Assembly (NCBI RefSeq): GCF_019599465.1
Contig: NZ_RKLR01000006.1
Coordinates: 62,001 to 126,000 of the forward strand
Reading direction: 5' to 3'
Source: Haloarcula rubra
GTDB lineage: Archaea; Halobacteriota; Halobacteria; Halobacteriales; Haloarculaceae
DNA: 64,000 nucleotides
The notes under the pieces: generated by a model
Told to the model about the DNA's origin: nothing
Databases searched by the model: none
Seen by the model: only the letters and a program-made list of their open reading frames with translations
In this document: piece after piece, positions 1 to 64,000 of the stretch
Layout of the letters: the number at the start of each line of letters is the position of its first letter
Numbering within the stretch: position 1 is the stretch's first letter
Made by a program: the position numbers and the translations under genes

Positions 1-1
1 C

Positions 2-1468
2 GAGAGCATGGAGTCAACTGCCGTCGCTCGCGAATTCGACGGCGACGTCGACTTCAACGGAAACGACATCCTCGATGTCGGAACTATCCGAGGCGGGACG
101 ACCATCGAAGAGGCTTCCATCGATAGCTGGAACGTCGTGGACGTCGGCGAGCTGGGTGTCGAACCCGGCAGTGACACCGACCTCGGCGCGGCTATCGACC
201 AACACTTCGACCGTGACGACATCGAGAGCACGATGTATTACCTCTCCGAGGGGACCTACACGTGGAACACGCCCGTCACGTCCCGGTCGTTCGAAGGGTT
301 CGGTATCGTCGGGAAGCCACAGGCACGGGTTCGGTGTACGAACGTCGATATGCCGTACTTCATCAGTCTCGGCACCGAATCGTCGAACAACGCGGACATA
401 TTCATCGCACGTAACGTCACGTTCGACATCAACAAGGAGAACGTGGCCGCCTCGGCTATTCTGGCCTCTGTCGACGAGTATCTCGAAATCGATAACTGCG
501 AACTCGACGGCCAGATCGACCGCATCGTCCCACCCTTCTACTCCTTCGTCCCGACGCTGCTGTCCGAGAGCGGGACGGGGTACGTGTCCCTCACGATGAC
601 CGACGGGTCGTTCTTCGACCCCGGTCTCAACGAACAGTCCCATCCGATGGGTCTGGCGATCGAAGGGACGCACAAGGGGTATCTCATCGTCGAGAACACC
701 GACATCGAAGGGTTCGTCAACAACGGCATCTACTCGGCCGGACACAACGGCAAAGTCGCCATCCGAAACACGTCGATCAAGAACTGTGGCGCCGGGATGC
801 TCCGTCTGGGTGACGGCGACTACGCCTACAAGTGCGCACTCGTCAACGACGACGCCGAGGACCGCGGGTACTCCTACGCCGCCCTCTGGGTGACTAACGC
901 CGAGCACGCCGTCGCGGACAGCATCAAAATCGTCTCACGACAGAGCACCCCTTCTGAACTCGTCAGGGTGAACTCCGATGCCGACCACTGCGAACTGACC
1001 AACATCGACATCCGAAGCGAGGCTAACCAGTACATCTTTGAGTTCACTGGCAGCGGTCAGGACACCGGGCAGGTCGTCGCCTCCAACTGGACGATAACCG
1101 ACACGGGAAGCGCGCAGTCGAACGCTCAACTCGGCCGCATCGCCCGACCGAACGTGATTCTGGAGAACTGGGACCTCACCATCGATCCGGCCGGTGACGG
1201 GAAACGCCACGGCCCCATCGTCGACGCCCCGTGGGTCGACATCAAGAACTGTACGTTCACGCACACCGACGGTGGGTTCGGCCTCCTCCTAGACGATGAC
1301 GCAGACTACCTACGACTGAAAGACTGCGACTTCCAGCGCGGCCAACTCTTCCAGTACAGCCGAGCGACGACCGAGAACGCCATCGTCGCCGACAATCGGT
1401 TCATGGACGGGACCACGCTGGCGGGCGAGCAGGTGAACTGGACGACGAGAGGGCCCGGATACGAGTAA
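2..1468 (+). CDS. Secreted right-handed beta-helix protein, 5' end cut by window edge
   Basis: The reading frame is open to the left edge. The first ATG (position 8) lacks a signal peptide, whereas the downstream paralogue has a Tat signal before the matching motif (FDGDVDFNGNDILDVGTI here, LDGDLNLNRNSILNVGTI there), so the true start is probably upstream. The body is rich in short repeated strands with Asn/Asp/Gly turns, typical of pectate-lyase-like parallel beta-helices of surface proteins. The segment VENTDIEGFVNNGIYSAGHN is shared with the paralogue. Relative to it, about 65 residues are missing near the N-terminus. No catalytic residues of a known lyase family can be assigned, so a polysaccharide-binding or -cleaving role is inference. 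It is followed by the paralogue in the same orientation. Confidence 0.8.
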   Translation, partial: ESMESTAVAREFDGDVDFNGNDILDVGTIRGGTTIEEASIDSWNVVDVGELGVEPGSDTDLGAAIDQHFDRDDIESTMYYLSEGTYTWNTPVTSRSFEGFGIVGKPQARVRCTNVDMPYFISLGTESSNNADIFIARNVTFDINKENVAASAILASVDEYLEIDNCELDGQIDRIVPPFYSFVPTLLSESGTGYVSLTMTDGSFFDPGLNEQSHPMGLAIEGTHKGYLIVENTDIEGFVNNGIYSAGHNGKVAIRNTSIKNCGAGMLRLGDGDYAYKCALVNDDAEDRGYSYAALWVTNAEHAVADSIKIVSRQSTPSELVRVNSDADHCELTNIDIRSEANQYIFEFTGSGQDTGQVVASNWTITDTGSAQSNAQLGRIARPNVILENWDLTIDPAGDGKRHGPIVDAPWVDIKNCTFTHTDGGFGLLLDDDADYLRLKDCDFQRGQLFQYSRATTENAIVADNRFMDGTTLAGEQVNWTTRGPGYE

Positions 1469-1625
1469 CTCGGTGGCTGGGTCGCTACACAGACAGTGAG
1501 CGCGGCCGAGAATGCACCCAGCCACCGGGAGATGAGAGGGCCTTCCACCGGGCCGCTCACACCTTAATTTCGCATTTAGCGATACGCTGTGGATAACAAG
1601 AAGCCCGGTTACCGTTGCATGGTAC

Positions 1626-3422
1626 ATGTCATTGAGGAATAATGATGGCAGGAGGGAACGGGAACGCGGGCGCCTTAGCGGCGACGGGCGCACACGGCGA
1701 GAGGTGCTGACGCTCGCGGGCCTACTCGGACTGCCGTGGATGGCCACCGGTGCCAGTGGCTCCCGGCCCGACGAATCGCTCGGCTCCTCGGTGCTCGACG
1801 GCGACCTGAACTTGAACCGGAACAGCATCCTGAACGTCGGCACCATCCAGATGGCGCCCGATAGGCCGGCGCTCCAGACCTCGGGAACGGGCGACGGCTC
1901 CGTCGAAATCTGGGACACGGTCGCGGACGACTGGGCCATGCGGGTGACGGAGAGTGACCCGGATGCGCCGGGGCCCGTCGAGTTCAACGCACCGATCAGC
2001 GGCCCGGCTACCGACGGCCGTACGTCGCCGTCGCTCGCCGTCGACGGCGCTGTCGACGCCGACGGCCTCTCGGTCGATAGTTGGCGCATCGTCGACGTGC
2101 GCGAACGGGGGGTCGAACCCGGGTCGGACACGGATTTGGGTGCGTTCGTCCAGCGCCACATGGACCGCGAGGACGTCACCGGCGCCATCTACTATCTCCC
2201 GGAGGGGACGTACACGTGGAACACGAAAGTGACCGTCCGGCAGTTCGACTCGTTCGGTATCGTCGGCCGGCCGCGGGCACGAGTCCGCTGTACGAACCCC
2301 GAGATGTCCGCCTTTCTCGACCTCGGGACGGGCGAGCGCGGCGACGCCGACGTGTTCGTCGCGCGCGACGTCACGTTCGACGTCCGGACACCGGACGTGG
2401 CCGCCTCGGCGATAATCGCGGCCGTCGACGAGACCCTCGAGATAGACAACTGTTCGCTCGTCGGCGAACTCGACCGCGTCGTCCCGCCGTACTACTCTAT
2501 CACGCCCGCACTCGTGACAGAGCGCGGGCGCGGGTACGTCTCCGTGACGATGCCCGACGGGAGTTTCTGCGACCCGAGCATGAAAGAACAGGACCACCCG
2601 ATGGGGCTGGCCATCGAACGACACCACCGAGGCTACCTCGTCGTCGAGAACACCGACATCGAGGGGTTCGTCAACAACGGCATCTACTCGGCCGGCCACA
2701 ACGGGAAGGTCGCTATTCGGAACACGAGCGTCAAGAACTGTGGCGCTGGGATGCTCCGTCTGGGCGACGGCGACTACGCCTACAAGTGCCACCTCGTCAA
2801 CGACGACGCCGAGGACCGCGGGTACTCCTACGCCGCCCTCTGGGTGACCGACGCTGGCCACGCCGTCGCCGATAGCGTCGAAATCGTCGCACGACAGGCC
2901 ACGCCGTCGGAACTGGTCCGGGTGAACGGCGACGTCGACCACTGCGTCCTGACGAACTTCGACGTGAAGAGCCACGCGAACCAGCACGTCTGTTCGTTCA
3001 CGGGCGAAGACCCGACCCTCGGACAGGTCGTCGCCGCCAACTGGACGGTCAGCGATACCGGGAGCGCGGAGTCGAACGCCCATCTGGGTCGTATCGACAG
3101 GCCGAACGTCGTGCTGAAGAACTGGAACGTGACTATCGACCCCGCAGGGACCGGCAAACGCCACGGCCTCGTCGTCGACGCGCCGTGGGTGGACGTCCTC
3201 GAGTGTTCGTTCACCCACACCACCGGCGGGTTAGACCTGCTACTGGACGACGGCGCCGACTACCTCCGTCTCAAGAACTGTGACTTCAAGCGGGGTCAGT
3301 TGTACCAGTACGAACGGGCCACGACGGACGGGGCTATCGTCTCGGACAACCGCTTCGTCGACGGCGTCGCCCTCGCCGGGACGCAGGAGAACTGGACCGC
3401 ACGCGGGCCGGAGTTCCAGTAG
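1626..3422 (+). CDS. Tat-secreted right-handed beta-helix protein
   Basis: A 598-residue protein with a Tat signal (TRREVLTLAGLLGLPWMATG, residues ~23-42). Residues ~55-60 onward carry the GDLNLNRNSILNVGTI motif also found in trimeric tail-fibre-like domains. From ~170 the repeated short-strand pattern of a parallel beta-helix runs to the C-terminus. It is a close tandem paralogue of the preceding gene (long identical blocks such as IEGFVNNGIYSAGHNGKVAI). An extra ~65-residue segment (DRPALQTSGTGDG..., SVEIWDTVADDWAMRV) is absent there. It is convergent with the next gene, with only 32 bases between stops. Surface polysaccharide interaction is likely by family; substrate unknown. Confidence 0.85.
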   Translation: MSLRNNDGRRERERGRLSGDGRTRREVLTLAGLLGLPWMATGASGSRPDESLGSSVLDGDLNLNRNSILNVGTIQMAPDRPALQTSGTGDGSVEIWDTVADDWAMRVTESDPDAPGPVEFNAPISGPATDGRTSPSLAVDGAVDADGLSVDSWRIVDVRERGVEPGSDTDLGAFVQRHMDREDVTGAIYYLPEGTYTWNTKVTVRQFDSFGIVGRPRARVRCTNPEMSAFLDLGTGERGDADVFVARDVTFDVRTPDVAASAIIAAVDETLEIDNCSLVGELDRVVPPYYSITPALVTERGRGYVSVTMPDGSFCDPSMKEQDHPMGLAIERHHRGYLVVENTDIEGFVNNGIYSAGHNGKVAIRNTSVKNCGAGMLRLGDGDYAYKCHLVNDDAEDRGYSYAALWVTDAGHAVADSVEIVARQATPSELVRVNGDVDHCVLTNFDVKSHANQHVCSFTGEDPTLGQVVAANWTVSDTGSAESNAHLGRIDRPNVVLKNWNVTIDPAGTGKRHGLVVDAPWVDVLECSFTHTTGGLDLLLDDGADYLRLKNCDFKRGQLYQYERATTDGAIVSDNRFVDGVALAGTQENWTARGPEFQ

Positions 3423-3454
3423 CGCGACGGTCGGAGACTCGGTGGCAGTCGAGT

Positions 3455-5071
3455 CTAGAACTCGTTGCCGAGGATCTTGAGGTTGTCACACCCGTGGTCT
3501 TTGATGCCGCCACGGAGCGTGTTGTGCTTCAGGTAGACGTTGGCGCTGTCGGGGTAGAGACAGTACGCTTCGTAGTCGCCGTAGGAGTTCGCGTAGATCT
3601 CCTCGACGTGGGTTCCATCGCCGAGGTCGATGATGGGGTACTCGCTGGCACGGTAGTCGCCCTTGTAAATCGTGACGTCGTCGCCCGTGTTCACGATGGC
3701 GCGTCGGTCCGACCCACCGGACTGGTCGACGTTGACCGCACCGAAGCGGACGTTGTCTCGGTCACAGCGAATCGCGGCCTTCGCGGTCTCGTCGCCGACG
3801 TTGCCGACGAAGTCGACGTACTCCAGTAGCACCTGTCCGGTGTTGTCGCCGTCGTTGATCTCGATGCCGAACCCGCCGGGCGTGTCCATCTCGATGCGTG
3901 AGCCGACGAGCGTGACCTCACCACAGTCGGGTGAGGTGACGACGGCGTTGGTCACTTCGTCGCCGGCGACGTAGATGTCCGCGTTCTCTATCCAGGCCGA
4001 CGTACAGGTCCCCATGACCGAGATACCGAAGCTATTCGGGAGGGGAGCGGTGTTCCGGACCGTGACGTTCTCGACGCGGATGTCGCCGCCCTTCTCGAGT
4101 CGGATGGCGCGGTGAGACTCGTCCCGGGGTCGGTTCTGGTCGACGACCACGGTGGCGCCGTCGATACTGCTCCCGTCACCGCCGATGCGGAGCGACGCGG
4201 CGTTGCTGTTCGAGTAGTGGCCGCCCTCGACGGTGATAGTGCCCGAGCCACCGGACGCGTAGAGACCGTTGTCGGGAAACGCGCCGACGACGCAGTTCCT
4301 GAAGGTGAGCGATCCGCTGTTCGAGTTGGCGAGCAGACCCGTCGGGCCACGCCAGATGTTGCCGGCGTTCGGCGTCTCGTCCTCCCACGCGCCGCCGTCT
4401 GGAACCTCGAAGCCCTCGACGAGGCCGCTCCCGTTGGGGTCAGAGACAGCGAACCGGCCCGGGCCCCACGTCCCGCTGTCGTGTTCCCCGTGGACCGTGA
4501 TGTTCCGGACCTCGAGACCGTCGTCGACGACGGTCTCGATGACGCGGATGCCCGTATCCGGGGCGGTCTGGTCGACGTCGAAGCCGTCGAAGACGAGTCG
4601 GTTGCCGGGGCTGTAGCCGACACCGAGACGGAACAGGCGGTACTGTGGGCCATCGAAGTCGTAGTAGTCGGCCGGAACGAGGGTGGCGTCGTTCCCGACG
4701 AGACCGAACTTCTCGAAGCCGGTGAACCGCACCTGTTCGTCCATGTAGTACTCGCCCGGCGGGAAGACCAGCAGCGTGTCGTCGCCGCGGTACTTCCTGA
4801 TGACGTCGACGACGGATTCGTTGCCGGTGTTGTCGGCGCCCGCTTCGACGACGTCGATTACCGTCCCGAACTCCTCGTAGTACTCGTCGAGGCGGTCCGA
4901 CGTCGTCTCCGCACTCGCACGTCCGGTCATGGAAGCGAGGGTTCCTCCAATCGCAGTTGTCGCGATACCTTGAAGCACCTTTCGTCGGCCCAGCATCACA
5001 CCGTCTGTCGCGTCGTGGTCCGACCGCGTCTGTTCGCCAGCATCGATTTCAGAGGGAGAGTCATTTGGCAC
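3455..5071 (-). CDS. Tat-secreted right-handed beta-helix protein
   Basis: A 538-residue protein with a long polar leader and a Tat signal (GRRKVLQGIATTAIGG, residues ~28-44; likely cut after GRASA). The segment VIDVVEAGADNTGNESV followed by LLVFPPGEYYMDEQ is the usual start of a pectate-lyase-3-type beta-helix ('G A D ... G ... D...', 'FPPGxY'). The rest consists of short strands such as ITVEGGHYSNSNAASLRIGG. It shares architecture, but little sequence, with the two beta-helix genes it converges on. It is probably an extracellular protein acting on or binding surface glycans. No enzymatic residues can be assigned safely. Confidence 0.85.
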   Translation of the reverse strand: MPNDSPSEIDAGEQTRSDHDATDGVMLGRRKVLQGIATTAIGGTLASMTGRASAETTSDRLDEYYEEFGTVIDVVEAGADNTGNESVVDVIRKYRGDDTLLVFPPGEYYMDEQVRFTGFEKFGLVGNDATLVPADYYDFDGPQYRLFRLGVGYSPGNRLVFDGFDVDQTAPDTGIRVIETVVDDGLEVRNITVHGEHDSGTWGPGRFAVSDPNGSGLVEGFEVPDGGAWEDETPNAGNIWRGPTGLLANSNSGSLTFRNCVVGAFPDNGLYASGGSGTITVEGGHYSNSNAASLRIGGDGSSIDGATVVVDQNRPRDESHRAIRLEKGGDIRVENVTVRNTAPLPNSFGISVMGTCTSAWIENADIYVAGDEVTNAVVTSPDCGEVTLVGSRIEMDTPGGFGIEINDGDNTGQVLLEYVDFVGNVGDETAKAAIRCDRDNVRFGAVNVDQSGGSDRRAIVNTGDDVTIYKGDYRASEYPIIDLGDGTHVEEIYANSYGDYEAYCLYPDSANVYLKHNTLRGGIKDHGCDNLKILGNEF

Positions 5072-5164
5072 GATGAATCTGAATAGATGTCTGGACTATG
5101 TGGAGAATAGAGTTTACCTGTCTTATTGCAGGTATTAAGTGCTATCTAGCCCAGCATTAATTCT

Positions 5165-5190
5165 GTTAACGGCTCAATCAGCCGTTTAAT
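5165..5190. promoter_or_regulatory. Inverted repeat AACGGCT-caatc-AGCCGTT in an AT-rich gap
   Basis: Between the divergent beta-helix gene (start 5071, minus) and the end of the bat-type regulator lies an AT-rich stretch holding a perfect 7-bp dyad with a 5-base spacer, flanked by two GTTAAC hexamers (about 5167 and 5211). It may be an operator or a transcript hairpin; which one cannot be told by eye. Confidence 0.35.
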
Positions 5191-5353
5191 CGGGTTCTAA
5201 ATAAGTCGTTAACAGGGTATTAATACGGTCGAGAGGGGCGAAATCGATGGTCTGGGCGAGCCCGTGTGTGTCGGGGTCAGGGTGAGCGCCGTCGGAAAAG
5301 TCATTGCGCGAGACGGCCAGGGACACGCCGGTTCGCTGACCACTATATCCGGA

Positions 5354-6145
5354 TTAAGCGTCGTCGGTCTCGAGCTGGGCTTCGATAAGTTGACTGGTGG
5401 CGCGGCGGAGTCGCTGGGAGACAGCCGACGGAGAAACGCCGAGTCGCTCGGCCAGTTCCAACTGGGAGATGTCACGCGGGACGTCGAAGTAACCGGCCTC
5501 GTAGGCCTGACAGAGTGCGTCCCACTGCTCGGGCGACAACCCGTTGAGTCGCCAGTCCGACCCGCCGTCGTCCCAGCAGAGGCGGTGGAGTCTGAACGAG
5601 ATGTCGTTGTCGGCGCAGTGGCTTCGGAACTGTAGGAACGTCTCGCGGGACCGGAACTGCGCCCGCACATCCCACTTGCCCGCCGACCCGACGACGTCGA
5701 TGGTGCGAGCACCGAGTCGGGTCAGCATCGGCGAGATGGTCATCGTCCCCTCGCCGAGGGTCGCCCGGTAACAGCGGCCGTCTCTCCCGTTGCTGATGAG
5801 CATGTAGTCAGAGACGGCCGAGGACATGCCGAGTGTCTGCTCGAAGCGGTCGAACTCGTCGGCGTGGACCGCGAACAGGAACATCGTGTCGGAGCCGTCC
5901 GGGACCACCCGCTCCGGCCGGACAGTGACATCTGGAACCTCGGCCGTGACGTCCGTCAGTGCGATGTCAGAGTGAGTGAGAGTGAAATCGCCACAGATAG
6001 TGCGTGAGGGCGCGTCTGAGTCGGCGTCGACGTCGGCTCTCTCCCCCGATCGTCTCGGGTCCGAAGATGGTCCAACGACGGCTGTCTCGCCGAGTTCGCC
6101 ACTCGCGGTCCCGTTCTCGGGGAAATTCGCTGCCCGGTCCTCCAT
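5354..6145 (-). CDS. Bat-type helix-turn-helix transcriptional regulator
   Basis: The C-terminal ~60 residues (LSPEQWDALCQAYEAGYFDV... ELAERLGVSPSAVSQRLRRA) form the HTH_10 domain named after bacterio-opsin activator Bat, a haloarchaeal regulator type. The N-terminal ~180 residues form the usual Bat-associated sensing region with no recognisable cofactor site. I chose the ATG at 6145 (MEDRAANFPEN), giving 263 residues. The frame is open 43 codons further upstream, but that extension is Arg-rich and unlike the family. It sits downstream of the PAP2 gene on the same strand with a ~225-base gap. Target genes unknown. Confidence 0.85.
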   Translation of the reverse strand: MEDRAANFPENGTASGELGETAVVGPSSDPRRSGERADVDADSDAPSRTICGDFTLTHSDIALTDVTAEVPDVTVRPERVVPDGSDTMFLFAVHADEFDRFEQTLGMSSAVSDYMLISNGRDGRCYRATLGEGTMTISPMLTRLGARTIDVVGSAGKWDVRAQFRSRETFLQFRSHCADNDISFRLHRLCWDDGGSDWRLNGLSPEQWDALCQAYEAGYFDVPRDISQLELAERLGVSPSAVSQRLRRATSQLIEAQLETDDA

Positions 6146-6371
6146 ACCGGTTGCATGCTCATCCCCGGTAAGTGAGTTTCCGCTACACACGTAGTTACCA
6201 CTTCGACGCCGTTTATCAGCATAGCCACGGGCCCGCTCGCCGAGCGTATTCGTAGTACGCAATCGTATACGCATCTCTTACCCACCAGTTAGCGGTGGGA
6301 CAGGCCAACTCGGAGTCACTGCATCTGGTTGGCGTCAGCGAGTCGAGAATCTCTGCTGGGACCCAACAGTG

Positions 6372-7223
6372 TCAGTCGTTCCGCCCCTCGGCGGTTCGGA
6401 CACGTGTCCGTTCGGGGAACGCTTGCCAGACCCACGAGAGGTCGTGGTACCGGTCCGCGAGACGCACGCTGACGACGGCGAGCACTGCGCCGGCGACGAC
6501 GTCCGTCGCCCAGTGGATACCGAGATACATCGTGGAGACGACGACGAGCCCCGCCAGTACCGTCGAGAGCTTGAACCACCCGGGGTAGACGTCTCGCGTT
6601 CGACGCGCCAGAAGCGCGACGGTGACCGACACGGAGGTGTGGAGTGAGGGGAACGCGTTGGTGTTGGTGTTGACCGTACTCGTCAGAATCTGTGACTGGG
6701 GATACGTAGCGTAGAGTAACTCCTGTACGGTGTTCGGGAGGAGGTTTCGGGGGCCGAACGCGATGAACAGCGTGTAGCAGACGAGTCCGATGGCGTAGTT
6801 GAGCGCGTAGGCGACGAGGGTCCGCTGCATCGGGTCGGTGTCGGCGAGTAGCCAGTACGCGACCACCGGGAACGTCGCGAGGAACACGTATCCGTACAGG
6901 TAGACGAACGAGAAGAAGACCGTCAACGCTGGCGTCGCGACCACCTGCACCAGTGCGACGAACTCCCCCTCGATGGCGTAGATGAGTCCGGTGACGTTCC
7001 ACCCCAGCATCCACGAGAGTTCCTGTCCGAGGTTCCGAAAGACCCTGTTCAGCGCCAGTACGCCGAGGAGGACGAGGATGTGTGGTGTTACCTCGCGGAG
7101 GCGGCGCCACGGCTGGTCGAAGGCCGCGGCCGCGTGCTCGCGGTCGACGAACAGCCACCCACCGACCGCGACCATCACGAGGACGCCGGCGAGTAGTTTG
7201 CCGAGGAACTGGAGGAGGACCAC
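6372..7223 (-). CDS. PAP2-superfamily membrane phosphatase/phosphotransferase
   Basis: A 283-residue protein with about six membrane segments. The acid-phosphatase signature is present: PSLHTS with His195, then S230-xxxx-G235-x-H237-xxx-D241 (STMYLGIHWATD). The first motif (KxxxxxxRP) is replaced by a segment around FGPRNLLPN, as in the inositol-phosphotransferase (Aur1/Ipt1-like, PAP2_3) branch. It probably dephosphorylates or transfers a phospholipid or polyprenyl-phosphate head group at the membrane. The GTG start lies 2 bases after the stop of the solute-binding lipoprotein gene, so the two are likely co-transcribed. Confidence 0.85.
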   Translation of the reverse strand: MVLLQFLGKLLAGVLVMVAVGGWLFVDREHAAAAFDQPWRRLREVTPHILVLLGVLALNRVFRNLGQELSWMLGWNVTGLIYAIEGEFVALVQVVATPALTVFFSFVYLYGYVFLATFPVVAYWLLADTDPMQRTLVAYALNYAIGLVCYTLFIAFGPRNLLPNTVQELLYATYPQSQILTSTVNTNTNAFPSLHTSVSVTVALLARRTRDVYPGWFKLSTVLAGLVVVSTMYLGIHWATDVVAGAVLAVVSVRLADRYHDLSWVWQAFPERTRVRTAEGRND

Positions 7224-7225
7224 GC

Positions 7226-9109
7226 TCAGCTCACCACCAGTTCGCCCTCGGCCGTGTACCGATAGCCAGCGTTTCGAAACGCCTCGCGGGCGCGGTCAGT
7301 ATCGAGTCGGCCATCCTCGCCGAAGAAGGGGGCCACAGGGTCACGCCCGTCCCACGCCAGTTGCGACGCGAGCGAGTCGTGACGGGCGAGTGGACTCGCC
7401 GCCGGTTTCCCGTAGCCCTCGAACACCTCCTCGGCGAAATACGCCTTGTCCAGCAGTCGGGCGACGAGTCGACGGAATGCCGGGTCGTCGAACGGTGGCC
7501 GGCGGGTGTTGTAGCCGACGTGGTAGAACGTCCGCGTGGGCGTCACCGACAGGTCCAGTGACGAGTCTCGCCCGATAGTCGGGATGCTCGACGGGGCGAC
7601 ACCGAGGCCGGTTCCCTCGGCGTCGCCGTTCTGGACCAGCGAGATAGCGGCTTCCGAGGACGGGGCGCGCCGGAACGTCAGCGCGTCGTAGTCGACGCCG
7701 TCCGCGAACGGCTTCAGGTGTGGTGCCGTGACGTCGGTGAGAAAGTGGTCCGCGAACGGTTCGAGGACGAGTCGCTCCTGGGGCTGTAACCGACGGAACC
7801 GGAGCGGGCCGCTTCCGACGGGGTTCCGATTGGCCCAGACGACCGCTTCGGTGAGCGTCTCCTCCGTGTCGATACTACCGACGAGCGCTTTGCCGGTCTT
7901 CGACTCCCAGACGTGCGCTGGCAGAATCGGGACCGTGAGTGCCTGCCGCGCGACGGGGCGACTCACCGAGTCGAACGTCAACCGGACGGTGTTGCTATCC
8001 AGTGTCTCGACGGCGTCAAGTAGGGACGCCCGGCCGCTGAACCGTGGTGCCGGGACTGGGCTGTCGAACGCGCCCATCGAGGTATCCGAGAGGAACCGAT
8101 ACGTGAACGCGACGTCGGTGGCGTCGACGTCTGTGCCGTCGTGCCACGTCGCCCCCTCGCGGATTGATAGGTCGAGCGACACTTCGACCGGCGACTCGTC
8201 CGACCACGTCCACGAGTCGGCCAGCCACGGACGAACCCGGCCGTCGATTCGTTGCCCGAGGGAGTCGTAGAGGAGACTCGTCACGACCCCGTCGTCGCGG
8301 GCGGCCGCCGACAGCGGGTTCAAGTTCTTCAGCGCCCGGTTGTCGGTGAGCGTCATGCGGATGCCGTCGGCAGGGGAGCGGGTCTCGCTCGGTGCCGCTG
8401 TCCGTGTCTCAGCCGTCCCGTTCGTCTGCCCTGCCGTCGGGTCCGGAACGGTATCGAGTGTCGCGGAGGAAAGGGTGAGATACCCCAGTTTGGAGTGGAT
8501 GCCGTCCGCGCCGTACCCGACGCCGACCGTCGAGGACAGCGCCCGGAGTTCGTCGACGAACGCGAGGACAGACAGCGGTTGGGCCCGTGCGAGCTTCTCC
8601 TGAATCGTGCCGAGCGTCCGTCGGCGCTGCCCACCGTCCTGTCGACGTTGGAGTTCAAGCAGACTGTCGACGTCGCCGTCCTCGAACCCGAACGGGTTGT
8701 ACCACCCCGCGGTATCCGTGTACCGGGAGTGAAAGAGCGGACGGAGGAAGTCGGGGTCGTCGCATTCGGGGAACGGCGCGACGTAGACGTCGAACTGCTG
8801 GTTCACGAGGACGTCTCGCATGAGCGTCTCTCGGCGCGTCGGGACGACGGTGGCGTTTATCCCGACGGCCGTGAGGTTCGTCGCGAGGAACCGAGCGATA
8901 CGGAGGGCGCGCGTGTCCGCATCGGCCGGGGGTGACTTGATAGCGACCGAGAGTTGTTCGCCCGGGTCCGACCGTTCGAACAGGTCCTTCGCCCCGAAAC
9001 AGCCGCCCAGGAGGCCGAGTGCTCCGGATCCGAGGAGGCCGAGGGCACGTCGCCGTCCGATTGGTTCGGTGACGGCGGGGCGCTCTGACTGCCGCTCGTC
9101 AGCCATCAT
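7226..9109 (-). CDS. Family-5 ABC solute-binding lipoprotein with swapped lobe order
   Basis: A 627-residue Tat lipoprotein (RR at 19-20, lipobox LLGGC with Cys37). Residues ~250-627 match the N-terminal and middle part of DppA/OppA-type (SBP_bac_5) proteins: LADSWTWSDE, LSIREGATWHDGTDVDATDV, NPVGSGPLRF, RRPPFDDPAFRRLVARLLDK, stopping at AFRNAGY. The part that normally follows (LRIARFLATNLTAVGI..., DPDFLRPLFHSRYT, NPFGFEDGDVDSLLELQRR) is instead at residues ~50-200, ahead of a Ser/Thr linker (~205-245). The chain is therefore circularly permuted relative to the family. No permease or ATPase genes adjoin it. A peptide or other oligomer ligand is the family norm; the actual ligand is unknown. 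Confidence 0.85.
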   Translation of the reverse strand: MMADERQSERPAVTEPIGRRRALGLLGSGALGLLGGCFGAKDLFERSDPGEQLSVAIKSPPADADTRALRIARFLATNLTAVGINATVVPTRRETLMRDVLVNQQFDVYVAPFPECDDPDFLRPLFHSRYTDTAGWYNPFGFEDGDVDSLLELQRRQDGGQRRRTLGTIQEKLARAQPLSVLAFVDELRALSSTVGVGYGADGIHSKLGYLTLSSATLDTVPDPTAGQTNGTAETRTAAPSETRSPADGIRMTLTDNRALKNLNPLSAAARDDGVVTSLLYDSLGQRIDGRVRPWLADSWTWSDESPVEVSLDLSIREGATWHDGTDVDATDVAFTYRFLSDTSMGAFDSPVPAPRFSGRASLLDAVETLDSNTVRLTFDSVSRPVARQALTVPILPAHVWESKTGKALVGSIDTEETLTEAVVWANRNPVGSGPLRFRRLQPQERLVLEPFADHFLTDVTAPHLKPFADGVDYDALTFRRAPSSEAAISLVQNGDAEGTGLGVAPSSIPTIGRDSSLDLSVTPTRTFYHVGYNTRRPPFDDPAFRRLVARLLDKAYFAEEVFEGYGKPAASPLARHDSLASQLAWDGRDPVAPFFGEDGRLDTDRAREAFRNAGYRYTAEGELVVS

Positions 9110-9285
9110 GACTCGCCGGTGCGTCTCGACTCTCGGACGGTACGTGACGTGGTTGCCTGACTGGAGGAGTACGTGGCAGCCGAGATGGAGGGGAGAGGAG
9201 AGACATGGAGTAGTTGCAGACTGGATGCCGCCGGACTTTATTATCAGCTAAATAAGCCCACATAGCTATCTTTAATCCGAGCCAG

Positions 9286-10605
9286 TCACCGGCCGAGCAG
9301 CGGCCAGAGGAGCATCGTGACCCAGATGACACTGCCGAGGGTCCAGTAGCGATACCGTGTCGTCCGTTCGGCGGCCCAGCGGGTCCCCCCTGCGCCGATG
9401 AGTCCCAGACCCAACAGGAGAACGAGGCGCTGGATAAGCGCGCCGTAGGGGATGACGGACAGGCCGAGGTACGCGTAATCCGCCATTATCCCAGTCCCGA
9501 AGCCAGCGACAGCGAGAGTGAAGCCGTCGGTCGTCCGGAGGTGTCGCCCGAACGCGACCGCAGCGGCCGGCAGTCCCGCGACGAGCAACACGTAGAACGG
9601 GGCGCCGACGACCTGGGGTTGCGCCGCTGGGTAGGCGCGTTCGGCAGCTATAGCGCCCGTCCTGACGACGAGTGGGAGCGAAAGCGTCGACAGGAACAGG
9701 GCGGCGTGGTAGCGCGAGAACCGGCTCTCTCGAACTCTATGAATCGTCGCGCGGGCGTCAGCGGTGAGGTTCGAGAGCGAGCCTGCGGCACCGAGAGCCA
9801 ACGCCGGAAGGAAGAACAGTAGCGGGGCAAGTGCGCTCGGCCGGTCGTGTCGGTACTGCGGGCCGAACGCGATTCGCCGACGCGGTTCGATGACGGTGAC
9901 CCACCCGTCGGCGTCGATAGCGCCGCCGTTCCCCCAGCGCTCGCGGCGCATCTCCCTGACGACCCCGGTACCGAGGAAGTCACGTTCGAGGTGGTGCTGG
10001 GCGCGACTGAGACTCCCCACGTTGTGTTTCAGTCGGAACCAGTCCCAGTGTTCGTGGTGGGCCTGAATCGCCGTCCACTCCTCGGTACCGGACCCACCCT
10101 CGTACAGTCTGAGGTGGTACCGGGACCCGAAGTAGGTGCCGTCGTGAATCTGGTACGTCGCGTCGGCCCACCGACTCGACGTGTTGGTCATGACGAACGT
10201 GTACCGCTCTGACCCCGTCGACTCGCTCCAGTAGACGCCCGTACCGTTGATGCTCACGTTCCCCTGACCAGCCGACCCTGACTCCCACGTCTGGGCCGTC
10301 TTGTTCCAGTACAACCGGGTTTCGCCGGACGGTGTGGACGTGAGCAACTGGTACACCGTCGTGGCATCCGTGTGGACGATGGCGTTGATGGGCAGCGTCG
10401 CCTGACTAAACGAGTGGCCACGGCTCGTGTACGGCCAGAGTCGGGCCGAACTGTCCTCGTCTGGCTCCACGAAGCCGACGTCCGAGACGGTTTTTTTCTC
10501 CGTGGGCCCGCGCTCGACGAGGGGGGAGACGGGTCCGAACACCGACAGGGCGAGCAGTATCGCGAGGACCAGTAGCACGGACCGTGACCGGTCGCTACCC
10601 TCCAT
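9286..10605 (-). CDS. Haloarchaeal membrane protein of unknown function
   Basis: A 439-residue protein with an N-terminal membrane anchor (~9-28) and an extracellular region (~30-265) containing NxS/T sequons and the motif EEWTAIQAHHEHWDWFRLKH. About six membrane segments fill the C-terminal 170 residues. I recognise no catalytic motif. The conserved His/Trp-rich stretch in the exported part may be functional. It is divergent from the arylsulfotransferase-like gene across a 236-base gap; the pairing with that gene and the glycosyltransferase suggests a role in surface-glycan metabolism, by context only. Confidence 0.7.
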   Translation of the reverse strand: MEGSDRSRSVLLVLAILLALSVFGPVSPLVERGPTEKKTVSDVGFVEPDEDSSARLWPYTSRGHSFSQATLPINAIVHTDATTVYQLLTSTPSGETRLYWNKTAQTWESGSAGQGNVSINGTGVYWSESTGSERYTFVMTNTSSRWADATYQIHDGTYFGSRYHLRLYEGGSGTEEWTAIQAHHEHWDWFRLKHNVGSLSRAQHHLERDFLGTGVVREMRRERWGNGGAIDADGWVTVIEPRRRIAFGPQYRHDRPSALAPLLFFLPALALGAAGSLSNLTADARATIHRVRESRFSRYHAALFLSTLSLPLVVRTGAIAAERAYPAAQPQVVGAPFYVLLVAGLPAAAVAFGRHLRTTDGFTLAVAGFGTGIMADYAYLGLSVIPYGALIQRLVLLLGLGLIGAGGTRWAAERTTRYRYWTLGSVIWVTMLLWPLLGR

Positions 10606-10799
10606 TGTATCACGGCTAGGTATGCTATCGTGTTATTATTTCGCCGCTAAGCCAAGCAGGGGTCTGTCACGTCGGTTAACGTACCGTTTCCGACCACCGG
10701 TCGGGAGAATCGAGACCGGTCGGTTCACGCGTAGTAGTTCGACGTGTCGCTCGGTAAGGCAGTCTAGAGTGACGCCGCCGCAGTGGTGCGAATTCATTA

Positions 10800-10815
10800 C
10801 TGTCTATATAATAAA
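10800..10815 (+). promoter_or_regulatory. TATA-like element upstream of the arylsulfotransferase-like gene
   Basis: The sequence CTATATAATAAA lies about 30-35 bases before the GTG start at 10842, the spacing expected for a nearly leaderless archaeal transcript. Confidence 0.5.
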
Positions 10816-10841
10816 TCGCCTGTCCACACCATACGCACGTA

Positions 10842-12236
10842 GTGAACGGTTTGAAATCCGGTCTGCGGTTGCTCTTCGTCTGTCTGGTGGTCGCTTCCGC
10901 GGCAACGGTGGCGACAGGCTACACGGCGTCGGACCAGACAGCGACGGCCACCCGCTTCGCCGAGGGGAACGACGTCGCCGAACACCGGGACGGCGTGACA
11001 GTGATAACCACCGACTCGAACTCGTGGCTCGGACGGGGGAAAGAGGGGCCACGGGCGAAAGCCGAGATAATCGCCGTCGGTCCCGACGGAGCGGTCCAGT
11101 ACTACAACGACTCACACACACGATACTGGGACGTCGACCCGGTAGCTGGCACAGAGATGACCGTCGAGTACGTCGCCGCAGACCACCTCACGCCCGAGCA
11201 GTGTGGCGGCGAGACAGTGTGTACGCGCAACGTCGTCGAGCGGGTCAACCTCTCGACGGGCGAGACGGAGCGCGTCTTTAGCCGCGTCACCGAAGGGAAG
11301 CACTCGACCCGGTGGCACGACGCCGACCGCATCGACGAGGACCACGTCGTGGTGGCCGACATCGCCAAGGACAGGGTGTTCGTCGTGAACACGACGACGG
11401 GGCTGACGACGTGGGCGTGGAGCGCACAGAGCGAGTTCGAGACCGACGAGTCGGGCGGCCCCTACCCCGAGGACTGGACCCACATCAACGACGTCGAGGT
11501 GCTCTCGGACGGTCGCATCATGGTCAGTATCAGGAATCACGACCAGGTCGTGTTCCTCGACCGCGAGACGGGGATGCTAGAGAACCAGACGCTCGGGAGC
11601 GACGGCGACCACGAGACGCTGTACGAACAGCACAACCCCGACTACATCCCCGAGTCGGAGGGGGGTCCGGCGGCTATCGTCGCCGACTCTGAGAACGGCC
11701 GCGTCGTCGAGTACCAACGGACCGACGGCGAGTGGGAGCGGTCGTGGACGTGGAGAGACGGCCGCCTCCAGTGGCCTCGCGACGCCGACCGACTGCCGAA
11801 CGGCCACACGCTCGTCACGGACTCGAACGGGAACCGCGTCGTCGAGGTCGACGAGAACGGCGAGGTCGTCTGGTCCATGGACGTCGCGTTCCCGTACGAG
11901 GCCGAGCGATTGAACACCGGCGACGAGAGTTCGGGCGGGCCGAGCGCCCAGCGAGCCGGTCTGCAGAGCGAGACGGCCGACGGTGACGAGGCGGGCGCCA
12001 CCGCTACCGACACCGCCGGCGTGTTCGGGGCCGTCTTCGGCGTCATCGAAGGCCTCCTCGGCAGTACGGTCGTCAACGCCGTGATGTACGTCCTCCCGGT
12101 CTGGGCCGGCGGCCCGGAAGTGGCCGCGGTCGTGGTGGCCGTCGGCGCCCTCGTCGCGTGGGCGGGCGTCGAACTGTACTGGTCCTCGTGGCGGCCCAGC
12201 GTCGACCACCGAATCACCATCGAGCAGAGGGACTGA
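10842..12236 (+). CDS. Arylsulfotransferase (ASST)-like membrane-anchored protein
   Basis: A 464-residue protein with a GTG start and an N-terminal membrane segment (~7-25). A beta-propeller-like body follows with repeated strands such as HDADRIDEDHVVVADIAKDR, WTHINDVEVLSDGRIMVSIR and WPRDADRLPNGHTLVTDSNG, the pattern of ASST-family proteins. A linker rich in Gly/Ala and two membrane segments (~400-452) end the chain. Bacterial ASST enzymes move sulfate between phenols. Haloarchaeal members are often called by this name without proof, and a role in sulfated surface glycans is inference. It lies 3 bases before the next gene and is therefore likely co-transcribed with it. Confidence 0.75.
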   Translation: MNGLKSGLRLLFVCLVVASAATVATGYTASDQTATATRFAEGNDVAEHRDGVTVITTDSNSWLGRGKEGPRAKAEIIAVGPDGAVQYYNDSHTRYWDVDPVAGTEMTVEYVAADHLTPEQCGGETVCTRNVVERVNLSTGETERVFSRVTEGKHSTRWHDADRIDEDHVVVADIAKDRVFVVNTTTGLTTWAWSAQSEFETDESGGPYPEDWTHINDVEVLSDGRIMVSIRNHDQVVFLDRETGMLENQTLGSDGDHETLYEQHNPDYIPESEGGPAAIVADSENGRVVEYQRTDGEWERSWTWRDGRLQWPRDADRLPNGHTLVTDSNGNRVVEVDENGEVVWSMDVAFPYEAERLNTGDESSGGPSAQRAGLQSETADGDEAGATATDTAGVFGAVFGVIEGLLGSTVVNAVMYVLPVWAGGPEVAAVVVAVGALVAWAGVELYWSSWRPSVDHRITIEQRD

Positions 12237-12239
12237 GCC

Positions 12240-13877
12240 ATGTCGAGTGACCACCCATCTGACGAGCGAGTCGCGTCAGACGGTCGCGTCGAGTCCCGCC
12301 CGCTCATCGACGGCGTCAGCCGGCGCCTCAGACGTGTCTTCGGGGGCGAAGACGTGCCGTTGCTCGGTGCCGTCCTCCTCGTCGGGGGGCTGCTGTACGT
12401 CACCTACCTCCTCACGCACGACTATCCAGCCTACGGTGCGGGCCTGTACCTGGAGATAGCCGACCAGATACGGACGCACGGCTACGCGCTCCCGGAACAG
12501 ATTCCGGGATACACGAAGGGCGGCGTCCCGTTCGCGTACCCGCCGCTGATGTTCTACGTCGCCGCAGTCCTCCGTGACCTGACCGGTATCGGCCCCATCG
12601 CGTACGCCCGGTACGTCCCCGGTATCCTCGTCCTCCTGTATCTGGTCCCGTACTACTTCGTCGCGCGGGACCTGCTCGCCTCGCCCCGGCGGGCGGCGCT
12701 CGCCAGCGTCCTCTTCGCCGTGACGCCGGCGGCGCTCCAGTGGCACCTCTCTGCTGGCGGCATCGTCCGCGCGATGGGACTCCTGTTGGTCCTGACCGGG
12801 ACGTACGTCGGGCTTCGACTGTTTCGCCATCAGGACCGACGGTGGCTGGTTCCGGCAGTCGTCTGTTTCGGTCTGACGGTCCTGACTCACCCGACGTACA
12901 CGGTGGTCTTCGGGCTGACGTACCTCCTGCTCGTCGCCTGCTTCGACCGGTCGCTGACCGGACTCGTGACCGGTGCCGCAGTGGCCAGCGGCGGCCTCCT
13001 GCTCGCGGCCCCGTGGTGGCTGGAAGTGATACAGCACCACGGCGTCGGCATCTTCACCGCCGCCGCCGGCACCCACTCGGGGCTCGGCGGCGGTGCGAGT
13101 CGACTCCTCTCGGAGTTCGTCTACCTGATGGACTTCGACACGGAGGCGCTGTACTACGTCGGCGCCTACGCTGGCACGGGGTACGCGCTGTATCGACGGC
13201 AGTGGTTCCTCCCAGCGTGGCTGTTCGGCCTCGGCTACGTCGTCGGCAAACCGCGGTTCCAGTTCCTCGCGGGGTCGATGCTGACGGCTGTCTTCCTCGT
13301 CGACGTCGTCGTGCCTCGGGTTCGGCAGTCAGACCTGTCGGTCGGCCGCCAGCGAACCGCGAGTCTGCTCGTCGCCGGGGTGCTAGTACTGGGTGCGGTC
13401 GGACTGGGGACGGCCTTCGTCGCGAGCGCCTCGAACTCTCACGCCGGGAGCACGACGATGCCGTCGTTCATGGACGAGGCCGACGAGGAAGCGATGGCGT
13501 GGGCCGAACAGAACACCGCGCCGTCGAGTTCGTTCGTCGTCCTCGGCGACGCCGCAGAGTGGTTCCCGCTACTCACCGACCGGACCATCCTCGTCGGACC
13601 GTGGGGCGTCGAGTGGACCACGCCCGAGCGCTACCAGTCACAGTTGGAGCTGTACGAGTCTATCTCGGAGTGCGGGGGCGCACCCTGCCTGACTGCGAAA
13701 CTCCAGGCCTACGGTCACTCGCCGGACTACGTCTACGTACCGAAGGGTCACTACACCGTCCGCGGCATGGACCACACCCAGAGCGACCGGATGCGCTCGT
13801 CGCTGGTGGCCGCCGACCGCTACGAGATAGTCTACGAGAACGAGGGCGCGATTATCGTCAGCGTGTCTACTGCCTGA
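12240..13877 (+). CDS. Polytopic glycosyltransferase (GT39/PMT-like)
   Basis: A 545-residue protein with roughly a dozen hydrophobic segments and an acidic first luminal loop (YLEIADQIRTHGYALPEQIP ... FAYPPLMFYVAAVL), the layout of GT-C enzymes that use lipid-linked sugars. The C-terminal ~130 residues are soluble and exported. It starts 3 bases after the stop of the ASST-like gene. The acceptor may be a protein or a lipid-linked glycan; this cannot be decided from sequence. Confidence 0.75.
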   Translation: MSSDHPSDERVASDGRVESRPLIDGVSRRLRRVFGGEDVPLLGAVLLVGGLLYVTYLLTHDYPAYGAGLYLEIADQIRTHGYALPEQIPGYTKGGVPFAYPPLMFYVAAVLRDLTGIGPIAYARYVPGILVLLYLVPYYFVARDLLASPRRAALASVLFAVTPAALQWHLSAGGIVRAMGLLLVLTGTYVGLRLFRHQDRRWLVPAVVCFGLTVLTHPTYTVVFGLTYLLLVACFDRSLTGLVTGAAVASGGLLLAAPWWLEVIQHHGVGIFTAAAGTHSGLGGGASRLLSEFVYLMDFDTEALYYVGAYAGTGYALYRRQWFLPAWLFGLGYVVGKPRFQFLAGSMLTAVFLVDVVVPRVRQSDLSVGRQRTASLLVAGVLVLGAVGLGTAFVASASNSHAGSTTMPSFMDEADEEAMAWAEQNTAPSSSFVVLGDAAEWFPLLTDRTILVGPWGVEWTTPERYQSQLELYESISECGGAPCLTAKLQAYGHSPDYVYVPKGHYTVRGMDHTQSDRMRSSLVAADRYEIVYENEGAIIVSVSTA

Positions 13878-13879
13878 CC

Positions 13880-13960
13880 CACGGCCGTTCCTCGAACAGG
13901 CGAGCCTCGCAAGCTAGACACGGAACAGCGACGACGGCGATGGGTCGATAGGACGCCGCC
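13880..13960 (-). pseudogene. Remnant of a zinc-ribbon C-terminus like that of the gene at 16824
   Basis: Read on the minus strand, this stretch encodes PIAVVAVPCLACEARLFEE, matching the last residues of the zinc-ribbon membrane protein at 16824 (VDVVALSCQSCEARLFEE). DNA identity is high around CCTCGAACAGGCG. Upstream similarity fades quickly and no family-like N-terminus is present. It is best read as a leftover of a duplicated or rearranged copy. A 103-codon frame (13867-14178) covers it but its first two thirds look non-coding. Confidence 0.5.
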
Positions 13961-14155
13961 ACATGAACACGACCATGGACAGGTTGGACTCCGGTCCGGT
14001 AACCGACTCTGAGAAGGAGGCGGTGATTCGTCACCGCCACGTCCCACTGGCTACTCCGTAGTATCGCCCATAGACGGTGTCTACCAGGGATTGATTGACT
14101 GGTTACGATATGATAAACAGCCAATAGGTAAGTGAACTGATTGTGAGGCGGTGGC

Positions 14156-15553
14156 ATGGGAGGATGCCCATTCCACACGGATGACCGAGATTCGGAGGCA
14201 CCAGAGGACCCGGTGGAGGGGGAGCGGACACACCAGTGGTCGTCGGGTCGGAGTATCGACCGCCGGGCGTTCCTGAAAAGTGCCGTCGCTATCGGTGGGA
14301 TGAGCGCACTGACGGCCGCTATGAGCGTCGAAGCCGACGGAAGCGACCCGTCGACGACGTCTCCGGACGGTGACCCGTCGAACCGACCGCCACAGCAGCA
14401 CCTGTGGTCGGACGCGGGATACGCAGACGAACACGGGAACCCCGCGCCACCGACACACCAACTCGTCCTGTTGCTCGACTATATCGGCGACGATATCGAC
14501 GCCGACAGGGCCCGGATGGAGGCGTCGTTCCGCCAGCTCGAAGACGCGTTCGCCTACGACCAGTCCGAGGGGTTGTTGTTCAACGTCGGGTACTCACCGG
14601 CCTACTTCAAGCGCCACTCGACCGGCCAGCCCAAGGGCGTCGACATTACCGATCCACGGGCGGTCTCGCCCTACAACGACCCCGAGATGGACCGGCAAGA
14701 CGTCTTCCTCCAACTCGCGAGCGACCGCGCATCGGTGGTCCTGGCAGCCGAAGCGGCGCTCGAAGGGAACGCCGACACAGTGAACGGTGTGTCGGTGGAA
14801 GACTCGCTCGCCGAGTTCTGTGTGGTAGCGGAGCGACGATCGGTTTTCGCCGGCCCGGGATTACCCAAAGAGCGTCTCGCCGACGACGTCGCCGAACACA
14901 TCGACGAGACGTCGCCGCTCTCGATGGGCTATGACTCCCTCTACACCGACAGCATCCCGCCAGAGCGGCGCGTCACCATCTCCGAGGGCCCGTGGGCAGA
15001 CGGGACGGTGGCGATGGTCTCGAAACTCCGGTTGAAACTGCGGGAGTGGTACGAGGAACGGACCGAAGCCGAACGGGTTCAGGAGATGTTCGCCCCCGAC
15101 TACACGCCCGAGGACGTCGGTGATTTCGGCGAGGGACTCGGCGAAGGCAGCGGGCGGGAAGACGGTGCGGAATGGTCCGACGAACTGACCGACCAGACCG
15201 AGGCCGACGCGCGCGAGAAGGGGGTCGTCGGCCACTCACAGAAAGTCTCCCGCGCCCGCGACGACGACTTCGGGGTCAAGTTGCTCCGTCGCGACGGCGA
15301 CATCACCGTGGCTGGCGGCAAGGGCGGGCTGAGCTTCGTCGGACTGGTCGAGGGCATCTCAGATTGGTTCGACGTGGCCGACGCGATGTACGACCCCGGC
15401 CTCGACGGCGTGCTTCGTGACCACGACGACACCGAGGGGACCGACGGCCACCACCCCCGGAGCGGTATCAGCGCTCGAATCGATGTCCTGTCGCGAGGAC
15501 ACTTCCTCGTCCCACCCCGCTCGTTGCGTGCACTCCCACCGTCGCGTCCGTAA
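14156..15553 (+). CDS. Tat-exported DyP-type peroxidase-like protein
   Basis: A 465-residue protein with a Tat signal (DRRAFLKSAVAIGGM, RR at 36-37). The ferredoxin-like dimeric alpha/beta barrel of DyP enzymes is suggested by LLFNVGYSPAYFKR, DVFLQLASDRASVVLAAEAAL and ADGTVAMVSKLRLKLREWYE. The heme-ligand region is GHSQKVSRARDDD (candidate proximal His360), followed by GLSFVGLVEGISDWF. The family's GxxDG distal motif is not evident; the matching place reads FAGPGLPKE. It could therefore be a heme protein without normal peroxidase chemistry. The N-terminal MGGCPFH with its Cys is odd for a Tat leader. The C-terminal 40 residues are low-complexity. Confidence 0.7.
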   Translation: MGGCPFHTDDRDSEAPEDPVEGERTHQWSSGRSIDRRAFLKSAVAIGGMSALTAAMSVEADGSDPSTTSPDGDPSNRPPQQHLWSDAGYADEHGNPAPPTHQLVLLLDYIGDDIDADRARMEASFRQLEDAFAYDQSEGLLFNVGYSPAYFKRHSTGQPKGVDITDPRAVSPYNDPEMDRQDVFLQLASDRASVVLAAEAALEGNADTVNGVSVEDSLAEFCVVAERRSVFAGPGLPKERLADDVAEHIDETSPLSMGYDSLYTDSIPPERRVTISEGPWADGTVAMVSKLRLKLREWYEERTEAERVQEMFAPDYTPEDVGDFGEGLGEGSGREDGAEWSDELTDQTEADAREKGVVGHSQKVSRARDDDFGVKLLRRDGDITVAGGKGGLSFVGLVEGISDWFDVADAMYDPGLDGVLRDHDDTEGTDGHHPRSGISARIDVLSRGHFLVPPRSLRALPPSRP

Positions 15554-15695
15554 GCGTCCTGTCGCCGTCCCGTCGGGGGAGATGTCGCCGCCCTCGCGGC
15601 ACTCGGGCTGCGCCACCTGTAGAAATGGGATACTGTGGCCTCACGATCCTGTAGCGAGTGGATTACTAACCGTGGGTTGCGAGAGTACCCATTAT

Positions 15696-15950
15696 ATGTC
15701 GGGGCCGATCGATCTGCAAGAAGATAGTGTTCTGGACCACCTCTCGCTACAAAGTGTCACCACTATCCTCCACGCCGTGAAAACAGCCCTGTTACGCGTT
15801 TTCTTTTGGATTTCGATCGTCTTGCCACTGTTTTACATACCACTACTAATCACTGGCCTCAACAGTATTCAAGAGTCGCTGCTCTTTCTCGGACTTATTG
15901 GGTTACACAGTCTCACCTTGATTTGTGGTCGATCCTATAGAAGCCATTGA
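15696..15950 (+). CDS. Small two-span membrane protein
   Basis: The frame is open further upstream inside the DyP-like gene, but the ATG at 15696 gives a compact 84-residue protein: a polar start (MSGPIDLQEDSVLDHLSL), a hydrophobic span (LRVFFWISIVLPLFYIPLLI) and a second span (SLLFLGLIGLHSLTLI). A TTACTAA-like element about 30 bases upstream fits a leaderless transcript. Function unknown. Confidence 0.55.
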   Translation: MSGPIDLQEDSVLDHLSLQSVTTILHAVKTALLRVFFWISIVLPLFYIPLLITGLNSIQESLLFLGLIGLHSLTLICGRSYRSH

Positions 15951-15963
15951 ATATCGATACACA

Positions 15964-15985
15964 CCCGACCGCACGACTGCAGTGC
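15964..15985 (+). repeat. Left copy of a 22-bp perfect inverted repeat
   Basis: It begins CCCGACCGCACGACTGCAGT and is the exact reverse complement of 16774-16795. Similarity continues inward (TCGGTGTGT on both sides, with a one-base offset) and weakly outward (ATCGA). The two copies enclose about 0.8 kb with the DUF7123-type gene, resembling the ends of a small mobile or excisable segment. Confidence 0.7.
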
Positions 15986-16102
15986 AGTCGGTGTGTAAAT
16001 TGTTTCCATTATTGCTATATCAGGGGTGATAATCGATGTCCTTGTGCCCCCTTGTGGGAAGACAGTTGATAACAATATGGATAGTACGGAAGTGGAGACT
16101 GT

Positions 16103-16354
16103 ATGTCGACGTCAGACACAGAGACTGCGACGGCTTCGAGTACCCTTTCGGAGAAGCAATCGCGTATCCTTGCATACCTCGAAAAGAACGCCACAGAACA
16201 GACCTACTTCAAATCTCGACTCATCGCAGACGAACTCGGTCTATCGTCGAAAGAGGTTGGCTCGAACATAAATATAATCTGTCAGAAGACAGCCGAGATA
16301 CAAATCGAAAAGTGGGGCTGCTCATCGGGGACAACGTGGAAAGTTACAGTGTAA
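16103..16354 (+). CDS. DUF7123-type small winged-helix-like protein
   Basis: An 83-residue protein with the hallmarks of the haloarchaeal DUF7123 family: SEKQSRILAYLEKNA, then TYFKSRLIADELGLSSKEVG and a final EKWGCSSGTTWKV. The pattern of helices fits a winged helix, so a DNA-binding or regulatory role is plausible but unproven. In this window it is enclosed by the 22-bp inverted repeats. Its sequence is less GC-rich than the neighbours. Confidence 0.75.
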   Translation: MSTSDTETATASSTLSEKQSRILAYLEKNATEQTYFKSRLIADELGLSSKEVGSNINIICQKTAEIQIEKWGCSSGTTWKVTV

Positions 16355-16470
16355 AACGCTGTACTGACACCGAGATTGGGACCCTACTGTGATGTCTCCG
16401 CTTCGCCGACGTCAACGGCTGTGATGGCACCCACGACTGGGAAGAGCGACGACCACGGTAGTATCGAGGA

Positions 16471-16761
16471 TGACGAAAAGCCAAACTGACGGCAGTTGCT
16501 CAGGCGGAGCAGTCCGATTACCTCGGGGAGTACTATTATCGAGATGGGAGAACCGTTCGCGCTGTTGGCCGTTCACCAGTGGGCGTTGACCTCGTACTGC
16601 TTGCCCGACCGCCCGAGACGTTTCGCACAACTGTATCCAGGCTCTCGCGAGACCGTCTGCCTGTCGATGAAAACCCGGGCATCCGGGCCGGTGACGAACG
16701 GTTCCGTCAGGAGACCCAAGGGTGCTGCAAGCGACGGTCCGATAGTACCAGTTGAACGATG
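16471..16761 (+). pseudogene. Start-less reading frame, possible gene remnant
   Basis: After an in-frame stop at 16471 a frame runs to TGA near 16759 without a usable start. It reads EQSDYLGEYYYRDGRTVRAV, VDLVLLARPPETFRTTVSRL, RDRLPVDENPGIRAGDERF. Codon choice looks protein-like. A short ATG frame just upstream (16426, MAPTTGKSDDHGSIEDDE...) ends at a stop in another phase, so a frameshifted gene is possible. I do not recognise the family. It lies inside the segment bounded by the inverted repeats. Confidence 0.3.
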
Positions 16762-16773
16762 GACACACCGATC

Positions 16774-16795
16774 GCACTGCAGTCGTGCGGTCGGG
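16774..16795 (-). repeat. Right copy of the 22-bp inverted repeat
   Basis: Exact reverse complement of 15964-15985; see that entry. It ends about 30 bases before the 3' end of the zinc-ribbon protein gene. Confidence 0.7.
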
Positions 16796-16823
16796 ATACT
16801 CGATTTTCGAGGGCTACTATAGA

Positions 16824-17654
16824 TCAGCCGAGGACGTCCTCAGCCGGTTCCTCGAACAGGCGGGCCTCGCAAGACTGACAGGAGAGCGCGACGACGTCGA
16901 CGGACCGACAGCACGACTCCACGGTGTCGGTTTCGAGCATCACCGGCCCGCCACACGTCGGACAGCGGTCGAGGAACAGTCGCAGACCGCCGAGGACGGC
17001 GCTCCGCTCCGAGACGGACAACCGAGCCCAGTCGGGCGACCACTCGGCGAGGAGTTCGCCGCCGGCCACGTCCGCGACGAAGGCCGCACGAGACTCCCAC
17101 TGCCCGGCGTGTATGCCGTTCCGTCGAACGACGAACGCGTCCCCGTAGTCTTCGAACTCGACGTCGTCGACGGCGGCCCCGAGCACCGGTGCGAGCGCCG
17201 TGCGGTCGGGGTCTCGTTCGCGGAGCGCAGCCATCCGCTCGTGCCACGTCCGGCGGAACTCGGGCGCTATCCGCACGTCCTCGTCGTCGGCCGCGGGCGT
17301 TATCGCGTCCGCACGCCGGAGAACCCGTTCTAAGTCGAGGTCAGATTCGTCGTCGCTGGCGGCCGGTGCTGGGTGGTGGTCGAACAGCGCCAACACGCGG
17401 TCGGGGAGGAACCGCTTCGTCAGCGTCGGTGTCCCGGGCACGAGATAGCCCCGAAAGTAAATCAGGAGGAGCGAGACGACGAGAAACAGCGCGGCAATCG
17501 AGAGAGCTACCGTCGCGAGGACGGCGGTACACAGCGCCGCGAGGACGAGATTTACGACGGTACAGGGTAGACACCGGTTGTCACCGGTGTACTCGGGTCG
17601 CCGGAGGCGACCGGCGAGCGTCCGAACGTGGTCGAGGGGCGATACGAGCGCCAT
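16824..17654 (-). CDS. Membrane protein with C-terminal zinc ribbon
   Basis: A 276-residue protein. The N-terminus has RRPEYTGDNRCLPCTVVN, with a CxxC next to the first of two membrane spans (~33-70). A cytosolic middle region follows, and the C-terminus carries CPTCGG ... CC ... CQSCEARLFEE, a likely zinc ribbon. I start at the ATG at 17654, 2 bases after the stop of the DUF7344 gene. The frame runs 300 codons further upstream but that part lies over the DUF7344 gene and is not protein-like. The C-terminal motif is also found as a remnant at 13880. Function unknown. Confidence 0.75.
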   Translation of the reverse strand: MALVSPLDHVRTLAGRLRRPEYTGDNRCLPCTVVNLVLAALCTAVLATVALSIAALFLVVSLLLIYFRGYLVPGTPTLTKRFLPDRVLALFDHHPAPAASDDESDLDLERVLRRADAITPAADDEDVRIAPEFRRTWHERMAALRERDPDRTALAPVLGAAVDDVEFEDYGDAFVVRRNGIHAGQWESRAAFVADVAGGELLAEWSPDWARLSVSERSAVLGGLRLFLDRCPTCGGPVMLETDTVESCCRSVDVVALSCQSCEARLFEEPAEDVLG

Positions 17655-17656
17655 GT

Positions 17657-18214
17657 CTATAGCCCTCCGAATAGCCGGTCCAGCAGTACCCACCGATAGC
17701 CCCGAAGTTGATACGCCGTCGACAGTGCGACGGCGACGAGAAACAGACTGGCCCACAGGACGGAATCGATAGCGCTGACGATCGGGGTGCCGATTTCGAC
17801 GGCTAACAGCGTCAGGAACCCGATGACTGCGACGGAGCGGTAGTACTCGGCCCAGGTGAATCGGTACGAGTCGAACAGAAAGACGTCCATGTACGGGTTG
17901 ACCTCGCGAGCGTCCCGGCGGAGCGAGACTGACTTCCGGTTCTTGTCGTAGTCGATGATACCCTGTCTGTCGAGTTTCGGCAGGTGTGTCTGGTGTAAGG
18001 AGTTGTAGACGCTCTGTCTGATGTTCCGCGGTGGTGGTGATTCGCCTGTTTCGTACTCGGCGATGCGCTCTGCTAAGGTACGGAGTGATGCCTCGCCGAT
18101 AGTCCGCTGAAGTTGCTGAATGACTGCTCGGCGGCGCTCGTTTCGCAATATCTCGTGTACGTCCTGTTCGCTGAGGATCCGGTCCTGCTTCGAAGCCTGT
18201 GGTTCCTGTTGCAT
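17657..18214 (-). CDS. DUF7344-type winged-helix regulator with two membrane spans
   Basis: A 185-residue protein. Residues ~15-110 fit the haloarchaeal DUF7344 winged helix: HEILRNERRRAVIQQL, a recognition-helix region around QSVYNSLHQTHLPKLDRQG, and a wing at IDYDKNRKSVSL. Residues ~125-175 form two membrane spans, so the DNA-binding part is tethered to the membrane. It is translationally close to the zinc-ribbon protein downstream, so the pair probably acts together. No sensor domain is visible. Confidence 0.75.
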   Translation of the reverse strand: MQQEPQASKQDRILSEQDVHEILRNERRRAVIQQLQRTIGEASLRTLAERIAEYETGESPPPRNIRQSVYNSLHQTHLPKLDRQGIIDYDKNRKSVSLRRDAREVNPYMDVFLFDSYRFTWAEYYRSVAVIGFLTLLAVEIGTPIVSAIDSVLWASLFLVAVALSTAYQLRGYRWVLLDRLFGGL

Positions 18215-18785
18215 TGATTCTCAACAGCGACGACACGGGCGACAAGTGAGACCCCCCAATTCGGTCGCTGTGTTTCGTCGGCTCGCATGTTAGCCATGTT
18301 ACTATTCGCTCTATTACTCGGAGTAGCCGGCGTAATACACCTAGAAGAGACACGAAGGGAATCCGAAGAGATCCGGCGTAGAGACGTTTTCCCGGGCTGA
18401 TACGACCACCTGATAGTAGTAGGCCGTGATAGAGTCGGTGCCACACCGGTGGAAACCGCGGCCGTTCGGCGCGGGCACGATGTGCTGACGCAGAACGGTG
18501 AGCCGAGCGCAATCGACGCCGAGCGCCCGCAAATCGGAGGGAACGACCGCGTTGGAACATCTCTTGGACGGGTTCAGGAAGGTTTCGTCGTGGTTATACG
18601 TCGTATACTCTCCGGGATAGGAGTCGTAATGGGCCGATGAACAGGTTAATCGAGACGTTTGGAGCGTTCCACGGTCTGTTCAACTGTCTGTCGTGTCACC
18701 AATGCTGCCATTATCTAAGCCCGTATGGCCTGGACGTTGAGTCGCGTCCGGCGTGTGGCACAACCACTGCTGGACACTGAGAACA
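18215..18785. other. 571-base gap without a clear gene
   Basis: It lies between two divergent transcription units, so promoters for both should be here. Short open frames exist but lack family-like sequence or a good start. I see no RNA gene. The tRNA-like element found between the downstream paralogues is not present here. Confidence 0.4.
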
Positions 18786-20405
18786 ATGACGGACAAATTC
18801 GAACTATCGAGGCGGAAAGTGCTCGGCGGACTGGGGACCATCGGGGTCGCCTCCGCGGGCGCTGGACTCGGCACGACGGCATTCTTCAGTGACACAGAAT
18901 CGTTCGACGGCAACCAACTGACCGCTGGTTCACTAGACCTGAAAGTCGACTGGGAAGAGCACTACTCCGACTGGTCCGAAGACGAGAGCAAGAATCTGAA
19001 CTACGACGTCAAGATGTCCGCGCCCTCGGACACGAGCAACTGGGTTGGGCTTCCCAATCCGAGCGATCCGCTCATCTGGGTGCACAGGGACGACCTCGGG
19101 ACGTTCATGGACAACACGTCAATCGAGGCGTACCCGGACGACGACGACGACGGTATCCAGGACGATCTCGAACAATACGACGCGTGTGATGACTTCGCGG
19201 ACACGCCAGAGGACCTCGATCCCAGGATTCAGAACGCGCTCCGAACAAAGAACGACGACACGCTGATGGAGGACAAGGACGGTAACGTGGTCCCGGCACC
19301 ACTCGTCAACCTCCACGACGTGAAGCCGGGTGACTTCGGCGAATTGACGCTCAGCTTCCACCTGTGTGACAACCCGGGATACGTCTGGCTCAACGGCGAA
19401 CTCGTCAGTGCGAGCGAAAACGGACACACTGAGCCTGAGCGAAAGGACCCGGACGAGATGTCAGGAACGGTGGAACTCCTCGACGCGATCCAGACGCAAC
19501 TCTGGTACGACGAGGACGGTGACAACGTGTTCGAGCCCGGTCGCCAGGGACAGCCCATCTGTGTGCAACTCGTCCTCGACGCGTCCGGGTCGATGGCTGG
19601 GGATCGGAACACCCAGGCCAAGAACGCCGCGAACCTTCTGGCGGACGAAATACTCGATGCGAATCCGGATAACAGAGTCGGAGTGACCTACTTCGGCGAG
19701 AACAACCAAAATGCGCGGGTCGTCCAGACGGTCACCGACGACGGAACTGCTGTCGAGAACGCCATCGATGGCCTTCCGGCCGAAGACGGCACCCCAATCG
19801 GAGACGGGATTGAGGCGGCCGACGAGGACCTGGCGAACTGCCCGTCGGATGCCTTCACCACCCAGATCGTCATCACCGACGGACAGCACAACCTAGGCAC
19901 CGACCCATCTGAGGCTGCTAACGACGTCACCGGGTCCGACAGCGACGACTACACCGACGAAATCTTCGCGGTCGGAACTGGCGGTGCCACCGAGAGCTCG
20001 CTGGCAGAGTTCGCCCGTCCGGCCGACCAGGGACACATCTTCTTCACTGGCGAAGCGAACGAACTGGTCGATCTCCTCGCACAGATCTCGCAGATACTCG
20101 TCGGCGAGCAAGAGTTCTTCCGAGGTACGCTCCGCGAACTGCTGGAAGCCGTCGGCACGGACTTCGGGATACCTCTCGACGGGAATCGCTCGACTGCGTA
20201 CGACGAGGTCGATAGCAACAAGTTACCGAACAGCGGCGACGACCCGAACCGCGAGTGCTTCGTGAACTCCACGAACAACTTCATCGGTCTCTCGTGGTGG
20301 CTGCCGGTCGACCACGCAAACGAGATCCAGACGGACACCGTGAGCTTCGATCTCGGGTTCTACACCGAGCAGTGCCGCCACAACAGCGGCGCTGGGCAGG
20401 CCTAG
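18786..20405 (+). CDS. TasA/CalY-like secreted protein with inserted von Willebrand A domain
   Basis: A 539-residue protein. The signal region combines a Tat-like SRRKVLGGLG (RR 9-10) with the SipW-type end GTTAFFSDTE (30-38). The body shows HYSDW, an Asp-rich loop (DDDDDGIQDD, 118-127), VKPGDFGELTLSFHL and CDNPGYVWLNGELV. A vWA domain occupies about 258-440, with MIDAS residues DASGS (265-269), Thr336 in GTPIGDG, and Asp365 in TDGQ. After it the family sequence resumes (GTLRELL) to the shared end WWLPVDHANEIQTDTVSFDL with paired Cys. It is probably an exported fibre or matrix protein in which the vWA domain provides metal-dependent adhesion. Confidence 0.85.
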   Translation: MTDKFELSRRKVLGGLGTIGVASAGAGLGTTAFFSDTESFDGNQLTAGSLDLKVDWEEHYSDWSEDESKNLNYDVKMSAPSDTSNWVGLPNPSDPLIWVHRDDLGTFMDNTSIEAYPDDDDDGIQDDLEQYDACDDFADTPEDLDPRIQNALRTKNDDTLMEDKDGNVVPAPLVNLHDVKPGDFGELTLSFHLCDNPGYVWLNGELVSASENGHTEPERKDPDEMSGTVELLDAIQTQLWYDEDGDNVFEPGRQGQPICVQLVLDASGSMAGDRNTQAKNAANLLADEILDANPDNRVGVTYFGENNQNARVVQTVTDDGTAVENAIDGLPAEDGTPIGDGIEAADEDLANCPSDAFTTQIVITDGQHNLGTDPSEAANDVTGSDSDDYTDEIFAVGTGGATESSLAEFARPADQGHIFFTGEANELVDLLAQISQILVGEQEFFRGTLRELLEAVGTDFGIPLDGNRSTAYDEVDSNKLPNSGDDPNRECFVNSTNNFIGLSWWLPVDHANEIQTDTVSFDLGFYTEQCRHNSGAGQA

Positions 20406-20440
20406 ACCCGCTCCGAGCGACTGAATCGAACGACGAACAC

Positions 20441-20483
20441 GACCCACGCTGGCACCACGGCGGTTCGACTCCGCCGGTGGGTC
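20441..20483 (+). ncRNA. tRNA-like minihelix, copy 1
   Basis: GACCCAC (20441-20447) pairs fully with GTGGGTC (20477-20483) as a 7-bp acceptor-like stem. Between them lie 10 bases (GCTGGCACCA) and a T-arm GGCGG-TTCGACT-CCGCC, extended by one more C-G pair. The loop fits the tRNA T-loop consensus TTCRANN. There is no D or anticodon arm. It starts 35 bases after the stop of the vWA gene. Confidence 0.7.
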
Positions 20484-20506
20484 TTCCCCCGAACGGGGAG
20501 AGGGAG
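20484..20506 (+). promoter_or_regulatory. Hairpin with ribosome-binding sequence after minihelix 1
   Basis: TCCCC-CGAAC-GGGGA can fold into a short hairpin. Its 3' arm and the following GAGGGAG form the likely ribosome-binding site for the ATG at 20510, so folding could hide the site. The same arrangement occurs at copy 2, and a variant at copy 3. Confidence 0.45.
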
Positions 20507-20509
20507 AAA

Positions 20510-22114
20510 ATGGCAGACAGATTCGAACTTTCGAGGCGGAAAGTGCTCGGCGGACTGGGAACCATCGGGGTCGCCTCCGCGGGCGCTGGACTCGGCACGA
20601 CGGCGTTCTTCAGTGACACGGAAACGTTCGAGAACAACAAACTGCAGGCCGGTAGTCTGGACATGAAGGCGGCCTATTCGGCCCACTACTCCGACTGGTC
20701 GGAGGACGAGGACGACGGCCTCGACGGCGAGGTGCAGATGACCGACCCGAGTGGTGGTCCAGTAGCAGACGGTCGGGTCGGCCTCCCGTCGAACGTCGCT
20801 TCGATGATCTCGGTGCAGGACGCCGACGACGCGAAACAGTTCCTCGCGAACACGCAGACGGGAGCTGACGGCGACGCGTCGTGTTCCGGTGGAACAGACG
20901 CCGATGACCTCGACAAGCCGGTCATCGAACTCGGCGACGTCAAACCGGGCGACTTCGGCGAGGTGACGTTCTCGTTCGCGCTGTGTGACAACCCCGGCTA
21001 CGTCTGGATGAACGGCGAACTCGTCGACGCGAGCGAGAACGGTGTCACCGAATCGGAAGCTGACGACGACGACGAGGACCAGAAAGAGGATGGAAGCCTC
21101 AAGGATGCAAACGATTCGGAGAAAACCGTCGAACTCCTCGACGAGGTCAAAGCCGCCGTCTGGCTCGACGACGGGAACAACTACCAGAACGGTGGCGAGC
21201 AGCCGCTTATCGTCGACTCGCTCAGGAACGTTCTCAACGAACTGGAGACGAGTGGATCCGACAGAGGAATCCGCATCGACGGGCGGAACGTGGCAGCGAG
21301 CGATATCGTCCCTACCGACTTCACGGCTCACGGCGTGAACCGGTTCGATTTCAGCACAGACGGAGACTACGACCTCGACTTCGAACTGACGAACGACCCG
21401 GCCGGTGGCAGCGGCAAGGTCGCCCACGGTACGTCCGGTGGTGCGTCGACCACGGACTACGCTACCACCTCAGTCCCGGTCGGGGAGACCATCGGGAACA
21501 TCAAGGGCGGGTCGCTGACCTACGAGTACTACGGGGGCGCGGACAACACCAACTCCGCACCGGACGAGGTGTGGCTGCTCATCGAGGAGACGGACGGGAC
21601 CCAACACGTCGTCTACCACACCTCCAACGACGGTGACATCGACGCCCAGACGTGGAAGACTCGCAACGTCCATCTGGAGGTCGACGGAGACCCGGACCCC
21701 GAGGACAACCCCGGCTACAACTGGTTCGAAGTGACCTCAGGAGGAAACACCAAAATTCCGGACGACGATGGGAACGACGGCAACAGCGTCGCCGATCTCG
21801 GGGCCAAATACGACGACGACGCCACGGTGGTAGCGATGGCCGTTGGTCTCGGCAACATCGGGAGCGCGTCGGTCTCCGACGTCTATTACCGAAATCCCTC
21901 GCTGAACGGGACCTCGCTCGGCCACTTCCCGACGGCGTGTTTCCGAGGGTCCGCGGACGATCACGACCACGTCCACAGCGCCGTCTTCGCGTGGTGGCTG
22001 CCTGTCGACCACGCCAACGAGATTCAGACGGACAGCGTCGAGTTCGACCTCGGGTTCTACACCGAGCAGTGCCGCCACAACGACGGCACGGGGATGGCTC
22101 CCGAGAACGCCTGA
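20510..22114 (+). CDS. TasA/CalY-like secreted protein with a large beta-rich insert
   Basis: A 534-residue protein; I start at the ATG at 20510 because MADRFELSRRKVLGG matches the paralogues, while the open frame upstream is not protein-like. Same frame as the first paralogue: signal, HYSDW, VKPGDFGEVTFSFALCDNPG, TVELLDEVKAAVW, DSLRNVLNEL, and the end FAWWLPVDHANEIQTDSV. At the place where the first paralogue holds the vWA domain, about 210 other residues are inserted (~262-480), containing GNIKGGSLTYEYYGG and VSDVYYRNPSLNG, which look like a jelly-roll or LamG-like domain. Probably an exported matrix or fibre subunit. Confidence 0.8.
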   Translation: MADRFELSRRKVLGGLGTIGVASAGAGLGTTAFFSDTETFENNKLQAGSLDMKAAYSAHYSDWSEDEDDGLDGEVQMTDPSGGPVADGRVGLPSNVASMISVQDADDAKQFLANTQTGADGDASCSGGTDADDLDKPVIELGDVKPGDFGEVTFSFALCDNPGYVWMNGELVDASENGVTESEADDDDEDQKEDGSLKDANDSEKTVELLDEVKAAVWLDDGNNYQNGGEQPLIVDSLRNVLNELETSGSDRGIRIDGRNVAASDIVPTDFTAHGVNRFDFSTDGDYDLDFELTNDPAGGSGKVAHGTSGGASTTDYATTSVPVGETIGNIKGGSLTYEYYGGADNTNSAPDEVWLLIEETDGTQHVVYHTSNDGDIDAQTWKTRNVHLEVDGDPDPEDNPGYNWFEVTSGGNTKIPDDDGNDGNSVADLGAKYDDDATVVAMAVGLGNIGSASVSDVYYRNPSLNGTSLGHFPTACFRGSADDHDHVHSAVFAWWLPVDHANEIQTDSVEFDLGFYTEQCRHNDGTGMAPENA

Positions 22115-22137
22115 CCCTGCATCGTTCCGCGACCATC

Positions 22138-22180
22138 GGCCCACGCTGGCACCACGGCGGTTCGACTCCGCCGGTGGGTC
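22138..22180 (+). ncRNA. tRNA-like minihelix, copy 2
   Basis: GGCCCAC (22138-22144) pairs with GTGGGTC (22174-22180). The second pair is G-T instead of A-T, so pairing is kept despite the base change. The 10-base spacer and the T-arm are identical to copy 1. It starts 23 bases after the preceding stop and is followed by a CCCC/GGGG hairpin and a purine-rich ribosome-binding region before the ATG at 22212. Confidence 0.7.
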
Positions 22181-22211
22181 TTCCCCCAAACGGGGAGAGG
22201 AGAGGCTGAAA

Positions 22212-23768
22212 ATGACAGACAAATTCGAACTATCGAGGCGGAAAGTGCTCGGCGGACTGGGGACCATCGGGGTCGCCTCCGCGGGCGCTGGACTCGGCAC
22301 GACGGCGTTCTTCAGTGACACGGAATCGTTCGACGGCAACAAGCTGACCGCTGGTTCACTGGACCTCAAGATGGACTGGCAGGAGCACTACTCCGACTGG
22401 TCCAGCGACGAGGAGCAGTACGCGGGGATGGCGTCGAGTGAGTCGACCGCGGACTACGTCCTCCCCGGTGGGCCGGCCGGCGAGTCCATCCTGCTGACCA
22501 TCTCCGACGAGGACGAGTTCATGGCGGCGACGTCCATCGAAGCATTTCCCGACAAGGACAACGACGCGATCAACGACTACGACGCGACGCTGGAAGCACT
22601 CACGGACACCGACGCGAGTGACCCGGGTCCGGGAGACATCTGTAACATCGGTGCCGACACGCCGGAAGACCTCGACCCGACCACAGGGTACCGCACGAAG
22701 AACGCGGACACCTACGACCAAGAGAGTGGCACGTACAAGCCGCTCATCTCGATCGACGACGTGAAACCGGGCGACTTCGGCGAGGTGACGTTCAGCGCAC
22801 ACCTCTGTGGAAACCCGGGGTATCTCTGGATGTTCGCGAGCAACGTCGACGGGAGTGAGAACGGGTACACCGAACCTGAGATCAAGGACGACGACGAGTC
22901 CGGTGACGCTGACGGCGACGGTGTCGACGACACCGTCGAACTCCTCGACAAGATCCAGGCGCGGGCCTGGTACGACGGTGCCGGACACATCGGAGGCGAT
23001 TCCGGAAACAACCTCAAAGACGCCGACGAGCCGACGATCGTCGGGCCCGACTCGCTACGGAACGTCCTCAGTGCACTCCAGCAAAACCCGGGCGTGCCAC
23101 TGAGCGCCGCGAACTTCACGAAGCCGCACTGTGGGGCCTCACAGGACGGGAGTGGCATCGACGGCTCCTCGACGTTCACCTGCGTGGGGTCCACCAGCGT
23201 CAATCCGGACTGTGAGAGCCAGGGCTACAAGGTCGGCGTGAAGTTCGACGAGAGCGAACTGCCGGACCAGGACGGGAACTACCACACGATCACCAAGACG
23301 GTCACCATCGACGGCACGGATTACGACTTCTCGGTGGAGGTGAAGGTGACCGCCGAGGATGACGGTCAGCCACAGAAACTGGTCTACCAGAATCTGGAAG
23401 TCAACGGGACCGAGGCCGGTGCCGGTCTGGTCATCGTCAAAGGCGGTCCGAACGCGAACCTTTGTACGCCCGACGACGGCCCCGCGTCGGGAAGTGGCTC
23501 CTACGACCTCCATCCCCCAATCAATCCGAACAACGGCAAACCGTACGCGATCAGTCACATCGACTTCTGTATCGCGAATGGCATGCAGCCCCCAGACGCT
23601 CCGCCGCGGACCTGTCTCGTCAACTCGACGACGGTCTACGTCGGCTTCGAGTGGTGGCTCCCCATCAACCACGGCAACGAGGTCCAGACTGACAGCGTGA
23701 GCTTCGACCTCGGCTTCTACACCGAGCAGTGCCGCCACAACGACGGCACCGGAATGCAACGACAGTAG
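22212..23768 (+). CDS. TasA/CalY-like secreted protein with a cysteine-rich insert
   Basis: A 518-residue protein. The first ~140 bases of the gene are nearly identical to the vWA paralogue. It shares MTDKFELSRRKVLGG, FFSDTE, HYSDW, the Asp-rich loop FPDKDNDAINDYD, VKPGDFGEVTFSAHLCGNPG, TVELLDKIQARAW, DSLRNVLSAL and the end FEWWLPINHGNEVQTDSV. Its insert (~300-470) at the common site includes PHCGASQDGSG, NPDCESQGYKVGVKF and a beta-rich stretch with several Cys. Probably an exported fibre or matrix subunit; the insert function is unknown. Confidence 0.8.
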   Translation: MTDKFELSRRKVLGGLGTIGVASAGAGLGTTAFFSDTESFDGNKLTAGSLDLKMDWQEHYSDWSSDEEQYAGMASSESTADYVLPGGPAGESILLTISDEDEFMAATSIEAFPDKDNDAINDYDATLEALTDTDASDPGPGDICNIGADTPEDLDPTTGYRTKNADTYDQESGTYKPLISIDDVKPGDFGEVTFSAHLCGNPGYLWMFASNVDGSENGYTEPEIKDDDESGDADGDGVDDTVELLDKIQARAWYDGAGHIGGDSGNNLKDADEPTIVGPDSLRNVLSALQQNPGVPLSAANFTKPHCGASQDGSGIDGSSTFTCVGSTSVNPDCESQGYKVGVKFDESELPDQDGNYHTITKTVTIDGTDYDFSVEVKVTAEDDGQPQKLVYQNLEVNGTEAGAGLVIVKGGPNANLCTPDDGPASGSGSYDLHPPINPNNGKPYAISHIDFCIANGMQPPDAPPRTCLVNSTTVYVGFEWWLPINHGNEVQTDSVSFDLGFYTEQCRHNDGTGMQRQ

Positions 23769-23794
23769 ACCAGTAGCATCGCTTCACAACTATC

Positions 23795-23840
23795 GACCCA
23801 CGCGGGCGCGCGACAGGCGGTTCGACTCCGCCGGTGGGTC
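23795..23840 (+). ncRNA. tRNA-like minihelix, copy 3
   Basis: GACCCAC (23795-23801) pairs with GTGGGTC (23834-23840), with the same T-arm GGCGG-TTCGACT-CCGCC (23816-23832). The spacer differs from copies 1 and 2 (14 bases, GCGGGCGCGCGACA), so the two stems are conserved while the linker is not. A shorter hairpin TCCC-TGGAGA-GGGA follows, 4 bases before the ATG at 23860. Confidence 0.7.
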
Positions 23841-23859
23841 TTCCCTGGAGAGGGACCCC

Positions 23860-25029
23860 ATGACCAAACACAACCTCGAACTGTCACGGCGGAAGGTGCT
23901 CGCCGGCCTCGGCGGTGTCGGACTCGCATCGACCGGTGCCGGACTGGGAACGACGGCGTTCTTCAGCGACACGGAGACGTTCACGAACAGTCAACTCGTC
24001 GCCGGCGAACTGGATATGCTGGTCGACTGGGAGGAACACTACGCCGACTGGTCCGACGACGAGAACGACGACCGGACAGACGACTTCGGAGGCGACGAGA
24101 CCGACCTCGACGGGGACGGAGATACCGACGACGATGGCACCGGGAACTTCGACGTCTTGATGACAGACGGCGATCCGACGACCGTTCCCGACGGCTATAC
24201 GGGACTCCCCACTCCGATGGAGCCACTCATCGCGGTGCCCGACGAGTTCGTCGACGACTTCATGATGAACACGGCTATCGAAGCCTTCCCCGACGAGGAC
24301 GACGACGGGATTCAGGATACGATATACACCCGTAACCAACTCAGCAAAATGACGTCCTTGTCGCCCGAGGAAATAGAGGAGGAATTCCGGTCACAGTTCG
24401 CGAACGTGCCTGACGAACTGGATTCGGACCTACGAACCGAGTCCTCACGGGGGGATCCGCTCGTGTATCTGGAAGACGTCAAGCCGGGTGACTTTGGTGA
24501 GGTGACGTTCAGCCTCCACCTGTTCAACAACCCAGGGTACATCTGGCTCGACGCGGAGATACTCGAGAACGCCGACAACGGCATGACTGAACCCGAAAAG
24601 AAAGACGACGACGAGTCGGGGACGAACGCGAACGGGAACAACCCGGGCGAACTCCTCGACGCCATCCACACGCTGGTCTGGCACGACGACGGCGACAACG
24701 TCCTCGAACAGAGCGAGATCGTCTACGCGCCACACGACGTCGACAGCAGCACGTCCATCACGCTCGAAGGCGACGAGCGTATCGTCGCCCGCGGAACCCT
24801 CCGTGACGTCCTCGAAAGCGCGGCCGACGGCGGCATCCCGCTCGACGCCGACACGCGGACGAGCGAGCGTGACTGTTACCCGAACTCGACGACGCGACAC
24901 GTCTGCTTTGCGTGGTGGCTGCCCGTCGACCACGCCAACGAACTCCAGACCGACTCCGTCGGGTTCGATCTCGGGTTCTACACCGAGCAGTGCCGTCACA
25001 ACGACGGGTCTCGACTGCCGGCCGAATGA
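23860..25029 (+). CDS. TasA/CalY-like secreted protein, minimal form without insert
   Basis: A 389-residue protein showing the family frame without a large insert: ELSRRKVLAGLGGVG (RR 10-11), GTTAFFSDTETF, HYADWSDDE, a long Asp-rich stretch (~65-100), FPDEDDDGIQD, VKPGDFGEVTFSLHLFNNPG, GELLDAIHTLVW, GTLRDVLESA and the end FAWWLPVDHANELQTDSV with FYTEQCRHN. The Cys found in the paralogues at CDNPG is replaced by Phe-Asn. Acidic loops suggest calcium binding. It is probably the basic building unit of the family. Confidence 0.8.
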   Translation: MTKHNLELSRRKVLAGLGGVGLASTGAGLGTTAFFSDTETFTNSQLVAGELDMLVDWEEHYADWSDDENDDRTDDFGGDETDLDGDGDTDDDGTGNFDVLMTDGDPTTVPDGYTGLPTPMEPLIAVPDEFVDDFMMNTAIEAFPDEDDDGIQDTIYTRNQLSKMTSLSPEEIEEEFRSQFANVPDELDSDLRTESSRGDPLVYLEDVKPGDFGEVTFSLHLFNNPGYIWLDAEILENADNGMTEPEKKDDDESGTNANGNNPGELLDAIHTLVWHDDGDNVLEQSEIVYAPHDVDSSTSITLEGDERIVARGTLRDVLESAADGGIPLDADTRTSERDCYPNSTTRHVCFAWWLPVDHANELQTDSVGFDLGFYTEQCRHNDGSRLPAE

Positions 25030-25399
25030 GGTCGACCCGGCGCATCTCCACGGTTCCTCTTCTCACCGACCGATACGCTGACTCATCGTCACAATCCAAA
25101 CTTCGATCAGCATGTCGTAGGCTGTTGCTTCCCGAACGATCGAATCTGTTCACGCAATCAGGCGGTTTCTAAAGCGCAGTCTCGGGAAATCAGTCGACGG
25201 CTGAAAATTGGCCGAAGCGGCACGTTTCGCTGTCGAATCGACCAATTGACTCATTAGATAAGCCCAGACAGGTCGACCCCCCACACGGTAATCGGCAGCA
25301 ACCCGCCAAACAGGTCGTTCAAGTGAACGACCAGTGGCTGTTGACTGTCTAACAGTCGAGTCGGACTCCACGCTGCCGGGCCGATGGGTGTGATCGAAT

Positions 25400-25591
25400 A
25401 TGCAAAATGAACGGACGTTCAGCGAGTCACCGGTCACGAGCGCGTCCGAACACGCGCGCGTGTACAGGACCATCCGGGAGAGCGGTATTCACGGTTCGGC
25501 TCTCAGAGCTGTCGAGAAGCAACCGGCGAGCATCACGGGCCAATCGAATGACGGGGCTACAGTCATCTGGAGGGCGCTTCGCAGTCGATGA
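25400..25591 (+). CDS. Small open frame overlapping the next start
   Basis: A 63-codon frame (MQNERTFSESPVTSASEHAR...) whose TGA overlaps the ATG at 25588 (ATGA), the usual sign of translational coupling. The sequence resembles nothing I know and its codon use is not strongly haloarchaeal, so it may be a leader peptide or chance. The rest of the gap 25030-25399 shows no gene and no tRNA-like element. Confidence 0.3.
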   Translation: MQNERTFSESPVTSASEHARVYRTIRESGIHGSALRAVEKQPASITGQSNDGATVIWRALRSR

Positions 25592-26355
25592 CAGACCGTC
25601 GAATTACGCGTCGGCAGGTCCTCGGCGGGCTCGGAACGGCGGGGATGGCGTCCGTCGCGATAGCGCAGTTCGGGTCGGCCGAGACGAAGTACACGAACGC
25701 GACCGTTTTCACCGACGAGGACGACACGCCCGTACTCACCATCGAGTGGCGCGAGCAGTACAACGGGCAGGTCGTCGAACGGGCGTCAGTCGACTCGGAA
25801 ACTCCCGAAGGGGAGTTGCCGGCGTTCGTGACGTCGAACGTTCTCCCCGGCGACTCGGGCGGGGTGCTGTTGCATATGACAGTGCCACCGTCGGGGGGCA
25901 AGCCTGAAACGTGTCTCTCCTTCGAAATGCGCGTCGAGGACATCAGCGAACAGGGCGAAACCGAGCCCGAGCGGAAGGCCGACGCCTCGACAGTGCTGGA
26001 CGAGGCTATCGACGCCACCGTCTGGTACGACACCGGCCCCTTCCGGTCGAACGTCCTGTTCCCGTGTAACGGACGTCGAGACCCCGGCGAAAGAGTACTG
26101 GCGAGTGGACCGCTGGCAGCTGTCACCGACACACTCTCCGGTTCGTCGTCGCCGGTCGAAGTGTCCTGTCTCACCCCCTCGAATTCGCTTTGTCTCGGAT
26201 TCGACTGGCACCTCGACGAAAGCGTGTCGAACGCGGTGCAATCGGACCGGGTCACCGTCGCGTTCGACGTCGTGATCGAATCGAGTGGGGGACACACTCA
26301 TGACCGCCCGACAGACGATGCTGCTGGAGATTCGGCGAGGGAGGACCAGCCATGA
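25588..26355 (+). CDS. Divergent Tat-exported TasA-like protein
   Basis: A 255-residue protein with a Tat signal (TRRQVLGGLGTAGMASVAIA). The body keeps traces of the family: YTNATVFTDEDD, NVLPGDSGGVLLHM in place of VKPGDFGEVTFS, EQGETEPERKAD, TVLDEAIDATVWYD and the end CLGFDWHLDESVSNAVQSDR in place of FxWWLPVDHANEIQTDS. It lacks the FFSDTE motif. The stop overlaps the next start by 4 bases. Probably an accessory subunit of the same exported structure. Confidence 0.75.
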   Translation: MTDRRITRRQVLGGLGTAGMASVAIAQFGSAETKYTNATVFTDEDDTPVLTIEWREQYNGQVVERASVDSETPEGELPAFVTSNVLPGDSGGVLLHMTVPPSGGKPETCLSFEMRVEDISEQGETEPERKADASTVLDEAIDATVWYDTGPFRSNVLFPCNGRRDPGERVLASGPLAAVTDTLSGSSSPVEVSCLTPSNSLCLGFDWHLDESVSNAVQSDRVTVAFDVVIESSGGHTHDRPTDDAAGDSAREDQP

Positions 26356-27014
26356 GTGAGGAATGGAACCGCCGCTCTTTCCTCAAGAGCACCGCTGCCG
26401 CAGGGGTAATTGGATTCGCGGGCGGATCGTTCGTCCACATCCTCAAGACACAGGGCGGCACCCGGGCGACGCTCAACGACGCTGGAACCTACCCTGGACT
26501 GATCGGTGGCAAGGAACTGGATCTCCGGATGGCAGCGGCCGTCACCTACGACGGAACGACGACGACCACCCCGACACAGCAAGTCGACGAGTTTCCGCAG
26601 GTATTCGAGCGGGAACAGACGATCCAATTCTCGTTCGACGACATCGGAACCGACGCGACCGGGCGGGCCATCGTCGCCTTCGTGGTCTGTGACACACCGT
26701 CGGACGTGACAGTTCGCGTCGGCGCAAAGGGCGACACCGATCTGGCTGACGCCATCGAGGCCACGTTGTGGAGAGAGGAGACGCCAGATGCGAGTAGCAC
26801 CCCCGGCAATTCGCCGCTGTACACGGGGACGCTTACACAGTTCTTGCCAGAACCAGTTCCGATGGCGGTGGGCGACTGTGTCGGGTGTCAGCCACTCGGC
26901 CTCGGCCTCGAATGGGAATTTACCGGAAGCACCGACAATCTTGCCGACACGTCCCTGAGTCTCGCTCTCGATTTCCAGGCCAGGCAGTGCGACAACCGGG
27001 AGGAGTCACAATGA
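26352..27014 (+). CDS. Divergent Tat-exported protein of the TasA-like cluster
   Basis: A 220-residue protein with a Tat signal (NRRSFLKSTAAAGVIGFAGG, RR 7-8). Weak family traces: DAIEATLWREETPD, LYTGTLTQFL and GLEWEFTGSTDNLADTSLSL near the C-terminus, before a Cys-containing QARQCDN end like FYTEQCRHN. It overlaps the previous gene by 4 bases and a 34-codon frame (27011-27115) by 4 bases, so it belongs to one operon with the signal peptidase. Function inferred from position only. Confidence 0.7.
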   Translation: MSEEWNRRSFLKSTAAAGVIGFAGGSFVHILKTQGGTRATLNDAGTYPGLIGGKELDLRMAAAVTYDGTTTTTPTQQVDEFPQVFEREQTIQFSFDDIGTDATGRAIVAFVVCDTPSDVTVRVGAKGDTDLADAIEATLWREETPDASSTPGNSPLYTGTLTQFLPEPVPMAVGDCVGCQPLGLGLEWEFTGSTDNLADTSLSLALDFQARQCDNREESQ

Positions 27015-27115
27015 TAGACAGAACGAAACGATATCGACGGCGACGCAGAACCGAGCAGCGAACGGCCATTGCGGAGCGTGCAATGGATGGAGGTGAGGCG
27101 CGTGTCGGGAGCTAA
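27011..27115 (+). other. 34-codon basic frame between two operon genes
   Basis: ATG at 27011 overlaps the preceding stop (ATGA) and encodes MIDRTKRYRRRRRTEQRTA... ending at 27115, inside the signal peptidase start region. It is very Arg-rich. It may only carry ribosomes to the next gene by coupling. Real peptide function is doubtful. Confidence 0.3.
27089..27096 (+). promoter_or_regulatory. Shine-Dalgarno GGAGGTGA fixing a GTG start
   Basis: GGAGGTGA lies 5 bases before GTG at 27102. It decides the start of the signal peptidase gene over the in-frame ATG codons at 27069 and 27087, which either precede or overlap it. Confidence 0.7.
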
Positions 27116-28283
27116 TCGGGTCGTCAAAATACTCGGGACACTCGCGTTAGTCGCAGTGGTCCTGCCCTTCGCGGTCGTCGGTGGCGCGAACGTCGTAGAC
27201 GGCTATTCGAGTCACGTTGTCGTCAGTGGGAGCATGGAACCGGCTATCGGAGTTGGAGACGTCGTCATCATCGACCACTCACCAGGTGAGATACGGCAGG
27301 GCGACGTCATCACGTACGGGAGCGGTGACGATAGGCTCCCCACGACCCACCGTGTCGTCGACATCAGGTCACAAGAGGGGCAGGAGACGTACGTGACCAA
27401 AGGCGACGCGAACGAGGACCGCGACCCCACGCCGGTGCAACGACAGCAGGTCGTCGGGGAAGTGTTCCTGACGGTTCCGTATATCGGCCACGTCCTCACC
27501 TTCGCCGACACGACCTACGGGTTCGCCGTACTGGTGGTCGTTCCCATCGGTCTCCTGCTGTTGAACGAGGCGTGGGTCCTGTTCAGGTCGGCGCGCGACT
27601 CCGATGGCGACAAGCCGGACGATAGTGAGGAAGGAGACAGTGACAACGGTGCCAGTCCAGCCAGCGCCGGCGATGCCGACGATGGTGGTGAGACGATTAC
27701 CCTCACGGCGAAGGAAATCCAGCTTGCGCTCGTCCCGACGGCTGCTTTGACGGTGGTCAGCGCCTGGATCACCTACGACACGCGCTCAGGTGTCGCGGCC
27801 GCGATTACGACCGCAGCGGGAGTCAGCCTTCTGTTCGGCTTCGGGATGGTCGTCACCAGTAGCGGACCGACCGACGAGATTGAAACGGCTAGCCAGGACG
27901 AGTCCGACAGTCTCAACTTGGTCGGTGAGGGAGAGTCACCACTGGAGATCACGACACCTGTGACTGTCGACGACGAACGTCTCGTCCCCGTCGAATCGGT
28001 CGAGACAATCGTCGCATGCGCCGAGGACATGGAGCGTTGTCTCCTCTGGGACCCAGCAGAGAGCGAATGCTACCTTCCGAACGGCGACCATCTCTACCGT
28101 TGTCAGTCGGTGAACGAATCAGTCGCGGAGACGCTGTCGGGGCTCGCTCCCGAAGGTGAGGAAGCCGCTGCCTCAACGACCGGCGCGGACGGACAGTCGG
28201 ACGTGCCAGAGAACGGGTCGTCGATGCAGGACAACGCCGAGGCCGTCGAGTACCAGTTAGAGGAGGGGCCCGATGACACGTAA
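27102..28283 (+). CDS. Archaeal-type signal peptidase I (S26B) with C-terminal extension
   Basis: A 393-residue protein from the GTG at 27102. An N-terminal membrane span (~10-32) is followed by the catalytic region: SGSMEPAIGVGD with Ser44, TTHRVVDI with His83 (His in place of the bacterial Lys, as in archaeal/ER enzymes) and KGDANEDRDP with Asp102. A second span lies near 145-165. Unusually, about 200 more residues follow: an acidic linker, two more spans (~205-250) and a soluble tail with four Cys (VACAEDMERCLLW, SECYLPNGDHLYRC). Its place in the TasA-like cluster mirrors SipW with TasA in Bacillus, so it probably matures the cluster's own exported proteins. Confidence 0.85.
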   Translation: MSGANRVVKILGTLALVAVVLPFAVVGGANVVDGYSSHVVVSGSMEPAIGVGDVVIIDHSPGEIRQGDVITYGSGDDRLPTTHRVVDIRSQEGQETYVTKGDANEDRDPTPVQRQQVVGEVFLTVPYIGHVLTFADTTYGFAVLVVVPIGLLLLNEAWVLFRSARDSDGDKPDDSEEGDSDNGASPASAGDADDGGETITLTAKEIQLALVPTAALTVVSAWITYDTRSGVAAAITTAAGVSLLFGFGMVVTSSGPTDEIETASQDESDSLNLVGEGESPLEITTPVTVDDERLVPVESVETIVACAEDMERCLLWDPAESECYLPNGDHLYRCQSVNESVAETLSGLAPEGEEAAASTTGADGQSDVPENGSSMQDNAEAVEYQLEEGPDDT

Positions 28284-28662
28284 TCAAGCGTCGGGGCAGA
28301 AAATCGCCGTACTGGCAGTCGTGACGGCTATCACGCTTGCGACCGGCGTCGGTGGCTTCTACACGGCAAGTGTCTTGAGCGACAGCGAGTCGGTCGTCAG
28401 TTCGTTCACCGTCGGGAACTCCGGAAATGTAGGAGGGACAGCCGAGACGACGACTCAGACTGAGACGGAAACAGCTACCGAAACCGAGACTGAGACTGAG
28501 ACAGAAACAGCTACCGAAACCGAGACCCAGACAGAAACAACTACGGAGGCGATGGTCGCGCTGCCATCGCCGTCTAGAGTACATTCGGGAATCGCTGGTA
28601 GCCGTTCGTCCGCAGTCCCAGAGAGGTTGTTGTACAGGCCCGGTAATAGCCCAGTAGCATAG
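28273..28662 (+). CDS. Short exported protein with SipW-type signal and Thr/Glu repeats
   Basis: A 129-residue protein overlapping the signal peptidase gene by 11 bases. Residues ~12-35 are a hydrophobic signal ending GFYTASVLSDSESV, a SipW-type pattern as in TasA-like pre-proteins. Residues ~60-95 are (Thr-Glu)n repeats encoded by a degenerate GAGACN/GAAACN array. The last ~35 residues (VALPSPSRVHSGIAGS...) look unlike any exported domain and could be read in a shifted phase. It may be a truncated or slippage-prone gene. Confidence 0.6.
   Translation: MTRNQASGQKIAVLAVVTAITLATGVGGFYTASVLSDSESVVSSFTVGNSGNVGGTAETTTQTETETATETETETETETATETETQTETTTEAMVALPSPSRVHSGIAGSRSSAVPERLLYRPGNSPVA
28455..28548 (+). 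repeat. Hexanucleotide-like GAGACN/GAAACN repeat array
   Basis: Tandem six-base units encode Thr-Glu pairs inside the short exported protein. A longer unit (GAGAC-GAAACAGCTACCGAAACC type) is present twice about 30 bases apart, which suggests growth by slippage or unequal exchange. Confidence 0.6.
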
Positions 28663-29000
28663 ACGCCGGTGAGCGGGACGACCCTCGCTACCGCAGATTT
28701 GTTAGGTAGATACTAAATCAGCTGCAACTAAAATCGCATTATCGCAGAATGAGAGCCGAGACGCACAGTTTAATCAGCCCACAAACCACGGTCGGCACCA
28801 TTTACCTGCTGAATAATAAATGTCGGATAGCGCGTTGGGTGAGATGTCCCGGGCCCCGATTGCCCGTACCAGAACCCCCACCCCACCCCACCCCAACGGT
28901 GCAATTCACGCCATCCCCGCTGCAGCCATCACTGGTCCGGGACGTTCCCTATCTTTCTGTCGTACGAGGACCTGGCGAGTGACGCCACCGCCGAACTCGG
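28663..29000. other. 338-base gap, C-rich tract, no clear gene
   Basis: It lies between convergent units. A tract of CCCCACCCC repeats sits near 28875-28895. The frame starting at 28820 runs into the transporter gene's 3' end and has no family-like sequence. Nothing else is visible. Confidence 0.4.
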
Positions 29001-29996
29001 TCAGCAGTTCCGTTTGCAGTAGGCGTTCCCGCTGACGACCACGTAGTCGCCAGACGAGCCACCACCACGGTGTGTGTCCGACCGGCCACGGCGACGGAGT
29101 AGCGTCCTGAGCACGTCGGCTTTCACCCACGCGAATCCGACGAGGATGGCCGTGAAGCCGACGAGGGTCAGCGGCGTGAGTACCTCGCCGAGCAGGAGCC
29201 ACCCGAAGACGGCAGTCACCGCCGGTACCGCGTAGGAGACGAGGCTGGTCTCGGCCGCCCCGACGGCGTCGACGAGCTGGAAGTACAGCAGGAAGCCGGC
29301 GGCACTCGCGAAGACACCGAGGTAGACGAGCGCGGCGAGGTGTTCAACGCCGGCCGAGACGGCGCCCACCTGCTCCGACGGCAACAGGGCACTGACTGCG
29401 TGGAGGATGACGGCGCCCACGACCGTCATCCCGGCCTGTACGGACACTATCGGGAGCGTCGTCGCGTACCGCTCGGTGAGCACCGCGCCAGCCGCGAAGA
29501 CGACGGCGGCGCCGATGAGCAACGCGATACCGGTGAGTCGCGAGCCAAGCCCTCCCGGCGACGGGTTCGCGATGACCACTACGCCGAGGAAACCGCTGAT
29601 GGTACCGATAATCTCGTGAGGGCGGGCCCGATAGCTCGGGAGGAGCGTCGCCGCGAACGCCGGCGTCACGACCGGCGTGAGACTGAGCAGGATAGCCCCA
29701 TAGGCGCTCGGAACGTACTGTTGTCCCAGAAACAGCAGCGTGAAGTGGGCCCCGATGAGGAGCGTCCCGCCGACGAGGAACAGCGACACGTCGTCGCGGG
29801 TCCGCGGGCGAAGCGTTCGGCCGCGGTAGAGGGCGTAGCCGACCAGTACCGCGGCGGCGATATCGTGTCTGAGCGCCGCTAACAGAACGGGCGGGAACCC
29901 TTCGATGCCCGTCTTGATGGCGACGAAGGAGAGGCCCCAGAGCAGCGCGAGGGTCGCAAACAGCAAACCGATACGTCGAGTCGTTGGTGTCGTCAC
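29001..29996 (-). CDS. DMT-superfamily (EamA) transporter
   Basis: A 331-residue protein with ten membrane spans in two EamA halves: LLWGLSFVAIKTGIEGFPPV at the start, YGAILLSLTPVVTPAFA, and GEVLTPLTLVGFTAILVGFA near the end. I chose GTG at 29996 (TTPTTRRIGLLFATLALLWG); the frame extends further but that part is Arg/Ser-rich and unlike the family. ATG at 30055 is a possible alternative. It is a paralogue of the gene at 60426. It probably exports or imports small metabolites; substrate unknown. Confidence 0.85.
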   Translation of the reverse strand: MTTPTTRRIGLLFATLALLWGLSFVAIKTGIEGFPPVLLAALRHDIAAAVLVGYALYRGRTLRPRTRDDVSLFLVGGTLLIGAHFTLLFLGQQYVPSAYGAILLSLTPVVTPAFAATLLPSYRARPHEIIGTISGFLGVVVIANPSPGGLGSRLTGIALLIGAAVVFAAGAVLTERYATTLPIVSVQAGMTVVGAVILHAVSALLPSEQVGAVSAGVEHLAALVYLGVFASAAGFLLYFQLVDAVGAAETSLVSYAVPAVTAVFGWLLLGEVLTPLTLVGFTAILVGFAWVKADVLRTLLRRRGRSDTHRGGGSSGDYVVVSGNAYCKRNC

Positions 29997-30246
29997 AGTA
30001 GAGGACAGGTGTAGACGCTGGAGACGTATCAAGCTTCTATCGCTACTGCGACGCATACACACAGAGAGGGCGTGACAGGGTCCCAGCGGTACGTTCGGGC
30101 TCCACTCAATCGTCGCTCGGGGCCGTCGACAACGAACTGGAGCGCGTCCCGGAGCATCGTACTGTCGTCCGGGCTGACGGTGACCGATAGCGCTCCCGTA
30201 CAAGTAGGGCAAAAGACATTTGTTCGCGAGGAGAGAGCCGCGGTAC

Positions 30247-31449
30247 ATGCCCTCCAGACGACGATTCCTCGCCACACTCGGCGCCGGCGCGCTCGGCGGA
30301 CTCGCAGGCTGCACGACGAGTGCCGACGAGCCACCGGAGCCGGCGACCCCTGAACTCGACGCCGACAGGCAGATTTACGGCTCCGACGGCAACTGGTCGA
30401 GTTTCGGCTGCAACGCCGGCAACACGCGGAGCGTCCACGGCATCAACGCGGGCGAAGCGCCAGTCGACGGCGTCAGCGAAGACTGGCGAGTGCCGGTCCC
30501 CGGCCTACAGCGAAATGCGCCGGTCGTGGCCGACGAGCGTGTCTATCTACCGACCCGTTCCAGTCTCCGTGTCTACGATGCGACCGACGGAACGGAACTG
30601 TGGCAAGCCGACGGTATCGGCGATTCGCCGGTCGTCCGTAGCGGGACGGTGTTCGCGGCAGACGGCCGTGAGAACGTGGTCCGAGCGCTCGCTGCGGATA
30701 CCGGCGACGAGCGGTGGTCAGTCGAAACGGATGCACGACCCGTAGGGCCATCGATGTATCCCGGGACGCCGCTCGTCGTCGGGGCTGGCGAACGAGTGTA
30801 CGGACTCGACCCGGGAACGGGAGAGTCGGTCTGGTCGCGAAAGGTGTTCGGCACCGTCCTACCCAGCCCGCCAGTGTGGAACGGGTATGCCGCCGCCGTC
30901 GCGACCGAAGCTGGTGAAGTCTCGCTACTCACGCTCACCGACGGCACTGGTATCCAGCGGTTCCGACTCCCGGCAACGCCAGTCTGTCCGCCGTCGGCCG
31001 ACACGGACGCAGTGTACGTCACGTGTCGTGACGGCACGACCTATGCCCTGTCGGGAGACACGAGTTCCAGTAGTCGACGTCTCTGGTCGGTCGAGACGGG
31101 GTGGAGTCCCGGCGGCATCGCGCTCGATTCGGGCCTCGTGTTCGCCGGTACGTCGGGCGAACTCCACGCCGTCGAGAGCGACTCCGGCGACGTCCGCTGG
31201 ACCCATCAACTGGGTGATTGGCGGCACACTGCCCCGGCAATCGGACGGGACACGCTCTTCGTCGGCGGCGACCGTCTGTGGGCACTGGACCCGACGCCGA
31301 AAGAGGGAGTCTTGGGCTCTGGTCCAGCGGTGCGGTACGAGCGCTCGTTCCACGGTCGCGTCGGTCCCGGGCCGGTACTCGACGACGGGACGCTGTACGT
31401 CGTCGCGGAGACGGGACCGGACTCGACGCATCTGCTCGCGCTGTCCTGA
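30247..31449 (+). CDS. Tat lipoprotein with PQQ-type beta-propeller
   Basis: A 400-residue protein. The signal SRRRFLATLGAGALGGLAGC gives a lipobox Cys at about 22. The body has repeated propeller strands: VYDATDGTELWQADG, VRALAADTGDERWSVETD, VYGLDPGTGESVWSRKVFG, LHAVESDSGDVRWTHQLG, LWALDPTP. This is the PQQ-like/BamB-type fold used for protein binding in haloarchaeal lipoproteins. I start at 30247 rather than upstream because the Tat motif begins there. The 11-21-11 inverted repeat begins 4 bases after the stop. Confidence 0.85.
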   Translation: MPSRRRFLATLGAGALGGLAGCTTSADEPPEPATPELDADRQIYGSDGNWSSFGCNAGNTRSVHGINAGEAPVDGVSEDWRVPVPGLQRNAPVVADERVYLPTRSSLRVYDATDGTELWQADGIGDSPVVRSGTVFAADGRENVVRALAADTGDERWSVETDARPVGPSMYPGTPLVVGAGERVYGLDPGTGESVWSRKVFGTVLPSPPVWNGYAAAVATEAGEVSLLTLTDGTGIQRFRLPATPVCPPSADTDAVYVTCRDGTTYALSGDTSSSSRRLWSVETGWSPGGIALDSGLVFAGTSGELHAVESDSGDVRWTHQLGDWRHTAPAIGRDTLFVGGDRLWALDPTPKEGVLGSGPAVRYERSFHGRVGPGPVLDDGTLYVVAETGPDSTHLLALS

Positions 31450-31452
31450 ACC

Positions 31453-31495
31453 GCTAACCAACATTTTGCCGCTATCTCCCCCGCTGTTGGTTAGC
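31453..31495. repeat. 11-21-11 inverted repeat, copy A
   Basis: GCTAACCAACA (31453-31463), 21-base spacer, TGTTGGTTAGC (31485-31495). It starts 4 bases after the stop of the beta-propeller gene. Same arms and same spacer length as copies at 50282 and 61524, with unrelated spacer sequence. Confidence 0.8.
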
Positions 31496-31612
31496 CGACG
31501 GCGTGCGAGGTATCCAAAGCGGTGGACTGCGACTGGCACGTCGGTATCGCTCTGCCACAGGTTATAACGTGACTAACAAAACGATCCGCCGACCCGGTAT
31601 CGGTCGGAGAGA

Positions 31613-32596
31613 ATGGGCGTGTCGGAAACAGAGATGGTGAGCGTCGTCGTGCCGACGTACGACCGGGAACGGCTGCTCGTCGAGGCTGTCGAGAGCGTCC
31701 TCGCCCAGACCTACGACCCGATCGAACTACTGGTGGTGGACGACGGGTCGCCGACGCCAGCTCAGGAAGTTCTCGAAGACGTCGATCTCGGTGCCGTAGC
31801 GGATGCGACGATCATCAGACACGACGAGAACTGTGGTGGAAACGCAGCCCGAAATACGGGCATCGGAGCGGCGAGCGGCGGGTTCGTAGCGTTTCTCGAC
31901 GACGACGACTACTGGCTCCCGAGGAAAATCGAACGTCAGGTGAGGGCCCTGCGGCGCGCCGAGGACGACGTTGCAGCGGTGTTCACCGGTCAACAGTGCG
32001 TCGACGGGGACGGTCGTGTGACGAACCTCACACGGCCGCTCCCACCGGGTGATTTCTTGACACAGCTCACTCGGAGTGGGTCGTTCGGACAGTTTTCTGC
32101 GCTCCTGGTCAGGTCGGACGTGTTCGACGCGGTGGGGTATCTAGACGAGCGGTTCCCGTGCCTCCAAGATCGCGAGTTCTACTTCAGGTTAGCGACCGAG
32201 TTCTCTTACGAAACTGTGCCCGAACCACTGACTGTCCGCCGAATCGCGGACCATAGACAGATATCGGACGATTACGAGACGAAACGCGACGTCGGGTGTC
32301 CCCTTCTGTTGGCGAAACATCGCCCCACTATCGCAGCGAACCGGCCGTCTCAGGAACGCCACTTCCTGGCGGGGATTCATCGACTGGTAGCGACGTCTGC
32401 GCTTTCGAACGGGTACTACAAGGACGCCATCCGCCACTCACTGCTGACGCTACGGTATCGGCCAGTCTATCTTCAGTCGTACGTGTTTCTCCTGATAGCC
32501 CTCGGTGGTGACTGGGGGGTCAGGGTCGCACGTTTGCTAAAGCGCTCCTTCAACCGACTGTATGCTAACGTGACTGTTCGCACCTCGTCGAAGTGA
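31613..32596 (+). CDS. Family 2 glycosyltransferase
   Basis: A 327-residue protein with the GT-A fold start VSVVVPTYDRERLLVEAVES, LAQTYDPIELLVVDDGS and the metal/nucleotide-sugar motif FLDDDDYWLP, followed by FPCLQDREFYFRL (acceptor region). No membrane span is clear. A TATA-like GGTTATAAC lies about 45 bases upstream. Together with the flippase and second glycosyltransferase nearby it probably builds a lipid-linked surface glycan. Confidence 0.9.
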   Translation: MGVSETEMVSVVVPTYDRERLLVEAVESVLAQTYDPIELLVVDDGSPTPAQEVLEDVDLGAVADATIIRHDENCGGNAARNTGIGAASGGFVAFLDDDDYWLPRKIERQVRALRRAEDDVAAVFTGQQCVDGDGRVTNLTRPLPPGDFLTQLTRSGSFGQFSALLVRSDVFDAVGYLDERFPCLQDREFYFRLATEFSYETVPEPLTVRRIADHRQISDDYETKRDVGCPLLLAKHRPTIAANRPSQERHFLAGIHRLVATSALSNGYYKDAIRHSLLTLRYRPVYLQSYVFLLIALGGDWGVRVARLLKRSFNRLYANVTVRTSSK

Positions 32597-32620
32597 GGCG
32601 TGCTTCGAATCGGTCGTCGG

Positions 32621-34135
32621 CTACTCCTGGAGTGCGGTGACGAGTCTTCCGAGTTCGTCTCTGGGACCGACGTCGAAGAGGCGGTTCCCGATGAGAAGGA
32701 TTCCTCCGTAGGCCACCACGCCCGTCAAGACGAGCATGACAAAGTTGATGCTGGGAGAAAGAGAGACGAACGCACTTCGGGAGGTCCAGACAACGGCCCC
32801 CATGAGTGCACTGGCGATAACCGGGACAGTCAGAATCTGGAGGAAGTGCCAAACGCTGCCATCGACTTGACGGATGGCGACAAAGAGCGCGATGGGATTC
32901 TGCAGTCCACCGCTGACGAGGAGCGCGACTGCAGCCCCGGCCGTCCCCCACGTAGTGGTCGCCGGATAGAGGCAGACGAGGAGGACGAGCAAGCGGGAAA
33001 ACTGGAGGACTGTGCTGTATTCGGGATGGTCGATTGCACGGAAGAGCGGCCCGAGTATCGACACGATAGCACGCAATGCAGCCCAGACCGCGAGAAGTTG
33101 CATGGTCAGTATCATGTCGGTCCAGGAGGGGCCGAGGAACGCATCGACGAAGACCGGTGTGACGAGCACTATCCCCGTCGCCATCGGCACAGCGACGTAC
33201 GACACGAATTTGACGGTCCCGAAGAACCCGTCGCGGAGTGTCTGCAGGTCACTTTGAGCCTGCGAGAAAGCCGGAAACGTGACTCTGGAGACGACGTGTG
33301 TGATCTCCGTCGCCGGCGCGTTCGAAAACCGGAACGCCATCTGGTAGAGCCCCAGTGCGGTCGTCCCGAGCGTCAGACCGACGAGTGCGTCGTCGACACG
33401 ATTGAGCAGGAAGACGAGGATACCGGACCCGAAGATCCACTTCCCGTATCCGACCAGCTCCCCCGCTGCGTTCCGGTCGAAACTGAGTGCCGGCCGGTAT
33501 GGATGCACGAGATACGAGACGATGGTCTGCGAGACGGTACTCGCTATCAAAGCCCAGACCAGAGCCCAGAGCGTGCCGAGGGTGATGGCCACACCGATAG
33601 CAGTGATGGTGTGAGCGACTGTCCCGGAAACCTTGTACACGAACTCACGGTGGAACTCGAGTTGTTTCTTGAAGTAGACGACGCCGGGATTACGGAGCCC
33701 TGTGACCAGTGGAACGACCGCCAGTGCGCGTATCACCGGTTCTAACGTTGGACTCTCGAAGACTGTCGCGACGAACGGTGCAATGGCGACAGCGGTGACT
33801 GCCAGCCCCACCCCTCGGACACTTCGCAAGACCCACGTAGTGTCGAGGTATCCGTCGACGTCGTCCCGTCGATGTTGGACGAGCGCTTCGTCTAGGCCGA
33901 GCTGTGAACACCGTCGGAGAACGGACAGGCTCAGCATAGCGAGTCCGACCACACCGAAGGCAGTCGGCGAAAGGAGCCCGGCGAGGACGACGAGCGTCCC
34001 CATTCTGACGAGACGGTCGAGAACGTTCAGCAAGCCGAGCCACAGGCCTCCGGTAGCGGCCTGACCGAGGAGTGAACTCCCCGGCCGGAAGAGGTCGACG
34101 ACTCGGCGAACCGCCGACAGAACCTTTCGCAACAC
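32621..34135 (-). CDS. Wzx-like polysaccharide flippase
   Basis: A 504-residue protein with about 12-14 membrane spans, opening LLGQAATGGLWLGLLNVLDR and continuing AGLLSPTAFGVVGLAMLSLS, the pattern of the polysaccharide/oligosaccharide flippase family (MOP superfamily). LVQHRRDDVDGYLDTTWVLR and LGTTALGLYQMAFRFSNAP match family hallmarks. GTG start. It should flip lipid-linked oligosaccharide across the membrane. It is flanked by two glycosyltransferases and is convergent with the first. Confidence 0.88.
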   Translation of the reverse strand: MLRKVLSAVRRVVDLFRPGSSLLGQAATGGLWLGLLNVLDRLVRMGTLVVLAGLLSPTAFGVVGLAMLSLSVLRRCSQLGLDEALVQHRRDDVDGYLDTTWVLRSVRGVGLAVTAVAIAPFVATVFESPTLEPVIRALAVVPLVTGLRNPGVVYFKKQLEFHREFVYKVSGTVAHTITAIGVAITLGTLWALVWALIASTVSQTIVSYLVHPYRPALSFDRNAAGELVGYGKWIFGSGILVFLLNRVDDALVGLTLGTTALGLYQMAFRFSNAPATEITHVVSRVTFPAFSQAQSDLQTLRDGFFGTVKFVSYVAVPMATGIVLVTPVFVDAFLGPSWTDMILTMQLLAVWAALRAIVSILGPLFRAIDHPEYSTVLQFSRLLVLLVCLYPATTTWGTAGAAVALLVSGGLQNPIALFVAIRQVDGSVWHFLQILTVPVIASALMGAVVWTSRSAFVSLSPSINFVMLVLTGVVAYGGILLIGNRLFDVGPRDELGRLVTALQE

Positions 34136-34256
34136 AGGTCACGTTCCGACCACGCCGAGATAGTTATCCTACGTCTACGGAAACAGGCAGTGAATGGCCC
34201 TCGATAGAAGCCTGTGAATACTATAACGAGTCCGGTCGGTGGGCTACGTTATCACG

Positions 34257-35219
34257 ATGGCTTCCGAGTCCGCACGGAGTCCCGACATCTCTGTAGTCAT
34301 CCCGGTGTACGAGGACCCTTCGGGTGTTCGACGTACCCTCCAGTCGGTGACGGACCAGACGGCGTCGGCTTCGACGTACGAGGTCATCGTCGTCGACAAC
34401 GGGTCCGGGGACGCGACCCCCACCGTCGTCCGAGAGTTCGAGAGGGCGGCACCAGACCTCGTCACACTCGTCGTCGAGGACGAGGTGCGAGGCTCCTACG
34501 CGGCGCGGAACGCGGGCATCGCTCGGGCGGTCGGTGACGTCGTCGCGTTCGTCGACGCGGACATGACTGTCGAGCGGTCGTGGGTGGAGGCAGTCGTCGA
34601 GACGATGACCGAAGACGTGGATTACGTAGGGTTCGACGTCGAACTGGTCGAATCGACGCCGAACTCCGTCGTCGATGCGTACAATCGGTACACCGAATTT
34701 CCGGTGGAGCGGTACCTCACAGAGGACAATTTCGCGCCGACCTGTTGTCTCGCCGTTCGTCGCGAAGTCTTCGAGGCCGTCGGTCCGTTCGACGACCGAC
34801 TCTGTTCGTCGGGTGACGCAGAGTTCGGTAAACGTGTCCACGAAGCCGGGTTCGACCAACAGTACGAGCCGTCGATTACCATGTACCACCCGACGCGGTC
34901 GACGCGTGAGTTACTGGCAAAGTACGTCCGCATAGGGCGAGGACTCCGACAGCGGGAGCGATACCACTCCGAACTGTTCGATCGTCGGCCGCTCTGGCAT
35001 CCAAAACAACTCGTCCCGACCGTCTCGCCGTTCCAACTCCACGACTCGGCACGAGAGGTACAGGCCGAGTCTGACCGTCAAGTCCGCTTGCACGAACTAC
35101 TCGTGTTCTACTGCCTCGACCATCTGATTCGAGTCGCCACGTTCGCTGGCCGAATGTACGAGTGGCTATGCGACCGCGAGACACAGGCTGAGGTAGCACC
35201 TGTCGAAAAGACGTCGTAG
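34257..35219 (+). CDS. Family 2 glycosyltransferase
   Basis: A 320-residue protein starting at ATG 34257 (MASESARSPDISVVIPVYED). GT-A motifs: VIVVDNGSGDATPTVV, NAGIARAVGDVVAFVDADM (DxD) and FDDRLCSSGDAEFGKRVHEA. The C-terminal third (RIGRGLRQRERYHSEL) is basic, without clear membrane spans. It is divergent from the flippase across ~120 bases. Probably adds a sugar to the same lipid-linked glycan. Confidence 0.9.
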   Translation: MASESARSPDISVVIPVYEDPSGVRRTLQSVTDQTASASTYEVIVVDNGSGDATPTVVREFERAAPDLVTLVVEDEVRGSYAARNAGIARAVGDVVAFVDADMTVERSWVEAVVETMTEDVDYVGFDVELVESTPNSVVDAYNRYTEFPVERYLTEDNFAPTCCLAVRREVFEAVGPFDDRLCSSGDAEFGKRVHEAGFDQQYEPSITMYHPTRSTRELLAKYVRIGRGLRQRERYHSELFDRRPLWHPKQLVPTVSPFQLHDSAREVQAESDRQVRLHELLVFYCLDHLIRVATFAGRMYEWLCDRETQAEVAPVEKTS

Positions 35220-35269
35220 AAAGAAAGTGGTCCCGTTCCCAACCCGTTTTTAAGCGGGTGAGACCGGTG

Positions 35270-37825
35270 TCATTCTTCGGGTAGCTCTACGGTGATGGTG
35301 TGGGTGCCCGGGCCGAACGTGTCGGTGGACGAATCGACGAGCTCCTGTTCGTCGGCGATTTCGCGACTCCAATCAGCCTCCGGTTTCGAGTAACTCACCA
35401 GCGAGAGCTCGTACGTACAGCCGTCGTCGACGGTGAACGTGACCGACGCCGTGCCGTCGTCGACCTCGATGTTCTGGTCCTCGATGCAACCGGCGACCGT
35501 CTCGTTCAGCGTGTCGGGACGCCCACGCCGCGTCACGGGGTCCTCCGAGCTTCCGTGGAGGTACTGGACGAGCCTGTCTTGGTCACTGTAGAAGTTGTCA
35601 CTGTCTTCCGGGCCGAGGTGTTCAAGGGGTTCGCCTTCGACGAAGTCGACCTGGTAGTAGGTGACCTCCTCGTCCTCGGACGACTCAACGGCAATCGACG
35701 CGTCGCCCGTGTCGGTCACCGTGTAGGAGTCACCGTCCTCGTTCCCCAACGCCTCGACGCTCAGTTCGACGTCACTGGACCCGTCGCTGTCGCCGCGGAC
35801 AGTGACCGTCGCGATGGTGACGCTCCCGCTGTCGGACGTGTCCGCCAGCGCAGCCTGCACCTCGGCGCTGCCGTCGTCGATGGATACCTCGGTCGTCTCC
35901 GACGATGGGCCGCCTTCCAGCGTCACGTCGGTTATCGTGGCGACACCCGGGTCGGCGAGACTGACCGTGAAGTCGTACGCACCGACGCCGCCGTCGGCGC
36001 TCTCGACGACGACGTCGTAGGTCGTCGTGTCGCCGGCCTCGACGGTCGCGCTGTCGGGGTCTAGCTGGACCTCGGTCTCCAGCTCAGGCGAGGGCTCGTC
36101 GGGCTCTTCGATGGCGATGGTCGCCGTCGCCGAGTCGTCGTCGGTGAACACGCCGTGTTCGTAGTCGCCGACATCGAGTCCGCTCGTGTCGAGGTCCTCG
36201 AACGTGACCGTCTCTGACTCGCCGCCGTCCAGCGTCAGTTCCTGTGCGACGAGTGCTTCGTCGGATTCGAGGTCGTCGTCACCGTCGACGTCGAGACGGA
36301 ACTCGACGTCCTGGGTCCCTTCCTCGTCGCCCTCGTTGGCGACCTCGGCGGAGACGTCGATTGCGTCGCCCTGCGTCGCGCTGTCGGGCGCCTGCAGGTT
36401 CGACACCTCGAAGTCAGCCGGGTCCGGCGCTGGGTCGGGGTCAGGGTCTGGGTCCGGGTCCGGATCAGGATCAGGGAGTGCTCTGACGTTGAGTGAAGCA
36501 TCGCGCGTCTCGTTCACCGTGTAGGACTCTCCGGCTTCGGTCCCGAGCGCCTCGACATCGAGTCCCACGTCGCTGGTACCGGCGCTGTCACCGCGGACGG
36601 TCACCGTCGCGATGGTCACGGTTCCCGTCTGGTCCGTGTCGGCGAGTGCGGCCATCACGTCGGCTTCGGAGCCGTCGCCAGCGATCGAGACCTCAGTCGT
36701 CTCGTCGGCCGGATCCCCATCGACGGCGACATCCGTTATCGAGGCGACACTCGGGTCGGCGAGACTGACCGTGAAGTCGTAGGCACCGACACCACCGGTT
36801 GCGGGCGCCACGACCACGTCGTAAGTCGTCGTATCGTCGACGTCGACGTTCCGGCTACTCGGCGAGAGCCGAACGTTCGTCTCGGGGGCCGGCTCTGGGT
36901 CGGGTTCCGCGGCCGCTTCGACGGTGAGCGTGGCCGTCGCCGAGTCGTCGTCGGTGAACACGCCGTGCTCGTAGTCGCCGGCGTCGAGACCGCTCGTGTC
37001 GATGTCCTCGAACGTGACGGTCTCTGACTCGCCCCCGTCCAGCGTCAGTTCCTGCGAGGTCAGCGCTTCGTCGGACTGGAGCGTCCCGTCCCCGTCGACG
37101 TCGAGACGGAACTCGACGTCCTGGGTCCCTTCCTCGTCGCCCTCGTTGGCGATTTCGGCTGAGACGTCGATAGCGTCGCCTTGCGTCGCGCTGTCGGGCG
37201 CCTGCAGGTTCGACACCTCGAAGTCAGCCGGATCTGGCTCTGGTTCGGGCTCCGGCTCCTCGGCAGCTTCGACGGTAATCGAGGCACCGTTGGTCTCACT
37301 CACGACGTAGGACTCGCCGGCTTCGGTTCCCAGTGCCGAGACGCTCAGGCCGATGTCGCTACTGCCTGCCGCGTCGCCGCTGACGGTGACTGTCGCGATG
37401 GTCACGCTCCCGCTGTCGGACGTGTCCGCCAGCGCGGCCTTCACGTCGGCGGTGGACCCGTCACTGGCGATCGACACCTCGGTCGTCTGATCGGCTGGGT
37501 CACCCTCGACGGTCACGTCAGTTATCGAGGCGACGCTCGGGTCGGCGAGACTGACCGTGAAGTCGTACGCGCCGACGCCGCCGGCGGCGCTCTCGACGAC
37601 CACGTCGTAGGTCGTCGTGTCGCCGGCCTCGACGGTCGCACTACTGGGCTGGAGGCTGACCGTCGTTTCAGGCCCTTCCTGCTGTTGTGGCCCCGCGATT
37701 TGTAAGGCGCCACCGGGGCCGACGCCGACGGCGGCGCCACCGATACCGACCGTCGCGACGAGCGCTGCCATCGCGATGACGAGTACGCTCTTCGTCTCCA
37801 GCACCGCGGGAACGCTCGCTCGCAC
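35270..37825 (-). CDS. Cohesin/CARDB repeat protein without dockerin
   Basis: An 851-residue exported protein (signal ~10-35; GTG start 1 base after the upstream stop). Three cohesin-like domains (~56-190, 315-450, 585-715), each with 'xTVxLxPSSxTVEAGDTTTYDVVVE', 'GGVGAYDFTVSLADPSVASI' and 'SGSVTIATVTV' type strands, alternate with two CARDB domains (~200-300, 470-580). A DP repeat linker (36420-36480) precedes the second CARDB domain. The last 130 residues form an unrecognised domain with two Cys. It carries no dockerin, unlike its two upstream neighbours, so it fits a terminal acceptor scaffold. Confidence 0.8.
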   Translation of the reverse strand: MRASVPAVLETKSVLVIAMAALVATVGIGGAAVGVGPGGALQIAGPQQQEGPETTVSLQPSSATVEAGDTTTYDVVVESAAGGVGAYDFTVSLADPSVASITDVTVEGDPADQTTEVSIASDGSTADVKAALADTSDSGSVTIATVTVSGDAAGSSDIGLSVSALGTEAGESYVVSETNGASITVEAAEEPEPEPEPDPADFEVSNLQAPDSATQGDAIDVSAEIANEGDEEGTQDVEFRLDVDGDGTLQSDEALTSQELTLDGGESETVTFEDIDTSGLDAGDYEHGVFTDDDSATATLTVEAAAEPDPEPAPETNVRLSPSSRNVDVDDTTTYDVVVAPATGGVGAYDFTVSLADPSVASITDVAVDGDPADETTEVSIAGDGSEADVMAALADTDQTGTVTIATVTVRGDSAGTSDVGLDVEALGTEAGESYTVNETRDASLNVRALPDPDPDPDPDPDPDPAPDPADFEVSNLQAPDSATQGDAIDVSAEVANEGDEEGTQDVEFRLDVDGDDDLESDEALVAQELTLDGGESETVTFEDLDTSGLDVGDYEHGVFTDDDSATATIAIEEPDEPSPELETEVQLDPDSATVEAGDTTTYDVVVESADGGVGAYDFTVSLADPGVATITDVTLEGGPSSETTEVSIDDGSAEVQAALADTSDSGSVTIATVTVRGDSDGSSDVELSVEALGNEDGDSYTVTDTGDASIAVESSEDEEVTYYQVDFVEGEPLEHLGPEDSDNFYSDQDRLVQYLHGSSEDPVTRRGRPDTLNETVAGCIEDQNIEVDDGTASVTFTVDDGCTYELSLVSYSKPEADWSREIADEQELVDSSTDTFGPGTHTITVELPEE

Positions 37826-37826
37826 G

Positions 37827-39959
37827 CTAGTTCACCTCCGTGAACAGTTTCTGCACGTCGACCACGTCGACGGTGCCGTCGCCGTTGAAGTCGAAGTTCG
37901 CCGCGTTGTTCTGGACGGTGTCACCCTCCAGATTGGCGAACAGGGCCTGCACGTCGACGATGTCGAACTCGCCGTCGCCGTTGACGTCCTCGTAGAGGCC
38001 GTCGCCATCGGGGTCGGTCGGGGCGTTGGCGAAGTCGCCGACGGGCGGGATGCTCTCTGCTTCGACGGTGAGCGTTGCCGTCGCCGAGTCGTCCTCGGTG
38101 TACACGCCATGGGTGTACTCGCCGGTATCGAGACCGCTCGTGTCGATGTTCTCGAAGGAGACAGTCGTCGATTCACCGGGCTCTAACTCCACGTCCTGAC
38201 TGGCTATGGTCGTCCCGTCGAGACGGAACTCGACGGTCTGCGTGGCCGTCTGTTCGCCCGTGTTCTCGACGGTCGCGGAGACGTCGATGACGTCGCCTTG
38301 CGTCACCGTCACGTCGGTCGGGCTCAGGTCCGAAACCTGGAACGACGCGGGTTCTGGCGGCTCCTCGACGGTGAGTGTCGCCGTCGCCGAGTCGTCCTCG
38401 GTGTAGACGCCGTGCGTGTAATCACCGGTATCGAGACCGCTCGTATCGATGTCCTCGAAGGTAACCGTCGTCGACTCACCAGGCGTGAGCGAGACGTCCT
38501 GACTCTGAAGGACGGTTCCGTCGACCTGGAACTCGACAGTTTTCGTAGCCTGAAGGTCACCCGCGTTCTCGACGGTCGCGGAGACGTCGATGACGTCGCC
38601 TTGCGTGACAGTCACGTCCGTCGGACTCAGGTTCGACACTTCGAAGGTCGCGGGTTCCGGCGGCGCTTCGACGGTCACGGAGGCTCCGTTCGTACCGGTC
38701 ACGTCGTATCCAGTGCCGCTCTCGTCGAAGACCAGCACACCGTCGTTGCCGTCAGAAGGACCGAGAGACAGTCCAGCGGTCCCAGCGCTCTCGCCCTGGA
38801 CGGTCACTTCGGCTATCGTGACGCTACCGGTGTCGGCGGTGTCGCGGAACGCGTACTCCACGTCGACCGACGACCCGTCGTTGGCCACGTCGACCTCGGT
38901 GCTTCCGGACCCGAGAACGTTGGCACTCGTTATCGTCGCGACGCTCGTGTCGTCGACAGCCACGCTGAACTCGGCGGCCCCGACGCCACCGTCGGCACTG
39001 TCCACGACCACGTCGTAGGTGACCGCCTGCCCGGTGGTGACCGTCTGGTCACTGGGCTCGAGGCTCACCGTCGTCTCCTCGCTCGGCGGTTCCGGCGGTT
39101 CCTCGATGGTTATCGTGGCCGTCGCCGTGTCGTCGGGTGTCGCCACACCGTGCGTTAGCGTTCCCGGCGAGAGACCGCTGGTGTCGACGTCGGTGAACTC
39201 GACGGTAGTCGAGTCGCCTGCGTCCAACTGCACGTCCTGCGAGGCGATGGCGCTCTCGTCGGCTATCGAGTCGTCGCCGTCGGTGTCGACGCGGAACTCG
39301 ACGGCCTTCGTGGCGGCTTCGCCACCAGTGTTCTCTACCGTCGCAGAGACGTCGATGGCGTCGCCCTGCGTCGCGCTGTCCGGCGCCTGCAGGTTCGACA
39401 CGTCGAAGGTTGCCGGGTCGGGCGCCGGTTCGTCAGCGGCGACGGTCAGGGTCGCGTCGTTCGTACCGGTCACGTCGTAGCCAGTACCCTCCTCGTCGAA
39501 GACCAGCACACCGTCGTTACCCGGCGCCGCGGCGAGGTCGATGCCGGTCGAACCATCACTAACGCCCTGGACGGTCACTTCCGCGACCGTCACGCTACCG
39601 GTGTCGGCCGTGTCACGGAACGCGTACTCCACGTCGACCGACGACCCGTCGTCGGCGATATCCGTGTTCGTCGCACCAGACCCGAGGACGTTCACCTCGG
39701 TAATCTCGGCGACGCTCGGGTCGTCGACGACCACGCTGAACTCGGCGGCACCGACGCCGCCGTCAGCGCTGTCGACGACGACTTCGAAGGTGGCCGACTG
39801 GCCGACGTCGACGCTCGAATCTGTCGGTTCGAGACTCACGCTGGTCCCGCCGGCGGCGGCCGCGAATGGAGCCGCAGCGGGCACCATCACCAGTAGTGCG
39901 ACCGCGGCGACGACAACGCGCCACACGCGTCCATCGTCCGGGAGTCGGTCCAGTGACAT
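37827..39959 (-). CDS. Cohesin/CARDB scaffold with C-terminal dockerin
   Basis: A 710-residue exported protein. Order: signal (~15-36), cohesin-like (~40-175), CARDB (~185-285), cohesin-like (~295-425), two CARDB (~430-525, 530-625), dockerin type I (~640-710). The dockerin has two calcium loops, DVNGDGEFDIVDVQALF and DFNGDGTVDVVDVQKLF, ahead of matching helices. Family knowledge: dockerins bind cohesins tightly with calcium. It lies 3 bases after the upstream gene and 1 base before the downstream gene, so the three are one operon. Confidence 0.85.
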   Translation of the reverse strand: MSLDRLPDDGRVWRVVVAAVALLVMVPAAAPFAAAAGGTSVSLEPTDSSVDVGQSATFEVVVDSADGGVGAAEFSVVVDDPSVAEITEVNVLGSGATNTDIADDGSSVDVEYAFRDTADTGSVTVAEVTVQGVSDGSTGIDLAAAPGNDGVLVFDEEGTGYDVTGTNDATLTVAADEPAPDPATFDVSNLQAPDSATQGDAIDVSATVENTGGEAATKAVEFRVDTDGDDSIADESAIASQDVQLDAGDSTTVEFTDVDTSGLSPGTLTHGVATPDDTATATITIEEPPEPPSEETTVSLEPSDQTVTTGQAVTYDVVVDSADGGVGAAEFSVAVDDTSVATITSANVLGSGSTEVDVANDGSSVDVEYAFRDTADTGSVTIAEVTVQGESAGTAGLSLGPSDGNDGVLVFDESGTGYDVTGTNGASVTVEAPPEPATFEVSNLSPTDVTVTQGDVIDVSATVENAGDLQATKTVEFQVDGTVLQSQDVSLTPGESTTVTFEDIDTSGLDTGDYTHGVYTEDDSATATLTVEEPPEPASFQVSDLSPTDVTVTQGDVIDVSATVENTGEQTATQTVEFRLDGTTIASQDVELEPGESTTVSFENIDTSGLDTGEYTHGVYTEDDSATATLTVEAESIPPVGDFANAPTDPDGDGLYEDVNGDGEFDIVDVQALFANLEGDTVQNNAANFDFNGDGTVDVVDVQKLFTEVN

Positions 39960-39962
39960 GGG

Positions 39963-42062
39963 TTACGCCGTCACCTCGCTGAAGAGCGTTTGCGCGTCGC
40001 CGACGTTGACCACGCCGTCGCCGTTGAAGTCGTACGCGTCGGCGTAGTTCTGGACGGCCGGCGAGTCGCGGTTGCTGAACAGCGCCTGTGCGTCCCCGAC
40101 GTTCGTGCTGCCGTCGCCGTTGACGTCCTCGTAGAGGCCGTCACCGTCGGGGTCACTGGGCAGAGCTCCGTCGCCGTTGACGTCCGGCGGGGTGAACTCT
40201 ATCTCGGCGGTCGAACTGTCCGCAGTCGTGAACACGCCGTGCTGGCGGGGGCCGAAGTCGGCGTCCGCGGGCACGGAGACGGAGAAGGTCACTTCGTCCG
40301 TCTGGCCGGCCGCTATCGTCTCCTGCTTCGTGACGACAGTCTCTAAGTCACCGTCACCGTCGGCATCGATGCGGAACTCGACCGGTTGAGTGCTCTCGAC
40401 GCTCCCGTCGTTGGTGACGTTCGCCGTGACCGTGATAGTGCTCCCGACAGCCGCCTTGTCGGGCGCGCTGAGGTCGCTGACGAGGAACTGCACTGCCTCC
40501 ACGTCGAGGGTTGCCCCGTTCGTACCGGTCACGTCGTAGCCCTGCCCTCCTTCGTCGAAGACCAGCACCTCGCTGTTGTCGTCAGTCGGTTCGACCGAGA
40601 GGTTGGCAGTGCCAGCACTGTTCCCTTCGACGGAGACGGTCGCCACCGTGACGCTGCCGGTGTCGGCAGTGTCGGCGAAGGCGTACTCGACGTCGACCCA
40701 CGAGCCGTCAGCGGCGACCTCTATCTCCTCGGTCGCGCTGTCGTCGACTACGTTCGCGTCGGTAATCGATGCGACGCTCGTGTCGTCGATGGCGACGCGG
40801 AGTTCGGCGGCACCGACGCCGCCGTCCGCGCTGTCGACCACGACGTCGTACGTCGTCCCGACGCCAACCGCGGTGGTCTGGTCGGTGGGCTGGAGGCTCA
40901 CCGTCGTCTCCTTCGCCGGTTCAGACGGCTCCTCGATGGTGATCTGTGCCGTCGCGCTGTCGTCGGGCGTCACGACCCCGTGCGTGTAGGTGCCGGCCGC
41001 GATGCCGCTCGTGTCCACGTCGAACTCGACGGTCGTCGATGCATCGGCATCGAGCTGGACATCCTGCGAGGCGACGGCGCTCTCGTCGGCTATCGACCCG
41101 TCACCGTCGGTGTCGAGACGGAACTCGACGGTTTTGGTCGCAGACTGACCGCCGGTGTTCTCGACGTCGGCCGAGACGTTGATGACATCTCCCTGCGTCG
41201 CGCTCGCGGGCGCTTGCAGGTTTGTCAGTTGGAAGTTCGCTGCCTCGGGTGGCTGGACGGTGACGTTCACCGTATCCGAGTCGGACGCGCCGTCGTCGTC
41301 GGTGACGGTCAGTTCGAACGCCAGCGTCGTCTCGCTACTGACGTCTGGAGCGGTGAACGTCGGCGTCGCCGTGTCTGCGTCGGTCAGCGTGACGCCACTG
41401 CTGGTCGTCTCGGTCCACGAGTAGGTCAGCGTCCCGTCGGGGTCGTCCGAGCCGGTGCCGTCGAGCGTCACCGTGTCGCCGGCCGTGACCGTCTGGTCGG
41501 CGCCCGCGTCCGCGATGGGCGCGACGTTGACGTCCTCGACGGTGAGCGTCGCACTACCGACGGTGTCGAGCGTGTAGCCGGCGCCGTCCTCGTCGAAGAC
41601 GACAAGGTTGCCCGTCTCGCTGTTCGGCACGACGTTAACGTCGGTCGAACCTTCCGCGGCGCCCTGTAGGGTCACCTCAACGATGGTGACAGCGCCGGTG
41701 TCGGAGCTATTGGCGAAGGCGTACTTGATGTCCGCCGCCGCCCCGCCGCCGGTGATGTTGTTGTCGGTACTCCCGGGCGTGTGGAGGACCGTCACGTCGG
41801 TGATGGTGGCCACACCGGGATCACTCAGTTCGACGCCGAGTTCGGCGGCGCCGACGCCGCCATCTGCGTTCGCCACAGCTATCTCGACCGTGGTGGTCTC
41901 GTCAGGGGCGATGGTGTTGTCGCTGTCTGTAATCGATACCGTCAGGTCCGTCGTGGTCGCTGCGCTAGCGAGGCCAGCGGTCGTCCCGAGGACGACGATG
42001 GTCGCTAACAGCAGGCTCAGGACCTGCGACCGCGATGGGTTCGTTAGTCCGCGTGATGTCAT
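39963..42062 (-). CDS. Cohesin/PKD/CARDB scaffold with C-terminal dockerin
   Basis: A 699-residue exported protein. Order: signal (~10-34), cohesin-like (~37-175), PKD/K319-like (~178-270, with IADAGADQTVTAGDTVTLDG), CARDB (~278-380), cohesin-like (~385-520), CARDB-like (~522-620), dockerin (~630-699; DVNGDGSTNVGDAQALF and DFNGDGVVNVGDAQTLF). The two dockerin loops differ from those of the 710-residue protein at the positions after the calcium loop (NVGDAQ against IVDVQ or VVDVQ), which could set different partner choice. First gene of the tight three-gene unit. Confidence 0.85.
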   Translation of the reverse strand: MTSRGLTNPSRSQVLSLLLATIVVLGTTAGLASAATTTDLTVSITDSDNTIAPDETTTVEIAVANADGGVGAAELGVELSDPGVATITDVTVLHTPGSTDNNITGGGAAADIKYAFANSSDTGAVTIVEVTLQGAAEGSTDVNVVPNSETGNLVVFDEDGAGYTLDTVGSATLTVEDVNVAPIADAGADQTVTAGDTVTLDGTGSDDPDGTLTYSWTETTSSGVTLTDADTATPTFTAPDVSSETTLAFELTVTDDDGASDSDTVNVTVQPPEAANFQLTNLQAPASATQGDVINVSADVENTGGQSATKTVEFRLDTDGDGSIADESAVASQDVQLDADASTTVEFDVDTSGIAAGTYTHGVVTPDDSATAQITIEEPSEPAKETTVSLQPTDQTTAVGVGTTYDVVVDSADGGVGAAELRVAIDDTSVASITDANVVDDSATEEIEVAADGSWVDVEYAFADTADTGSVTVATVSVEGNSAGTANLSVEPTDDNSEVLVFDEGGQGYDVTGTNGATLDVEAVQFLVSDLSAPDKAAVGSTITVTANVTNDGSVESTQPVEFRIDADGDGDLETVVTKQETIAAGQTDEVTFSVSVPADADFGPRQHGVFTTADSSTAEIEFTPPDVNGDGALPSDPDGDGLYEDVNGDGSTNVGDAQALFSNRDSPAVQNYADAYDFNGDGVVNVGDAQTLFSEVTA

Positions 42063-42195
42063 TATGTTGGGTTTTTGCGTCGTGCCGTTCCGAAGTCGAT
42101 GCGTGAGTTCCAGCGACGTGGCGCGTTGGTCGCCGACCCGGCGGAGACAGTCAGCCTCTGGAGTGGTGCCGGGTCGAAGGTGGAGCAGAGGCTGA

Positions 42196-45100
42196 TCAGG
42201 CCTCCAGTCCGTTGGCGAACAGCGCCTGCGCGTCCCCGACGTTCACCGACCCGTCGTCGTTGAAGTCGAACGCGTCAGGGTTCTCCTGCACCTCTGGGTC
42301 GTCGGTGTTCGCGAACAGCGCCTGCGCGTCACCGACGTTGACGTCGCCGTCGCCGTTGACGTCCTCGTACTTGCCGTCGCCGTCCGGGTCGGTCGGTGCG
42401 TTCTCGAAGTCACCGATCGGACCGGGACCTTCGTCGACGGCCTCGACGGTCATGGCGCTGAGCTTCGCGTTGTCGTAGATAGCGTCGAACTCGACGGTGA
42501 GTTCGCCGTCGGTCACCTCGACGGTGTACGTCTTCGAGGTGGCGTTCAGCGGCCCGACCTCCGAGTAGATGTCGTAGGCCGTCAGTTTCTGGTCGCCCTC
42601 GACGGTGGCGTTGAACAACCGGTCGTTCTCGTTGGTGCCGTCGGTCGGCCCCGTGGAGTCGGGCGAGTCGTTCGGCGAGACGCCTTGATAGATTTCGGCG
42701 AACTGCAGGGTGACCTCGTAGGTACCGTTCTCGACGCCGACGGTGTAACTGAACGGGTCTCCGTACCGTTCGGTCTGGTACAGCGTGTCGTCGTCGGTGT
42801 CACCGATGGCGCTCGACACCGAGTACGTCGACCCGCTGGTGAAGTTCGTGTCCGCCTGATAGGTCGTGCCGTCCGTGGCGGTGTAGGACCCGCCGCCGGC
42901 GTTGACCGCGAACACGACCGTGCCGTCCTGGTCGGGTTCGTCGACGTACACCGCGAACGACTCGCTAGCCGTCGCGTTGCCGTCGTCGGCGGTCACCGTC
43001 AGGTCGTAGGTGCCGACCGTATCGGCTCCGGGCGCGATAGTGACCGTCCCGTTCGCGTCGTCGGCAGTCGCGAACGGTGCCCCGGTGACCGAGAGGTCGA
43101 GCGTGTCGCCGTCGGCGTCCGAGGCTGGCACGTCGATGGTCAGCGACTCGCCCTCGGAGACGCCTTTGTCCGTGATGCTGTCTATCGTCGGAGCGGTGTT
43201 CGCCTGCTCCTCGGAGAGTTGGAGCACCACGTAGTCAGACGTCGGACCGGTGTCGCCGTTCGGTTCCTCGACGTGTGCGACGAAGTAGTTCAGACCGCCC
43301 TCTTCGGTGGAGTTCGTCAGCGTGACGTCCACCGTGGCCGCACCGTTCGAGTCGGTCGTCGCCGAGTAGTACTGGACGTCGACGGCCTTGTTGGCCTCGT
43401 AGTCCTCGATCTCGTAGGGGTCGGGGACGTTCGAGAGGTTCAGTTCGCCCTCGATGCGGAGGAGCGTCACGTCCGCGTTCGCGGGCGCGTCCGCGATGGT
43501 CACCGTCTGGTTCGCGTCGGTGACCGTCGCGGCGGAGTGCCGGTCGGACATCGCAATCGGAGACAGCGAGACGTTGTCGGCGCCGATGGTCGGTTTGGTC
43601 TCGTCGGTGTCGTTCAACACCGTGGCTTCCGACCCACCGGGGCTGCCGTCGCCAACGAGGGTCGCCTCGTACATCCCGGTCGAGTCTGCACCGACCGAGA
43701 CAGTTCCGCCGGCCAGTTCGAGTCCGGAGACCGGACCCGCAGCCTGCGAGCCGAGGGTGGTGCTACTGATGCTGGTCGGGTCGTTGTCGATGGAGAACGC
43801 CATCGTCTCGCTCGGTTCGAAGCCCGAGAGCGTGACGACCAGACTGTCGTAGCCCGCGCTGTTGTTCTGGCCGTTGTGGAAGTTCGTGTACTCGACGTTC
43901 TCGACGGTGACGTCGCCGCTGTCGAGCGTGAACTCCTTGCCGACGTCGTCGCCGGCGGTGTTGAACGGGTCGAACACCATGTCCGGCAGGACCGTGTCGT
44001 TCAGGTCCACACGGAGCGTCGTGATGTTCGTGTCACCGGTGTTGGTGACCTGGTAGGATCCGGCGTTGTAGGTACTCGACTCGATGCCGCTGTTCGGCGT
44101 CAGCGCCACGCTGGCGCTGGTGTTGCCGGAGACTGCGGCCTCCTCGTACTCCAGTGCCACCGTCTGGGAGACGGCCCCGTTCGAGGTTGGGCCGTCCTGC
44201 ACAGCGGCCTGGTAGTAGTTCAGGTTCGTCGTGTCGAGCGTGACCGGCACCGTCGCCTGCCCGTTCGAGTCGAGCGTGACCGTCTGGTTGCTGACGACTT
44301 CGGCGTTGTCGGCCTCGTAGGCGTCGATGTCGTAGCCGTCCGTCGGCGGTTCGCTCGCCTCGATAGTGAGCAGGTTCACGGTCGCGCCCGCGGGCCCGCT
44401 CAGGGTGAGGTTCTGCTGCTGGTCGCTGACCGTCGCGGCCTCGTGGGCCGGGAAGTCGGTCGCGCCGAGCGTGACACCCTCGACACCGAGCGTGGGTGCG
44501 GCAGAGGCCCCGCTGTTGACGTTGGCCTGCGACCCGCCGGCGGAGCCGTCGGTGTAGAGGTCGTTCGACACCGTGGCACTACTCGAGGAGACCGTGACTG
44601 CGGAACCCGACAGTTCGAGGCCGGAGACGGCCCCAGCGCCACCGGTCGTGGAGGCGCCCTTGATGGTCGTCGGGTCGACGTCTGTCGAGAACGTCACCGT
44701 CTCGCCGGGCTCGAAGTCGGTGAACTCCAGCGTCAGCACGTCGTAGCCTTCCTCGTCGTCGACGCCGTTGTGCGGCTGGCTGAACACCGCGCCGCTGTCG
44801 GTCGTGACCACGCCGACGCCGTCACCGGACTCGCTGTCGATGACGACGCCCTTCGCGGTCGCGTCACCGGCGGTGCCGTTGGGGTCGAACACCGCGTCGG
44901 GGATGGCGCTCTCGCTCAGGTCGATTTGGACCGAGGAGAGGTTCTCCTCGCCGGTGTTCGTCACGCTGAACGACCCGCTGGAGTAGGTGCTCGCGTCGAC
45001 GCCACCGTTCTCGGTCACGGTCACGTCGGCACTGGTCGCGGAGGGCGGCACGTCGCCGACCCGCACGACCTTCACTGCGCCAATCTTCGCGTTGTCGACC

Positions 45101-48100
45101 TCGGCGACGAAGTCGACGTTCAGTTCGCCGTCGGTGACGACGACGGTGTAGGTCTTGTCCGTCGCGTTGAACTGGCCGGCCTCGGCGTAGATGTCGTAGT
45201 CGTTCAGGACCTGCTCGCCCTCGACGTAGACGTCGAAGAGGCGGGCGTCCTCCGAACTCTGGAACAGTTCGGCGAACTGCAGGGTGACCTCGTAGGTCCC
45301 GTCCGCGACGGGCGCCGAGATGTTCGGCTCGGGCGGCGCGTTGGAGCCGCCGCCGTACAGTTCGGTCTGGTACAGCGGGTCGTCGGTGGTGTTCGTGATC
45401 TCGTTGGTGACCTCGAAGGTGTTTCCGCTGGTGACGACGTCGGTCTTCGAGCTGTTGACGTACTGGACGCCGTCGGCGGTGGTGTAGTTCGAGCCGCCGG
45501 CGTTGACCGCGAGGACGACCTCCTCGGTCGGTGCGTCCTCGACGGTGACGTTGACCAGGTCCGAGTCGCTGGCCTGCCCGTCAGAGACGTTCACCTCGAA
45601 GGTCAGCGTCGTCTCGCTGTCGACTTCCGGTGCGGTGAACGACGGGGTAGCCGTGTCCTGCACGTCGAACTGGACGGCGGGACCGGCCAGCTGCGTCCAC
45701 GAGTAGCCGAGCTGGTCGCCGTCCGGGTCCGAGGAGCCGGTCGCGTCGAGAGTGACCGTCGTGTTCTCCTCGACCGTCTGGTCGTCGCCGGCGTCGGCGA
45801 TCGGAGCCGAGTTGGTGTCCTCGGCCGTCGTCGTCACGTTCAGGTCGTTCCACGTGACCGAGAACTGTTCGTCGCCCTGGTAGGACGTCGAGATGACGCC
45901 CACTGCGAGGCCGTTCCCGTCGGACGTGTTGAGCCACTCCGCGGGCATGGCGGTGCTCCCGACCATCGTCCGCGGACCGTCGTCGATGGTGTAGTAGGCG
46001 GTAACGTTGACTTGGTCGACCGAGTCCCCCGGTATCGGGTCCGTCGTCGGGTCGACCACGAGTTCCAGTCGGGTGGTCGTCCCCGGTCCAGTGAACTCGT
46101 CGGAGACGTTCGGGTTCGCGACGCCGTTGTTAGTACCGGCAGTCTCACCGAACAACTGGACGCCGTACTCACCGCTCGAGCCGCCACCGAAGCCGTTGAC
46201 CGTCAGCTTGCGGTAGTTGTCCTGGTCGCCGGTCCCGATGAAGATGCCCGCCGCCTCGTAGGCGTCTGGGTCGTCGGTGAACCCGGTCACCGTCGTGTCG
46301 ACGACGAACTCCTCTTCGGGCGGGTTGACGCCGAACTGGTAGGCGTGCTGCTGGTCGTTGTTGGTCGCGTCGCCGGTCTTGACCGCCTCGACGGTCAGGG
46401 CCGGGTTCGCGCCGCCGAAGATGGTGTCTTCGGGGATGTAGAGGTCCTGATAGTCCGTACTGCCGTCTTCGGGAATCATCAGGCCCGTGAACCCGACGCC
46501 TTCGAGGCTGTCGTTGACCGACGCGCGGACGAAGGTGCGCTCGACGGGGAGCGTCGTGGTGAGACCGTTGTCGGGGTCGACGGCGAACTCGTCGTTCACG
46601 TCGTCGATGCCGTCGTTGTCGTCGTCGGGGTCGTTGACGTTGGACGTCCCGTCGTCGTCGTAGTCCGGCGGCGTCGAACTGGCCGAACACGGGTCGCTCC
46701 CGGCGTCCAGTTCGTCCGCGTTATCGTACCCGTCACCGTCTTCGTCTATCGTCGGGTCGTCGTCGCCCGTACAGGTCGTGCCGTCACCGTCGTCAGAGGT
46801 GTTGTAGTCGTTCGGTTCGTACGCGCTGATTTCGCCGCCGAACTCCGCGACGAAGACGGTCCCCGGGAAGGGGCCGTCGTCACCCACGGCGTCCACGTCG
46901 AGCGGGGTGTTGCCCGGCGAGAACTGCGCGTTCGGCTGGGTCGAGATATCCGTGCCGTCCGAGTTCAGCTGAATCCGGTAGACGTTCCCGTCGAAGGCGG
47001 CCGTCAGCAGGTCGCCCTGCATCTTGCCGTCGAAGTTCGACGCGGTGTACTCGTCCATCCCGTTGGTCGAGGCACCGTTCTCCCAGAGCGCACCGTCGCC
47101 CTCGGCAGAGGGCTGGTAGTCACACTCGGCGGAGCCGTCGTAGCCGTCGTAGACGGCGCCCGCGGTGCTCCCTATCTGCTGTGGGTCGTTGGTGGTCTCC
47201 TCCCAGAGTCCAGCACCGTCGGGGTTCGCTCGCGTCGGGTTCGGGTGCCCGCCGTAGAATCCCTCGGTGACGTAGTGGAGGTTGTCGCCGTTGCTCTCGT
47301 CCCCGTTCTCGTTGGGTTCGTTGGTACAGACCGGGTCGCTCCCCTCGCCGACTGGGACTCCGCCCCAGCCACCGTTGGGCCCGTTGTCGACCGTGTAGAC
47401 CTGTCCGTCGACGGTTCGTTCGACGTCGTAGGGGTTCCGATACCCCGGCGAGAAGACGCTGACCCCGTCACCTTCGACGAGGATGGCCATGTTCGCGCCG
47501 TCTTGCCCACCGAACGGGGTCGACGTCCCGTTCAGCGTCGGCAGGTCGTAGAGGTACTCGGCGTCGGTGTTGGCCGCGGCCTTCTCCGAGTACTGGTTGT
47601 TGATCTGAGTGAGGTTGACCTGCAGGATGGCCGCCGAGAGCGCGTACTCGGGGGTGTACGCGAAGTTGTTCGACGGGGCACCCTGATTGGTGTGGCCACC
47701 CTGTGCCAGGAGGAGGTACTCGTTCCCGTTCTGGGTGTAGTACTGGACGCCGTTGGTGGCGTGGTTCTCCTCCGAGCGCGGTAGTCCGCGCAATATCATG
47801 TCGTGTTCCCAGCTACCGTCGCTCTGCTGGGTGAGCCGCGACACGACGCCGGAGTTGGTGTCGAGTCCGGTCTCGTCCCCACTGCCGCCACCGCCGACGC
47901 GTGGGTCGCTGGACGTGACGTATATGACCGGCTGGTCGGCCGTCCCCGTGACGGTCAGGCCAGTGACTTCACGGCTGCCGACGCCCGACTGGTAGTTTCC
48001 TTGGTCGTCGTGATTGGGGAGGTTCTTGACCGTCGTCAACTCCTCTTCGAGCGTGGCGTCGTAGCTGTCCTCACCGGTTCGGGTGACGTTGAATATCTTT

Positions 48101-49200
48101 ATCGCGCCGAACCGCTGGGATACGTAGAGTCGCCCGTCGGGGCCGAACTCTATCGAGGTCGGACTGCTCACCTGCGAGGTGACAGTGTCTTTCGCACCGA
48201 ACCCGACCGTCGCCGTGCTCTGGCCGTTCCCACTGAGACCGACTGTCAGCGGTGACGTCGTGTTAGAGGCGTTGTGCGTGGCCTCCAGCGAGGCGCTCTT
48301 GGCTCCGGTCGTGGTCGGAGCGAAGGTCACGTCGACCGTCGTCGACTCCCCGGGTGCGAGGGTCGTGCTCCCGGAGAAATCCTGACTGAACGCACTCGCG
48401 TTCGCGCCGGTGATGTCGACGCTATCAACCGAGATGGTCTGGTCGCCGGTGTCGCCCTTGTTAGTCAGGGTGACAGACTCAGTGGCCGTATCGCCGACGA
48501 CGACGTCACCGAAGTCGACAGACGAAGGCGAGGCCTCTATCACGCCGGGTTCGGGCTGGGCCTCGACGATTTCGATGGCCGAAATCTTCGCATTGTCGAC
48601 CTCCGTGGTGAAGGAGATGTCGACCGTCCCGTCGCTGGGCGTGACTTCGAACGTCTCGACCGTCGCGGTCGTCGCACCGCCCGTCTCCGCGACGATGTCG
48701 TAGTCGTTGAGGACCTGCGAGCCCTCGATGCTGACGTCGAAGACGCGGTCGCCCGTGTCGGCACTGCTCGTGCTGACACCGTGGTATATCTCGGCGAAGT
48801 ACAATCGGACCTCGTAGGACTGCCCCGAGGTCACGTCGAACGACCACGAGTGGTCGCCGTAGCGTTCCGTGAGGAACACCTCAGACGGCGCGCTCGTGGG
48901 GTTCGTGATGTCGCCACTCGAGAGTGAACTCGCCGTATACGGACTCCCGCCTGAGCTATACGTGCTCCCGCTCTCGTCGGCGGTCCAATCCGGTCCGGAA
49001 CTCGCGGTTACGCTCGGTCCGCCCGCGTTCACGCGGTAAACGACGTCGCTGTCTGTCGTCTGCAAGAGTTCCTGTCCGGAGCCTGTTGCGCCTGGTGCGG
49101 TCACGAACGCGCCAGCTGTCCCACCGGCAACGATCGATAGTATCGTCAGTACCGATAACGTGACCGCGAGTGTTCGTTGTCTGAATTGCCTATCTGGCAT
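42196..49200 (-). CDS. 2334-residue exported malectin / sugar-dehydrogenase-like protein with dockerin
   Basis: Exported, signal ~8-31. Domains, roughly: malectin 1 (50-215), choice-of-anchor-D/HYDIN-like (220-330), beta-propeller like glucose/sorbosone dehydrogenases (333-800; VSSPTSIEFGPDGRLYVSQR, YRNPYDVERTVDGQVYTVDN), thrombospondin-3-like calcium repeats (807-877), LamG-like (877-1120), PKD-like (1137-1220), malectin 2 (1228-1380), two related beta-rich repeats (1383-2000), cadherin-like (2000-2090), malectin 3 (2095-2255), dockerin (2267-2334; DVNGDGDVNVGDAQALF, DFNDDGSVNVGDAQALF). Its dockerin type matches that of the 699-residue scaffold. Probably the sugar-binding or sugar-oxidising load of the cohesin system. 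The promoter lies in the AT-rich gap at 49201-49300. Confidence 0.85.
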   Translation of the reverse strand: MPDRQFRQRTLAVTLSVLTILSIVAGGTAGAFVTAPGATGSGQELLQTTDSDVVYRVNAGGPSVTASSGPDWTADESGSTYSSGGSPYTASSLSSGDITNPTSAPSEVFLTERYGDHSWSFDVTSGQSYEVRLYFAEIYHGVSTSSADTGDRVFDVSIEGSQVLNDYDIVAETGGATTATVETFEVTPSDGTVDISFTTEVDNAKISAIEIVEAQPEPGVIEASPSSVDFGDVVVGDTATESVTLTNKGDTGDQTISVDSVDITGANASAFSQDFSGSTTLAPGESTTVDVTFAPTTTGAKSASLEATHNASNTTSPLTVGLSGNGQSTATVGFGAKDTVTSQVSSPTSIEFGPDGRLYVSQRFGAIKIFNVTRTGEDSYDATLEEELTTVKNLPNHDDQGNYQSGVGSREVTGLTVTGTADQPVIYVTSSDPRVGGGGSGDETGLDTNSGVVSRLTQQSDGSWEHDMILRGLPRSEENHATNGVQYYTQNGNEYLLLAQGGHTNQGAPSNNFAYTPEYALSAAILQVNLTQINNQYSEKAAANTDAEYLYDLPTLNGTSTPFGGQDGANMAILVEGDGVSVFSPGYRNPYDVERTVDGQVYTVDNGPNGGWGGVPVGEGSDPVCTNEPNENGDESNGDNLHYVTEGFYGGHPNPTRANPDGAGLWEETTNDPQQIGSTAGAVYDGYDGSAECDYQPSAEGDGALWENGASTNGMDEYTASNFDGKMQGDLLTAAFDGNVYRIQLNSDGTDISTQPNAQFSPGNTPLDVDAVGDDGPFPGTVFVAEFGGEISAYEPNDYNTSDDGDGTTCTGDDDPTIDEDGDGYDNADELDAGSDPCSASSTPPDYDDDGTSNVNDPDDDNDGIDDVNDEFAVDPDNGLTTTLPVERTFVRASVNDSLEGVGFTGLMIPEDGSTDYQDLYIPEDTIFGGANPALTVEAVKTGDATNNDQQHAYQFGVNPPEEEFVVDTTVTGFTDDPDAYEAAGIFIGTGDQDNYRKLTVNGFGGGSSGEYGVQLFGETAGTNNGVANPNVSDEFTGPGTTTRLELVVDPTTDPIPGDSVDQVNVTAYYTIDDGPRTMVGSTAMPAEWLNTSDGNGLAVGVISTSYQGDEQFSVTWNDLNVTTTAEDTNSAPIADAGDDQTVEENTTVTLDATGSSDPDGDQLGYSWTQLAGPAVQFDVQDTATPSFTAPEVDSETTLTFEVNVSDGQASDSDLVNVTVEDAPTEEVVLAVNAGGSNYTTADGVQYVNSSKTDVVTSGNTFEVTNEITNTTDDPLYQTELYGGGSNAPPEPNISAPVADGTYEVTLQFAELFQSSEDARLFDVYVEGEQVLNDYDIYAEAGQFNATDKTYTVVVTDGELNVDFVAEVDNAKIGAVKVVRVGDVPPSATSADVTVTENGGVDASTYSSGSFSVTNTGEENLSSVQIDLSESAIPDAVFDPNGTAGDATAKGVVIDSESGDGVGVVTTDSGAVFSQPHNGVDDEEGYDVLTLEFTDFEPGETVTFSTDVDPTTIKGASTTGGAGAVSGLELSGSAVTVSSSSATVSNDLYTDGSAGGSQANVNSGASAAPTLGVEGVTLGATDFPAHEAATVSDQQQNLTLSGPAGATVNLLTIEASEPPTDGYDIDAYEADNAEVVSNQTVTLDSNGQATVPVTLDTTNLNYYQAAVQDGPTSNGAVSQTVALEYEEAAVSGNTSASVALTPNSGIESSTYNAGSYQVTNTGDTNITTLRVDLNDTVLPDMVFDPFNTAGDDVGKEFTLDSGDVTVENVEYTNFHNGQNNSAGYDSLVVTLSGFEPSETMAFSIDNDPTSISSTTLGSQAAGPVSGLELAGGTVSVGADSTGMYEATLVGDGSPGGSEATVLNDTDETKPTIGADNVSLSPIAMSDRHSAATVTDANQTVTIADAPANADVTLLRIEGELNLSNVPDPYEIEDYEANKAVDVQYYSATTDSNGAATVDVTLTNSTEEGGLNYFVAHVEEPNGDTGPTSDYVVLQLSEEQANTAPTIDSITDKGVSEGESLTIDVPASDADGDTLDLSVTGAPFATADDANGTVTIAPGADTVGTYDLTVTADDGNATASESFAVYVDEPDQDGTVVFAVNAGGGSYTATDGTTYQADTNFTSGSTYSVSSAIGDTDDDTLYQTERYGDPFSYTVGVENGTYEVTLQFAEIYQGVSPNDSPDSTGPTDGTNENDRLFNATVEGDQKLTAYDIYSEVGPLNATSKTYTVEVTDGELTVEFDAIYDNAKLSAMTVEAVDEGPGPIGDFENAPTDPDGDGKYEDVNGDGDVNVGDAQALFANTDDPEVQENPDAFDFNDDGSVNVGDAQALFANGLEA

Positions 49201-49215
49201 CGAGGGAACCCTCGA
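49200..49215. promoter_or_regulatory. Palindrome TCGAGGG-AA-CCCTCGA at a start codon
   Basis: A perfect 7-bp dyad with a 2-base centre touches the ATG of the 2334-residue protein gene (minus strand). It could be an operator or a 5' hairpin that hides the ribosome entry site. A TATA-like ATATAGTTTATAAC lies near 49276-49289, so the transcript would carry a leader containing this dyad. Confidence 0.55.
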
Positions 49216-49493
49216 ATGTTAGCCTTCTTAGAATGGACCGACTGAAATTCCGACAGAGAGCCGTTTCTCGGCATTATATAGTTTATAACATATCTCGAAG
49301 TTGTGACTCGCCGCACTGTCATATGCCGAAACGGGACCCTTACAGACGTTTTAACGTCGAGTGAGTGATTACGAAGGTACGATATTGAGCAGTTGCTTAC
49401 CAGATATATACTCGCCTGCACCATCGTCGAACGCTCGACTGCGTCACAGTTCAACAGCCGAGTGCGCCAAATACGCTCGATCTTCTGCATCAC

Positions 49494-49502
49494 GGATATA
49501 TA
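49494..49502 (+). promoter_or_regulatory. TATA-like element of the AIM24-family gene
   Basis: GGATATATAT about 27 bases before the ATG at 49526, the spacing of leaderless archaeal genes. The rest of the gap 49216-49493 is AT-rich and shows no gene. Confidence 0.5.
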
Positions 49503-49525
49503 TCAGATGCGCGAAACAGGGACCC

Positions 49526-50206
49526 ATGGAGTACGAGATAACCCATCGGCCGTCGTACGCACAGATCAGCCTCTCGTTGGAGCCCGGTGAGTCAGTCCGG
49601 TCGGAAGGCGGTGCGATGGTCAGTCACACCAGCGGCATCGACGTCGAGACGAAGGCCGAAGGTGGTCTCCTGAAATCACTCTCCCGGTCCGTGTTGGGCG
49701 GCGAGTCGTTCTTTATGAACACGTTCACAGCCTCTGAGCCCAGTACGCTTCGACTCGCACCGGCCCTGTCTGGCGACGTCCAACACCACGAACTCGAGGA
49801 CGAGACGCTGTTCGTCCAGTCGACGTCGTTTCTCGCCTCGGACCCCGCTATCGACGTCGACACGAAGTTCGGTGGCGGCAAGACGTTCTTCGGCGGGGAA
49901 GGGCTGTTCCTGCTGAAACTCACCGGTACTGGACCAGCGTTCATCTCGAGCTACGGTGCTATCGACGAACTGACCGTTTCGAACGGTGACCCCGTCGTGG
50001 TCGACACCGGCCACATCGTCGCTTTCGAGGAGTCGCTGGACTTCACCGTCCGGAAGGTCGGCGGCCTCAAATCGACACTATTCAGCGGAGAAGGGCTGGT
50101 CTGTGAGTTCACCGGTGAGGGGACGGTCTGGACACAGACCCGGAGTCCTGACGCGTTCCTCTCGTGGTTGATTCCGAAGCTACCGAGCGGAAACAGTTCC
50201 CAGTAG
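49526..50206 (+). CDS. AIM24 / TIGR00266-family protein
   Basis: A 226-residue protein from ATG 49526 (MEYEITHRPSYAQISLSLEP); the upstream extension of the frame is unlike the family. Hallmarks: GESVRSEGGAMVSHTSGIDV, GESFFMNTFTASEP, LAPALSGDVQHHEL, SFLASDPAIDVDTKFGG and GEGLFLLKLTGTGPAFISSYG. The family is widespread in bacteria, archaea and mitochondria (AIM24); molecular function is not settled. No membrane span. It is convergent with orc1/cdc6 across the origin-repeat region. Confidence 0.85.
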   Translation: MEYEITHRPSYAQISLSLEPGESVRSEGGAMVSHTSGIDVETKAEGGLLKSLSRSVLGGESFFMNTFTASEPSTLRLAPALSGDVQHHELEDETLFVQSTSFLASDPAIDVDTKFGGGKTFFGGEGLFLLKLTGTGPAFISSYGAIDELTVSNGDPVVVDTGHIVAFEESLDFTVRKVGGLKSTLFSGEGLVCEFTGEGTVWTQTRSPDAFLSWLIPKLPSGNSSQ

Positions 50207-50281
50207 GGTCCTTCGACACAGCGGTTTCGAGTGGGCGAAGCTGTATCGCGATGCGGGAACACAGTGGTGTCGACGAGAGTT

Positions 50282-50324
50282 GCTAACCAACACTCACGGC
50301 AGTTCCCTCCGTATGTTGGTTAGC
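50282..50324. repeat. 11-21-11 inverted repeat, copy B
   Basis: GCTAACCAACA (50282-50292), 21-base spacer, TGTTGGTTAGC (50314-50324). It lies 75 bases after the stop of the AIM24-family gene, between convergent genes. Confidence 0.8.
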
Positions 50325-50415
50325 TGGCTCCGAGCGAGTGTCACGCCGTTCGGGTTCGGACCACCGACTGGCATTCGACTGTCTCCGTGCTATCGTGCGG
50401 TCGAGGACAGTTCGA

Positions 50416-50707
50416 ACACTTCGATACAGGTGTCTCCCCCACCCCATATTCAGGTACGGTGGATACACTTCGATAGAGGGGTGTGTATAACCGACGGCCC
50501 GGACTGGACCCTTTCGTAGACGGCGATTCGTAACACTGTTTCATCTGGAAATGTAGAACAGCAGACAACCGTATTTTGGCCGTTAAAGCGGTTCAGGCCG
50601 CTCGATACACTTCGATAGAGGTGTGTCCACGATACGGGACGTGTCGCGAGGCATCGACGGTGAAGTGTGAGACAATTCGGCAGGAACACTTCGATAGAGG
50701 CGTGTCT
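50416..50707 (+). repeat. Four origin-type repeats on the 3' side of orc1/cdc6
   Basis: Direct copies of ACACTTCGATAGAGG followed by GTGTGT-like bases at about 50416-50435 (TACAGG variant), 50465-50486, 50607-50626 and 50686-50707, all in plus orientation. The same motif occurs on the other side of orc1/cdc6. These are the likely binding sites (ORBs) of the initiator encoded between them. Confidence 0.75.
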
Positions 50708-50745
50708 GTCGGGCCACAGCGTTACAGAGAACCGACGAGATAGAC

Positions 50746-50761
50746 CACGACTGCAGTCGTG
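50746..50761. repeat. 16-bp palindrome CACGACTGCAGTCGTG
   Basis: A perfect palindrome 8 bases downstream of the orc1/cdc6 stop. Its half CACGACTGCAGT also forms the core of the 22-bp inverted repeats at 15964 and 16774. Meaning unknown. Confidence 0.6.
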
Positions 50762-50768
50762 AGAGAAG

Positions 50769-52241
50769 TCATCCCTCGTTGCGTATCTGTGCCTGTACGA
50801 CGGATGCGACCTCGTCCTGCGACACCATCTCGATACGGGAGTCCTCGCGAAGCGTCTCCAGAATCGTCGCCGGTGACTCACCGAACTGGAACTCGAGGAA
50901 CATCCCGGAACTCGGACCGTGACTCCGACGTTCGAAGTCGACGAGCGAGTACGTCGTCAACTCTTTCATCTTGTTGACGTACGTCTCCTGGTGGTACTGG
51001 TCGGCGTCTATCGAGTCCGTCAGGAACTGGTACACCTTGTAGCCGGTCGTACTGCGTGCTGCACCGCTGTTTGACTCCGCGGCGACAGCAGCCGTCGCGT
51101 AGAGACAGAGTTTCTTCTGGGTGCTGATTCCCCGGACGACTTCGAGGACCCGGTTCTTCTCGACTTTGTCCTGTGCTTCGCGGACGTGTGCTTCGTTGAC
51201 CCGTGGGTCGCCCTCCCGCTCGGCCAGTTCGCCGGCGACACGCATCAGGTCGATAGCCTTCCGCGCGTCACCGTGGGTCTGTGCCGCGAAGGCGGCCGCC
51301 AGCGGGATGACGTCGTCGTCGAGGACGTCGTCGTAGAAGGCGTCCTGTCGACGACGGAGAATCGCCTGTAACTGGTTCGCGTCGTAGTCGCCGAAGTGGA
51401 CGTCCTCGGGCGTGAAAGAACTGAGCGCCCGGCTACCGACCGACTCCATCATCTTCGTGTCGTTGGATATCGCGACGACGGAGATGAACGTCTCCAGTTC
51501 GCCGTCTGCGCCCGCGCGCGAGAGTTGATAGAGGAGCCGAGAGAACGCGGGGTCCTGCTTGTCCCGCCGTCCCACGAGCATGTCGAGTTCGTCGAGGACG
51601 AACACGAGTGAGTCGAAGTTCTCGTCGACGATGCGGAACAGTTCGTCCCACTTCTCTTTGGTCGCGACGCCGTGCTTGGGGACCTGTACCTCGACGCCGG
51701 CCTCGTCTGCGGCACGGGAGACGAGTTCGTAGACGGCGACGCCGAGCGTGTCCAGATCCTGGCAGTTGACCTCTATCGTCCCGAATCGGATATCTCGCGG
51801 TTCACAGATTTGACTGATGTTCTTACAGACAGCCTTCGTGATGAGGGATTTGCCCGTCCCGGACGGTCCATAGAGAAAGAGATTCGGCGGGCGGTTGTCG
51901 CCGAGCGCGACCCGGAGCATCTTGGTGACTTCCTGTAACTGGTCGTCACGTCCGACGATACGGTCCTCCTCGACGACGTAGTTCGGGTCGAGCAAGGTCC
52001 GTTCTCGAATCAACCCCTCCTGTTCGTCGAACTCGAGGAGCATCTCTTCGATAGATTGGGAGCCGGACTCACTGTCGAGCGTCGTGTCCGCTTCCGAGGC
52101 GTCCGACTCGGTGTCGAGCGTCGACTGGGTTCCCTCGTTCACAGTAGAGAGGTCTCCAGAAGACCGGTCCTCCGTCGACGATTCGTCGTCGTCCGATGAC
52201 CCCGACCGGTCAGCGGGGTGTTCGGAGTCGTCGGTGTCCAT
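50769..52241 (-). CDS. orc1/cdc6: Orc1/Cdc6 replication initiator
   Basis: A 490-residue protein from ATG 52241. Walker A GPSGTGKS (~125-132), Walker B VFVLDELD (~213-220), sensor-1 region VVAISNDTKM, sensor-2/lid around AQTHGDARKAIDLMR and a C-terminal winged helix (KLCLYATAAVAAE...). The first ~65 residues are an acidic Ser/Asp extension. A GTG five codons upstream (52256) is possible, but a TTTTTAC element ~28 bases before the ATG favours the shorter, leaderless form. Nine motif repeats flank the gene and one lies next to its promoter, so it probably marks its own origin and regulates itself. Confidence 0.93.
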   Translation of the reverse strand: MDTDDSEHPADRSGSSDDDESSTEDRSSGDLSTVNEGTQSTLDTESDASEADTTLDSESGSQSIEEMLLEFDEQEGLIRERTLLDPNYVVEEDRIVGRDDQLQEVTKMLRVALGDNRPPNLFLYGPSGTGKSLITKAVCKNISQICEPRDIRFGTIEVNCQDLDTLGVAVYELVSRAADEAGVEVQVPKHGVATKEKWDELFRIVDENFDSLVFVLDELDMLVGRRDKQDPAFSRLLYQLSRAGADGELETFISVVAISNDTKMMESVGSRALSSFTPEDVHFGDYDANQLQAILRRRQDAFYDDVLDDDVIPLAAAFAAQTHGDARKAIDLMRVAGELAEREGDPRVNEAHVREAQDKVEKNRVLEVVRGISTQKKLCLYATAAVAAESNSGAARSTTGYKVYQFLTDSIDADQYHQETYVNKMKELTTYSLVDFERRSHGPSSGMFLEFQFGESPATILETLREDSRIEMVSQDEVASVVQAQIRNEG

Positions 52242-52276
52242 ACGTTGACCAGACACGGACGTAGTAAAAATCTTGG

Positions 52277-52966
52277 CACCTCTATCGATGTGTGTTCATC
52301 CCGTCGAGGTTGTCTATCCCGATGATTCGTCCGGGTATCGGGAACGTGTCCGTGAGGCGAAAGAAGGTCTGACGAAGTGTTTGGAGAGCTGTCGACGGGG
52401 CAGCCGGGGTATAGACACACACCCCTCTATCGATGTGTTTCGGGAGAAGAGTGGGAGGGGGGTAATTTCGGCAGTCGAGGCGATAGATCGAGGACTGTCC
52501 GAGAGCGTCGACTACTCTCTGGCTGATTCTCGGGTTCTCTTACCTCACATCCACTCTAGTAGCGGTTCTCGTTTCGTTTCTCTCTTCTTTCTTCTAGTCT
52601 AGCTAGTACCTAGACACACACACCCCTCTATCGAAGTGTTCGATGTGTTCGTAACGCTACGGAGTCTCTTCCTCTAGCCTCTTCGGTAGAATACTTCGCC
52701 TCGACCGTCGGATACTCCCGAATTAATACTGTTCGTGGACTCTTTCGGCAAATTACGCGGTCTCATACTCACGAACTATGGCTGTCACCAGCGCTCCCCC
52801 GACGACACCTATTGCTCGAACACATCGATAGAGGGGTGTCTGTGTCATCGAGTCCTATTCCTGTATTTTCTCTATCTTCGGTCGTTCACATCTTCCTCGC
52901 ACAGTGACTCCTGGTCGAGGGCCATCCAGTTCGTCCGTAATCACACATCGATAGAGGTGTGTGTGA
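52277..52966. other. Putative replication origin with five initiator repeats
   Basis: Repeats at 52277-52295, 52415-52438 and 52614-52639 are in minus orientation (CCTCTATCGA), those at 52820-52845 and 52944-52966 in plus orientation (TCGATAGAGG). The inverted pair at 52614 and 52820 encloses ~180 bases that include GAATTAATACTG, a candidate unwinding element. A pyrimidine-rich, CTAG-rich stretch precedes it (52541-52613). No gene is seen in 52257-53633 apart from possible remnants. Confidence 0.75.
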
Positions 52967-53035
52967 TGGCTCGGATTCTCTCTGCTCATCACAATTCGCC
53001 CTCGTCGGTCACTCTATCTACACCTCTCGACTTCA

Positions 53036-53100
53036 GTTGTCGGCTTCATCCCCGCCCTAAAGGGCGAGGCTTTCGCCTCGAATCTTCCGTAACCGACAAC
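53036..53100 (-). mobile_element. Possible solo end of an IS200/IS605 (IS1341-type) element
   Basis: GTTGTCGG ... CCGACAAC encloses two stacked hairpins, CGCCCT-AAA-GGGCG and CGAGGC-TTTC-GCCTCG. On the minus strand the end reads GGGCGGGGATGAAG, a form seen at the ends of TnpB-type elements. No tnpB or tnpA gene is intact nearby, so this would be a remnant. Confidence 0.35.
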
Positions 53101-53633
53101 GACGCATCCACAATCGATCCGGGATAACTCTCTCTGGCGTTGACGACACGAGTCTAGGGCAGTATCTCTACGACGAGTACGAAACGCTTTGTCCCGTCCT
53201 CGCCGTCGTCGCGGAGTTGGTCGACACCATACAGTCCTGTCGGACGCGCTGTGATCGGTGACCCGATTTCGACATACCGTCTCTGTTGACCATCTCAGCC
53301 GCTCGAAAATCAGGTATCTCTCGACTGTTTCATAACGAGCAAACGAGATACTCCCGTCTTCATTTGTGAAGATATGTATATACAACTTATAAATATGTAC
53401 CAAATATGGGCGCAGATTGCGTAGAAATAGACTCCTGGGCCCGTATTCAGAGCTGAATCAAAATATATACAACCACTATACTAGATACGGAACTAAAAAT
53501 GGCGAAAATAGAACAACTAGTTGCAGGAGATGGGAATATCGATTCGGGCTCGAAGCTCGTACTGACCGAACATGCATCGGGATATATGTGGATGCCGTGA
53601 GTACCGATACGTGCGGCAACTATAGAGACGACG

Positions 53634-53783
53634 ATGACACAGACACTCGAAATCAGTGACGAACTCATGGACCGACTCGAAAGCCACCTCGAGGAAGACG
53701 AATCCACGGAGGAGCTCATCGAGGAACTCGTCTCGATGTACGAGACAGAGGGGACGTTTCTGCAAGAGGGGTATTCGGAATAA
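53634..53783 (+). CDS. DUF7557-type small acidic protein
   Basis: A 49-residue protein: TLEISDELMDRLESHLEEDE, then STEELIEELVSMYETEGTFL and an end QEGYSE. This is a common haloarchaeal short helical protein resembling the DNA-binding half of ribbon-helix-helix antitoxins in layout. No partner toxin gene is adjacent. The upstream 230 bases are AT-rich and should contain its promoter. Confidence 0.75.
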   Translation: MTQTLEISDELMDRLESHLEEDESTEELIEELVSMYETEGTFLQEGYSE

Positions 53784-53843
53784 TCGCTCTGGACGTGACG
53801 CCCTCTCCCACAGCACTTTCGCCTCGAAATACAGCACCGATAG

Positions 53844-54260
53844 CTATGGCCACGGCCGCTTGCGACGATCCGGGCAGTTGTCGACGTCGGCGTCCCGTCT
53901 GATGGCACACCACCAGTAGGTACACAAAACTGAACCGACCAGACCTGCGACGACGTCTGCGAGTTCGAACGCTCGCCCGGGAACGGCGTTTTGAAGCCGT
54001 CCGGTCACGAGACTGAGGAGCGTCGAGACGCCGACTCCGAGCACTGCCGCACTGCGGTCCGACGAGACGTCGGAAGCCACTACGTCGGCGACTAGCATAG
54101 CGTACACACCGTGGCCGACGAGATGTAAGAACTTGTCCGGTCCGACCCGCTCCCACTCCGACCGCCGTTCGAACGGCGAGGGAACGAGCCCAGCGACAAC
54201 GAGCACGAGGGTCGAAACGTAGACCAACATCCGACGAGAACACTCTCTCCGAGCGCGCAT
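53844..54260 (-). CDS. VanZ-family membrane protein
   Basis: A 138-residue protein with four membrane spans and VanZ hallmarks: DKFLHLVGHGVYAML, then GRLQNAVPGRAFELADVVAGLVGS. ATG at 54260; an in-frame ATG at 54230 (MLVYVSTLVLVVAG) is also possible. Family function in archaea is unknown. It is divergent from the universal stress protein gene. Confidence 0.8.
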   Translation of the reverse strand: MRARRECSRRMLVYVSTLVLVVAGLVPSPFERRSEWERVGPDKFLHLVGHGVYAMLVADVVASDVSSDRSAAVLGVGVSTLLSLVTGRLQNAVPGRAFELADVVAGLVGSVLCTYWWCAIRRDADVDNCPDRRKRPWP

Positions 54261-54431
54261 AGGGTATTTTTGTTCCGTATCTGTTTGAAGTTATTGCCGG
54301 CGACGGTGGTCGCTCTTCGTGGTCGAGATGCCGTGTATCGGTGCCGCGACGAGAAGATCCCTGACAAAGTTCTCGTCGGACGAGAACGAGTCACACACTT
54401 TACGCCGTAGACGAGCAACAGTTCTAGTGGT

Positions 54432-55304
54432 ATGTTTGACAGACTCCTCGTACCGACTGACGGGAGCGACGTCGCCACTGCCGCGGCCGATGCCGCCATC
54501 GCGTTCGCGGATCGATTCGGCGCGACACTCCACGTCGTCCACGTCCTCGAACCGTACGAACTCCCGCCAGACGTACTCGACGAGGGTGCGGCCGACAGCG
54601 CTCACGCGGGTGAAGCGGCGATAGCCGACGCCGTCGACGAGGCGATGGTAGCAGGCGTCGAGACGAGGTCGTCGCTCATCGACACTCCCGGACAGATACA
54701 CGAGAACATCATCGCTTACGCTGGCAACCACGACGTCGATTGCATCGTGATGGGGACGTACGGTCGGACCGGACTCGACCGGTTCGTCCTTGGAAGCGTC
54801 GCGGAGCAGACGCTCCGGGAATCCCCGATACCAGTACTGACCGTCCACGAGGAGACAGAAGTCGCGTCGGAGTTCGACGCCGTGTTGATCCCGACGGATG
54901 GTAGCGACAGTTCGCGTGCCGCCACCGAGTCCGCTATCGAACTCGCCATGTCGACGGGGGCGGCGCTCCACGTCCTCCACGTGGTCGACGCCGGGATGGC
55001 CACCAACGGCCGCATCGCCGGACAGATCCTGCAATCGCTGGAAGACGCCGGTGAGCAGGCGCTCGAAGACGTCATCGGTGCCGCCGAGAGCGCAGGCGTT
55101 TCGACTATCGAAGCCTCGCTGATGAACGGACAGCCACATCGAGCGATTACCGACTACGCGCACAGCAACGGCGTCGACTGCATCGTAATGGGTACTCATG
55201 GGCGGACCGGACTCGACCGGTATATCCTCGGGAGCGTGGCCGAACGAACCGTCCGGTTGAGCGAGGTGCCGGTACTCGCGGTGAAAGATGCGGACGGAGA
55301 GTGA
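54432..55304 (+). CDS. Tandem universal stress protein (UspA)
   Basis: A 290-residue protein with two USP domains (~1-138 and 146-290), each opening LLVPTDGS or LIPTDGS. Each carries the nucleotide-binding pattern G-xx-G-(9)-G-S: GTYGRTGLDRFVLGSVAE and GTHGRTGLDRYILGSVAE. It is therefore likely of the ATP-binding type. It lies upstream of the alcohol-dehydrogenase gene but with a 516-base gap, so it has its own transcript. Confidence 0.92.
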   Translation: MFDRLLVPTDGSDVATAAADAAIAFADRFGATLHVVHVLEPYELPPDVLDEGAADSAHAGEAAIADAVDEAMVAGVETRSSLIDTPGQIHENIIAYAGNHDVDCIVMGTYGRTGLDRFVLGSVAEQTLRESPIPVLTVHEETEVASEFDAVLIPTDGSDSSRAATESAIELAMSTGAALHVLHVVDAGMATNGRIAGQILQSLEDAGEQALEDVIGAAESAGVSTIEASLMNGQPHRAITDYAHSNGVDCIVMGTHGRTGLDRYILGSVAERTVRLSEVPVLAVKDADGE

Positions 55305-55820
55305 GTGTTGCGACATCGACGTCTTCAGACGCCGCCCACCTTGTCTCCGAACTGTATCGCTACACACGGAACCTGATACGGATGCTCGCCGTCCAGTTGT
55401 GTCACTCCGTCCTTACTCTGGCACCGGGGGTTACAGCGACCCTACTCGAATCGGCTAGAGTACGTATCGACTGACAGGCGCCGTTGTGGGGACTGCCTCG
55501 GTTGATTCTCTGCTCTCGGCAGATGTCACAATAGTACGTATGTTAGCTTCGTCTAACTGCACCGAGCCGATTGTAAGATGTATATAATTCTAACGCCGAT
55601 AGCGAGTGCCCACTGTAGTCAGTTGACATCACAGACACAGACGAGTGCCTCGAGGGTAAACGGAGACAGCCGCTCGGTATCGACGGAACTCACACTCGAA
55701 AGAGCGGAACGAACTCTCGACGTCTGTGCGGTCCAACTCGACATAGATGGTACCCGTTCCACACCGCTCGCGAACACGAGATTATATTATCGTGACGGTT
55801 GAACAACACAACGATACACT
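55305..55820. other. 516-base gap with promoter, no clear gene
   Basis: Only short, atypical open frames (for example 55578-55802) are present. ATTATATTAT at 55781-55790 is a good TATA element for the alcohol-dehydrogenase gene. Confidence 0.45.
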
Positions 55821-56882
55821 ATGAAGGCATTTGTCATGCAAGGCATCGGGTCGACAGCGCTCGTCGAGAAAGACCGGCCGAAACCGGGCCCCACTGACGC
55901 GATACTCTCACCGACCGTCGGCCTCATTTGTACCTCCGACTGTCACACGGTACACGGGGCCATCGGTGACCGTGACAATTTGACGCTGGGCCACGAAGTG
56001 GTCGGCGTCGTCGACGAAGTCGGTGAGTCCGTGAGTGACTTCGAACCCGGCGACAGAGTTGCCGTGGGTGCAATCACGCCCGACTGGAATTCCATAGCGG
56101 CACAGGACGGTCACCCGTCGCAATCTAACGGGCCGCTCGGAGGCTGGAAGTTCGCGAACGTGAAAGACGGCACGTTTGCGGAGGTCGTTCACGTCAACGA
56201 CGCGGACGGGAATCTCGCACGTATCCCGGACGACTTGACGGACCACGAAGCGGTCTACACGGCCGACATGCTGAGTACCGGTTTTGCGGCCGCAGAGAAC
56301 GCCGACATCCCGATGGGTGGGACTGTCGCTGTCTTCGCACAGGGGCCGGTCGGACTGATGGCGACGAAGGGTGCCGCACTGCAGGGTGCTGGCGAAATAA
56401 TCGCTGTCGAGACTGTCGACCAGCGACAGGAACTTGCGCGGGAGTACGGTGCCGACCACGTCGTTGACTTTCAGGAGACGGACCCTGTCGAGGAGATACT
56501 GGCCCTGACCGACGACAGCGGCGTCGACGCGGCTATCGAAGCACTGGGGTCGGACGAGACGTTCCAGGACTGCATCGAGGTCGTGAAACCGGGTGGTACC
56601 GTCTCCAACGTCGGGTATCACGGTGAGGGAGAGTTCCGTCACATCCCGCGGGAAGAGTGGGGTGTCGGCATGTCCGAAATCGAAATCGTCACCGACCTCT
56701 GTCCCGGCGGACGACTTCGGATGCGACGGCTCCTCCGGATGCTGGAGAACGACCTCGTCGACCCGACGAAGATGACGACACACGAGTTCGAGTTTGAGGA
56801 CATCGAAACAGCCTTCGAGATGATGGACGAGAAAGCGGACGGTATCATCAAGCCACTCATTCACTTCGAGCGAACCGGATAG
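55821..56882 (+). CDS. Zinc-dependent secondary-alcohol-dehydrogenase-like enzyme
   Basis: A 353-residue member of the branch of medium-chain dehydrogenases typified by Thermoanaerobacter/Clostridium secondary ADH. Shared marks: AITPDWNS, GGWKFANVKDGTF, HVNDADGNLA, EEWGVGMSEIEI, LCPGGRLRMRRL. Catalytic zinc ligands are Cys37, His58 (GHE) and Asp149 (TADMLSTGF). The structural-zinc four-Cys loop is absent, as in that branch. The end of the second beta strand reads IIAVET, with Glu197 where the NADP enzymes have Gly-Ser-Arg, which points to NAD(H). Probably oxidises or reduces secondary alcohols/ketones. Confidence 0.88.
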   Translation: MKAFVMQGIGSTALVEKDRPKPGPTDAILSPTVGLICTSDCHTVHGAIGDRDNLTLGHEVVGVVDEVGESVSDFEPGDRVAVGAITPDWNSIAAQDGHPSQSNGPLGGWKFANVKDGTFAEVVHVNDADGNLARIPDDLTDHEAVYTADMLSTGFAAAENADIPMGGTVAVFAQGPVGLMATKGAALQGAGEIIAVETVDQRQELAREYGADHVVDFQETDPVEEILALTDDSGVDAAIEALGSDETFQDCIEVVKPGGTVSNVGYHGEGEFRHIPREEWGVGMSEIEIVTDLCPGGRLRMRRLLRMLENDLVDPTKMTTHEFEFEDIETAFEMMDEKADGIIKPLIHFERTG

Positions 56883-56980
56883 CGCCTCGCTAGTGACCTG
56901 CCGTACTCAGTTCGGTTGGTTGAGTGGCTAACCGACTCCGAACCAGAACCTACACGTCGGCGTCGGCCTTCGATGATCGT

Positions 56981-57259
56981 ATGTCTCCAACCGTAGACGA
57001 ACTTCGAAACGAGATTCGGCGGGAAGTTGGTCGATACGAACGTGTCGAGTCGACGGCATTCACGAAAGAGGCCCTCGCGGCGATTTGTGAGGCTGTCGGA
57101 CACGATATCGAATCGGGGCGGCTACCGCCGAAGCCGGAGATGCGGGCCACGATATTCGACGCAATCGACGATTTCGACGCCGACGACGTCGACCGTGCGG
57201 ACCGTGCGTTCCGCAAGGGTGATCTTACGGTCATCGCCGACGCGGTTCGGTCAGAGTAG
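56981..57259 (+). CDS. Conserved small haloarchaeal protein
   Basis: A 92-residue protein from ATG 56981 (MSPTVDELRNEIRREVGRYE); the open frame upstream is unlike it. It is helical and acidic with STAFTKEALAAICEAVG and MRATIFDAIDDFDADDVDRA. No domain recognised with certainty. It follows the alcohol-dehydrogenase gene by ~100 bases. Confidence 0.6.
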   Translation: MSPTVDELRNEIRREVGRYERVESTAFTKEALAAICEAVGHDIESGRLPPKPEMRATIFDAIDDFDADDVDRADRAFRKGDLTVIADAVRSE

Positions 57260-58292
57260 CACGGGTTCTCGTCGCCCGGTACTTCGAGGCTGACTATCTG
57301 GTCGCTGCTCCGGTCCGAACCATCCATTTTCAAAAGAACGCGTCCGTACAAGCGCTTGCGGTCTCACGGGCGACTCACAAACACTTTCGGCGTCTACGAT
57401 TGGTTGTAACCTTCTCGAAAATTTGACGAGAGATACCCCTGAGAAGAGTGTGAAATGTGGGACTAAGAAGGCAAAAATACGAATAAAATACGGCTGCCAA
57501 CAGAAATATTCGTCTTATAGGAACAAAGTAGCCTGTAGCAGATGAGAAACGCCCTCTTTGAAATCTTCTGGGGGTAGAACGCTCGGTCGATAAGTATCGA
57601 TCAAAGATCGACGCTTAGAAATCTGTTCTGCCTCGGTTCGTCGAACGGCCGGATGGGTGTGCTAGCGAAGCAGACCGCTATTCCCCGACGTTCTCGAAGA
57701 TACTGGAAACCGAGTTTTCCGCGATACTTGCCGTTCTTTCTATTCGCCCCCTACTCTCATCGCTCCCACTGGGCGTCGTGAGAGAGGGGCCGTGAAAGTA
57801 TGAAATTTTCTGAAGTCCGTATAAATAGGTTATAGAATTAAGCTACAAAACAATGCGGTCACGCCCCCTCTATTCGTTTGTATGACACAGAGAATCCATG
57901 CCGACGAACGAGGCAGAGCTATCGAATCGAAATTCTATCTCCCTGCCGGAGGCATCCCGTCGTTCGTAACCAGTCGGATCGAGAGTATCTGGGCGACGCT
58001 GTTCAATCACGGTGTTGCAACATCGAGATAGCCGCGAACGAATGCGCCGAAATAGTCGGCTCAGGTAGATTGTGTCAATCCTGATTGAACATCTTTGTCT
58101 GACTGACGTAAATAAAGTAAGTACTTGAGCAGTATCTTTTAATGACGAAATCACGACTAACCGACTCACTTAAGCCACCACACTGCTACCATTACGACCC
58201 AGTAGCAAACATCACGATATGTGTTTTTAATATGGAACTCAAAGTATTGATTGTACTACACTCCACGCTGTAAATTACCACCATACAGAACA
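57260..58292. other. 1-kb AT-rich stretch without a recognised gene
   Basis: Base composition is clearly lower in GC than the surrounding genes. No frame shows family-like sequence; short frames near 57870-58170 overlap on both strands. TTTTTAATA near 58224-58232 may be the TATA element of the next gene. It could be recently acquired or decayed DNA. Confidence 0.45.
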
Positions 58293-58958
58293 ATGATAGA
58301 TATTAAAGCGGTCGTCCGTGTCAAACATCCTGATATAGTACTTACAGAAACAGTCACTCACGACCGAAGTTCGAAAGTCAGGTCGGTGTCAGAAGCAGGA
58401 ACTGACCCAACGTCGGGAAAATTCTTCTATCATATAGAGTCATCAGACTTCTCTCAGTTCGAAGACGGATTGCGGAATGATAGCACCATCGGGGAATTCG
58501 AACGAGTTATTGAAACCAGAGACAAGGAGGCGATCTATAGCTTTGAGTATACGGACGAAGCGAAGCTCCTCTCACCAGTAATTTCGACCGCGAATGGCGT
58601 CATCCTCGAAATGGAGAACGAAGGAGAGGATTGGATATTGACGATATGGATGCCCGAGCGAACGAATCTGATCCATCTCTGGGACTACGCACAACAGAAC
58701 GACATTGATATAGATCTACTGCGCGTGAACGAATACGATAGTTTAGGTAACACGGACGCTGGGTTGACCGACAGCCAACGAGAAGCACTCCTCGTTGCAT
58801 TCGAAAAAGGGTATTTCGAAGAACCACGGAACGCAACTCTCAGCGAGGTCGCCACCAATCTGGATATCTCTCAACCTGCCGCCAGCGGTCTCCTTCGGCG
58901 TGGAATCAAGCGACTTATCGTCTCATCTCTGATCGATGACAGCGAAAAGCCAGAGTGA
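58293..58958 (+). CDS. Bat-type helix-turn-helix regulator, low GC
   Basis: A 221-residue protein from ATG 58293 (MIDIKAVVRVKHPD). The C-terminal HTH_10 domain is clear: LTDSQREALLVAFEKGYFEE and LSEVATNLDISQPAASGLLR. The N-terminal ~150 residues are the usual Bat-associated region without visible ligand residues. Codon use is noticeably AT-richer than in most of the window, like the preceding gap, which suggests transfer. Distinct from the bat-type gene at 5354. Confidence 0.88.
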   Translation: MIDIKAVVRVKHPDIVLTETVTHDRSSKVRSVSEAGTDPTSGKFFYHIESSDFSQFEDGLRNDSTIGEFERVIETRDKEAIYSFEYTDEAKLLSPVISTANGVILEMENEGEDWILTIWMPERTNLIHLWDYAQQNDIDIDLLRVNEYDSLGNTDAGLTDSQREALLVAFEKGYFEEPRNATLSEVATNLDISQPAASGLLRRGIKRLIVSSLIDDSEKPE

Positions 58959-59194
58959 TCAACAGTTGCTCGGTGCAGTATCGACAGCAATACTCTGAGG
59001 CATGATTCGTGTCTCCGTCGGCATGACAGGGGCCGTGTCGTGACCGAGACGCGAACTGTAATCAGCATCGTCCTCTCGATAGCTCAGAATCACACAAGAT
59101 GGCGATGCGGGATACAGAAGGATAGGCAGTAAGACAAATATCGTTCTATCTTGATTCAGCGAGAGAATCCGGCCGTTCACGGCGGGGGGTGTCA

Positions 59195-60007
59195 CTAGGC
59201 TTTGATCGGCGTTTGGTTAGCGAGAAACGTTTGAATTGTGCTGTTAAAGAACTCAGGGTTATCCCAGGGGGAAGCATGGCCTGCGGTGGGGACTTCCTGG
59301 ACAGTCGAGTTAGGAATTTTTGCTGATAGTGTCGGAGCGTGGCGGCTGATGACGGAGGTTTCGTGTTCCCCGTAGAGTATGAGTGTCGGGATGGTGATCG
59401 AGGAGAGGTCAATGTCGGTATTGTGGAAGCCGGCAACCGCCTCGAGGGCATTCACGGCGTCTGCGGTATGCATATCCGGGAAGGCGCCCGGACGGAGACT
59501 TGTCGTCTGATTGCGCTCTAGTTTGCGTCCGAACCACAACATGAGACCCTTCGCACGGTTGTATCCTACGACACGAATGAGTCCCGCCGTAGCATTCAAC
59601 AGCGTCCATCGCTCGATGCGGTCGCGCCGGCCGAGGAACGCCGGAGAGAAAGTGTCGGCGAGTACGAGGGCGCTGAGCTGATCCGGGTAGCGACTTGCGT
59701 AGACTTGGGCGATCATACCACCCATCGAGACCCCACAGAGAACCGGTTGCTCAAGACCTATCTCGGTAATGAACGACTGGAGGTCCTCTGCCAGCAGATC
59801 TATAGTATACGGTGCGTGCCGAGGGTTCGTGGTGTTGCCGTGGCCTCGGAGATCGTATGCAATGGCGGTGTATGTGTCACTGAATGCCTCCACCTGTCGT
59901 ACTGCTGCCGAATGATTAGACAGTGCACCGTGTATGAAGACGATAGGCGGGCCACCTCCACGCACTTCGTAGTAGGTCTCAATGTCGTCTGTCTGAACGG
60001 TGGGCAT
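59195..60007 (-). CDS. Alpha/beta hydrolase
   Basis: A 270-residue protein. Oxyanion loop FIHGALSN (~24-31), nucleophile elbow GVSMGG with Ser94, likely acid in LYGEHETS and catalytic His244 in AGHASPWDNP. Closest in layout to non-heme haloperoxidase / enol-lactone hydrolase types. A cytosolic esterase or C-C hydrolase role is possible; substrate unknown. The intergenic gap on its 3' side (58959-59194) shows nothing. Confidence 0.85.
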   Translation of the reverse strand: MPTVQTDDIETYYEVRGGGPPIVFIHGALSNHSAAVRQVEAFSDTYTAIAYDLRGHGNTTNPRHAPYTIDLLAEDLQSFITEIGLEQPVLCGVSMGGMIAQVYASRYPDQLSALVLADTFSPAFLGRRDRIERWTLLNATAGLIRVVGYNRAKGLMLWFGRKLERNQTTSLRPGAFPDMHTADAVNALEAVAGFHNTDIDLSSITIPTLILYGEHETSVISRHAPTLSAKIPNSTVQEVPTAGHASPWDNPEFFNSTIQTFLANQTPIKA

Positions 60008-60425
60008 ATACCCACCAATATGGTACTATACGAGATGAAGTTGCCGTAGGAACCCGAGACGTCGCTCCACTCCCCACAAAAACCGTATACTGGTACCGCG
60101 ATCTGACCTCCTCCCACGCGTGAACGCGGCGGAATCGGACCAACGGATTTCTGCCGAGTGTCGCATTAGAGGTTCCAATCCGCACTCAGAGGGAACCGGC
60201 GACACACCGGAAGAACTCTCGTCGATAATTATATCGAGTCGGCTGATGACACTGTTTATATTCGCGTCGAGGGCTTCTCGCCGCATTGGAACCCAGCGTG
60301 AACCAGTAGCACCAGACAGACAGTCACCCTAATCCGGCGTCGGTCACGGTGTCAGTACGGACGCGTGGCGGTCCATCCCACACTGTTTCCCGAGTGCTCT
60401 TATCTGTCGAGCGGGTATCTATCTC
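60008..60425. other. 418-base gap without a recognised gene
   Basis: Divergent promoters for the hydrolase and the transporter should lie here. A T-loop-like string GGTTCCAATCC occurs at ~60171 but no tRNA fold can be built around it. Confidence 0.4.
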
Positions 60426-61421
60426 GTGTCCACTGCCCGCTGGTCCAAAATTGTACACTCACCACGCTATCGTGATGCTGCACTCTTCGTGCTCCTCGCC
60501 GCCCTCTTCGGCGGCTCGTTCGTCGCGATCAAGACCGGGCTCCGTGAGCTGCCACCGCTCCTGTTCGCAGGTCTGCGGTTCGACGTCGCGGCCGTCGTTT
60601 TGCTCACGTACATTGCTCTGACGAACGACCGGTCGACGTGGGTGCCGAAAACCCGCGGCGACTACCTCGGTATCGGAGCTGGTGCGGTGTTTCTGGTGGC
60701 CCTCAACAACGGACTGTTGTTCCTCGGGCAGGTCACGACGACACCCGCCGCAGCGTCGGTGATGTACGGACTCAACCCGATACTCGCTCCCGTGTTCGCG
60801 TGGTGGTTGCTCGGGGACCGACTCTCCGCACTCGGTGCCGTCGGAATCGGGGTCGCGCTATGCGGCGTCGTCATCATCGTGCAGCCGTCGCCGTCGACGA
60901 TCACCGATGCCAGCGCGGTTGGACAGTTGCTCGTCCTCGGCGCCGCCGGGGCCGTCGCCCTCGGGAGCGTCCTACTCCAGCGCCTCCAGCCACGGATGCC
61001 GAGTGTCTCGTTGACTGCGTGGGCCATGGCCGGTGGTGCGGGTATCCTCCACACTGGCAGTCTTCTGCTCGGAGAACCACAACCGGACCTGCTCACGCTC
61101 GATTCCGTGACGGTACTGAGTCTACTCTCCGTCGGTATACCGTCGACAGCAGTCGCGTATGCCATCTATTTCGGACTCATCGAGCGGGTCGGGCCGGTCC
61201 GAACGAACCTCGTCGCGTACTTCGTGCCGGTCTTCGCTGCCCTCAGCGGTTGGCTACTGCTCGACTCGCCCGTTTCAGTCTGGACTGGCGTCGGCTTCCT
61301 GGTCGTCGTCGCCGGGTTCGTGCTCATCGAGCGGCAGGTGGTCGGCGCAGAACTTCTCCGACTCCACCGGCGACTCCGCGGACCACCTGCCGGGAGAGAA
61401 CCAGCAGAGTCTGACGACTGA
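60426..61421 (+). CDS. DMT-superfamily (EamA) transporter
   Basis: A 331-residue protein with ten membrane spans, GTG start. Hallmarks: ALFGGSFVAIKTGLRELPPL, ASVMYGLNPILAPVFAWWLL, GLIERVGPVRTNLVAYFVPV. It is a paralogue of the transporter at 29001. The 11-21-11 repeat copy C follows about 100 bases after the stop. Substrate unknown. Confidence 0.88.
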   Translation: MSTARWSKIVHSPRYRDAALFVLLAALFGGSFVAIKTGLRELPPLLFAGLRFDVAAVVLLTYIALTNDRSTWVPKTRGDYLGIGAGAVFLVALNNGLLFLGQVTTTPAAASVMYGLNPILAPVFAWWLLGDRLSALGAVGIGVALCGVVIIVQPSPSTITDASAVGQLLVLGAAGAVALGSVLLQRLQPRMPSVSLTAWAMAGGAGILHTGSLLLGEPQPDLLTLDSVTVLSLLSVGIPSTAVAYAIYFGLIERVGPVRTNLVAYFVPVFAALSGWLLLDSPVSVWTGVGFLVVVAGFVLIERQVVGAELLRLHRRLRGPPAGREPAESDD

Positions 61422-61523
61422 GGCTTCTCGAACGCTACGATTTGCCACAATTCGCACCGCTTGCGCCGTGGGTCGGGAGTGATCCGAGGCAGGAACGCTG
61501 TCTGGAAAGTAACTCGACGACCA

Positions 61524-61566
61524 GCTAACCAACACTCGGCCGAAACATCCGACGATGTTGGTTAGT
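61524..61566. repeat. 11-21-11 inverted repeat, copy C
   Basis: GCTAACCAACA (61524-61534), 21-base spacer, TGTTGGTTAGT (61556-61566). The outermost pair is G-T; the other ten are perfect. The stop codon of the minus-strand frame ending at 61562 lies inside the right arm. Confidence 0.8.
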
Positions 61567-61768
61567 CTTCTAACCATCCGGGCGTCGCGAACTCACGAAG
61601 TACTTCTGGCGGCACCCCCTCCCGAGACGCAACACGGGGTTGAGCGCCAAAGCGCCGTATAGAAGCCATTTCGGTGGGACGGTGTCGACAACCCCCGACT
61701 GGGCTCAGTCGTTCTTCTGGAACAGACTCCTGAATGCGAGGCCACATGAGATTCACTGGCCAAAGCAC
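61562..61768 (-). pseudogene. Possible 3' remnant of a gene
   Basis: A 68-codon frame whose last 30 residues (RRFGAQPRVASREGVPPEVL, REFATPGWLED) look like a real protein tail, ending inside repeat copy C. The first half is not protein-like. I do not recognise the family. The rest of 61769-62260 shows only short overlapping frames. Confidence 0.3.
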
Positions 61769-62228
61769 GCTAGGTGTGACTCCCGGTTGGAACGTGACGC
61801 TCGCCGCCGTAGCGCTGGCATTCGACGATACCAGCTACGGAGTCAACAACGTGGTGAACGCAAGCCAAGCAGTCGTACCGGATTCGGGAGTCGCCTCGCC
61901 GAGTGTTACCTATCGTCTCCCGTCGAGATCTATCGGCAGTACTCCATTGCGGGGGCTGTCTCTCTGTGCCGTCGACGGCGACGCGCCCCGCATGGCGGAC
62001 CACTCACAGTCGTCCAGTGATTCCGGTACGTGTGAAGCTTGGCCCGTCCGTGGACCTCACCATCGTCCCACGTCGCTCACATAGCTGACTAGGGCGAGTA
62101 TTGTTTATGAGGGTAGACCATTGATGCGGAGTGAAAACGAAAGGCACTCCGAGCAATCGGCTACTCTTGAGACAACTAATCCTGTCGTTGTCACGAACGA
62201 TTTCACGCCTGAAATTGTGACGGATAGG

Positions 62229-62235
62229 CTTATAT
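62229..62235 (+). promoter_or_regulatory. TATA-like element of the histidine kinase gene
   Basis: CTTATAT about 28 bases before the GTG at 62261, consistent with a leaderless transcript. Confidence 0.5.
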
Positions 62236-62260
62236 CGGCCACCGGCGGGGTTACGACTAA

Positions 62261-63694
62261 GTGACCGAACCGAGCCGATACAAGTTACTGTTCGTCGCAG
62301 AAGACGACGGCCAACTGCCGGACATCGTTTCCGAACTCGACTCGATTCCGATATTCGATGTCGAACTGGCAGTCGAACTGCCCAATGTTGATCCAGCGGC
62401 CATTCCCGACACGGTCGACGGTGTGATAGTGTCTGGGGCGCTGGACGATGCGACACTAAACAAAGTCGTCGGAATCGCTCGGAACCGGTGGCCAGAGACG
62501 CCCGTCATGCTGACGCTGACCGATTCTCAGGCCCGGACGACGAGCGAAGCCGCTCTCTCAGCCGTCGACGATTGTCTCTCCGAGTCTATCCCTGGGGCAA
62601 ACCGCTCAGTACTCAAGCACCGGATCATCTCTACGGTCCAGAACAACCGGGCACAGATGGAGCTGCATCGCCATCGCGAGTTGCTCAAGCGAACGCAGGA
62701 ACTCGGTGATATCGGTGGGTGGGAGTACGACATCGACAGCGAGGAATTGCGGTGGACCGAACAGATCTACCATATTCACGAACTGCCGCTCGAATACGAA
62801 CCTACCGTCGACGACGCACTGGGGTTCTACCACGAGAAAGACCGGTCGCAAATCCGGGAGAAACTCGAGACACTACTCGAGACGGGCCAACAGTTTAGTC
62901 TCCAAGTCCGACTCGTGACCGCAAAGGGGAACGTGAGGTGGGTTCGCGTTCAGGGGGACGCAAAGATAGACGACGGCCGCGTTCAGAAGACACGTGGTGC
63001 CATCCAGGACGTAACTGGACTCGTCGAACAGCGGACGGAGACGGAGAAGTTGCGGGGAAATCTACGAGAAGAGAAGGACCGTCTGGAGCGACTGGCTAGG
63101 GTGCTGTCCCACGAACTCCGGAATCCGCTGACGGTCATTCACGGGCAACTGCAACTGTACCGCGATTCGGGCGACGAGTCACAGTTAGACGCCGTCGAAC
63201 GCAACGTCGACAGACTCGACGACGTCGTCGACGACACACTGTGGTTGGTACAGGAAGACGATACGGTCACAGAGATGGCGATGGTCGACGTAGACTCCGT
63301 CGCGGAGGATGCCTGGCGGATCGTCGGCGACGACGCAGTGACGCTCCACACTGCATCGATGGAACGCATTCCAGCCAACAGGTCACTCCTGCAGACGATC
63401 TTCGAGAAACTGTTCGAGAATACTCTCACCCACACGTCAGCGTCCCGGATCGAGGTCGGGCCATGCTACATGGGTGATTATCTCGATGGCTTTTACGTCG
63501 ACGACGATGGGGAGGGTTTCGATACGGCGACGCCGGAAGAACTGTTCGAGATCGGAACCAAGGGTATGAGTGGTGGCTCGGGCATCGGGCTCTCCGTCGT
63601 CGACGAAATCGTCCGGCGCCACGACTGGTCGATTACAGCCATGGAAAGCGACGATGGTGGTGCCAGATTCGAAATCAAAACCAGTCTGTTGTAG
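62261..63694 (+). CDS. PAS-domain sensor histidine kinase
   Basis: A 477-residue soluble protein, GTG start. Residues 1-120 resemble a receiver-like domain (LLFVAEDDGQLPDIV) but show no phosphoacceptor Asp where expected (GVIVSGALDD). A PAS domain spans ~145-258 (GDIGGWEYDI, QTRGAIQDVTG-like end). HisKA: VLSHELRNPL with His284. ATPase: N box FENTLTHT (Asn387), DDGEGF (415-420) and GGSGIGLSVV (438-447). Cytosolic; signal unknown. No response regulator adjoins it. From 63695 to the window end I see only intergenic sequence. Confidence 0.9.
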   Translation: MTEPSRYKLLFVAEDDGQLPDIVSELDSIPIFDVELAVELPNVDPAAIPDTVDGVIVSGALDDATLNKVVGIARNRWPETPVMLTLTDSQARTTSEAALSAVDDCLSESIPGANRSVLKHRIISTVQNNRAQMELHRHRELLKRTQELGDIGGWEYDIDSEELRWTEQIYHIHELPLEYEPTVDDALGFYHEKDRSQIREKLETLLETGQQFSLQVRLVTAKGNVRWVRVQGDAKIDDGRVQKTRGAIQDVTGLVEQRTETEKLRGNLREEKDRLERLARVLSHELRNPLTVIHGQLQLYRDSGDESQLDAVERNVDRLDDVVDDTLWLVQEDDTVTEMAMVDVDSVAEDAWRIVGDDAVTLHTASMERIPANRSLLQTIFEKLFENTLTHTSASRIEVGPCYMGDYLDGFYVDDDGEGFDTATPEELFEIGTKGMSGGSGIGLSVVDEIVRRHDWSITAMESDDGGARFEIKTSLL

Positions 63695-64000
63695 GGCATC
63701 GTGGCCTTCGACGGCGACGCCACCGATGATTCGATTTGTCGCTCCCAGTTCTTCGACAGTGATAGCGTGTCCCGCTTCGTGTCTACGGGTACGATTAACC
63801 ACACTCTACGTACGCTATCGATACCGCCGTCGCTGTTCACGATACCACCCTAACTGGACAGGCCAGCGTATGCCGACCTGACCGACATCGGTCGCCGAGT
63901 AAAGCGACCATCTAGACTGTTAAAACGACCGTGAGAACTGTCGAGATCGCTCTCTAATATCGGCCAGTACTGAAAATGAATGTATCGTTTGTTTCTCTGT
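63695..64000. other. Terminal 306 bases without a recognised gene
   Basis: Short frames only; the end is AT-rich and may hold a promoter for a gene beyond the window. Confidence 0.4.

Follow-up and report, generated by a model that had tools for sequence, protein, structure and literature searches.

The closest described counterpart of the RNA elements analysed here is the t-element of 5S rRNA in Haloferax volcanii, which, according to PMC4326828, PMC7714728 and PMC3296008 (citing Hoelzle 2008, 2012), was shown by experiment to be a substrate of tRNase Z. PMC4326828, PMC4946936, PMC7714728 and PMC3296008 also report release of crRNAs by t-elements in vivo, and PMC4326828 describes t-elements as substrates of both RNase P and tRNase Z. 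Comparable arrangements occur in mitochondria, where tRNAs punctuate transcripts and, in plants, tRNA-like structures lie at mRNA ends, the enzymes concerned being RNase P and RNase Z (PMC10941002). There, as we propose here, tRNA or tRNA-like folds divide or terminate the mRNAs of a longer transcript; however, mitochondria use real tRNAs or fuller tRNA-like structures, whereas the haloarchaeal minihelix has no anticodon arm. In E. coli, mRNAs are cleaved between genes by RNase P, and fimbrial operons are processed at stem-loops. These cuts are also intercistronic and able to give unequal amounts of fimbrial subunits, but they involve another nuclease and another recognition element, and there is no homology.

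Few sequence signals for archaeal mRNA processing are known. Here, we describe an RNA family with covarying stems that is widespread in the class Halobacteria, lies at particular junctions between the genes of fimbrial operons and predicts cut sites at nucleotide resolution. If the prediction is right, archaeal tRNase Z gains a messenger-RNA role, and the element provides a handle on how an operon yields unequal amounts of filament subunits.

Three minihelices separate four TasA-like genes

The window, the whole 64,000-nucleotide stretch of Haloarcula rubra DNA under analysis, carries four TasA-like genes with a tRNA-like minihelix in each of the three gaps, exactly where an earlier reading made from the letters alone (the sequence-only reading) had placed them. 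We scored the minihelices with two covariance models, one built from 16 intergenic gaps (R2; mRNA only, no 5S) and one from 5S t-elements only (R3). The features below include a second hairpin after each discriminator, which the earlier description lacked.

18786 to 20405, + strand: gene 1, SipW-type signal and VWA domain; no t-element upstream
20441 to 20483, + strand: t-element copy 1; 69.2 bits with R2, ranked first in the window by the 5S-only model
20484 to 20500, + strand: hairpin TTCCCC/GGGGAG directly after the discriminator; tRNase Z cut predicted between 20483 and 20484 by analogy with 5S
20510 to 22114, + strand: gene 2, SipW-dependent-type signal (TIGR04088)
22138 to 22180, + strand: t-element copy 2 (GGCCCAC / GTGGGTC); 66.8 bits with R2, rank 2 with the 5S-only model
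22181 to 22197, + strand: hairpin TTCCCC/GGGGAG; cut predicted between 22180 and 22181
22212 to 23768, + strand: gene 3, SipW-dependent-type signal
23795 to 23840, + strand: t-element copy 3, spacer longer and different; 58.1 bits with R2, rank 3 with the 5S-only model
23842 to 23855, + strand: hairpin TCCCT/AGGGA; cut predicted between 23840 and 23841
23860 to 25029, + strand: gene 4, SipW-dependent-type signal; TasA is the nearest match to its predicted fold
27069 to 28283, + strand: SipW / archaeal type I signal peptidase; TIGR02228 above cut-off, NF046067 at 2.4e-32, below cut-off

Copy 1 consists of G-1, the acceptor 5' strand ACCCAC (20442-20447), the spacer GCTGGCACCA, a T-arm (CGGCGG, loop TTCGACT, CCGCCG), the acceptor 3' strand GTGGGT and the discriminator C at 20483. 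On re-inspection, the T-arm GGCGG-TTCGACT-CCGCC and the stem GACCCAC/GTGGGTC of the sequence-only reading proved exact, as did GGCCCAC in copy 2, where the change is kept as a G-T pair, and the different, longer spacer of copy 3. When the organism's own genome was searched with R2, the three copies scored 69.2, 66.8 and 58.1 bits and the next match 35.7. The latter lies inside the Kae1-Bud32 coding sequence and is therefore attributed to chance; since the three copies stand far above it, chance does not explain them.

The minihelices share the T-arm and acceptor half with tRNA (RF00005) and, unlike it, have no D-stem and no anticodon arm. ARAGORN and Rfam gave no match at any of the three. We rejected a real tRNA because the cloverleaf is incomplete and ARAGORN was silent, and a known Rfam family because none matched. 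No parent tRNA was obvious when those of the same genome were compared by eye. The folding energies of the single sequences were unremarkable (z -0.1 to -0.9); the support for the fold is comparative.

Covariation defines a stack of six plus six base pairs

The 16 natural gap sequences, aligned by sequence alone, had 97% paired cells. Both sides had changed in 6 of 13 pairs among these sequences and in 10 of 13 among 123, and the covariation score of the 16 was 0.295, compared with 0.121 for shuffled and at most 0.09 for slid alignments. Compensatory changes across Halobacteria thus bear out the suggestion of a conserved RNA fold rather than mere duplication.

The same comparison refined the proposed structure. 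Seven acceptor base pairs had been claimed; the letters are right, but covariation backs six. Among sequence-selected elements, the outermost pair was formed in 54% compared with 52% for permuted partners, which is no gain, while the next pair inward was formed in 75% versus 62% (4 of 2000 permutations). The terminal pair is open in 31 of 119 elements. Similarly, the T-stem was correct in sequence but not in its length of five pairs: an extra C-G makes it six in most elements, with an A-G mismatch or A bulge at this position in copy 3. The supported stack is therefore 6+6 = 12 bp, compared with 7+5 in tRNA. Across the collection, the covarying stack spans 12-13 bp and the T-loop is TTCGACT, TTCGATT or TTCGAAT in 120 of 123 elements. 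The D and anticodon arms are indeed missing, but the bases in their place are not free sequence, since 102 of 108 elements have GG within positions 2-7 of the spacer (shuffled mean, 55).

These data bear on whether the repeats act at the DNA level, driving recombination or gene conversion among paralogues with no RNA function. As this explanation would have it, copies 1 and 2 share 97% identity, with homologous genes on their flanks, and many genomes contain arrays of paralogues. However, compensatory changes preserve pairing, the stems persist while the spacer varies, the elements lie on the coding strand where equal frequency on both strands would be expected, and they are kin to an rRNA processing signal. 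We consider a DNA-level role extremely unlikely.

The minihelices and the 5S rRNA t-elements match each other's models

The relation to 5S rRNA, previously only cited for H. volcanii, emerged from model searches in both directions. R2, built without any 5S sequence, matched 5S t-elements in the four genomes G048, G059 (4), G036 and G055, and all of these matches stopped 1 nt short of the 5S boundary given by Rfam. Conversely, the 5S-only model gave the three copies the top three ranks in the window, its match to copy 3 being confined to the T-arm (17.5 bits); in the whole genome, window copies ranked second and third, below the 5S element itself. Judged by covariance models both ways, the mRNA minihelices and the 5S t-elements belong to the same RNA family. 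In our 5S alignment (A8), spacers were brought to 10 nt by trimming or by adding N, and the spacer columns therefore carry no weight in this argument.

Like the mRNA elements, the H. volcanii 5S t-element combines an acceptor stem with a T-arm, a TTCGANT loop and a spacer GG, and lies at a fixed distance from structured RNA downstream. By contrast, its acceptor is CCGAC/GTCGG rather than CCCAC/GTGGG, it sits in an rRNA operon rather than in protein-coding operons, and it is followed by 5S helix I instead of a short hairpin. Cleavage by tRNase Z is experimental for the 5S t-element and predicted for the mRNA elements.

The element lies between filament genes across Halobacteria

At E<=1e-4, R2 matched at least 104 of the 391 Halobacteria genomes; the genomes sampled from the rest of the phylum gave no match. 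We quote this figure rather than the 179 genomes at E<=0.01 because the latter tally partly counts 5S elements; matches under ~41 bits were not trusted, 35.7 bits being the level of the chance match in the own genome. The covariance-model search of other haloarchaeal clusters, proposed along with the sequence-only reading, recovered the element mostly between TasA-like/Taf genes. A pattern scan of viral contigs found no element.

In a context survey of 60 regions and 17 loci found by protein, elements lay mostly between co-directional TasA/SipW-like or Taf (Tat-fimbria) genes, on the coding strand, about 20-25 nt (median 23) before the start codon. One element, at L171:6935-6977, belongs to Halorubrum ezzemoulense. 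The element is not obligatory, being absent from some gaps of homologous clusters (L013:4380, L014:5983, L020:3778, L025). At a few loci (L016, L137) it occupies the leader of a first gene, with nothing upstream to separate. Such leaders, together with the fixed spacing from the start codon and duplication of the element along with the 5' end of the following gene (the repeat extends into the next ORF), would suit a fold that is bound instead of cut, a protein or the ribosome reading a 5'-UTR element that controls downstream translation or stability. Yet nearly all copies are intergenic rather than before first genes, and the cross-recognized 5S signal of like architecture is a cut site. We regard binding of this kind as unlikely.

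A hairpin begins at the predicted cut site

Among 121 tails, 101 had a hairpin beginning 0-5 nt past N73 (58 at offset 0), compared with 24% of shuffles. 5S rRNA begins at about the same offset past its own t-element. In copy 3, both strands of the hairpin differ from those of copies 1 and 2. Position 74 is U in 101 of 123 elements, and none of the 123 has CCA at 74-76; CCA is an anti-determinant of tRNase Z. This register also argues against RNase P as the main nuclease, which would cut on the 5' side so that the downstream mRNA keeps the minihelix. Both enzymes are described as acting on t-elements (PMC4326828), but here the 5' side is loosely fixed, with an open terminal pair and a variable G-1, whereas the 3' side is fixed by the U and the hairpin from position 74. 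We find an RNase P-led mechanism very improbable.

The tandem pair of GC-rich hairpins in each gap could instead suggest a transcription terminator or attenuator, in which the stems halt RNA polymerase. However, there is no run of T after the hairpins, a start codon comes ~20 nt further on, a conserved T-loop and GG are unnecessary for termination, and the gaps offer no promoter-like AT box for restarting transcription. An AT-rich TATA-like 8-mer was absent from the gaps and present once upstream of gene 1, where the AT-rich TTATCTAA is found. We rejected this reading as having next to no probability.

Proposed splitting of the mRNA by tRNase Z

The resemblance of the element to the 5S tRNase Z signal suggests that a tRNA-processing enzyme cuts these mRNAs between genes. 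We think it likely that tRNase Z cleaves the minihelices and splits the polycistronic mRNA into hairpin-capped messages. The four genes would be transcribed together, and each minihelix would imitate the acceptor plus T-arm half of a tRNA through its 6+6 bp and UUCGAYU loop, with the spacer GG able to act as G18G19. Recognized by tRNase Z in the manner of the pre-5S t-element, it would be cut past the discriminators at 20483, 22180 and 23840. Each downstream message would then have a hairpin right at its 5' terminus, and each gene would have its own mRNA with independent stability. The analysis establishes the fold, its kinship with the 5S signal, its intergenic position and strand, and the register of the hairpin; from these we infer co-transcription, cleavage at the mRNA copies and an effect on protein amounts, which would change subunit stoichiometry. 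The upstream side might be trimmed by RNase P. Support for this step is weaker than for tRNase Z, since many elements leave the first acceptor pair open and most 5S elements have A x C in its place.

With somewhat less assurance, we favour a Halobacteria-wide tRNA-like punctuation, in which 5S-type t-elements cut by tRNase Z would split fimbrial/filament and a few other operons into hairpin-protected mRNAs, so that the tRNA-processing machinery would set the ratio of filament subunits.

SipW-type signals and a possible TasA fold in the flanking genes

All four window genes scored above the TIGR04088 cut-off, and this family matched 30 of 30 aligned relatives at E<=0.01. The signal peptidase encoded at 27069 to 28283 probably serves the cluster. 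For gene 4, the predicted model (pLDDT 72) had the TasA fibre 8aur as its top PDB match (Foldseek prob 0.98, E 2.7e-3), and its VIA Z was 7.4, 7.3 and 6.9 for three TasA structures, compared with 5.0 for the next.

A t-element lies in every gap of the TasA-like cluster

The window contains four tandem paralogues separated by gaps of 104, 97 and 91 nt. The sequence-only reading placed a minihelix in each gap, and we recovered all three:

18786-20405, paralogue 1
20441-20483, t-element (tRNA acceptor plus T-arm minihelix) copy 1
20510-22114, paralogue 2
22138-22180, t-element copy 2
22212-23768, paralogue 3
23795-23840, t-element copy 3
23860-25029, paralogue 4
27069-28283, SipW/archaeal signal peptidase

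TIGR04088 exceeded its cut-off in all four paralogues, marking a SipW-dependent-type signal in each. When gene 4 was modelled with AlphaFold (mean pLDDT 72), the solved structure that matched the model best was the TasA fibre (Foldseek probability 0.98, E 2.7e-3), and VIA gave Z-scores of 7.4, 7.3 and 6.9 against three TasA entries, the next row scoring 5.0. Because both methods put TasA at the top, "TasA-like" is a fair name on this model, with Z below 8 falling short of proving the fold. In the first paralogue (18786-20405), a VWA domain is inserted in the SipW-signal protein, an arrangement shared by some proteins of other clusters; it could possibly form an adhesive tip. An AT-rich promoter-like box (TTATCTAA) lies upstream of gene 1 and none was found in the gaps, which fits a single transcript of all four genes.

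The t-element fold is conserved

The minihelices had been proposed to reflect a conserved RNA fold, and this held. A protein search gave 22 loci, 17 of them haloarchaeal, and gaps in the haloarchaeal loci contain the same fold in different letters, as in these acceptor stems:

GCCTGT/GCAGGC, L010 (Halapricum)
TCCCAC/GTGGGA, L020, L021 and L019
ACTCAC/GTGAGT, L018
CCCCGT/GCGGGG, L014

In 16 natural copies, chosen partly for pairing ability, 96.9% of pairs were standard in the MAFFT alignment alone, and the covariation score was 0.295; shuffling lowered it to 0.121, and sliding the partners gave no more than 0.089. Because of that choice, we ran a second test on 61 elements selected by motif only. 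Here, the second acceptor pair exceeded permuted partners (75% versus 62%; 4/2000) and the T-stem exchanged G-C with A-T and C-G with G-C. The outermost pair of the proposed 7-bp acceptor stem did no better than permutation in these 61 elements, so the inner 6 bp stand and the supported stack is 6 acceptor plus 6 T-stem pairs. At 12 bp, it has the same length as the acceptor/T stack of tRNA.

The T-loop is TTCGACT or TTCGATT in 118 of 123 elements, CCA follows the discriminator (position 73) in none of the 123, and position 74 is U in 101. In place of the D and anticodon arms there is a spacer, usually 7-16 nt long. GG occurs at spacer positions 2-7 in 102/108 elements (shuffled mean 55, maximum 67); we infer that it acts as G18G19, contacting the T-loop so that the element adopts a tRNA-like elbow. 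Downstream, in register with the t-element, lies another structure: 101 of 121 tails have a hairpin starting 0-5 nt past the discriminator (58 at offset 0; shuffled tails, 24%), with 54 different stems. Separately, first-gene leaders of Halorubrum clusters L020, L021 and L023 have two conserved hairpins, ATCCCCCCTTCCGCTAAGGGAGGGG and CTGGC..GCCAG, distinct from the t-element.

The mRNA elements belong to the family of the 5S rRNA processing signal

The t-elements of the mRNA gaps are of the same family as the 5S t-element, which experiments in Haloferax volcanii have shown to be a tRNase Z substrate. In Haloarcula rubra, the 5S gene is immediately preceded by CCGAG-TTGGAGTA-TCACGG-TTCGACT-CCGTGA-CTCGG-CG. 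The covariance model R2, built from the 16 mRNA-gap elements and no 5S sequence, matched upstream of 5S in genomes G048, G036, G055 and G059 (four times), in every case ending exactly 1 nt before the Rfam 5S start. The same element is present in most of 30 5S upstream regions, several of the others seemingly taken from the wrong side of the gene, and its acceptor ends 2 nt before the Rfam boundary. In G059, tandem 5S genes (C1:2677155-2677501) each have their own t-element.

Conversely, model R3 was trained on 17 5S elements only, with spacers padded or trimmed (alignment covariation 0.609 versus 0.243 shuffled). In the window it ranked copies 1, 2 and 3 first, second and third, with E-values, rough for both models, of 1.9e-7, 2.5e-7 and, for copy 3 by its T-arm only, 0.07; the next-best match scored 16.7 bits. 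Across the genome, its own 5S element, one of the training sequences, ranked first, followed by copies 1 and 2 (rough E-values 1.4e-5 and 1.9e-5) and then a match at 0.04. Weak matches at C32:191044-191074 (26.1 bits) and C31:620070-620117 (24.9 bits) could be degenerate t-elements or chance.

Haloarchaeal 5S rRNA starts UUAAGGCGG, at position 74. By analogy, tRNase Z would therefore cut the window copies after the discriminator, at 20483, 22180 and 23840. Cleavage would leave the minihelix at the end of the upstream mRNA, unless RNase P trimmed it, and would give the downstream mRNA a hairpin at its start. In L020 and L021, the same junction has an element and the same other junction lacks one; this junction specificity in the sequences makes the setting of subunit amounts a plausible purpose.

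Elements lie mainly at gene junctions of fimbrial operons

Of 391 Halobacteria genomes, R2 matched 179 at E<=0.01 and 104 at E<=1e-4, both rough thresholds. When 197 genomes sampled from the phylum were searched, 16 had a match, every one of them from Halobacteria. In Haloarcula rubra, the strong R2 matches are the three window copies only.

We examined gene context in 60 regions from match-bearing genomes plus the earlier loci (131 matches), so the counts rest on regions picked for having matches. Almost all elements are intergenic, between two co-directional surface-protein genes, with the element on the coding strand and the start codon 20-25 nt past the discriminator (interquartile range, n=101). 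Both neighbours were TasA/SipW-like for 65 of 123 elements and "GAFTSV" for 13, and most of the remainder adjoin one such gene. The one GAFTSV protein checked matched NCBIfam TafE and TafA, both below their cut-offs; these are Tat-fimbria ("tafi") families of haloarchaea, tafi being described in PMC12687288, citing Galeva 2025. Putative fimbrial-operon punctuation is the main use seen, and others exist. The operon at L086 (G195 contig C4, about 26.5 kb) and L207 is a non-surface-protein operon with the same signal, its t-elements having good 5S-only-model scores:

L086:3507-3549, t-element
L086:4196-4239, t-element
L086:4712-4752, t-element
L207:402-442, t-element

Two of these lie 25 nt upstream of small ORFs of unknown function, and the surroundings (55-57% GC) adjoin RlaP and TbsP-like regulator genes. 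Like L086, three further loci have elements beside unrelated genes (L133:2969-3013, L134:2898-2942 and L136:2775-2816), their neighbours being a Tat-signal protein, an S-layer-like protein and a glycosyltransferase. Exceptions to intergenic siting are elements in first-gene leaders, at L016 and L137.

Follow-up and report, generated by a model that had tools for sequence, protein, structure and literature searches.

The window (the whole 64-kb stretch of DNA analyzed in this study) contains an orc1/cdc6 initiator gene whose product matches Orc1/Cdc6 domain profiles (TIGR02928, 424 bits; AAA, Cdc6 lid, and winged helix) as well as the solved archaeal Cdc6 chains 2qby and 2v1u. Nine ORB sites of the form ACAC(A/T)TCGATAGAGG surround the gene, as the original prediction had stated; eight of them are exact, and the site at 50416 has one mismatch. 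The features of the locus are listed below; all ORB sites were located by motif scan and comparison with relatives.

50416..50430, + strand: ORB of the downstream array, one mismatch; relatives also have downstream sites
50465..50479, + strand: ORB of the downstream array
50607..50621, + strand: ORB of the downstream array
50686..50700, + strand: ORB of the downstream array
50769..52256, - strand: gene for the Orc1/Cdc6 initiator, 495 aa when read from GTG; the ATG at 52241 is the likely start
52265..52271, - strand: TATA-like element ATTTTTA, from sequence, approximately 27 nt upstream of the ATG at 52241
52279..52293, - strand: promoter-proximal ORB, adjoining the TATA-like element
52424..52438, - strand: middle upstream ORB
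52570..52624, - strand: ORB-linked element with a TG run, CTAGs, and a purine (AGAAGAAAGAAG) tract; candidate unwinding element
52594, 52599, 52603, and 52610: CTAGs inside the ORB-linked element
52625..52639, - strand: element-bearing ORB, inner member of the inverted pair
52640..52819, no strand: 180-bp spacer of the inverted ORB pair, from comparison with relatives
52820..52834, + strand: outer ORB, partner in the inverted pair
52943..52957, + strand: outermost ORB

A scan of the window allowing up to three mismatches gives 11 matches, nine of which are at the orc1/cdc6 locus; none of 100 shuffled controls reached 11 matches (mean, 2.45), and three other places in the 4.67-Mb genome match the motif with at most one mismatch. 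In the orientation of the gene, the upstream sites read - - + + + at -701, -578, -383, -182, and -37, and the four downstream sites are all -. The five promoter-side copies had been described as inverted; three are inverted relative to the 3'-side sites, and the two outermost are not. The correction is important: the change of polarity from 52625(-) to 52820(+) forms the inverted ORB pair that an archaeal origin is expected to hold. The two features by which the origin was recognized are an adjacent orc1/cdc6 gene with AAA+ and winged-helix domains and a flanking intergenic region with at least two ORB repeats, some of them inverted. The longest G run after the ORB core is GAGGGG, followed by GTGTGT, and the trailing part varies; the motif therefore lacks a long G-run, as first noted. 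A G-string at the ORB end is absent from the window, and the family consensus contains no long G run. The ORB tail is GAGGGGTGTGTG, in contrast to the long G-string of the origins in PMC3528665, where the G-string is used as the usual haloarchaeal ORB trait and origins without classical ORBs are allowed for.

The locus is on contig C34 (251,582 bp) of a genome of 37 contigs whose closest named relatives are Haloarcula; the genome has 15 matches to the window initiator, one of which, the single Orc1/Cdc6 of C34, is at the locus. C34 is likely a plasmid, because no tRNA gene was found on it in a scan of 13 pieces and because its origin neighborhood is partly collinear with the 535-kb plasmid of Haloarcula sp. 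JP-L23. Comparison of the contig ends revealed no overlap. The origin is accessory, since only 10 of 32 Haloarcula genomes, the window genome included, carry an initiator member of at least 80% identity; beyond these, genome G027 has a copy in two pieces with a stop.

The genome scan returned 68 loci, and one partial match (L083) was dropped from all counts. Together with the window and JP-L23, the set consists of 69 rows (52 near and 17 sister loci), including at least two near-duplicate pairs (L036/L181 and L100/L179), as judged from near-identical gaps. With at most one mismatch, the near pattern gives 404 matches, compared with none for the reversed pattern and none for 20 letter-shuffled patterns, and six ORB matches were found in 286,845 bp of far-flank control sequence. 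The inverted -|+ upstream pair is present in 51 of the 52 near loci, and the commonest near upstream string is --+++ (26/52). In the sister loci, the upstream order is mostly the same, and the ORB takes the form AACAAATCGATAGGGG on both sides of the gene; the ORB repeats change together with the initiator between the two families. The near (50 rows) and sister (16 rows) initiators each form one clade in a second tree (support of 0.974 for the sister clade and none printed for the near clade), which was built without L061, L080, L082, and six distant paralogs of the window genome; the first tree contained frame-broken rows and long branches. Within the taxonomic family, 35 of the 146 genomes contain exact ORB sites, and the family motif recurs around orthologs in many genera, many of them on plasmids. 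On this comparison, the window origin is a member of a widespread haloarchaeal origin family. The predicted initiator-specific origin other than oriC1 is thereby well supported, whereas the notion of an isolated oddity is not, since the family is widespread.

The length of the inverted-pair spacer is fairly constant in the relatives (median of 179 bp), and its sequence is not conserved by eye. The distinct -|+ and +/+ gap lengths cluster at steps of approximately 11 bp (p = 0.001 to 0.009), although a sharp peak alone raises the statistic used. The combined probability is still below 1 in 3,000 with 31 clusters at 92% identity, but with eight clusters at 88% identity it rises to 0.11 and the signal is lost; helical phasing of the ORB gaps is thus suggestive only. 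No such phasing was found in the - - gaps (p = 0.44) or the downstream gaps (p = 0.11).

One upstream ORB differs from the others. The positional counts are based on the 53 rows (of 69) in which the four sites closest to the gene have the order -+++. In these rows, a TG run and an AGAAGA tract come after the first + ORB (52625 in the window). AGAAGA is present there in 46/53 loci and at 5/401 other ORBs (0/42, 2/53, 1/53, 0/53, and, for the downstream sites, 2/200), while 88 of 3,450 random 80-mers contain it. Runs of at least three [TA]AG units accompany 29/53 first + ORBs versus 1/401 other ORBs, and at least two CTAGs accompany 35/53 versus 3/401; the window tract reads TAG-AAG-AAA, i.e., two [TA]AG units followed by AAA. 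A content-based rule, which uses purine and CTAG scores, called the element in 65 of 68 rows. In nine of these 65 loci the element-bearing ORB is inverted, and the element is again on its G/T-rich side. The sister family has the composite at one + ORB, with at least two CTAGs in 16/17 loci. The purine score of the window 40-mer (17) exceeds that of all 293 background chunks (maximum, 15), and the densest 200-bp CTAG window of C34 (251 kb), with six CTAGs, contains the element; the densest CTAG window also overlaps the element on pL131, CBA1115 plasmid 4, and TuA4 and does not on the other five plasmids. The most AT-rich upstream 40-mer is in the spacer after the first + ORB in 31/42 loci, compared with 13.4 expected.

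The ORB-linked element may be the site of DNA opening. Another candidate was a DNA unwinding element (DUE) inside the inverted pair; it was rejected as the best candidate, as that spacer is only mildly enriched in AT, its mean AT content (0.509) is not higher than that of the two + spacers (0.517 and 0.504; 0.470 for the - - spacer) and its sequence is apparently unconserved. It seems somewhat unlikely that the element instead binds a different protein or serves as a transcription signal for a gene or RNA that has escaped notice. CTAGs are abundant in it, and part of it is a palindrome (TTCTAGAA in many relatives) of a kind that a dimeric protein might bind; CTAG has also been linked to DNA kinks under a repressor (PMC6471742). 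Against this, the element keeps the same side of its ORB where the ORB is inverted, which points to joint action with the initiator, and hosts lacking the methylase described below have lost the CTAGs but retained the purine tract. The element is treated here as specific to the near and sister families. Its generality among haloarchaea was considered and dropped: no comparable ORB-CTAG-purine composite was seen by eye in 31 other orc-flanking stretches (two best tracts each). A weaker tract containing a single CTAG is found downstream of the genes of L002 and L184. No report of the element was found in the literature passages covered.

The window genome has one N6/N4 methylase match, an ORF of 342 aa. 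It carries the SPPY motif that is also reported for the CTAG methylase HVO_0794 (PMC5867850), and on the basis of this common motif we infer that it is the HVO_0794 ortholog. Relatives of at least 55% identity were found in 32 of the 48 near-locus genomes searched. By the content rule, near elements have at least two CTAGs in 29/30 hosts with the methylase and 0/16 without it, although the element calling itself partly used CTAG counts; by position alone, the values are 22/31 and 0/16. The content-rule counts leave out L031 and L057, whose genomes lay outside the set searched, L038, which lacks an upstream pair, and L043, in which no element was called; L043 is kept in the positional counts. 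The near CTAG losses fall in about two clades, as judged by eye on the first tree, and Fisher's p of 1.7e-11 therefore overstates the evidence. In the sister family, at least two CTAGs are present in 12/12 elements with the methylase and in 4/5 without it, which weakens the case for a general coupling of CTAGs to the methylase. A correlation of the CTAG methylase with CTAG clusters upstream of orc1/cdc6 genes has been described (PMC4752239), and in H. volcanii the CTAG density is high at only one origin (PMC5867850). The clusters of PMC4752239 and the window are alike in their CTAG enrichment near orc1/cdc6 and in the correlation with an orphan CTAG methylase; the present data go beyond that work in placing the CTAGs inside one element joined to one ORB and in the mixed outcome for the near and sister families.

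At the gene-nearest + ORB, a TATA-like [AC]TTTT sequence (ATTTT in the window) follows within 20 nt in 44/48 loci, compared with 0/90, 1/109, and 2/187 for the other ORB classes. An in-frame ATG is 52 to 55 nt from the start of the proximal ORB in 44/48 loci; in 22 loci, the first in-frame ATG is already at 41 to 43 nt. The TATA-like element and the ATG spacing fit a leaderless promoter, which is probable for the window gene, and this geometry also points to the ATG at 52241 as its likely start. Initiator bound at the proximal ORB would occupy the upstream flank of the TATA element and presumably result in self-repression.

Downstream of the gene, at least one ORB is present within 2 kb in 51 of the 52 near loci, an arrangement expected of oriC2-type titration control. 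Within 700 bp, 166 of 172 near sites are on the - strand and all 38 sister sites are on the + strand, i.e., the opposite polarity; when the sister search is widened to 2 kb, two - sites appear. The downstream sites thus co-vary with the upstream sites in sequence but not in orientation, as would be expected if binding is all that their role requires. An ORF that looks inserted separates the gene from all downstream ORBs in L042 and L035 and from five of seven in L044; judged from sequence, the inserted ORFs are transposase-like (TnpB type) in L042 and L044 and oxidoreductase-like in L035. By analogy, the array more likely regulates the origin than fires with it. It is improbable that the array acts as a second start region within the firing origin: although the downstream ORBs share the core and a similar information content with the upstream sites, they are mostly of a single polarity, this polarity is opposite in the sister family, the scarcity of AGAAGA beside them sets them apart, their spacing is not periodic, and the oriC2D region of Haloarcula hispanica alone had no ARS activity (PMC3936714).

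The regulatory reading is drawn from oriC2 of H. hispanica, in which deletion, ARS, and copy-number data indicate that the ORB cluster downstream of cdc6E restrains the origin, probably by titration, a mechanism for which the authors suggest wide use (PMC3936714, PMC4010727). Like the window, oriC2-cdc6E/oriC2D combines an upstream origin with an ORB cluster that directly follows its own cdc6 gene, and this likeness makes titration control plausible for the window array, to which the reading is transferred by analogy; oriC2D has 11 ORBs in 722 bp downstream, compared with four in the window (PMC3936714). On the other hand, oriC2-cdc6E is described as conserved in Haloarcula species (PMC4441112), whereas the window family is accessory (10/32 genomes), which argues against the window initiator being the Cdc6E ortholog.

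The haloarchaeal plasmid origins of PMC3528665 resemble the window in their Orc1/Cdc6-specific ORBs, inverted pair, and plasmid location, and in having ORBs flank the gene on one side or on both (on both for several genes). For pL131, on which a member of the window initiator family is found, Table 1 of that paper gives one predicted origin; the ORB-linked CTAG/purine element is not mentioned for these origins in the text covered. The bacterial basal unwinding system consists of DnaA-boxes and DnaA-trios, with the trio consensus 3'-GAT-5' (PMC8287927), and shares with the window family the fixed order of initiator box, spacer, and repeated [TA]AG; the family, however, has an archaeal ORB and Orc1 where the bacterial module has DnaA. 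In the elements with such runs, the distance from the ORB end to the [TA]AG trios is 24 to 31 nt in 32 of 38 cases (full range, 24 to 42 nt), compared with a bacterial peak of 10 to 13 bp, up to 16 bp (PMC8287927), and none of these elements has the bacterial-type spacing. The ORB-linked element is therefore at most an analogue of the DnaA-trio module and not a member. We regard as unlikely the joint reading that likens the element to this box-plus-trio module, in which Orc1/Cdc6 on a single polar ORB would engage single-stranded TAG-AAG-AAG at a set distance and so open the origin, m4C on the CTAGs would gate re-firing in the manner of Dam at E. coli oriC, and loss of the methylase would lead to CTAG decay while the tract stays.

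Taking the locus as a whole, the C34 site is probably a plasmid-type origin that has its own Orc1/Cdc6 and would open at the ORB-linked element, repress its own initiator gene, and be damped by the downstream array. This reading builds on the site positions, their conservation and polarity, the co-variation of sites and initiator, the promoter overlap, and the conservation of the ORB-linked element, all of which are established here; firing is predicted from the sequence. The initiator would bind the five upstream ORBs, and the inverted pair 52625(-)/52820(+) would build the initiation complex with the in-line ORBs. The duplex would open, and the MCM helicase would load, at the element at 52570-52624 beside the 52625 ORB. 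As the ORB at 52279 overlaps the promoter, the initiator would repress its own gene, and the four downstream ORBs would soak up initiator and damp firing as in H. hispanica oriC2D.

Structure alone is no proof of activity, because two well-formed H. hispanica origins had no ARS activity (Wu et al., PMC3528665), and no experimentally proven member of the family was found; H. hispanica Cdc6K is only 30% identical to the window initiator. It is nevertheless doubtful that the origin is dormant or a relic, with sites that bind the initiator on a replicon normally copied from elsewhere. Such inactive Orc1/Cdc6 origins are documented in haloarchaea (PMC3528665), and C34 lacks overlapping ends, so that further origins are possible on the full replicon. 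The GC skew of C34 and eight complete plasmids favors neither reading: the distance between the gene and the nearest extremum ranges from 1 to 25% of the replicon length, being small for some replicons and large for others, and the sign is inconsistent. Yet the gene and sites are conserved across genera, and on 4 of 10 complete plasmids (pL131, CBA1115 plasmid 4, pHSR-Bgl01, and TuA4 megaplasmid 2) the family member is the single match in a search for initiators of the Orc1/Cdc6 type. The JP-L23 and Halobaculum plasmids have, besides the family member, only a short or very weak Orc1/Cdc6 match, and other full-length or near-full-length Orc1/Cdc6 genes coexist on the remaining four (pHLAC01, Salinigranum, Haloplanus, and Halomarina).

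The kind of origin is known, since two-sided arrays and the downstream ORB brake of H. hispanica oriC2 have been described. New are the gene-proximal ORB adjoining a TATA-like element in most of the loci compared, the single ORB with a conserved TG run/CTAG/AGAAGA element on its G/T-rich side, and the tracking of the host methylase by the CTAGs in the near but not the sister family. To our knowledge, the mechanism by which archaeal Orc1/Cdc6 opens DNA is poorly understood, and a polar element that is tied to one ORB, and remains so when that ORB is inverted, marks precisely where melting should be sought. With the CTAG pattern, it can be tested concretely whether replication is controlled by the CTAG methylase that is widespread in haloarchaea, a question raised in PMC4752239 and left open in PMC5867850. 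Haloarchaeal plasmid copy number may be under a double brake, in which the promoter ORB would provide self-repression and the downstream array titration.

Several minor observations concern the surroundings of the locus and the rest of the genome. Beside the origin, window positions 42196-49200 (-) encode a probably secreted protein of 2334 aa with repeated domains, and the JP-L23 plasmid has a long ORF of similar size in the same place. An isolated exact ORB in the window genome (G000:C32:190582-190596, i.e., L144:4583-4597) overlaps the start of a 147-aa ORF; single exact ORBs are found elsewhere on pL131 (33518) and pHLAC01 (94869), and a pair is found on TuA4 (138709 and 138829). These sites could be chance matches, relics, or distant initiator-binding sites. 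The orc1/cdc6 paralogs L002, L005, L009, and L010 of the same genome (G000) are likewise flanked on both sides by repeats of their own, and the L009 motif contains TAACAGCGGAA, the start of an ORB printed in PMC3528665.
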